A DNA stretch of 27,917 nt from Theionarchaea archaeon (GTDB lineage Archaea > Methanobacteriota_B > Thermococci > Methanofastidiosales > SZ-28-30), in NCBI GenBank assembly GCA_018992685.1, contig JACVGT010000043.1, forward strand, positions 1 to 27,917. Reading direction: 5' to 3'. The first letter of the stretch is position 1; every line of letters begins with the position of its first letter. Positions 1-27,917 of the stretch are shown piece by piece. The notes under the pieces are model-generated. The model worked only from the letters and a program-made list of their open reading frames with translations. It did not search any database and was not told the DNA's origin. Both the position numbers and the translations under genes were made by a program.

Positions 1-2
1 AG

Positions 3-104
3 TACATCACCGACCCATACGGTGACTGTGACATCCTGATCATCGCAGGTGCTGACAGAGACGCCACCAGAGAAGCAGCTCAAGACCTGATTGACCAGCT
101 TTAA
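3..104 (+). CDS. C-terminal end of an S-layer-like protein (partial)
   Basis: Only the last 33 codons are inside the window; the gene is cut by the left edge and ends at TAA 102-104. The visible tail reads ...GDCDILIIAGADRDATREAA... and ends DLIDQL. A hydrophobic strand followed by AGADRDATREAA resembles the C-terminal end of archaeal S-layer proteins (S_layer_C type), where a 'VxGxDRxATxxAA' segment is common. Frame 3 is the only open plus-strand frame here. The protein would be secreted and form part of the cell envelope, but this rests on a short tail and is inference. Confidence 0.5.
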   Translation, partial: YITDPYGDCDILIIAGADRDATREAAQDLIDQL

Positions 105-108
105 ACCA

Positions 109-138
109 TATTTTTCTTTCTTTTTTGTTTATTTTCTC
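109..138 (+). terminator. T-rich transcription terminator after the S-layer-like gene
   Basis: Directly after the stop codon at 104 the plus strand carries several T-runs (TTTTT, TTTTTT, TTTT) with little interruption. Oligo-T tracts are the known archaeal intrinsic termination signal. No stem is needed and none is evident here. Confidence 0.5.
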
Positions 139-173
139 TTCTTTGTAACAATTTCTGAAAATCGTTTTGTCCA

Positions 174-239
174 AGGCCTGACTTCTCAGACAATGACAAA
201 TCATGATCCGTATCATAGTCTGAGGAGAGAACTAGGCCT
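174..239. other. Compound hairpin with three nested stems
   Basis: Three nested inverted repeats are visible. AGGCCT at 174-179 pairs with AGGCCT at 234-239. CTTCTCAGAC at 182-191 pairs with GTCTGAGGAG at 218-227 (one G-T wobble). ATGAT at 203-207 pairs with ATCAT at 212-216 around a four-base CCGT loop. It lies between two convergent transcription units: the S-layer-like gene ending at 104 and the Memo/AMMECR1 gene whose stop is at 286. It may be a terminator or processing element of the minus-strand operon, or a small RNA. No convincing C/D box set is present. Function is unknown. Confidence 0.45.
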
Positions 240-285
240 CATTCATTCTAAGACGCAATCTCTTTGTAAAATGCAGGGGCCTGAC

Positions 286-1761
286 TTACTCCTCGTGGAA
301 CACTTGGGCTGTGTAAACCTGCACCATCAACCTGCCCTGTTTCCAGTAATCGGCGGAAAGACCTGCCTTAACACACAACTGAGAAAGAAACTCCTCTGGA
401 TCTGGAAGTTGCTCCCATACCTGTGGAAGATATGTTGCCTTTTGTCTGCCCCACGTAACGATCACGCCTTTCTCTCTTATCTTCTCGCACAAGTCTTCAT
501 TGTCCTTATACCATATACGATGTGGTGTAGTGAGAACAGATATCTCAACAGATACCTCTCCAAGCTCATCATACGTAAGGGGCATGAACCGAGGATCTCT
601 CAGTGCGGCATTGACCGAATTCTTCATGACAGCCCGGTAGAGTGGGGTTCCCCATGTGAAGGTCCCAATGCACCCTCTGAGCATTCCCTTCTTATTCAGA
701 GTAACGAAACATGCTCCATTCTCTTTCAATTGCTGTGAAATGTCTGATTCATCAACATCAGGGAATGTACCCTCACTCAGGTATTGTTCCAGCGTTTGCC
801 TGGCCAACTGAAGCAGAAATCTCTGCTCCTGTTCATTCAGCATTGATTGATTATCAATTGAGAGTGCTCCGCAAAATGCTATTCCCATGTACCCCACCAC
901 CTGTTCTTTCCCTCCTGCAGTATCTCCTGAAGTTCTGTAGTCCAGGAGACTCCCCTGCCATCCGTTCTGCTGAGCCAAGTACATCACCGTTTCCATAGCT
1001 TTTGTCCCGCACGCTTCGCAGCGCGACATTCTGTCGAAGTCCAGGGCAGGCACGGCCATCGTGCAGGCTTCATCAAGCTCTCGTGCCTCCTCATACGGAT
1101 GATAGTGGCTGAGATCACTGGAGGCAACAACCAACGTTCGATCGTCAATATAAGGAGAAAGTGCAGAGGCAAGTTCCCGAGGGTCAATGTCCCCAATCAC
1201 AATGGGGACTATCTCAAAATCAGAGAGCACAGTCTGCAAGAATGGAAGCTGTACTTCCAGACAGTGCTCTTTAACATCTACATCGGGGACAGTGATAAAC
1301 CCATTCTTTTTCATGTCGGTAACCATGTCAGACACTTTGACCAGGCCCAAGGGTGTCTTATAATGTGTGTAGTCCGGGACAGACGCCCCCTGAAACCGTA
1401 CGTAGTGGGAGGGACCTATAAGAATAACGGTGTCGTAAACATCGTCAAGCTGCCCATAGCAGTATGCTGCAGTCAGTCCTGAATACACATATCCAGCATG
1501 AGGGCACACGAGAGCACGCATACTGGACATATTCAGGTCTGGAACCTGATCCAGGTACATTACAATAGATTGCTCCAATTCTTCCTGTGAAGAAGAGTAG
1601 AATTGTCCTGCCACAGCAGGCAATCGTACGATTTGTACGTCATCTGGTCCCTCAGAAACTTCAGACTCTTCTGAACGAAACGTTCTGATTCCGCAGTACA
1701 CACCTATTAACAGAGTGATTAGCAGGATCGCTCCCCAGTGCCTTCTGGTTGGACTTTTCAT
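286..1761 (-). CDS. Membrane-anchored AmmeMemoRadiSam system protein B-A fusion (Memo-like + AMMECR1)
   Basis: 491 residues. Residues 1-9 are basic (SPTRRHWG), followed by one membrane segment at about 10-27 (AILLITLLIGVYCGI), so the rest should face the outside. A Memo-like (AmmeMemoRadiSam B) domain spans about 45-300, with the family signatures LPAVAGQFY (47-55), CPHAGYVYSG around H88, GPSHY (116-120), the EVQLPFLQ segment and SSDLSHYHPYEEA. An AMMECR1 (A) domain spans about 310-491, with LRGCIGTF (361-368) and KNSVNAALRDPRF. The ATG at 1761 is chosen over the GTG at 1770 because it forms an ATGA overlap with the upstream radical SAM stop and has GGAG about 10 bases before it. The biochemical function of the system is not established; the A, B and radical SAM proteins are known to co-occur. 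The fusion and the export anchor are seen directly; the extracellular location is inferred. Confidence 0.9.
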   Translation of the reverse strand: MKSPTRRHWGAILLITLLIGVYCGIRTFRSEESEVSEGPDDVQIVRLPAVAGQFYSSSQEELEQSIVMYLDQVPDLNMSSMRALVCPHAGYVYSGLTAAYCYGQLDDVYDTVILIGPSHYVRFQGASVPDYTHYKTPLGLVKVSDMVTDMKKNGFITVPDVDVKEHCLEVQLPFLQTVLSDFEIVPIVIGDIDPRELASALSPYIDDRTLVVASSDLSHYHPYEEARELDEACTMAVPALDFDRMSRCEACGTKAMETVMYLAQQNGWQGSLLDYRTSGDTAGGKEQVVGYMGIAFCGALSIDNQSMLNEQEQRFLLQLARQTLEQYLSEGTFPDVDESDISQQLKENGACFVTLNKKGMLRGCIGTFTWGTPLYRAVMKNSVNAALRDPRFMPLTYDELGEVSVEISVLTTPHRIWYKDNEDLCEKIREKGVIVTWGRQKATYLPQVWEQLPDPEEFLSQLCVKAGLSADYWKQGRLMVQVYTAQVFHEE

Positions 1762-2942
1762 TTTGACCACACTCCTGCCACAGGTTCTCCACAGAAATCA
1801 CATGCTCCCTGGGAAATGTGCATCTGCATAACGAGGAACCCGTTCCTCTCAACCACTACCTTCTGGCAGGAAGGACACACCGTCTGCTGCTCCTCAATGC
1901 CTGGCACATTCCCGATATAGACATAGTGCAGCCCTTCCTCTGCAGCGATAGCGTGAGCCTTTTTGAGGATTTCAACAGGAGTGGGGGGCAGATGTTGCAG
2001 CTTGTAATCAGGATGAAATCGGGAAAAATGAAGCGGAAAATCGGGGCCAATGTTCTCATACAGCCATTGACACATCTCACGGATCATGTCCAGATCGTCT
2101 GTCCAGGTGGGAACGACGAGATTGGTTATTTCAACCCACACCTTCTCCTCTTTCAATATTTTCAGAGTGTCGAGCACAGGCTGAAGCATCCCTGCATTAA
2201 GTTCGTGATAGATTTTATCATCAAAGCTCTTCAGGTCCACGTTGGCTGCATCCAGATACTGGCACAAGTCTCTCAGGGGAAGCTCGTTCATGTAGCCATT
2301 GGTCACCCAGATATTCTTGATTTTTCTTTCTGTGGCAATTCGGGCTGTATCGTACATGTACTCATACCAGGCTGTGGGTTCGCTGTAGGTATAGGCGATG
2401 CTCTGGCATCCTCCCTGTTCTGCTCTCATCACCACCTCCTGCGGGAACAATTCCATGTTTGTGGTTTCTTCCGGGCTTCTCTGAGATATTTCCCAGTTCT
2501 GGCAGTTGAGGCACCTAAAGTTACACCCTGCAGTGGCCAGGGAATAAACAGAAGAAGAAGGAAGGAAGTGGAAGAGGGGTTTTTTCTCTACAGGGTCTAC
2601 GTGCACAGCACAGGGATTTCCATATGCCAGCGTGTATAGTGTACCCTTGTAGTTAGTTTTGTTGCGGCATACACTCCCGATTCCTTCTCGTAGCACACAC
2701 TGGTTGGGGCAGACCTGGCACTTGACGTAATCTCCAAGGGTAATATAGTGATATCCCTCCTTAGACCACTTCCAGGGCTGTCCACTGCTGCTGGATTCAG
2801 GAATGGGTTCACGCTGCAATAGTCTAGAGATCCCATATCCGCCCAAAGCAATTGCAGCTCCCGCCACCACAGACTTTTTAATGAAGTCTCTTCGCGATAT
2901 GGGTTCTCTACTTTCCATGCAGAGAGCTAATCCTTGGGTCAT
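1758..2942 (-). CDS. AmmeMemoRadiSam system radical SAM enzyme with Tat signal
   Basis: 394 residues from the chosen ATG at 2942, which has GGAG ten bases upstream; ATG 2918 and ATG 2993 are alternatives. Near the N-terminus is a twin-arginine motif SRRDFIKK followed by a hydrophobic stretch (VVAGAAIALGGYGI), as in Tat-exported proteins. A Cys cluster (CQVCPNQC) precedes the radical SAM motif CNFRCLNC (CX3CX2C; Cys 140, 144 and 147), which binds the 4Fe-4S cluster and SAM. The C-terminus has a CPSC...CDFC zinc-ribbon-like pair. KKPLFHFLPS before the CX3CX2C is typical of this family (pflA-like, COG1180). It is translationally coupled (ATGA) to the downstream B-A fusion, so the complete system is encoded in two genes. 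Export of an oxygen-sensitive Fe-S enzyme is unusual; the Tat motif is clear, but its use is inference. Confidence 0.9.
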   Translation of the reverse strand: MTQGLALCMESREPISRRDFIKKSVVAGAAIALGGYGISRLLQREPIPESSSSGQPWKWSKEGYHYITLGDYVKCQVCPNQCVLREGIGSVCRNKTNYKGTLYTLAYGNPCAVHVDPVEKKPLFHFLPSSSVYSLATAGCNFRCLNCQNWEISQRSPEETTNMELFPQEVVMRAEQGGCQSIAYTYSEPTAWYEYMYDTARIATERKIKNIWVTNGYMNELPLRDLCQYLDAANVDLKSFDDKIYHELNAGMLQPVLDTLKILKEEKVWVEITNLVVPTWTDDLDMIREMCQWLYENIGPDFPLHFSRFHPDYKLQHLPPTPVEILKKAHAIAAEEGLHYVYIGNVPGIEEQQTVCPSCQKVVVERNGFLVMQMHISQGACDFCGEPVAGVWSK

Positions 2943-3045
2943 AAAAGGATTTCTCCTGTGGGCCAAAGAGTCACCACCCCCGGGAAAAATCATGCCACAG
3001 GACGCATCACTAGAGCATTCTCAATCAGAGAGGACAAAGGAAAAG

Positions 3046-3053
3046 TTTATATT
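3046..3053 (+). promoter_or_regulatory. TATA box for the winged-helix/transglutaminase-like pair
   Basis: TTTATATT with purine-rich sequence (GGAAAAG) just upstream, as expected for an archaeal BRE/TATA. Transcription would start near 3073-3078, just before GGTGA (3077-3081) and the GTG at 3086. It sits in the short gap between divergent operons. Confidence 0.5.
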
Positions 3054-3085
3054 ACTCTACATGAGGATAGTTTCCTGGTGATTAC

Positions 3086-4057
3086 GTGGGATTAGAGAAC
3101 GATATTTTGAGAACTTTGAACAGGGGACCTCGGACCTTTGAGGGACTGAAAACTGAATTTCCCCACAAGAACCTTGTCCAAATTCTCATAACTATGGAAA
3201 AGAAGAACCTGGCAGAGAACAGAGAGGGGGCCTGGTTCATAACCGAAAAAGGGCAGGCAAGAATGTCCCGGAGAGGCTATGCACTGGCCAGTCTGTTGGT
3301 TATTCCCATCGTTGTGTTTGTTCTCCTGTCAGCTCAGTATCAGGCTGCTTATACGGACGTATTGAGCCAGAATGAAACACTCCTGCGCCAGAAGCAAGAC
3401 GCTGATTCTCAGCTATCTCAGATGAATGCACATGTCCAGCAGGCAGAAGGGAGATACCAATCCGTTCTGGACGAATTAGCAGAAGAAGAGGAAAAGACTT
3501 CTCAGTTGAATGAATCACTTGCTGCCTCTCAGAACTCATTGAATTCTGCACAAGAAGAACTCTTGTATTTCCAGTGCCTGGAACAGTGCACCCCAAACAC
3601 GTTCGTGACTGTGGATAATACATATGTAAAGGCAAAGGTAGAGGAGATAACTTCAGGACTCACAACCCTCAAACAGAGGCAAGTAGCAGTGTTCAATTTT
3701 GTACGGGATGACATTGAAGATGACGAGTCTGTGTTCCGGTTCGGCAGAACGGATCTGTGGGAGTACCCTGAGGACATTCTCAGACGTGGGAAAGGACATT
3801 ACGAAGACAAGTACCTGTTGCTTCTGACCATGCTACGCATGGTGGGAACTCCTTCGGAGCATGTAAAATTCATAGCTGCAGAAGTGGATGGCTATAGTGG
3901 CTGGATCTGGGTGGAGGTGTATGATGGAACTACCTGGTGGATGCTGGATCCCTTTGAAGGTTTTGGCTTTACCACGACTCCAAAAGATGAGTTCTATGAA
4001 GAATACACGGTAGAGGTGATATGGTGGTTCAACGATGTACAGTACCGGAGAGTGTGA
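3086..4057 (+). CDS. Winged-helix, membrane, coiled-coil protein with inactive transglutaminase-like domain
   Basis: 323 residues; GTG start with GGTGA five bases upstream. Residues 1-58 look like a cytoplasmic winged helix (DILRTLNRGPRTFEGL ... WFITEKGQARM). One membrane helix lies at about 64-84. A heptad-rich, Gln/Glu-rich coiled coil lies at about 92-160. The C-terminal 170-323 aligns with the transglutaminase-like domain of the next gene. In that alignment the catalytic Cys (GDCEDRS in the neighbour) is Tyr239 (GHYEDKY) and the catalytic His (GHAW) is Trp273 (GWIW), while Asp288 remains. The domain should therefore bind rather than cleave or cross-link. The layout (DNA-binding domain inside, sensor-like domain outside) suggests a one-component transmembrane regulator; that role is inference. 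It ends five bases before the next ATG. Confidence 0.75.
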   Translation: MGLENDILRTLNRGPRTFEGLKTEFPHKNLVQILITMEKKNLAENREGAWFITEKGQARMSRRGYALASLLVIPIVVFVLLSAQYQAAYTDVLSQNETLLRQKQDADSQLSQMNAHVQQAEGRYQSVLDELAEEEEKTSQLNESLAASQNSLNSAQEELLYFQCLEQCTPNTFVTVDNTYVKAKVEEITSGLTTLKQRQVAVFNFVRDDIEDDESVFRFGRTDLWEYPEDILRRGKGHYEDKYLLLLTMLRMVGTPSEHVKFIAAEVDGYSGWIWVEVYDGTTWWMLDPFEGFGFTTTPKDEFYEEYTVEVIWWFNDVQYRRV

Positions 4058-4061
4058 TATC

Positions 4062-4946
4062 ATGAACAAGAAACCAGTGCTCCTGGCTTGCGGATTGGCT
4101 GCAGTCATGATTGTCTTTATGGGCACAACCTATCAGTACTCTGTCCTACAGCAGGAAGAACTCGACAAGAGCGTCTCCATAACTGAGGAAACACAGAGGG
4201 TGAGAGGAGAAATCACCTCCGCTGAATCGGGGCTTCAACAAACTGAGCAGAAGATTGCGGAAACGGAAGATCTCATACCTGTGGAGCAACAGGAACAGGC
4301 AGGACTCAGGCAGCAGATTGATGAACTCGATTCACAAGAATCTGTTCTGGAAAGTGAAATAGACCTTCAGAAGAGGATTCTGACCAAAGATCCCCGGGTG
4401 CTCATTACAACTGATGACCCAGTTGTCATTGCCAAGGTTGAGGAAGTGACCCGTCTGTGCAGGACAACGGAAGAAAAGCAGCAGGCCATCTTTGAGTATG
4501 TGCGCAAAGAGATAGAGTACGTCACAGAAGGAAATCCCAAAGAGTGGAAATACCCCAAAGAATTCCTGGCCTTCAAATTCGATTTCTGGCAGCTACCGAG
4601 GGAGACCATTGAGTGGAGAAAGGGCGACTGCGAAGACAGGTCCATTCTGTTGTGTACCATGATGCGCATAGCAGGTGTTCCGGCGAGTAACGTAAAGGTA
4701 GTACTTGGAGTGATCCATTACTCGGGGGGCATGAGCGGTCATGCATGGATTGAGTTCGAAATGGGAGGTACCTGGTATGCTCTGGAATCAACCTGCCCCA
4801 CGTGTAACTATATCGAGAAGGATCTATACTACAGCTATTTCAATCCTGATCTCTGGGGATGGTTTAATGACAAGGAATATCATGACCTGAAGTCAGCTGA
4901 CTCTAATTCGGGTGCTCTGATAGGCAGTGAAACCTCTTATTTCTAA
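4062..4946 (+). CDS. Membrane-anchored transglutaminase-like protease/transferase
   Basis: 294 residues. The N-terminal segment 5-24 is a membrane anchor (VLLACGLAAVMIVFM), followed by a coiled coil at about 30-108 (TEETQRVRGEITSAESGLQQ and similar). A transglutaminase-like domain at about 115-275 keeps Cys190 in KGDCEDRSILL and His227 in SGHAWIEF. The third position is Glu242 (WYALEST) instead of the usual Asp. The family contains thiol enzymes that hydrolyse or cross-link peptides, and the orientation predicts an extracellular active site. A CPTC pair at 245-248 may bind metal or form a disulphide. The start follows the previous stop by four bases, so the two genes form an operon and are paralogues of each other. 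Substrate is unknown. Confidence 0.75.
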   Translation: MNKKPVLLACGLAAVMIVFMGTTYQYSVLQQEELDKSVSITEETQRVRGEITSAESGLQQTEQKIAETEDLIPVEQQEQAGLRQQIDELDSQESVLESEIDLQKRILTKDPRVLITTDDPVVIAKVEEVTRLCRTTEEKQQAIFEYVRKEIEYVTEGNPKEWKYPKEFLAFKFDFWQLPRETIEWRKGDCEDRSILLCTMMRIAGVPASNVKVVLGVIHYSGGMSGHAWIEFEMGGTWYALESTCPTCNYIEKDLYYSYFNPDLWGWFNDKEYHDLKSADSNSGALIGSETSYF

Positions 4947-5314
4947 TTTTTTCCTCTTTGACTTCTTATTCTTCATTGAGAATCAAAACAGATTCTTATG
5001 AGGTATTTCTTCTGGCTGTTCCGGTCTGGTGAAAGAGCTTCCCGACCACGTGAGTCAGCATCCTTTAAGGAACACGTACCCCATCCAGTGGTGGTTTCAT
5101 CTGGCGTCCAGAATATCAGAGTACACCTATTCAAATCCTCGATTGAAGGGAGGAATGCTTTGTCATGGGGAAATCCGCCTGTTTGTCCTTCCCCTTTCCG
5201 AAACCTATTTATATACCTAAGTAAAGACAATGTATTATTCAGCTCAAAACAGTTGCCTAGGGAGTACTGAGTAATGGCGTGGAAATCTCAAATTGCCTTA
5301 AGGGAGGTGACAAA
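4947..5314. other. 368-base intergenic region: terminator, empty stretch, promoter and leader
   Basis: A T-run (4947-4959) immediately after the stop codon can terminate the transglutaminase operon. From about 4961 to 5200 I see no gene; short open frames on both strands lack ribosome-binding sites and family resemblance. A promoter lies at 5198-5216, followed by an untranslated leader of about 75 bases that ends in a strong Shine-Dalgarno sequence. Confidence 0.5.
5198..5216 (+). promoter_or_regulatory. BRE/TATA promoter of the SHOCT-protein gene
   Basis: CCGAAAC (BRE-like) runs straight into CTATTTATATACC, a strong archaeal TATA box. Transcription would start near 5238, giving a leader of roughly 75 bases before the ATG at 5315. 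GGGAGGTGA at 5302-5310 is a near-perfect Shine-Dalgarno sequence four bases before that ATG. Confidence 0.65.
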
Positions 5315-7045
5315 ATGAAAAAAGTGATAGTTTGTGTAAGTGCAATGTTGCTCCTACTGAGTGCCATCCCTGTTACAACTGGTGCGGAGCGCATCAAGGT
5401 ACTTGTGGATGAATCTCGGGTAGTCACAATTCCTGAAGAGGAACAAGATGTCTTCATTGAGGAGGTGGACTTCCCTCGATCTGCTGATTGGAAATTCTCT
5501 TTTGATAACGACGATGAGTTTTGGGGTCTTGGCATTCTCTCAAAGAGGATTCAGGAAGTTGCGAGTGTTGATGTCAGGAAATCAGGAAAGCTCAGCTACA
5601 ACTCTCTCAAGAACTATGATGTGCTGATAATAGCCTCATTTGAGGAAAGCTACAGTTCCTCTGAGGCAGATGCCATCAGGCAATTCGTAGAGAATGGAGG
5701 TGGCTTGCTACTATTGGCAGCTCCCGAAGCCTCAAGTAACAGTATTTCACGTTCTTTCGATGTCCAGTTTTCCTCTGAAACAGTAACCATCGCCAGAGAT
5801 AAAGTCGGCACGTCTTCACTAAAATGGTATGCCTGGATCGAAAGAGGCATCTTGATGGGATTTCCTGCAGTGTACTATTCAGAAATCGAAGATTTCAAAT
5901 CCCATCCTGTTACCAGTGGAATCACGGAGTTCACAATGCACGAAGGAATTCCCATCACAGGCTTTGAGTCAGGAAAAGTCCTCGCCACTTCTGGAGATGA
6001 CACATATGCGGACAAATCTGGGATTGGACAGGGCTCCAAGGGTGACGATGAGGAAGAAGGACCTTTTGATATCCTGTTGGCCATGGAAGTGGACAAGGGG
6101 AGAGCAGTCTTCTTCTCAAGCCAGATGTCATTTTGGAACTGCATTGTTCAAAAGGAATCTAAGAACATGGATCTCGTGGTCAATGCAGTAGAATGGCTTG
6201 GCGAACCTGGAGGCCCGTACAAACAGTACAAACTCAAAAATGAACAGGCACAGGGAACACTTTCCAACGCCGTCTCGCTATACCAGAATCACAAGTTTTC
6301 TCAGGCCATAACAGAGTTTGGGAAAGCCATAGAGAGTTTTGAACAATCAAATGAAATATACACCAACGCAGAAGCTAATACTGGTATTGAAGAGGCCAAT
6401 ACCTACATTGAGAAGTGCAACATCGGAAATGAAGCTAATACCTTCTTTGATCAGGCTATGGACTACTATGGTAAACGGGAATACGAGAGCGCTATCGAAG
6501 AGTTCGCCAAAGCTCAGGAGAAATATCAGGAGATCGAGTATACAGAACGGGCTCAAGAATGTACAGACAAGGTAGAAGAAAGCCAGGCTTGGATTTCCCT
6601 CAGAGATGAGGCAACTCAGTTGCTGGACCAGGGAGAAGAATCACTCAAGACAGCCCCGAGCACCTTCAACACGTCAGGATACGAACAGAGCAGAACAATA
6701 TTCGAACAGGCCAAAACAAAGTGGGAAGAGTACGATGACCCGGAAAAGGAAACTACGTGTCAGGAAAAGATCGATCTGTGCAACCAGGAAATCGCTAGGA
6801 TCGAGAAGTTCAGGATGATGACCATCATAGTGGTGGTAGTCGTTGTAGTGATCGTCATTGTAGTAGTGGTGGTTCTGGTGAAGAGGAAAAAGCCAAAGCC
6901 AGTGGAAGCTGCCGCTCCAGAACAGCCTGCTCCACCTGGGGAAGGGGAGAAAAGTGCTCTGGAGACATTAGACGAACGGTATGCCAAAGGGGAAATCGCC
7001 AAAGAGGAATACGAAAAGCTGAAATCAATACTGGAGAAGGAGTGA
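5315..7045 (+). CDS. Secreted GATase-like/TPR membrane protein with C-terminal SHOCT motif
   Basis: 576 residues from ATG 5315, preceded by GGGAGGTGA; the in-frame GTG at 5279 lacks such a site. Residues 1-24 form a signal peptide (KKVIVCVSAMLLLLSAIPVTTGA). Residues about 40-270 resemble the class-I glutamine-amidotransferase-like fold found in DUF4350/IFT52-like domains: the strand YDVLIIASFEESY, then AIRQFVENGGGLLLLAAPEA. No catalytic Cys-His-Glu triad is apparent. Residues about 305-490 are Ala/Glu/Gln-rich helical repeats of TPR type (FSQAITEFGKAIESF, YESAIEEFAKAQEKY). A membrane helix at 501-522 consists almost only of Val and Ile, followed by KRKKPKP as a stop-transfer signal. The last 30 residues (ALETLDERYAKGEIAKEEYEKL) are a SHOCT motif facing the cytoplasm. 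Most of the protein is predicted outside. Its role is unknown; a scaffold for assembly is plausible. Confidence 0.75.
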   Translation: MKKVIVCVSAMLLLLSAIPVTTGAERIKVLVDESRVVTIPEEEQDVFIEEVDFPRSADWKFSFDNDDEFWGLGILSKRIQEVASVDVRKSGKLSYNSLKNYDVLIIASFEESYSSSEADAIRQFVENGGGLLLLAAPEASSNSISRSFDVQFSSETVTIARDKVGTSSLKWYAWIERGILMGFPAVYYSEIEDFKSHPVTSGITEFTMHEGIPITGFESGKVLATSGDDTYADKSGIGQGSKGDDEEEGPFDILLAMEVDKGRAVFFSSQMSFWNCIVQKESKNMDLVVNAVEWLGEPGGPYKQYKLKNEQAQGTLSNAVSLYQNHKFSQAITEFGKAIESFEQSNEIYTNAEANTGIEEANTYIEKCNIGNEANTFFDQAMDYYGKREYESAIEEFAKAQEKYQEIEYTERAQECTDKVEESQAWISLRDEATQLLDQGEESLKTAPSTFNTSGYEQSRTIFEQAKTKWEEYDDPEKETTCQEKIDLCNQEIARIEKFRMMTIIVVVVVVVIVIVVVVVLVKRKKPKPVEAAAPEQPAPPGEGEKSALETLDERYAKGEIAKEEYEKLKSILEKE

Positions 7046-7054
7046 ATCACAGGA

Positions 7055-7070
7055 CTCTTTCTCTTTTTTA
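7055..7070 (+). terminator. T-rich terminator of the SHOCT-protein gene
   Basis: TCTTTCTCTTTTTTA follows the stop codon at 7045 by about ten bases. It overlaps the last codon of the convergent truA gene, leaving only 22 bases between the two stop codons. Confidence 0.45.
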
Positions 7071-7883
7071 TTTCTCATAGCTCAGCATTTTCTCAAAAAT
7101 GCGTTTTCGGACTGAAAAGAACTCAATGAATTGAGAAAATTCGGTTCGCATCCTTTCTTTGCTGAAATGATCAGTAGAAAAAGGAATTCCATACTCCAGA
7201 TCTAGAAGCAGTAGATTGGCCGCTGGAGCTGGTGGGATCTTTCCCCTTCTATCAAGGTCCTTTGTCAGGTCGTGCCTCTGTGTCACCTCTTGAATTGTCT
7301 TGTCCTGTGCCAGAAGAATCTCAATCGGTTTCCCTGTCCATTCTCCCGTGATGTACTTGGTCACAGCGGTCATGATGCGGCGGATCATCTCCCACATGAA
7401 GCTTCTTCCAGTAAAGTGGAACAGAACCATCCGATCTTCCAGTTCATATGAAACCGCTATGTCACGAACGGTATTTGTCATTTCTTCTCCTTTCTTCTCC
7501 CTTGTGAAGGCCTGAAAGTCGTGAGTTCCACTAAAGAGAGAGCAACATTCTTCCACAAGAGCTTCCTCATATTCACCCGGAAGAAAGTAGACATAACGTT
7601 TCGTGCTCATTCTCAGGGGCACGTTCTTTTCCGTCCATGCATACACCCATATGTCTTCTAGTAGAGACGTCAATATCCTGCATATGTCTCTTCTGTTGCT
7701 CTCAACCTTAATCACGTTCCCCAGGGCAGACACCCCCTTGTCTGTTCGGGATGCTACCTTTACTGTGGTGGGACTTCCCATCCTTTCCAATGCCTCCGCT
7801 ATGTCTCCTTCAACCGTACGGAGTCCTGGCTGTTTGGCAACTCCAAAGAACCTGTCTCCAACGTACGCAATCTTTAGCAGCAT
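7068..7883 (-). CDS. truA: tRNA pseudouridine synthase A
   Basis: 271 residues, normal for the family. It forms pseudouridine in the tRNA anticodon arm (positions 38-40 in characterised members). The catalytic Asp48 lies in the hallmark VASRTDKGVSALGN. Further family features are KIAYVGDRFFG at the N-terminus, the HDFQAFTREK segment and GRSFMWEMIRRI in the C-terminal half. Its ATG lies inside the end of the upstream aminotransferase gene (10-base overlap), so the two are translationally coupled on one mRNA. It converges on the SHOCT-protein gene. Confidence 0.93.
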   Translation of the reverse strand: MLLKIAYVGDRFFGVAKQPGLRTVEGDIAEALERMGSPTTVKVASRTDKGVSALGNVIKVESNRRDICRILTSLLEDIWVYAWTEKNVPLRMSTKRYVYFLPGEYEEALVEECCSLFSGTHDFQAFTREKKGEEMTNTVRDIAVSYELEDRMVLFHFTGRSFMWEMIRRIMTAVTKYITGEWTGKPIEILLAQDKTIQEVTQRHDLTKDLDRRGKIPPAPAANLLLLDLEYGIPFSTDHFSKERMRTEFSQFIEFFSVRKRIFEKMLSYEK

Positions 7884-9001
7884 ATGTCTTCAACGGCCTC
7901 AACCAGGGTATCCACTTCTTCAAAAGTATTCCAGAAGTGCGCAGACACTCTAATTCCACCTGCCCGGGAGCTGACAATAATATTGCGCTCCTTCAGAGCT
8001 TCCACCACCTTTCCCGCGTTCTTTACTTTGAAATTCACAATGCCAGCATGATCTGATGGAGTCTGGACTTCAAACCCTTTTTCACAGGCAGCGTCAATCG
8101 TATGGTCTGCCAGTTTCAGGACTCTGTCTTCCACCCACGTTCGGGAGAACTTGTTCAGGAACTGAAGAGAAGCATAAAGAGTGCAAACTCCATAAAAGTT
8201 GAGGTTTCCGCACTCGAATTTCCGGGCAGTAGTGGTAATTTCAGGATGTTCTCTGTCGAATTTCTCATAGTCCAGGTAGTCCTTGAGGGAGAACCATCCG
8301 ATATATGAAGGGTGAAACTGGTCGATGAGTTCTCTTTTAATGTAGAAAATGGAAATACCCAATTCTGACATCAGCCATTTGTAGCATGCACTGGAAAAAA
8401 AGTCCATGGTAGTCTCTCTGACGTCAAAGGAAAGTGCACCCAATGACTGGATGGGATCCACGAAAAAATATGCATGATGATCACTGCACAGTTCGCTCAA
8501 CACTCTGATGTTATTCTTGAATCCCGTTGCGAATTCTACATGGGAAACTGCCACACAACGAGTATTATCATCAATCGCTTTCTCAAAGTCTTCGAGCTCC
8601 AGTACATGATTCCTGTTCTTTACCACTCTGAATTCCACTCCCTTTCTTTGAAGATCATACCACGGCAGGAAATTGGAAGGGAATTCGAGATCAGTGGTGA
8701 CTACATTATCTCTCTCAGTGAATGGCAGCATAGTCGCCACCAGGTTAATACCTTCTGATGTGTTCTTGAGAAATGCGATTTCCTCAGGGAGGCCTCCTAT
8801 GAAATCGGCTATCAGGGCTCTGGTAGCCTCAGTCTTCTCTATCCACTGTTCATAGACTACATCTCCATGAAGAGCCCGTTCCTCTACATATGTCTTCTGG
8901 GCGGCCTGCACTTCTACAGGGAGAGGAGCACAGGCAGCATGGTTCAAATAGGTGTAATGACTGCTGGTAGGAATATGGGCTCGAATGTCATCCAGGTTCA
9001 T
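7874..9001 (-). CDS. PLP-dependent class-V aminotransferase (cysteine desulfurase-like)
   Basis: 375 residues from ATG 9001; an in-frame GTG at 9073 would add 24 residues with no family resemblance. The fold-type I signature is clear: YLNHAACAPLP at the N-terminus, Asp182 and Gln185 (VDPIQSLGAL) for the PLP ring, and Lys208 in SSACYKWLMSELG for the Schiff base. GGIRVSAHFWNT near the C-terminus matches the cysteine desulfurase-like/isopenicillin-epimerase-like branch. The Cys-bearing loop of true SufS/NifS desulfurases (RxGxxC) is absent; that position reads SSRAGGIRV. Cysteine desulfurase activity is therefore doubtful and the substrate is unknown. The two terminal Cys residues (DICC) are unlikely to replace it. 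Its stop overlaps the truA start. Confidence 0.8.
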   Translation of the reverse strand: MNLDDIRAHIPTSSHYTYLNHAACAPLPVEVQAAQKTYVEERALHGDVVYEQWIEKTEATRALIADFIGGLPEEIAFLKNTSEGINLVATMLPFTERDNVVTTDLEFPSNFLPWYDLQRKGVEFRVVKNRNHVLELEDFEKAIDDNTRCVAVSHVEFATGFKNNIRVLSELCSDHHAYFFVDPIQSLGALSFDVRETTMDFFSSACYKWLMSELGISIFYIKRELIDQFHPSYIGWFSLKDYLDYEKFDREHPEITTTARKFECGNLNFYGVCTLYASLQFLNKFSRTWVEDRVLKLADHTIDAACEKGFEVQTPSDHAGIVNFKVKNAGKVVEALKERNIIVSSRAGGIRVSAHFWNTFEEVDTLVEAVEDICC

Positions 9002-9101
9002 ACTTAAGGTAGGTGAATGACATTTTAAGGTTTCCCCAGGTAGTTCAGGTAGTCTGGAACCTGACAGATTCACCTTCCTTTTTCAGTCAAGGATGTTCTC
9101 T

Positions 9102-9112
9102 ACATATATTCG
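9102..9112. promoter_or_regulatory. Near-symmetrical TATA element between aminotransferase gene and RNA candidate
   Basis: ACATATATTCG is TATA-like on both strands. On the minus strand it would start transcription near 9080 and serve the aminotransferase-truA operon, leaving about 80 leader bases before ATG 9001 or about 7 before GTG 9073. On the plus strand it could start a transcript near 9130, at the RNA candidate. Which strand is used cannot be told. Confidence 0.4.
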
Positions 9113-9129
9113 ATTTACGGTGGGTAATT

Positions 9130-9325
9130 CATAACAATGAATAGTCCGCAGACTGCAGCAAATCACTGAATATCAAGGGGCTGAACGCTTCCCCTATGTA
9201 ATCATGGTGGATGACTCGGGAGGTTGAGAGTACAATGAAGAATAACCCGAGAACGTCCGGCAGACGTGAATAGGGAGGACCGTCTTTGTGCGGTTCTCGG
9301 TATCTATTTTTTCTTTTCTTCCTTT
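9130..9325 (+). ncRNA. Structured noncoding RNA candidate with H/ACA-like 3' hairpin
   Basis: About 230 bases between the aminotransferase and EF1A-like genes hold no plausible ORF but strong secondary structure. AGGGG at 9176-9180 can pair with CCCCT at 9191-9195. CTCGGG at 9215-9220 can pair with CCCGAG at 9246-9251. The last hairpin pairs CCGAGAAC (9247-9254) with GTTCTCGG (9293-9300), has a symmetrical 7+7 base internal loop, then an upper stem AGACG (9262-9266)/CGTCT (9281-9285) with an apical loop beginning TGA and ending GGAC. That geometry resembles an archaeal H/ACA guide hairpin. The distance from the upper stem to the expected ANA box is right (15 bases), but the box itself reads TAT. 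A T-rich tract (9304-9325) follows as terminator and lies antisense to the end of the EF1A-like gene. A TATA element at 9102 precedes it. The stems at 9215/9246 and 9247/9293 exclude each other. Identity is uncertain. Confidence 0.4.
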
Positions 9326-10596
9326 TTGGGTATGATATCTACGCATACTCCAGCAGCAACTGTGGTGACCCCATCTCTCAAGGCAAATCGGGATAGCCGG
9401 GGGAATTCAGAGGCTTTCTCGATTACCAGTGGCTTCAGAGGTTTAATCCACACAATTCCCCCCTGGCCAGGTTGTACACCCTCAACGTCACCCGAAAGCA
9501 CTTCTCCTGTGGATATGTCAAATGTACTCTTCACCTTCATGACCTGCACCGGCACCACGGCCTGGTGACAGTGGATCAAAGGACAATATCCCACCCCAAG
9601 ATACCTATTCCAGGCCATGACCCGTGCCTTGAATTGATCAGCCATCTGGGACAATTCACCTGCCTTACATACCATGTATCCCTTCTTGATTTCCCGCTTG
9701 TTCACTGCCCCTGATAAAGCCAATCCCACATCAAACCCGGGCTCAGCCGCGGGCAGTCTCTTATGCTGCCACTCAATGGAAAGAATCTTCCCCGTTCCCC
9801 CATAGGGGACCACCTGTATGGTATCTCCTTCTTTCACTTCACCACTTTCCACCTTTCCTGCAACAATGATCTTCCCCATGCCGCGGGAAGTGAAGGTTCT
9901 CAAAACAGGCATTCTGAAAGGTCTGTCCACTGGTCTCGGGGGTTCTTGAAGGGTGTCCAGAGCTTCCAGGAAAGTCGGACCCGTGTACCAGTCCATTTTC
10001 GATGAGGACACAGACACATTCTCTCCATGAAAGGCAGACCCAGGTATATACATGATATTTTCCAGCTTGGAAAAGCCTAGAGAAGAAAGAAACTCTTTTA
10101 ATTTGCTCTTCACGGTCTCAAAGGCGTCCTTGGAATATGAGACCAGATCCATCTTGTTAATAAAGACAAGCAACTGGTCCACCCCCAGTGTTAACATGAG
10201 TATAGCATGTTCTTTGGTCTGGGGCATGATTTTTTCCAGCGTATCCTGAGCGTCCACCACCAGAACACCTGCATCAGCTTCAGCGGTGCCAGTAATCATG
10301 TTCTTCACAAAGTCAGAATGCCCTGGGGCATCGATGATGTTGAACCTCCTGTTCTGGGTTTCAAAGGCTTTGAATCCCAATTCAATGGTTAGTCCACGTC
10401 TCCTCTCTTCGAGACTGGTGTCCATGACAAAGGCATATCTGAAGGTCTCCTTCCCCAGATCCTTGGCATCACGCTCTGCCTTGTCCTTTTCAGCCTTTGA
10501 GACGAGGTTCAAGTCTTCAAATAGGCGTCCAACTAACGTTGACTTTCCATGATCCACATGTCCTGCAATGACCAGGTTAATCATCGGTTTTTCCAT
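9304..10596 (-). CDS. Divergent EF1A-family translational GTPase
   Basis: 430 residues. The G domain is intact: P-loop GHVDHGKS (12-19), switch I Thr70 (RRGLTIEL), DAPGH (89-93) and NKMD (147-150). Beta-barrel domains II and III follow (about 225-430), ending in a Lys-rich tail. It belongs to the EF1A/EF-Tu branch but departs from strongly conserved archaeal EF1A positions. The usual MDRLKEERERG is MDTSLEERRRG; the domain II signature normally GIGTVPVGRVETG is GMGKIIVAGKVESG; domain III has RDGVTTVAAG instead of RDMGxTVAxG. It may be a second, specialised EF1A paralogue or the only EF1A of an unusual lineage. SelB is unlikely because the C-terminal extension is missing. It lies 44 bases after hisS on the same strand, with a GATGAT-type ribosome-binding site, so it is probably co-transcribed with hisS. 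Confidence 0.8.
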   Translation of the reverse strand: MEKPMINLVIAGHVDHGKSTLVGRLFEDLNLVSKAEKDKAERDAKDLGKETFRYAFVMDTSLEERRRGLTIELGFKAFETQNRRFNIIDAPGHSDFVKNMITGTAEADAGVLVVDAQDTLEKIMPQTKEHAILMLTLGVDQLLVFINKMDLVSYSKDAFETVKSKLKEFLSSLGFSKLENIMYIPGSAFHGENVSVSSSKMDWYTGPTFLEALDTLQEPPRPVDRPFRMPVLRTFTSRGMGKIIVAGKVESGEVKEGDTIQVVPYGGTGKILSIEWQHKRLPAAEPGFDVGLALSGAVNKREIKKGYMVCKAGELSQMADQFKARVMAWNRYLGVGYCPLIHCHQAVVPVQVMKVKSTFDISTGEVLSGDVEGVQPGQGGIVWIKPLKPLVIEKASEFPRLSRFALRDGVTTVAAGVCVDIIPKKEEKKK

Positions 10597-10640
10597 AGTA
10601 TCATCTCATTTCATTCGATCTTGGAACTCTATCCTGTTCC

Positions 10641-12158
10641 TCAGTTCTCTGGTTCATTTTCTGGCACGTTTCCTTCCTTCATGACCTCGGCCAGCTCTTC
10701 CAGTAGTACCGGCGCTTGCTCTTCTGTTTCCAGGTTTTTAAGCATGACCTTTCCTTCCTTGAGTTCCTTGGGTCCCAGAATGACACAGTACTTCGCTCTG
10801 ATTTCAGATGCGTAACCCAGCTGCCCTTTCAGGTCCCTCTGGGTCATCTCGGTTTCAACCTTAAACCCTCTCTCTCGTAGATCCTGGGATATTCTTACCG
10901 CGTTTTGGTCAAGGCTCTCGTTCACGACTGCAATGAACACGTCCACCTTGCGGGGAGTGGGAATATCCTTGATGAGCAGGCGGGACAGGACGATTCGGTC
11001 AAACCCAAAGGCATATCCCGTAGCTGGAGTGGGAAGTCCTCCAAATTCCTCCACGAGCCTGTCGTATCGACCACCCCCGCACACCTGTTTCTGGGCGCCC
11101 AGCAAGGGGACATCAAATTCAAAGACAGTCCCAGTATAGTAGTCCAGCCCTCGAGCCACACCCAGAACAACCTCGTAGTTGGAAACTCCATAGGCCTCTA
11201 GATAGGTTAGCACCTCGTCCAGCTCCTGCAATGATTGCTCAACTGCACTGCCTTTGAGCAACGTCTGTGCTGTGGGCATTACCTCAGAACGAGGTCCACA
11301 TACCTTGGAGACTTCCAGCAGCAAATCAACAGTCTTTTCAGGCACTCCTTCTGCAACCCAGGCTGCCCTATACGTCTGTTCCATGACAATGGGCATCTTC
11401 TCTACCCATGAGGCCAAATTCTCCAAGGCAGAGGGCAGGATCTCGTACTTCCCGAAAGACTCAACTCCCTCGCTGATCAAGCTCATCTGGAGGTCATAGA
11501 GCATGCTCAGGTATGTCTTGATGTAGGTCTTGTCATCGATCTCCAATTCGCTCTTCTCTGCAATCAATGCACATTTCTCCCGGGTGGACATGATTCCATC
11601 AATATTACCAATGATGCGGTTCTGATTTTCCAGATCAAGGCCTGCATCTTCCAGAATACCTCTGAAAATTCCAATGTTTCCCACCTTTAACCTGTAGAGA
11701 GTAATGCCGACATTTTCCAGAGTTTTGGCCCCCACGCATATGACCTCTGCATCCGCCATTGGAGATTGAGACCCCATGAGCTCGATACCCGCTTGCCAGA
11801 ACTGACGATACCGCCCCGCCTGGGGTTCTTCATACCTAAAGCAGGGCCCCAGATAGTAGACTTTGTAGGGCTTGGGAAGGTCTATCTTTCCGGTAACAAT
11901 CATCCGGCATACTGCGGCGGTAATTTCTGGCCGCAGTGCATATTCCACCTCGTCTGCCATAAAGGTGAACATTCCTTCTCTAATCTCCTCACCAGAGCGA
12001 GCCGCCAGCAAAGCAAATTCTTCAAATATGGGAGTTTGAACTTCCTGAAACCCAAAAGATTCAAAGGTCTTGCGGACAATATCTTCTACATAACGACGCT
12101 GGGCCATTTCTTCAGGAAGAAAGTCCATGGTACCTCGTGGTAAACTGAATTCTACCAT
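10641..12158 (-). CDS. hisS: Histidyl-tRNA synthetase
   Basis: 505 residues; charges tRNA-His in the cytoplasm. The class II core is complete: LPRGTMDFLPEE at the N-terminus, motif 2 around 101-127 (YYLGPCFRYEEPQAGRYRQF), the HisA motif ARGLDYYTG near 335 and GGGRYDRLVEEFGG near 360. An anticodon-binding HGTP domain makes up the C-terminus (VDVFIAVV ... GPKELKEGKVMLKNL). It is longer than the roughly 420 residues usual in bacteria and methanogens. The extra length lies in the insertion between motif 2 and HisA (about 170-330) and in an acidic tail (NVPENEPEN). GAGGTGAT sits just before the ATG. The gene is divergent from hutH and upstream of the EF1A-like gene. Confidence 0.95.
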   Translation of the reverse strand: MVEFSLPRGTMDFLPEEMAQRRYVEDIVRKTFESFGFQEVQTPIFEEFALLAARSGEEIREGMFTFMADEVEYALRPEITAAVCRMIVTGKIDLPKPYKVYYLGPCFRYEEPQAGRYRQFWQAGIELMGSQSPMADAEVICVGAKTLENVGITLYRLKVGNIGIFRGILEDAGLDLENQNRIIGNIDGIMSTREKCALIAEKSELEIDDKTYIKTYLSMLYDLQMSLISEGVESFGKYEILPSALENLASWVEKMPIVMEQTYRAAWVAEGVPEKTVDLLLEVSKVCGPRSEVMPTAQTLLKGSAVEQSLQELDEVLTYLEAYGVSNYEVVLGVARGLDYYTGTVFEFDVPLLGAQKQVCGGGRYDRLVEEFGGLPTPATGYAFGFDRIVLSRLLIKDIPTPRKVDVFIAVVNESLDQNAVRISQDLRERGFKVETEMTQRDLKGQLGYASEIRAKYCVILGPKELKEGKVMLKNLETEEQAPVLLEELAEVMKEGNVPENEPEN

Positions 12159-12284
12159 AAAATCACCTCAAATCCGAAAAAAAGCTGCCCAGGTCCAACT
12201 ACCTTCAACAAAGATTCTAACCTAGTCCGGGTGAAGGCAATCCCTTCTGAGCATTTTTGTCATCTGGCCCCACAAGCAGGTGAG

Positions 12285-12303
12285 GGTATATAAGGATTTC
12301 GGT
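12285..12303 (-). promoter_or_regulatory. BRE/TATA promoter of hisS
   Basis: Read on the minus strand, ACCGAAATCC is followed by TTATATACC, a good BRE/TATA pair. Transcription would begin near 12264, giving hisS a leader of about 105 bases that ends in GAGGTGAT. A leader this long is unusual next to the leaderless genes of this window. I see no T-box or clear stem in it. Confidence 0.55.
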
Positions 12304-12410
12304 TGCCATCTCATTCGATTCAGAAAAGGGGCAATCATATAAATGCAGCTTTTCTTGCCGCTTGTGTTTTCTTGCAGTGTGGTGGCGTGTCACAGTCCCG
12401 GAGTATACCA

Positions 12411-12422
12411 ACCTTTTTATAA
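12411..12422 (+). promoter_or_regulatory. TATA box of hutH
   Basis: ACCTTTTTATAA is centred about 34 bases before the hutH ATG (12452), predicting a leader of about ten bases and no Shine-Dalgarno site. A second TATA-like sequence, CATATAAAT near 12336, is a weaker alternative. Apart from these, the 293 bases between hisS and hutH contain only the hisS promoter and leader. Confidence 0.5.
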
Positions 12423-12451
12423 CTCAGACATGAGAAAAAAACGGGAATTAC

Positions 12452-13996
12452 ATGGATAAAAAGGTTGAAATTGATGGTGAGCACCTGACCATAGAACAGG
12501 TGATGGATGTCGCCCGTCACCATTGGATTGTCATTCTTAATCACGCAGCACGAAATAAAATGGAAGGTAGTGAGAAAGCTGTCCAGAAAATAGTGGAGAA
12601 GGACGAACCTGTCTACGGCATAAATACTGGATTTGGTCCTCTCCGGGATACAAAGATTGATAGAGATAAAGTGGGCCAGCTCCAAGTCAATCTAATCAGG
12701 AGTCATTCTGTAGGTACAGGAGATCCCTTCCCTGAGGAAGTTGTGCGTGCAGCCATGGTGATCAGAGCGAACACCATTGCCAAAGGATGTTCAGGCGCGC
12801 GGCCTGTCGTGGCAGAGACGCTGCTGAAGATGCTGAATCAGGAGGTTACGCCCTTTGTTCCAGAGAAAGGTTCTGTGGGTGCCAGCGGGGATCTTGCGCC
12901 TCTGTCGCACCTAGCCCTGGTCATGATTGGTGAAGGCGAAGCATGCTACAAGGGAGAAAAGATGCCTGGCCAGGAAGGCATGGAAAAAGCAGGGATTGCA
13001 CCTCTGAAGTTGAAAGCCAAAGAAGGACTGGCTATAAACAACGGAGCTACCTTTTCTGCTGGAATGGCAGCTCTGGCTGTATCTGATGCAGAAGCACTCC
13101 TCAAGAATGCAGTGCTGGCAGCGGCTTTGAGTTTTGAAGCTTTTAAGGCCACATCAAAAGCTTTTGACGAAAGAATTCACCAGTTGAGACCTCACAAGGG
13201 ACAGATTGAAATCGCCAAGCACATTAGAGATCTTACGAGAAGAAGTCGGATCATTGATTCCATGGAGAAGAAAGTCCAGGATGACTATTCTGTCCGCTGT
13301 TTCCCCCAAGTCCTGGGAGCTTCCTTTGATGCTGTCAAGTATGTTCGCCAGGTTGTAGAAACAGAGATTAATTCAGCCACTGACAATCCCCTGATCATTG
13401 ATGACCATGCCATATCTGGTGGTAATTTTCATGGGCAGCCGCTGGCTCTCGCAATGGATTTTCTGGGAATTGCAGTGTCAGAAATTGGGGATATTTCAGA
13501 ACGACACCTAGCAAAGCTCATGGACAACCATCATTCTGATGGACTTCCCATTTTTCTGATTCCTGAGGGAAAAGAAGGATTGAACAGCGGTCCCATGATG
13601 GTGCAGTACACTGCTGCCTCCTTGGTTTCTGAGAACAAAGTGCTCTCTCACCCCGCTTGTGTGGATTCCATACCAACCTCAGCCAATGCAGAAGATCACG
13701 TGAGCATGTCCACCATTGCTGCCCGGAAAGCCAGGGAAATTCTCAGCAATGTAGAAGCAATCATTGGCATTGAATTGCTCTCTGCTGCCCAGGCTGTAGA
13801 CTTGCGGAGAAATGAAGGGTACACTCCTGATGATCTGGGTGAAGGGTCTCGAGTTGTGTATACTGCAGTTCGTGAGCACATTCCGGCCCTGACAGAAGAC
13901 AGGTACTTGTATCCGGATCTAGAGGCAGCACGGGGATTGGTTCATGAGAGGAACCTCATTGAAAAGACTCGACAGTACTGGAAAGGCAATAAATAG
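12452..13996 (+). CDS. hutH: Histidine ammonia-lyase
   Basis: 514 residues, normal for the family. Converts L-histidine to urocanate and ammonia, the first step of histidine breakdown. The self-cyclising Ala144-Ser145-Gly146 that forms the MIO cofactor is in GSVGASGDLAPLSH. Other family features are YGINTGFGPL near residue 53, NGATFSAGMAAL, TDNPLI and GGNFHGQPLA. Urocanase, imidazolonepropionase and formiminoglutamase genes are not in the window, so the fate of urocanate is unclear. The gene stands alone, divergent from hisS, and ends in a 174-base gap before a convergent gene. A related MIO enzyme (aminomutase or phenylalanine/tyrosine lyase) is possible, but overall resemblance favours HAL. 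Confidence 0.92.
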   Translation: MDKKVEIDGEHLTIEQVMDVARHHWIVILNHAARNKMEGSEKAVQKIVEKDEPVYGINTGFGPLRDTKIDRDKVGQLQVNLIRSHSVGTGDPFPEEVVRAAMVIRANTIAKGCSGARPVVAETLLKMLNQEVTPFVPEKGSVGASGDLAPLSHLALVMIGEGEACYKGEKMPGQEGMEKAGIAPLKLKAKEGLAINNGATFSAGMAALAVSDAEALLKNAVLAAALSFEAFKATSKAFDERIHQLRPHKGQIEIAKHIRDLTRRSRIIDSMEKKVQDDYSVRCFPQVLGASFDAVKYVRQVVETEINSATDNPLIIDDHAISGGNFHGQPLALAMDFLGIAVSEIGDISERHLAKLMDNHHSDGLPIFLIPEGKEGLNSGPMMVQYTAASLVSENKVLSHPACVDSIPTSANAEDHVSMSTIAARKAREILSNVEAIIGIELLSAAQAVDLRRNEGYTPDDLGEGSRVVYTAVREHIPALTEDRYLYPDLEAARGLVHERNLIEKTRQYWKGNK

Positions 13997-14170
13997 GCAG
14001 TCAGAATTCGTCAAAGAAAAGTGCCAAAGTTGCCGTTCTCATCGAAAAATGCCACATCCAGTGGACGTGCCTCCCATACTGCAAACGGAGTTCGTGGTGG
14101 GCTCTTCCAGCTTAACCTTTTATGTCTGATCACTCCAAGGACAGAACAGAAAAACTCTGCTGGCACCTCA

Positions 14171-16471
14171 TCACTGAGGAGTCCATTCGTATTCGTCCAT
14201 CACGTTCCCCTCAGCATCCCGTAGAGTGGCAATATCTCCTGAATTATTCCACCTCTCCACAGGAGAGCTCCAGTACAGGGCAACCTCGCTGTTTGCTCCT
14301 GAACCTGTATACACGAAGACAAAGCTCTGGGCCCTGATCACAAATCCCTGTGGAAATTCAAAGTATCCTCCAACATTGTTTTCCAGAGTCCATCCTGACA
14401 TGTCAATATCACTATCACTGTTGTTGCAGATTTTCACCCATTCCTGGTTGAGGTTTGCATTATCATCTCCTTCAGGGTCAAACTGCACCTGACATACGAC
14501 AATTGGCCGGACTTGTTCAATTATTTCAAAGGAATCCACCATCTTCTCGAAAATCGGCAAATACTTGTTGTAGGTACTGATAACAGAGATATATGTCAGA
14601 AGGTACAGGGTATCTTCTTTTATTGTACCCACCTGTACAGTTATGTTTAATTCGCCACCTGTCTCTTTGCCCGTGATATAGACTACCTTATGAGCTGGGC
14701 TGTCTGCCAAGGTAACTGCAGTGGATTCAATAACCCGCAATTCAGGATTTTGTTCTTTCATTGCTGTAAGGTCACGTTCAACGTACTGATGGATGTCTGT
14801 TGAATCTCCTGGTTTAAGCTCGGTGACAAACACGACCACATTTTCTCTGCTTGTGTCCCTCTCTCCTTCGAGAGGACTCAAGAAAACAACTGCATCTATA
14901 CCTTCAACCTGTTCCACTGTCCACTGGTTGTAGTACAGAACTCTGTACCCTGCTTTCGAATTCTCGTACAGAGTAAAGTCAGTATCAGGGAGCCCTTCTC
15001 GTTCTTCAGCAACTCCCCCGATTATTCTCTCTGCAGCAGTGACAAACCCCCTAATACCAGGTTCAAAATCCTCCAGAATGTAGACCTCCAGTGCCTGGCC
15101 ATCTCCCACCACAATCTCATCCACGTGGTCCAGGTCAATGTCTTCCACAATCAGGAACTCGGGCTGAGAACTGATGGCCATTGACGCAGTAATCATCTGA
15201 GAAAAGTTGGAAAGCAAGACACTCTCCCCTTGCAGAGACACAATTGCCTGTAAATCAATGGTAAACAAGGTGGCCTGACTAACCAGTAAGACCTGATCAC
15301 CCATAATCCTCATCTGTAAGAGGGGCGGGGGCAGATGCACCTTTCCCAGAAGTTCTCCTCCTCTCGTCAGGTACAGAGTATCGTATGATATGAAAAGAGC
15401 TTCCTGTGTACCGTCACCATCAACGTCATGGAACTGAAAATCATTGATGTGCTCATACGTGGCGTAGTTCCACAGCACATTTCCTTTCATATCATAAGCA
15501 ACTAAGAAGTGTTCCCAGTTCTCATCCAGAATGCCGCTCACGACGAGCTCTTTCTTTCGATCGTAGTTAATATCAGAAATCATGAATTTGGAGATTCGCC
15601 CGCTCACAGGCAGATCAGTTATCCAGGTTCCTTCATTGTCAAATATCAGAACACGATTTCCTTTTCCGTACACGTTTACTGCCACATAATGGTCATAGCA
15701 GTACAGTCCCCGTGGAGAGCCGGGCACAGGGTTTCTCCACACTAGGGTTCCTTCATGATCAAAAACGTAGAGATCGCCCTCATCATCCACCAGGACATCG
15801 CAGGCTATGATGATCTCTTCTTTTCCATTGTGGTCCAGGTCGAAGCACGTTAATGCTTTGATTTCTCTGGACACGTGGTAGTACCATTTGAGTCTATTAT
15901 TCTCGTAGACATAGATGGCACCTCTATCCCAGGGGTCTGAGACAATTCGCAGGCACCCAAAGACGTAGTCATATGATGTATCTCGGTCAAGGTCTGAAAT
16001 GTCCATGGCTGTGACACGGCTGATGTCCAGATCTTTCAACCACAGTACGGGTCCCCGCGGGATGTATTCAAAAATCCTGCGCTTCATCCTAGTCGTAACC
16101 TCTTTTGTGAGTTCTCGAGTAGCTCCTGCAAAAATGAAAAAAGTCTTCCCTCTTATTTCTCTTATAAACAGGTTCGATGCACCTGGCGTTCTAATGTACT
16201 CCTGTTCAGTTGAATCCAGCAGAGTGCGCACCAGTTCGCCAACTCCCTGCGGAGCATCGGGACCGCCCAGAATAACGTAGTGCTGGTAGTTCTGATAGCT
16301 GGGGAACTGCTCTGCCGTAATTGGTATAACATCGAATGATTGACGCAAATACGTGATAAGGCTTGAGGAATAGTCGATGGAATTTGAGATTACCACGATT
16401 TTCTTAGATTCCATTTCCAGGCTCCCAGAAAGAAGCAACAGCACCAGTGCTGCAGCCAGCACTTTTCTCAT
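14171..16471 (-). CDS. Secreted multidomain protein: propeller-like region, PsbP-like domain and LTD
   Basis: 766 residues. A signal peptide covers 1-19 (RKVLAAALVLLLLSGSL). Residues about 22-130 form an alpha/beta domain resembling archaeal S-layer/cell-wall-binding modules (KIVVISNSIDYSSSL ... HYVILGGPDAP). Residues about 140-480 hold FG-GAP/VCBS-type beta repeats with Asp-rich loops such as CFDLDHNGKEEIIIA, HDVDGDGTQEALF and VEDIDLDHVDEIVVGD, which often bind calcium. Residues about 500-650 resemble a PsbP-like/DUF1795 domain (GYRVLYYNQWTVEQ, YITGKETGG). The last 100 residues are a lamin-tail domain (EWVKICNNSDSDIDMSGWTL ... ATLRDAEGNVMDEYEW). The ATG is leaderless. The protein is probably surface-exposed or released; its ligand is unknown. 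It is divergent from the GT-C-like gene. Confidence 0.75.
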   Translation of the reverse strand: MRKVLAAALVLLLLSGSLEMESKKIVVISNSIDYSSSLITYLRQSFDVIPITAEQFPSYQNYQHYVILGGPDAPQGVGELVRTLLDSTEQEYIRTPGASNLFIREIRGKTFFIFAGATRELTKEVTTRMKRRIFEYIPRGPVLWLKDLDISRVTAMDISDLDRDTSYDYVFGCLRIVSDPWDRGAIYVYENNRLKWYYHVSREIKALTCFDLDHNGKEEIIIACDVLVDDEGDLYVFDHEGTLVWRNPVPGSPRGLYCYDHYVAVNVYGKGNRVLIFDNEGTWITDLPVSGRISKFMISDINYDRKKELVVSGILDENWEHFLVAYDMKGNVLWNYATYEHINDFQFHDVDGDGTQEALFISYDTLYLTRGGELLGKVHLPPPLLQMRIMGDQVLLVSQATLFTIDLQAIVSLQGESVLLSNFSQMITASMAISSQPEFLIVEDIDLDHVDEIVVGDGQALEVYILEDFEPGIRGFVTAAERIIGGVAEEREGLPDTDFTLYENSKAGYRVLYYNQWTVEQVEGIDAVVFLSPLEGERDTSRENVVVFVTELKPGDSTDIHQYVERDLTAMKEQNPELRVIESTAVTLADSPAHKVVYITGKETGGELNITVQVGTIKEDTLYLLTYISVISTYNKYLPIFEKMVDSFEIIEQVRPIVVCQVQFDPEGDDNANLNQEWVKICNNSDSDIDMSGWTLENNVGGYFEFPQGFVIRAQSFVFVYTGSGANSEVALYWSSPVERWNNSGDIATLRDAEGNVMDEYEWTPQ

Positions 16472-16493
16472 GCCTCTACTACTTCACAATACC

Positions 16494-16500
16494 TTATAAA
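16494..16500 (-). promoter_or_regulatory. TATA box of the LTD-protein gene (leaderless)
   Basis: On the minus strand GTTTTATAAGG is centred 26 bases before the ATG at 16471, the distance expected from TATA to transcription start. The mRNA should therefore begin at or within a few bases of the start codon, and there is no Shine-Dalgarno site. Confidence 0.6.
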
Positions 16501-16579
16501 ACTTACGGTTATGATAGTAGCTTAGAAGGAAGAATCACAGAATTGTGGTGTCGTATGGGTATCGGAAAATGACAACATT

Positions 16580-16588
16580 CTTATACAC
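16580..16588 (+). promoter_or_regulatory. TATA-like element of the GT-C-like gene
   Basis: CTTATACAC lies about 33 bases before the ATG at 16617, predicting a leader of a few bases. This supports ATG 16617 rather than the in-frame GTG at 16545, which lies upstream of the promoter. Confidence 0.4.
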
Positions 16589-16616
16589 TCTCACGAGGAA
16601 GAACTGTGGTGTGAAC

Positions 16617-18731
16617 ATGAGAGAACATCTCACCAGGAACAGAATTTACATCTTGATTACATGGGTACTCCTGGCAGGCGCATTGCTGGTCCCTGTAGAG
16701 ATAATGCGAATTGGTGCTGCATTCCTGCTGATGACGTTCTTTCCCGGATTCCTGCTCTGGGAATATGCTGGCTTTGAAGAGAAAACACCTCTGGTGCACG
16801 TTTTGTGTGGGGTTGCACTGCTCACTGTTGTGGTTTACTACTGTGCATGGATTGTGTGGGCACCCATCCCTCTTGGCTTATCCTTTGGCTGTGCGCTCAT
16901 ACTACTGAGGAGAGATACGCCTCTTCCTCGAGTGGACAGGAAAACGATATATCTTTCAGGGTGTGTTCTTTTCATGCTGGCGTATCTGTACCCCTGGACG
17001 GATCATGTGGCATTTTTTCCTCCAGGAGATGAGATGAAGCTCCACCTCTTACACTGCAGTACGATCCTGGAGTCAAAAAGTCTTCCTTCCAGTTATGCAC
17101 CATTGTATCCCGAGATCCACCATGTAACCCAGCCTTTGGGGTACCACGGAATGGCTGTCATGGTGACTCAGGCGGCACGAGGTTCCCTTATTCCGGTCAG
17201 CACCATGGTGGGCATTGTGGCAGCCTCTCTGGGCTGCATTGCTGTCTATCTCCTGGGCAAGACACTACACTCAGAGAAGGTGGGACTGGCTGGCTCGTTC
17301 TCTTTTGTAGGGTTGTCTTTTCTTTTTCATCAGCTCGCACTATCCGGGAGTTATCCTCTTCTTCTGGGGATTGCTCTTCAGGTCTTCGCTGTTGCTCTGG
17401 TTGTTCGTGCTGCAACCCAGACATCTCGCTCTCAATGTGTTGTGGCGGGATTAGCCTGTGCTGCTTGTTTTTCTGTTGATTTGAATGCATTTCTTCCACT
17501 GGTTTTGTTCTTGATTGGATTTTTGCTTTTCTATCGGTCTACTTTTTATGTCCTGGCTTCTTTTCTTCTGTTCAGCCTTCCTCCCCTGGCCAGGATCGTT
17601 CTCCCCCCTCTAAAGCCGTTGGAGGTTGCATTTGCTCAAGAATGGTTCCAGCAGAGCCTGAATAGTTTGAGAGAACCCAATGTGTTTCTTTTTTCCATGG
17701 GGCCCTTGTTGCTGATATTTGCGCTTCTTCAGGTATCCACTGTTCGCAGACTGAGACAGGTGATTTCTTTTCCTATAGCTGTGGGAGGGCTGTATGTACT
17801 GTGTTTGTGTATTCCGCTTCTGATCTGCACACTCGTGCCTGTATGGTGGGTCTTTGATCCCGTCCTAATTCTTAGAGTTGTAGCTGTGGTACTCTCTTTG
17901 ACTACAGGGTTGTTCCTGGTTGGATTACAGCGAATGAGGAAAATAACGTGGTTCTTTGTGGGGGTGGTTCTGGTAGCTCTGGTCCTTCAGGTGGCTGATC
18001 CTTTTTTCATATTGCCGCAACAACGCCCCACAGTCGATGACGATGCTCTGGCTGCATTCAGGTGGTTGTCCACTAACACAACGTCAGAAGACATAATATT
18101 GAATCTTCAGTCTTCAGGGGATTCCTCCACATGGATTCCAGCAGTGATCGGAAGACGAGTAGTAATGCCCTACCATCTTTACTACAAGGGAGACAATGCT
18201 ATGAGTGCATTGAACCTTCCTGAACGGTTTACTGACGTAACCATTCTGAAAACTCTGCCCTCTTCAGAATTCAGCAGGGATATCCTAGGGAAGTATGGGA
18301 TTACCCATGTGTATATCGAAGGGGAAGAAGACATTGACCCCGATCTGTTTGTTGACTCCCCCTTGTATACACTTGAATTTCACCAGAGGAACACATACAT
18401 CTTTTCAGTGACAGACGAGAAACCTGTTCAGTACGGACCACGTCTCTATCTGGGGACAGGGTCAATACCTAACGGAGTACGATCTTACTTCAGTCTTCCT
18501 GCGGGAGAGTTCACCCTCCTGGGTATCCACTACGCAGATACAGGAGAGGGAAATGTGGACATTGAAATCAATGATCAATATGTGGGGACGATTTTCAGGT
18601 TCAACACTGACAATCACTTTGTGACCTTCTTTGTGCTGCCTCCTGGTGAGGACATGAACGTATCCCTGTTTCCGTATGCATCTCCCTTTTACATTGACTC
18701 TCTTGTCTTATACTCCCCCGAGATGGAATAG
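16617..18731 (+). CDS. Multi-pass membrane protein, GT-C glycosyltransferase-like
   Basis: 704 residues from ATG 16617. The first ~460 residues contain about twelve hydrophobic segments. The loop after the fourth or fifth helix carries DHVAFFPPGDEMKLHLLH and later EIHHVTQPLGYHG; acidic and His residues in such a loop are typical of GT-C enzymes that use lipid-linked sugars and of related DUF6541/DUF2206-like archaeal proteins. The C-terminal ~230 residues are soluble and begin DDDALAAFRWLSTNTTSEDI, like the extracytoplasmic part of those families. It ends in a beta-rich domain (EFTLLGIHYADTGEGNVDIE). Glycosyl transfer to surface proteins or lipids is an inference from architecture. It diverges from a large secreted protein, a possible substrate. 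Confidence 0.6.
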   Translation: MREHLTRNRIYILITWVLLAGALLVPVEIMRIGAAFLLMTFFPGFLLWEYAGFEEKTPLVHVLCGVALLTVVVYYCAWIVWAPIPLGLSFGCALILLRRDTPLPRVDRKTIYLSGCVLFMLAYLYPWTDHVAFFPPGDEMKLHLLHCSTILESKSLPSSYAPLYPEIHHVTQPLGYHGMAVMVTQAARGSLIPVSTMVGIVAASLGCIAVYLLGKTLHSEKVGLAGSFSFVGLSFLFHQLALSGSYPLLLGIALQVFAVALVVRAATQTSRSQCVVAGLACAACFSVDLNAFLPLVLFLIGFLLFYRSTFYVLASFLLFSLPPLARIVLPPLKPLEVAFAQEWFQQSLNSLREPNVFLFSMGPLLLIFALLQVSTVRRLRQVISFPIAVGGLYVLCLCIPLLICTLVPVWWVFDPVLILRVVAVVLSLTTGLFLVGLQRMRKITWFFVGVVLVALVLQVADPFFILPQQRPTVDDDALAAFRWLSTNTTSEDIILNLQSSGDSSTWIPAVIGRRVVMPYHLYYKGDNAMSALNLPERFTDVTILKTLPSSEFSRDILGKYGITHVYIEGEEDIDPDLFVDSPLYTLEFHQRNTYIFSVTDEKPVQYGPRLYLGTGSIPNGVRSYFSLPAGEFTLLGIHYADTGEGNVDIEINDQYVGTIFRFNTDNHFVTFFVLPPGEDMNVSLFPYASPFYIDSLVLYSPEME

Positions 18732-18737
18732 TCCTTG

Positions 18738-19241
18738 CTAGTACTTGAAATCATTTTCAAATAAGGATAACCCCTCTTTCCATTTTCCTGATGTCGAGAG
18801 ATCCATAAACAGGTCGATGTGACCCAGTATCTGGAATCCGCATTTGTGAAAAAAGGACAGTGCGTGTGTATTTCGGGCCACGGGTCTTACGGACACGTAG
18901 GAGACACCAAGAGTCTGAGCTTCCTGTATTGCACGAGTGACCAAGGCCTTGCCGATTCCCTGAGATCGATATTCCGGACTGACTATGAGAGGTTCTATTT
19001 CTGCTTCTTGCTCTTTCATGATCAGTCCTGTCATTCCTACGATGTCACCAGAGAGCTCTGCAACCCAGATACGGTCAGCACCTACATCTGCCAGATGCTT
19101 GTCGAAGTACAGTCCAGGGTTATCTCCACCAATGGAAGGATCACCATAGATTTCTCGATGATGTTGAGTGAGTTCTTCCCACAAGATTCTGCACTCTTCT
19201 AAGTCATCTGGGGCATAGGGACGGATTTTTATCTCGATCAT
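18738..19241 (-). CDS. GNAT-family N-acetyltransferase
   Basis: 167 residues from ATG 19241, which is preceded by GAGGAGGAATA; longer in-frame starts (up to 19331) have no such site and would cross the promoter. The acetyl-CoA binding motif A is visible as VSPEYRSQGIGKALVTRAI, and the C-terminal part reads NTHALSFFHKCGFQ, both standard for GNAT proteins. The N-terminus IKIRPYAPDDLEEC is the usual first strand and helix. The acceptor (protein, amino acid or small molecule) cannot be predicted. It converges on the GT-C-like gene with six bases between stops. A TATA-like TTCTTAAATG near 19300 may be its promoter. Confidence 0.85.
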   Translation of the reverse strand: MIEIKIRPYAPDDLEECRILWEELTQHHREIYGDPSIGGDNPGLYFDKHLADVGADRIWVAELSGDIVGMTGLIMKEQEAEIEPLIVSPEYRSQGIGKALVTRAIQEAQTLGVSYVSVRPVARNTHALSFFHKCGFQILGHIDLFMDLSTSGKWKEGLSLFENDFKY

Positions 19242-19329
19242 GTTATTCCTCCTCTTTTCTGCCAAGTGATTGGCTACAGTACTTGAGAACCTTCGTACAT
19301 TTAAGAAGCTTATACCCTCACTGTTCCTC

Positions 19330-19385
19330 ATTCAGCAAAGAGGTCCCTCGTGATGCAGTGAACATGTTGTAACAGGTAAAAGAGA
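19330..19385. repeat. Dispersed 56-base repeat, copy A
   Basis: Shares about 80% identity with 26491-26546 when one single-base gap is placed in each copy. The ends are identical: ATTCAGCAAAG at the start and GGTAAAAGAGA at the end, with TGATGCA in the middle. Most differences between are transitions. It lies upstream of both the GNAT gene and pyrG. It is noncoding; the origin (old mobile-element end, RNA or regulatory site) is unknown. Confidence 0.6.
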
Positions 19386-19400
19386 CCCCCCTCTCCACCC

Positions 19401-19423
19401 CAACCCTGGCCCTAGCCCTAACC
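19401..19423 (+). repeat. Short CCCTRR tandem repeat
   Basis: CAACCCTGGCCCTAGCCCTAACC consists of three degenerate copies of CCCTRR(C). It lies just upstream of the pyrG BRE/TATA. Three imperfect units are probably a chance or slippage-derived tract. Confidence 0.4.
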
Positions 19424-19437
19424 AAAACCTATATAAG
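19422..19437 (+). promoter_or_regulatory. BRE/TATA promoter of the pyrG operon (leaderless)
   Basis: CCAAAAC (BRE-like) is followed directly by CTATATAAG, centred 26 bases before the pyrG ATG at 19459. Spacing and lack of a Shine-Dalgarno site indicate a leaderless mRNA. Confidence 0.7.
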
Positions 19438-19458
19438 CACGATCCAATACCATTTGAT

Positions 19459-21048
19459 ATGAGGTATGTTGTGGTCACAGGCGGCGTGATGTCAGGCCTA
19501 GGAAAAGGGGTGACCACCGCCTCTGTCGCAAAAATTCTGCAGAGTATGGGATATAAGGTTACTGCCATCAAGATTGACCCGTATCTGAATGTGGATGCAG
19601 GTACGATGTCTCCCTTTGAACATGGGGAAGTATTTGTCATGGAAGATGGCGGCGAAGTTGACTTGGATCTGGGCAACTATGAAAGATTTCTGAATGTCAA
19701 CCTTACCCGTGATCACAACATCACCACGGGCAAGGTGTATTTGCGGGTTATCGAGAAGGAAAGGAGAGGTGACTATCTGGGGAAGACAGTACAGGTTATC
19801 CCTCATGTTATCAATGAGATTGCAGAAGAAATCCGTTCTGTGGCTGAAAAACAGGATTTTACCGTGGTGGAAGTTGGAGGAACAGTGGGCGATATCGAGT
19901 CAATGCCTTTCCTGGAGGCTGTGAGACAGCTCTCTCTGGAAGAGGATGTTATTTTCGTTCATGTTACCCTGGTTCCCTCATTAGACGTCGTGGGAGAGCA
20001 GAAAACGAAACCCACCCAGCATTCAGTAAAGACGTTGCGTGAGGCAGGAATATTCCCCAATCTTATTGTCTGCAGGTGCCACGAGGAGCTGGAAGAAAAG
20101 ACTCGCCGGAAATTGGCCCTATTCTGCAATGTACATGAAGACCAGGTGATAAGTGACCACGATGTGGATGATATCTACATGATCCCGCTGGTTCTCAATG
20201 AGCAGAAAGTGGGAGAAAAGATCATTCGCAACATTGGATTGAGGCGGAAACCCGATCTCAGCCGCTGGAAATCCATTATTTCCAAGAAAATGGGAAAGAC
20301 TGTTCATCTTGGACTAGCAGGGAAGTACGTGGACCTTCCAGATTCGTACATCTCCATAAAGGAAGCCCTGAAGCATGCTTCCTTTGCCACAGGGATCAAT
20401 GTGGAAATTGAGATGCTGGATACTGAAACAGTAAATGAGACGTCATTTATTCACTTCGATGGTATTTTGGTTCCAGGCGGGTTTGGGTCTCGCGGCGTCG
20501 AGGGAAAGATACGGGCTGTCACGTATGCACGGGAGCATGAGATTCCTTTCCTGGGATTGTGCTATGGGTTCCAACTGGCCTGTGTGGAATTTGCCCGGTT
20601 CCTGGGAATAGAGGATGCCAATACCACAGAGGTAGCCCGAGAACTTGAGCTGGCGTGTACGCCTGTCATCGATCTTCTCCCCGAACAGCGTAACATCGGC
20701 AATATGGGGGGCACCATGAGACTGGGAGCAGACACCGACATTCTCTTGGAAAAAGACACCCTCATTCATTCGTTGTACAAGGAGACTGCTATTCGGGAAC
20801 GCCACCGGCACCGTTACGAGGTCAATCCCGAGTTCATTTCCACCCTGGAGGGAGGGGGTCTTACCTTCTCGGCCAGATCTTCAGACATGAAAAAAATGGA
20901 AGCTGCAGAGTTGAAAACCCATCCTTTCTTTTTGGGAACCCAGTTCCATCCTGAGTTCAAGTCACGGCTGGAGAATCCATCTCCGCCGTTTGTGGGATTT
21001 GTCAGAGCAATGGGTGAAAGGCATGATAGAGACAAAGAAGGCAAATGA
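19459..21048 (+). CDS. pyrG: CTP synthase
   Basis: 529 residues, full length. Makes CTP from UTP, ATP and glutamine in the cytoplasm. The N-terminal amidoligase domain begins [19 protein letters not shown] (P-loop) and has the family signatures [15 protein letters not shown] and [21 protein letters not shown]. The C-terminal glutamine amidotransferase domain has the nucleophile Cys368 in GLCYGFQ, and FHPEF holds the His and Glu of the triad. The ATG is leaderless. It heads an operon with the SIS-domain, zinc-ribbon and SerA-like genes. Confidence 0.96.
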
Positions 21049-21652
21049 AATGAATTACGGAGATCAAGCCGAAACCGTCAAGCAATGCATGATCAGCATT
21101 CTGGATCATGTGAGGTCCTACATAGACCGTATCCGTGACGAAGACATTGACCAGATGATCAGAACCCTTCTGGAAGCTCGCAAGATCTTCATCATGGGAG
21201 CTGGGAGGTCTGGTCTGGTGGGGAAGGCATTTGCCATGCGATTGATGCACCTGGACCTGAAAGTATATGTAGTGGGAGAAACCACAACTCCTGCTTTCAC
21301 AGATCAGGATGTTCTAATTGCCATTTCAGGCTCAGGAGAGACGAATTCAGTGCTGACGTCTGCACGCGTGGCCAAACAGCGGGGAGGAAAGGTGGTGACC
21401 ATCACCTCGTATCCAAGTTCATCGCTGGGAAAGATGGCAGATTGCCTGGTCATTGTCAAAGGAAGAACCAAGGACGATGTGCCCGCATCTTACATTGAGC
21501 GGGAACTCCATCCATATCAACAGCTGACTCCCATGGGTACACTGTTTGAGGACTGTTGCATGATTTTTCTAGAAGGCATAGTAGCCTCCCTCATGGAGGT
21601 GCTTGAGAAAGGCGAAAAAGATATGAAGGCCAGACACGCAGTATTGGAGTAA
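21023..21652 (+). CDS. hxlB: SIS-domain protein, 6-phospho-3-hexuloisomerase-like
   Basis: 209 residues from ATG 21023, which has GGTGA five bases upstream and overlaps the end of pyrG by 26 bases; ATG 21050 would give 200 residues. It matches archaeal [34 protein letters not shown], the SIS motif [11 protein letters not shown], and [11 protein letters not shown] near the C-terminus. PHI converts 3-hexulose-6-phosphate and fructose-6-phosphate; in archaea, together with hexulose-phosphate synthase, it supplies ribulose-5-phosphate for nucleotides. That fits co-transcription with pyrG, but the synthase partner is not in the window. A related SIS isomerase remains possible. Confidence 0.85.
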
Positions 21653-21663
21653 AGGTGAAAAGT

Positions 21664-21894
21664 ATGATTACTGCGCATGAATGTGAGAGCTGTCATACGG
21701 TAGTGTATGTTGAAGGAAAGGACGAGCCATATTGTCCGCGGTGCAGAGGGAGAATGTTTGCAAAAGAACAGGAACTTCCCAGAACCGCCAAGAAAATCCA
21801 CTGTCCCCAGTGTGACAGGGATTTTTATATGACTGCAGAACCCTTCAAGTGCCCGTTTTGTGATTATGGCTTTTCCTTGGGTTCTTACTGGTGA
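21664..21894 (+). CDS. Small double zinc-ribbon protein
   Basis: 76 residues from ATG 21664, preceded by GGTGA (five bases). Eight Cys residues are arranged as four CxxC pairs: CESC, CPRC, CPQC and CPFC, forming two rubredoxin-like or zinc-ribbon knuckle units separated by a basic linker (RTAKK). There is no catalytic domain. It lies 11 bases after the SIS gene and ends 5 bases before the SerA-like ATG, so it is inside the operon. Such proteins often bind nucleic acid or protein partners; the specific role is unknown. Confidence 0.75.
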   Translation: MITAHECESCHTVVYVEGKDEPYCPRCRGRMFAKEQELPRTAKKIHCPQCDRDFYMTAEPFKCPFCDYGFSLGSYW

Positions 21895-21899
21895 TAACC

Positions 21900-22808
21900 A
21901 TGAAAATATTGGTACTAGCAAAGTTGCACCCTGAGGGGGTACGTGTACTCAGGGAGCATGCCGAAGTAGAGGAGGCTTACGACCTTGAAGAAGAAGAACT
22001 TCTCAAGAGGGTACCTGGATATGACGCGGTCATTGTCAGGTCAAAGCCTCGAATTACCCAGAAGGTTATTGATGCAGCCACAGATCTGAAGGCGATAGGC
22101 CGGGCAGGTGTTGGTCTGGACAACATAGATGTAGAATATGCCAAATCACGTCACATAAAAGTGGTCAACACCCCCGAGGCCAGCACTGAATCTGTTGCAG
22201 AGCATGTCTTTGCTCTCCTCTTGTCCAAGGTCAGAGACATTCCTCGCGCAGATCAGGCTTTGAGAGAAGGAAAGTGGATCAAGAAGCAGCTCATGGGACA
22301 GGAGCTTTTTGGGAAGACTCTGGGAATCATCGGGTTTGGGAGAATTGGATCCCGCCTCGGAGAGATTGCCCAGGGGTTCAAAATGGTTGTACTGGCATAT
22401 GATGTGATTGACATCTCCCAGCGCGCCCTGGAGGTGGGTGCCGAGGTGGTCACACTGGAGACGCTGCTTCAGAAGAGCGATTTCATAACGCTCCACGTAC
22501 CTTTACTGCCTTCCACTAGAGACATGATATCAGAAAAGGAACTTAGCATCATGAAAACTGGAGCGATTCTCATCAACACATCTAGAGGAGGAATCATAAA
22601 CGAAAAGGCGCTCTTTGCTGCCCTCACTGCAGGGAAGGTACAAGCAGCTTTGGATGTATTTGAGCAGGAACCTCCCACTGAATCGCCGCTCCTCACTGCG
22701 CCCGCTATTGTGCTGACTCCTCATATTGCGGGTTCGACTGAAGAAGCCCAAGAAAAGGCGGGAATAGAGGTGGCTCACAAGATCGTCGAGGCTCTATCCA
22801 CGTTCTAG
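21900..22808 (+). CDS. serA: D-3-phosphoglycerate dehydrogenase-like 2-hydroxyacid dehydrogenase
   Basis: 302 residues from ATG 21900, with GGTGAT four bases upstream. The Rossmann NAD motif is GFGRIG (145-150). The three catalytic residues of the D-2-hydroxyacid dehydrogenase family are present: Arg229 (INTSRGG), Glu257 (FEQEPP) and His275 (TPHIAGSTEEA). The segment GRAGVGLDNIDVEYA and the TPHIAGST form are typical of phosphoglycerate dehydrogenase, which opens serine synthesis. It lacks the C-terminal ASB and ACT domains of long SerA, so no serine feedback is expected. Other D-2-hydroxyacids cannot be excluded as substrates. It is the last gene of the pyrG operon and its stop overlaps that of the convergent HIT gene. 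Confidence 0.85.
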   Translation: MKILVLAKLHPEGVRVLREHAEVEEAYDLEEEELLKRVPGYDAVIVRSKPRITQKVIDAATDLKAIGRAGVGLDNIDVEYAKSRHIKVVNTPEASTESVAEHVFALLLSKVRDIPRADQALREGKWIKKQLMGQELFGKTLGIIGFGRIGSRLGEIAQGFKMVVLAYDVIDISQRALEVGAEVVTLETLLQKSDFITLHVPLLPSTRDMISEKELSIMKTGAILINTSRGGIINEKALFAALTAGKVQAALDVFEQEPPTESPLLTAPAIVLTPHIAGSTEEAQEKAGIEVAHKIVEALSTF

Positions 22809-23206
22809 TCCTGACGTTTATTCTTGACTTTTTGAGTGATTTCATTCACTTCTTCTTCTGTCAGTTGGTGCCAGGTCCACTCAAATATCTTCTCACCTTC
22901 GTACTGTGGAATGATATGCATCTGAAAGTGGACATTGTTCTGCCCCCCTTTTCTCCCTGGATTAACAACCAGGTGCAGGTCAGGGCAGATATACTCCTCC
23001 ATGAGAAGCAGAAAATTCTTCAATCCGACGGCAAACCCAGATATATTCTCTATCTCGGTATACCGTTCCGCATGCTCTCGGGGAACAACCACGGAATGCC
23101 CTTTGGACACAGGGTTTTCCACCAAGAATGCTACAACGTTCTCATCCTCATAGAGGATATGAGCAGGATACTGATTTGCAGCTATTCTGCAGTACTTGCA
23201 ATCCAT
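22805..23206 (-). CDS. HIT-family protein lacking the nucleophilic histidine
   Basis: 133 residues. The family features are the CKYC zinc knuckle at 3-6, ILYEDENVVAFL, NPVSKGHSVVVPREH, and GQNN before the active-site strand. The canonical HxHxH triad should read HxHxHxxP; here it is H93-F-Q95-M-H97-I-I-P. The middle His, which is the nucleophile in HINT and FHIT proteins, is Gln (CAG, complement of 22922-22924). Nucleotide hydrolase or transferase activity through a His-AMP intermediate is therefore unlikely, and a binding role or altered chemistry is inferred. The length is normal and the frame is intact. The TATA spacing predicts a leaderless start. Confidence 0.85.
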   Translation of the reverse strand: MDCKYCRIAANQYPAHILYEDENVVAFLVENPVSKGHSVVVPREHAERYTEIENISGFAVGLKNFLLLMEEYICPDLHLVVNPGRKGGQNNVHFQMHIIPQYEGEKIFEWTWHQLTEEEVNEITQKVKNKRQD

Positions 23207-23224
23207 GAACCTCTTCTCCCTTAC

Positions 23225-23236
23225 CCATTTAAATGG
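23225..23236 (-). promoter_or_regulatory. TATA box of the HIT gene within a 12-base palindrome
   Basis: CCATTTAAATGG is a perfect palindrome centred about 25 bases before the ATG at 23206, so the mRNA should start at or near the ATG. The symmetry may also allow a dimeric regulator to bind, which is speculative. Confidence 0.5.
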
Positions 23237-23320
23237 TTTTCTGTACTGTGAGTATCCTCGAATACTGAGACTGGATTGTGAGTGATCCGGCTCCTGAAAG
23301 GTCAGGTCTGTAGGGTCTCG

Positions 23321-24427
23321 TCAGAACACAAATGCGCCATTCTCATAAAATAATTCGCCATCTGCATAGATCTGGCTGTCCTGCTTCATGTTCTTTACCA
23401 GGTCCCAGTGAATGGCTGAATCGTTCTGTCCACCTGCATCAGGCAGAGATCGGCCAACTGCCAGGTGGATTGTTCCTCCAATTTTCTCGTCAAAGAGTAT
23501 ATTCTTGGTAAACTGGGTAATTCCGTAGTTGGTGCCAATGGCAACTTCTCCCAGTCTTCTGGCACCTTCGTCAGTATTGAGCATTTCCTGCAACAGGTCG
23601 TCTCCCTTTTCTGCAGAAGCTTTTACTACCCTTCCTTTTTCAAAGGTTAGGGTAATGTCTTCAACCTCTTTCCCCATGTAGATTCCAGGGTAGGTGAAGC
23701 GGATACTGCCTTCGGCAGAGGTCTCTACTGGACTGGTGAACACCTCACCTGAAGGGAAATTCCGGTGACCATCAGAGTTAATCCAGGTTCTGCCGTTGAC
23801 ATTGACGGTGAGATCAGTGTCTTCTCCCAGGAAATGCAGAGTTGATTTTCCCTGTAGGTATGAAACTACCTTTTCCTGGTTTTTGGACAGGTCCTTCCAT
23901 GCTGCGACAGGGTCCTCTTTATCCAGAAAGCATGCGTTGTGCACGAACTCCTCATATTCCATGAGTGACATGGAAGCCTCCTGTGCCAAAGCATGCGTGG
24001 GAAACAGGGTAAGTGTCCATTTCATCTGTCCTTGAAATGTTCTTTCAAAGAGAATGTTGTTGATTTCTTGGTTGGCTTTTGCTCTCTGGGCAATCTTTTC
24101 CGGAGGCACAGAGGCGAGATATTTTGTGTTATAATCTGCGATAATGCCGATAATGATGTCAACATTTTCAACATAGTACTTTCTGAAGGGGGACACATAT
24201 GTCAGCTGGTGATCCTGTGCGTACGTAAAGAAGATCGTCTCAATGTTGTCCAGAATGAGGAGCGTTTCAGGATATGCTCCTTTTATTATCAGTTCCTTGT
24301 ACAGTGCTTCAATGAGTGGCGCAGCCAGTGCTGTGCCTTGTATCAGGACCTTGTCTTTCTCTTTGATTTCTGCAGAATAATCCACCAGTGCCCTGGCCAT
24401 CCGAGCTATATAAACATCTGTAGCCAT
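23321..24427 (-). CDS. M29-family metallo-aminopeptidase
   Basis: 368 residues; removes N-terminal residues from peptides using two divalent metal ions. The M29 family (aminopeptidase T/AmpS) signature is seen: SGEVFTSPVETSAEG with the first Glu ligand, the RRLGEVAIGTNYGI segment with the second, GGTIHLAVG with a His ligand, and SAIHWDLVKNM with His and Asp. The N-terminal half (ALVDYSAEIKEKDKVLIQG ... LIIKGAYPE) is the usual alpha/beta domain of the family. It follows the cupin gene by four bases and is co-transcribed with it. No signal peptide is present, so it is cytoplasmic. Confidence 0.88.
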   Translation of the reverse strand: MATDVYIARMARALVDYSAEIKEKDKVLIQGTALAAPLIEALYKELIIKGAYPETLLILDNIETIFFTYAQDHQLTYVSPFRKYYVENVDIIIGIIADYNTKYLASVPPEKIAQRAKANQEINNILFERTFQGQMKWTLTLFPTHALAQEASMSLMEYEEFVHNACFLDKEDPVAAWKDLSKNQEKVVSYLQGKSTLHFLGEDTDLTVNVNGRTWINSDGHRNFPSGEVFTSPVETSAEGSIRFTYPGIYMGKEVEDITLTFEKGRVVKASAEKGDDLLQEMLNTDEGARRLGEVAIGTNYGITQFTKNILFDEKIGGTIHLAVGRSLPDAGGQNDSAIHWDLVKNMKQDSQIYADGELFYENGAFVF

Positions 24428-24431
24428 GGGA

Positions 24432-24770
24432 TCACTTCTTGAAAGGGATCAGGCACAGAAATCGTACCAATGTTTTCCCCGTATTTCGAAATTGGTGCAT
24501 TTCGTTCGGCGGGACAAAAACCACACTGCCGGGCTTGAAAGGGAAGTCTCCCTGCTCACTTCTCACAATGCCTTCCCCATCCAGAATAAATACTTCATGT
24601 TCCCAATCATGTGTATGGAAAGGGCTGTATCCAGAAACCTTCATTTCAAAAAGCCGCATAGCGAAATTGGGTGCACCTGTATCCTTGGTGATAAGCCAGC
24701 GCACCGTCACGTCCTTGGCACCTTCTTCAGCTTCTTGAGCCGGAATCTCAGTATAATCAAACACTTTCAT
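24432..24770 (-). CDS. Small cupin-domain protein
   Basis: 112 residues from ATG 24770. The TATA box centred 26 bases upstream favours this ATG over the in-frame ATG at 24779. Cupin motif 1 is GYSPFHTHDWEHEVFILDGEG in outline, with metal-binding His-x-His and Glu, and motif 2 is FVPPNEMHQFRNTG with the last His. This is a single-domain beta-barrel, probably binding a metal. Function ranges widely across the family (oxygenases, isomerases, binding proteins) and cannot be assigned. Its stop is four bases from the start of the M29 aminopeptidase gene. Confidence 0.85.
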   Translation of the reverse strand: MKVFDYTEIPAQEAEEGAKDVTVRWLITKDTGAPNFAMRLFEMKVSGYSPFHTHDWEHEVFILDGEGIVRSEQGDFPFKPGSVVFVPPNEMHQFRNTGKTLVRFLCLIPFKK

Positions 24771-24790
24771 GGTCCTCATTTGAGAAAGCG

Positions 24791-24800
24791 CATTTAAATG
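24791..24800 (-). promoter_or_regulatory. TATA box of the cupin-aminopeptidase operon (leaderless)
   Basis: CATTTAAATG is palindromic and centred about 26 bases before ATG 24770. The same CATTTAAATG core occurs in the HIT promoter at 23226-23235. Confidence 0.55.
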
Positions 24801-24825
24801 TTTGCCAGGGCTCCTTGTGCTGCAT

Positions 24826-24842
24826 GGGTGTGAAGTACACCC
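24826..24842 (-). terminator. Hairpin directly after herA-like gene
   Basis: GGGTGT pairs perfectly with ACACCC around a five-base loop and starts immediately after the HerA-like stop codon. No T-run follows, so it may stabilise the mRNA end rather than terminate. Confidence 0.35.
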
Positions 24843-26312
24843 TTAGTTCCAGTCAAATTCCTTGAACTCTTCTTTTTCCTGTCTTTCCTCAAGGGTTCTT
24901 CTGTCAAAAAGATCAATTTGAGCTGGAATGGGAATGGGAACTGCAATCCCCGTGATGATAGCTTCTCCAATGTCCAGTCTCTTCATTTCTTCCTTCAGAT
25001 CAGTAAGGTCGTTTTCAGAAGAATTGATCAGCTGTTCCCTATCTTTGAGATTCGTCAGCAAAAGAATGATGATGGTATTCAATTGTGAAATGATTTCATC
25101 CAGGATCTTCTTAGGCATCTGATCGATTATGCAAAGCCCCAGGTTGAACTTCCTTCCTTCCCGCACGATCTTCTCAAAAACAGTACCACGTGCAAGTTCT
25201 TTGCTCAGCAACGTGTGAGCTTCTTCCAGAACCAGCAGAGTCTTGGGCAGGGACTGATTTCTCCTGCGAGCAGTTCTGAACTGGCCGAGCAGGTACCTTC
25301 CCACAATGCTTGACACAAGGCGGATCACCCATTCATTGTTCTCGTAGTCCCCAAAATCGATGATGACTGTTCCCCCATGAGATATCTTCTTTAAAATGTA
25401 TGTGAGGGAATCGAATTGCTCTCCAACAAACTCATGGGTAGTGATGCGGGCCACCTTCCTCTTTAAGGCAGAAATAGTTTCGAGGTGGATCTCCATCCCG
25501 AAGTCTTCCGAGATCTGTTCTGTTCCCCTGGTTGCAATGTAGTTCAACCAGTCTCTTTCTCTGTGGTGGATGAGATCCAGTGCATCCTGCTGTGCCGAGG
25601 TGAGGTCTGTAATGGCTGTCAATTCTGAAGGGTTGATCAGGGTACGGGGAATATGTAGGGAAACATCACACTCAGCTCCTTTTAATCCCAGCACAAACAC
25701 GTTATCCAAGCCTCCTAGGCCATCCGGGTGGTATCCATATTCAGAATGGACGTCAAATACCACAGTGGAAATGGATCTGGCCTTCACTTCTCTCAGGATG
25801 ACTTTCACCGCATTGGATTTACCTGAACCTGTCTTTCCGAAAACTCCTGCATGCTTGGAAACAAAGGTATCAACATCCAGAAAAATAGGAACTGTCATGT
25901 CTCTCACCGTTCCTATGCATATCTTGGATTGTGTTGCGGACAAGAAAGCGAGATCCTGTTCTGTCACTCTACGGACAGGAGACAGGTATTTAGGAAGAGA
26001 TTTTGCTCCCCGAATGCGCTTTGAATCCTCGTCCAAGATGCCGAGGAGACTGGCAAAGGCCGTGTAATAAAACTGTGGACCATACAGTCCCTGAATAGTA
26101 TCGACAGTGTCTGGATAGGATAGGGCTGCGATCTTATCAGGGAGAACAGATTCCCCCAAGTGTCTGGCTTCCAATTCATGTATCCGTGCCAGATAGGCGT
26201 ATTTTGATTCGATAACCACCAGATCACCCACTTTGACATTTTCAAACTCCTCAGCATCGTGAATTCGAAACTGCACTGTCTGGGTGGAGGAGGAAATCAC
26301 CTTCCCAATCAT
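24843..26312 (-). CDS. herA: HerA-type hexameric ATPase/DNA translocase
   Basis: 489 residues. A HAS-barrel N-terminal domain (about 1-110) precedes an FtsK/HerA RecA-like ATPase. Walker A is GKTGSGKS (159-166), Walker B is LLVLEEAH (about 357-364), and the sensor-type segment GLCIIDQMPKKI follows. The C-terminus PIPAQIDLFDRR is typical of HerA. Canonical HerA works with the nuclease NurA and Mre11-Rad50 in DNA end resection, but none of these genes is nearby. This may thus be an orphan paralogue, for example one with an anti-mobile-element role, or the single HerA of the genome placed elsewhere. The ATG is leaderless: the TATA box centre lies about 25 bases upstream. Its promoter and first codons are duplicated at 27712-27774. 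Confidence 0.88.
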   Translation of the reverse strand: MIGKVISSSTQTVQFRIHDAEEFENVKVGDLVVIESKYAYLARIHELEARHLGESVLPDKIAALSYPDTVDTIQGLYGPQFYYTAFASLLGILDEDSKRIRGAKSLPKYLSPVRRVTEQDLAFLSATQSKICIGTVRDMTVPIFLDVDTFVSKHAGVFGKTGSGKSNAVKVILREVKARSISTVVFDVHSEYGYHPDGLGGLDNVFVLGLKGAECDVSLHIPRTLINPSELTAITDLTSAQQDALDLIHHRERDWLNYIATRGTEQISEDFGMEIHLETISALKRKVARITTHEFVGEQFDSLTYILKKISHGGTVIIDFGDYENNEWVIRLVSSIVGRYLLGQFRTARRRNQSLPKTLLVLEEAHTLLSKELARGTVFEKIVREGRKFNLGLCIIDQMPKKILDEIISQLNTIIILLLTNLKDREQLINSSENDLTDLKEEMKRLDIGEAIITGIAVPIPIPAQIDLFDRRTLEERQEKEEFKEFDWN

Positions 26313-26362
26313 ACATGAGTATTGAAAGCTGCGTTTTTAAAGGTTCACCGGGACGAACAACG
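26300..26362 (-). repeat. 63-base exact repeat, copy 1 (promoter and start of herA)
   Basis: Identical over all 63 bases to 27712-27774. This copy contains the herA TATA box, the transcription start region, the ATG and the first codons. Homology stops abruptly on both sides. Confidence 0.95.
26334..26343 (-). promoter_or_regulatory. TATA box of herA
   Basis: On the minus strand CCTTTAAAAA is centred about 25 bases before ATG 26312, so transcription should begin at the start codon. The same element is duplicated at 27746-27755 and should drive the lipoprotein gene. Confidence 0.6.
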
Positions 26363-26474
26363 CTGATACGAAAAAGAGGGCAGAGAATGTCATGGGATAG
26401 ACGGTGATACACCAGTACGTTGTCAGGAATTGAACAGAAGAAAAAAGAGAAAGCAAGAAAGAAAGAGAAAAGAA

Positions 26475-26496
26475 AATGATTCAGTGAATGATTCAG
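26475..26496. repeat. Two direct copies of AATGATTCAG
   Basis: AATGATTCAG occurs at 26475-26484 and 26487-26496, separated by TG. The second unit overlaps the start of the dispersed 56-base repeat (copy B), so it may be a local duplication at that element's edge. Confidence 0.6.
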
Positions 26497-26546
26497 CAAA
26501 GTGATCCCACGGTGATGCAATGACATATCATAGTAGGTAAAAGAGA
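26491..26546. repeat. Dispersed 56-base repeat, copy B
   Basis: About 80% identical to 19330-19385, with the same first 11 and last 11 bases. It lies between the lipoprotein terminator and the herA promoter and is noncoding. Confidence 0.6.
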
Positions 26547-26549
26547 AAA

Positions 26550-26566
26550 AGAAGGCACAACCTTCT
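26550..26566 (-). terminator. Stem-loop and T-run terminator of the lipoprotein gene
   Basis: On the minus strand AGAAGG, a five-base loop and CCTTCT form a perfect stem followed by TTTTCTCTTTT. It lies about 30 bases past the lipoprotein stop codon, the expected place. Confidence 0.6.
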
Positions 26567-26594
26567 CTTCTCACTGAAATTCAGCATTCGATTG

Positions 26595-27701
26595 TCATAA
26601 AGAACTCTTCTGTTGCGGTGGGTTGGAGAATATGTACAGTCTCCCGAAGCGATTACTGTATGCCACACGGGTTCCATCAGGACTGACAGCGACTGCAAAA
26701 ACAGCATCAAAACTCAGGTCTCTCCGCAATACATTGCCGTCTCTATCTACTACTATAAAGAACGGGGGCAGAGAATCACAGCCTAGAGCAATGTACTCTG
26801 CTCCTGGTGTCGAAGCCAGGTATTGGTTATCTCTGCCAACAGATTTCTTCCATACCAATTCTCCATCCCGGGTCAACTTGTACAGGTCCTTATTACATGC
26901 CGCAATGATGTACTGGCTGTCACTGGTAATAGTGACAGAGGTAAGCAGGTCTTCTAAAGGATAGGACCAGACATCTTGACTGTCCAGCGTCGATACTTTG
27001 ATCTGTGGCTCTTCTCCCATGAATCGGTACACTAGATAGGAACTGTCGGGTGAGAAAGCAACTGTCCTGTTACGACTTCCTGTATAAATCCGTCCCGCAT
27101 CTATTGACCAGATCAGTTCTCCATCACGCACACAGTTGATCTTGTCCTCAGAATCAGTGAACACAACACATGAACCATCGGGTGCCACTGAAACCTGTTC
27201 AATGGATTCCCCGTCATCGTATGTCCAGAGAACTGCACCCTCTTTGGAAAAGCCATAGAGAATTCCCGTATCATTTGTGCCTGCAGCCATGAGGTTCCCG
27301 GAGGCCCCGATGGCAGCTCTATTGACACGTTGTCCTAAATCTCTCTGCCACAAGACTTCACCTGTCAGGCTCAACAATGCTGCACCTCCCGTTTGTGGAG
27401 AATTCTTGTAGGTCGTGACAAAAAGCGTATCTCCGCAAAGCACCATCCCGTCGCTCCCCAAGCCTTCGGTCTGCCACACAAGATTTCCATCCCAATCAAG
27501 ACAGAATACCCTGCCGCCACAGCCAAAAAGGAATTCTTCAGTACCTATGAGGTCGACTACGTCCGCCTTCAGCGTTACTTTTCCATTTGTTGCCTTTCTG
27601 TCCATGTTCTCGTCCACGTTCTGATCAATACACCCTGCCAGGCCAATAAGCAAGCAGCAGACCAATACGCTTTGCAGTTTGTGATACCCATTTCTATTCA
27701 T
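26595..27701 (-). CDS. Lipoprotein with beta-propeller (PQQ/WD-like) repeats
   Basis: 368 residues from ATG 27701, preceded by GGAAGGAGG. A lipoprotein signal ends at LIGLAGC with Cys24 as the lipidation site. The rest is built of about seven beta repeats, each closing with a 'G.LVW' or 'G.V.W' segment (DWDGNLVW, LTGEVLW, KEGAVLW, RDGELIW, RDGELVW, RDGNVLR) and often SPDG/SxDSxY turns, as in PQQ- or WD40-like propellers. Such proteins are outer-surface binding or scaffold proteins; no catalytic motif is seen. The start codon overlaps the stop of a short upstream frame (27698-27724) in an ATGA arrangement. An in-frame extension up to 27842 runs through the duplicated promoter and IS end and is not considered real. 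Confidence 0.8.
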   Translation of the reverse strand: MNRNGYHKLQSVLVCCLLIGLAGCIDQNVDENMDRKATNGKVTLKADVVDLIGTEEFLFGCGGRVFCLDWDGNLVWQTEGLGSDGMVLCGDTLFVTTYKNSPQTGGAALLSLTGEVLWQRDLGQRVNRAAIGASGNLMAAGTNDTGILYGFSKEGAVLWTYDDGESIEQVSVAPDGSCVVFTDSEDKINCVRDGELIWSIDAGRIYTGSRNRTVAFSPDSSYLVYRFMGEEPQIKVSTLDSQDVWSYPLEDLLTSVTITSDSQYIIAACNKDLYKLTRDGELVWKKSVGRDNQYLASTPGAEYIALGCDSLPPFFIVVDRDGNVLRRDLSFDAVFAVAVSPDGTRVAYSNRFGRLYIFSNPPQQKSSL

Positions 27702-27724
27702 AGATCGTCCTCCTTCCCAATCAT
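27698..27724 (-). CDS. Eight-codon leaderless upstream frame carried by the duplicated herA promoter
   Basis: ATG 27724 corresponds exactly to the herA start codon in the other repeat copy. Translation reads MIGKEDDL and stops with TGA 27698-27700, which overlaps the lipoprotein ATG (27699-27701) as ATGA. The duplicated TATA box is about 25 bases upstream, so this would be the first codon of the mRNA. MIGK is the herA N-terminus. Real translation and coupling to the lipoprotein are inferred. Confidence 0.4.
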   Translation of the reverse strand: MIGKEDDL

Positions 27725-27774
27725 ACATGAGTATTGAAAGCTGCGTTTTTAAAGGTTCACCGGGACGAACAACG
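27712..27774 (-). repeat. 63-base exact repeat, copy 2 (captured herA promoter upstream of lipoprotein gene)
   Basis: Identical to 26300-26362. It supplies a TATA box (27746-27755), a start site near 27724 and part of the lipoprotein Shine-Dalgarno region (the GGAAGG half). The repeat ends at 27774, the base before the IS481-like end begins. Confidence 0.95.
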
Positions 27775-27917
27775 TGTAATATCACCAGACATGGGTGACA
27801 CTTTTGACACCACACATAGGTAACACTTCTTATAAGTCTCATGGCAACCGCTCCTCATATCTCGCGTGAGGCGTTGCACCGTTGATGCCCATGTGAGACC
27901 TTTCGTGATTGTAGTAG
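27775..27917 (-). mobile_element. Right end of an IS481-family insertion sequence (partial)
   Basis: The transposase tail at 27839-27917 is followed by a noncoding end containing two 18-base direct repeats, 27784-27801 and 27809-27826 (15 of 18 identical, ACCAgACATgGGTgACAC type), as expected for multiple transposase-binding sites at IS ends. The tip begins TGTAATATCACC at 27775, starting with TG as many IS481/IS3 ends do. The other end lies beyond the window, so target duplications and exact termini cannot be checked. Confidence 0.65.
27839..27917 (-). CDS. IS481-family transposase, C-terminal end (partial)
   Basis: 25 complete codons before TGA 27839-27841 are visible. The tail contains YYNHERSHMGINGATP and ARYEERLP, matching the C-terminal end of DDE/rve-type IS481 transposases ('YN..RPH..L/I.G.TP...Y'). 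The Glu of the DDE triad and the rest lie outside the window. Because the frame is open to the edge and the C-terminus is normal, the element may be intact. Confidence 0.75.
   Translation of the reverse strand, partial: YYNHERSHMGINGATPHARYEERLP

Follow-up and report, generated by a model that had tools for sequence, protein, structure and literature searches.

A conserved tandem of membrane transglutaminase-like proteins in Theionarchaea, one a pseudoenzyme with a probable winged helix

Little is known of how archaea signal from the outside to the inside of the cell, and few of their membrane-bound regulators have been investigated. LapG is a bacterial transglutaminase-like periplasmic protease; its receptor LapD, whose fold is not that of a transglutaminase, signals inside-out. 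In bacterial co-component systems, an HTH protein and the product of the adjacent gene, both tethered to the membrane, make up one sensor (PMC9214523), and ArnR/ArnR1 are archaeal membrane-anchored HTH one-component regulators (PMC6396743). The window analysed here (the whole stretch of 27,917 nt from a Theionarchaea archaeon, in which no Rfam elements were found) carries two adjacent genes for membrane-anchored transglutaminase-like proteins, the first of which has lost its catalytic Cys and His and very probably bears a winged helix. A literature search of incomplete coverage found no description of a transglutaminase-like pair of this type.

Anatomy of the gene pair and its catalytic residues

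The two genes are co-directional paralogues on the plus strand, as the preliminary description had claimed from the sequence, and their coordinates, Pfam matches and membrane helices all agree with that claim. The upstream gene (3086..4057) starts with a GTG at 3086, ends with a TGA at 4055-4057 and encodes a protein of 323 aa (the dead member) comprising a probable winged helix, a membrane helix, a long helix and a transglutaminase-like pseudoenzyme domain. The downstream gene (4062..4946) begins with an ATG at 4062, 4 nt past the end of its neighbour, has its stop at 4946 and encodes a predicted active member of 294 aa, i.e. a membrane helix, a long helix and a transglutaminase-like cysteine hydrolase domain. 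Both assignments combine the ORF translation, the PF01841 profile and AlphaFold models.

In the dead member, the N-terminal winged-helix domain (residues 1-58; 3086..3259), placed in the cytoplasm by topology inference, is followed by a membrane helix (residues 65-83; 3278..3334) identified by hydropathy, a long helical stalk that is a probable coiled coil (residues 87-166; 3344..3583) and the pseudoenzyme domain (residues 169-323; 3590..4054). The active member comprises a membrane helix (residues 6-24; 4077..4133; hydropathy and AlphaFold), a long helical stalk (residues 27-107; 4140..4382) and the transglutaminase-like domain (4386..4895). Both stalks were delimited by stalk comparison and AlphaFold, which predicted one unbroken helix spanning membrane and stalk in each protein (residues 62-167 in the dead member and 4-107 in the active one), with the transglutaminase fold coming after it.

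A promoter-like element recognised by eye at 3039..3054 on the plus strand consists of a purine-rich BRE-like GGAAAAG and the TATA-like TTTATATTA, and a ribosome-binding-like GGTGAT (3077..3082, plus strand) precedes the GTG start. The GTG start, the GGTGAT and the TATA-like element are all conserved in the sister genome (G001), in which the AGGAAAAGTTTATATTACTCTAC block is identical amid an otherwise diverged intergenic region.

Both domains matched Pfam Transglut_core (PF01841; curated cut-off 23 bits), the dead member with 39.9 bits (E 5.5e-10) and the active member with 55.6 bits (E 7.5e-15). Cys190 (codon 4629-4631) and His227 (4740-4742) of the active member correspond to Tyr239 (3800-3802) and Trp273 (3902-3904) of the dead member, exactly as first placed, all codons having been checked; Asp288 (3947-3949) is retained. 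Given the replacement of Cys and His by Tyr and Trp, the upstream product is a pseudoenzyme member of the PF01841 superfamily. Catalysis by the downstream product is predicted from its Cys190 and His227. The third triad position of this protein is Glu242 (4785-4787), which need not signal inactivity, since Glu occupies the same place in other archaeal relatives (L072 and L078).

Among solved structures, LapG was the best Foldseek match to each ectodomain (E 5e-6 and 2e-6), the dead domain aligning to it with a Z of 13.8 over 140 residues; this likeness is one of fold only, the NCBIfam LapG model NF045674 giving 15.8 bits against a cut-off of 320. The fold matches of the dead domain also include the eukaryotic inactive members protein 4.2 and XPC. 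Two cysteine motifs are found only in Theionarchaea: a CxxxC at the end of the stalk of the dead member (residues 164 and 168; 3575-3589) and a CxxC beside the third catalytic residue of the active member (residues 245 and 248; 4794-4805). Both are conserved in the two Theionarchaea genomes and absent from the Methanofastidiosum-family pair, and they could conceivably form a disulfide or metal link, either within one partner or from one to the other.

Several other features of the window were recorded. An AmmeMemoRadiSam pair, kept in the sister genome, is encoded on the minus strand at 286-1770 and 1758-2936. One protein is a Memo-AMMECR1 fusion that has a hydrophobic segment at its N-terminus, the other a radical SAM protein bearing a twin-arginine signal (RRDFIKK); the latter, if exported, would be an enzyme acting outside the cytoplasm. 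The downstream gene at 5279-7045, likewise conserved in the sister genome, encodes a protein that starts with an ABC_transp_aux/GIFT-like domain, continues with TPR-like helices and a membrane helix, and has a SHOCT motif at its C-terminus. The segment encoding VVRPGEPLKTQLSILMYDWEG is present twice in neighbouring frames of the minus strand (26251-26574 and 26595-27842), which suggests a recent duplication or a repeat element.

Distribution, selection and order of events

Among genomes that have this locus, the nearest is that of Theionarchaea archaeon SZ_28-30, which belongs to one genus with the genome of the window. Identity over the dead protein is 75%; the downstream gene is shared, as are the divergent AmmeMemoRadiSam genes. 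The dead/active tandem was found in both Theionarchaea genomes (2/2) and in eight of the ten genomes of the Methanofastidiosum family; the order's other two families (nine genomes) yielded none. Searches of the 115 genomes of the phylum and of 396 archaeal genomes brought up no additional dead member of this kind, and the lineage is sharply bounded, its members scoring >360 bits against 58 bits for the highest-scoring outsider, which is an active singleton. On viral contigs, 32 loci were recorded at 23-61% identity. The near-complete Methanofastidiosum-family genome G007 is without the pair, which must thus be dispensable.

The dead protein of the Methanofastidiosum family is 259 aa in length and begins at the membrane helix, all eight orthologues being without a winged helix; no separate winged-helix gene adjoining the pair was recognised by eye in locus L059 of this family. 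The catalytic Cys, His and Asp are replaced by Tyr, Asp and Leu, respectively. In the tree, the dead lineage forms one side of a well-supported branch (99/97), and two independent catalytic losses are ruled out by this single lineage. Catalysis was thus lost once, before the split of Theionarchaea and the Methanofastidiosum family and, on the simplest reading, ahead of any winged helix. A gain rather than a loss of the winged helix is likewise the simplest polarity, since the active paralogues and the singleton relatives that were examined have none. The preliminary description had implied a link between catalytic death and the acquisition of a DNA-binding domain, which the eight dead orthologues without a winged helix do not support. 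For the same reason the original job of the dead subunit was independent of transcription, and any sensor role would have been added later, in Theionarchaea.

In a comparison of the two Theionarchaea genomes, dN/dS was 0.08 in the dead domain, 0.04 in the active domain and 0.31 in the winged helix (0.16 over the whole dead protein). With a value of 0.08, the dead domain is a maintained pseudoenzyme under strong purifying selection; chance or a degenerating pseudogene is ruled out by dN/dS together with residue conservation. This strong conservation, and a Tyr at the former Cys position that is invariant in 9/9 aligned dead members, might also be expected of a domain that is still catalytic through that Tyr or other residues. 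We regard such residual chemistry as most improbable, as the residue in place of the His differs between the families (Trp in one, Asp in the other) and the Methanofastidiosum relatives have also lost the triad Asp, so that no common catalytic set is left in the dead lineage.

Three other archaeal transglutaminase-like genes deserve mention. In L137 (1459-2367, minus strand), Asp replaces the Cys (GDDED) and the His is kept; the protein, which is helical at its N-terminus and shows no clear membrane helix, is apparently an independent dead member. L003, in the same genome as the window (1342-1962, minus strand), lies between two radical-SAM-like genes, a neighbourhood that suggests a peptide-maturation cluster. 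L076, in genome G177, is a singleton membrane transglutaminase-like gene (1429-2145) followed after 25 nt by a gene (2171-3508) whose product is a membrane histidine kinase that carries a sensory domain. This arrangement is another hint that such ectodomains may feed signalling; in a check of the 20 genomes of G177's order, two others gave a weak match.

The stalks, the winged helix and their probable roles

Counted from where the membrane helix ends up to a common landmark in the domain, the stalk is 90 residues long in both the dead and the active member of Theionarchaea; the corresponding values for the Methanofastidiosum family are 83 (dead) and 82 (active), both partners differing by about one heptad between families. 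The stalks of singleton relatives range from almost none to >100 residues, so matched length is no general constant of the family. Heptad periodicity is present in the stalks, although modest. The coiled-coil pairing suggested in the preliminary description appears likely from these joint changes in spacer length, and the partners probably form a parallel hetero-pair through their equal-length stalks, a reading that draws on one independent length change. Alternatively, the two proteins might form separate homodimers that make no contact, the dead protein being an independent one-component sensor that is merely co-transcribed. Co-transcription alone does not imply contact, and the two stalks of Theionarchaea are acidic, with net charges of -11 and -13, so that a hetero-pair is not favoured by charge complementarity. 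We nevertheless consider separate homodimers improbable, because the stalk lengths of the paralogues shift together between families and because the pair remains adjacent even though the genes flanking it differ between Theionarchaea and the Methanofastidiosum family.

Residues 1-58 of the dead member very probably form a winged helix, which is confined to the two Theionarchaea genomes examined. With the isolated region, HTH_45 was the sole Pfam match and lay under its cut-off (E 0.015). The N-terminus of an archaeal Nudix-like protein (L144) resembles the region (E 2.4e-6; pairwise E 7e-6) and itself passes the HTH_45 cut-off, thus lending transitive support. AlphaFold placed three helices in the right order (residues 4-11, 18-24 and 30-44) at a pLDDT of about 50-66; the low confidence of this model reflects the fact that only two sequences carry the domain. 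The preliminary description had the protein fused to a winged helix, which the profile and transitive matches and the three helices support; wing strands are absent from the model. Sequence searches returned no solved relatives of the domain, and no other fusion of it to a transglutaminase domain was found among the 396 archaeal genomes. Nor was any homologue found that combines the winged helix with an intact Cys-His pair.

DNA binding is the commonest role of archaeal winged helices and a likely one for this domain. It is not automatic, since related archaeal winged helices also sit in enzymes (the Nudix-like protein and a polyamine synthase). Thus, the dead paralogue could be a structural or substrate-presenting subunit only, with the winged helix serving as a cytoplasmic protein-binding or anchoring module rather than as a transcription factor. 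This alternative, which we judge unlikely yet worth serious attention, accords with the occurrence of winged helices in enzymes, with the eight genomes whose dead member does without the domain, with its faster evolution relative to the ectodomain (dN/dS 0.31 versus 0.08) and with the promoter regions of the two Theionarchaea genomes, which have no inverted-repeat operator in common. It sits less well with the predominance of DNA binding among archaeal winged helices and with the order of the domains, as a wHTH followed by a single membrane helix and an ectodomain is the standard plan of membrane one-component regulators (CadC, VtrA; PMC9214523).

A possible membrane switch and its relation to known systems

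The reading that we prefer, and to which we give even chances, is an outward-facing membrane complex of enzyme and pseudoenzyme whose dead subunit acquired a DNA-binding domain later, in a single lineage. The catalytic subunit would be a membrane-anchored, outward-facing protein with a LapG-like cysteine-hydrolase/transglutaminase fold, and its dead paralogue a regulatory or substrate-holding subunit, parallel pairing of the stalks bringing the two ectodomains next to each other. The winged helix of the Theionarchaea dead subunit would lie in the cytoplasm, ahead of the protein's one membrane helix. Promoter binding might then respond, through the stalk, to whether substrate in the outer complex is bound, cleaved or absent; we infer both this direction of signalling and the target, which may be the pair's own promoter. 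The preliminary description had proposed that the dead protein may sense what its active partner uses or makes.

Put more broadly, and more tentatively, the locus could be an archaeal switch in which an extracellular enzyme and its dead paralogue pair via matched stalks and the dead subunit bears the DNA-binding domain, a pre-existing complex having been converted by the gain of a winged helix; we hold this to be possible, at somewhat below even odds. If true, the origin of a signalling protein would be visible in steps, from duplication of a surface enzyme through loss of catalysis to acquisition of a DNA-binding domain, the middle stage persisting in the Methanofastidiosum family, and a pseudoenzyme ectodomain would join the kinds of sensor used by two-gene membrane regulators.

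Among described proteins, LapG (with LapD; 4u65, 4fgo and 4fgq) offers the closest solved fold for both ectodomains and is likewise bound by a membrane signalling protein, but it lacks both a membrane anchor and a pseudoenzyme partner. Erythrocyte protein 4.2 and XPC/Rad4 also keep the fold, have lost catalysis and are used for binding; they are eukaryotic, however, and lack a membrane helix, a winged helix and a tandem active partner. The archaeal singletons L072, L073 and L076 share the membrane helix, a stalk of variable length, the transglutaminase-like domain and a C-terminal (F/Y)ND motif, whereas their Cys-His pair is intact and no dead paralogue adjoins them. ArnR is also an archaeal HTH regulator anchored in the membrane, but its HAMP-like and sensory domains are followed by two membrane helices at the C-terminus, and it is not paired with a paralogous enzyme (PMC6396743). 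The arrangement resembles the bacterial VtrA/VtrC and ToxR/ToxS (PMC9214523), in which two adjacent co-directional genes encode one product with an N-terminal HTH, a membrane helix and an ectodomain and another that is a membrane-tethered ectodomain. The pair described here differs from VtrA/VtrC in its long helical stalks and archaeal winged helix, and its ectodomains are not of the VtrA-like or VtrC lipocalin-like folds but are paralogous and transglutaminase-like, one with its Cys-His pair intact. Because of these different ectodomain folds, the pair stands outside the co-component superfamily.
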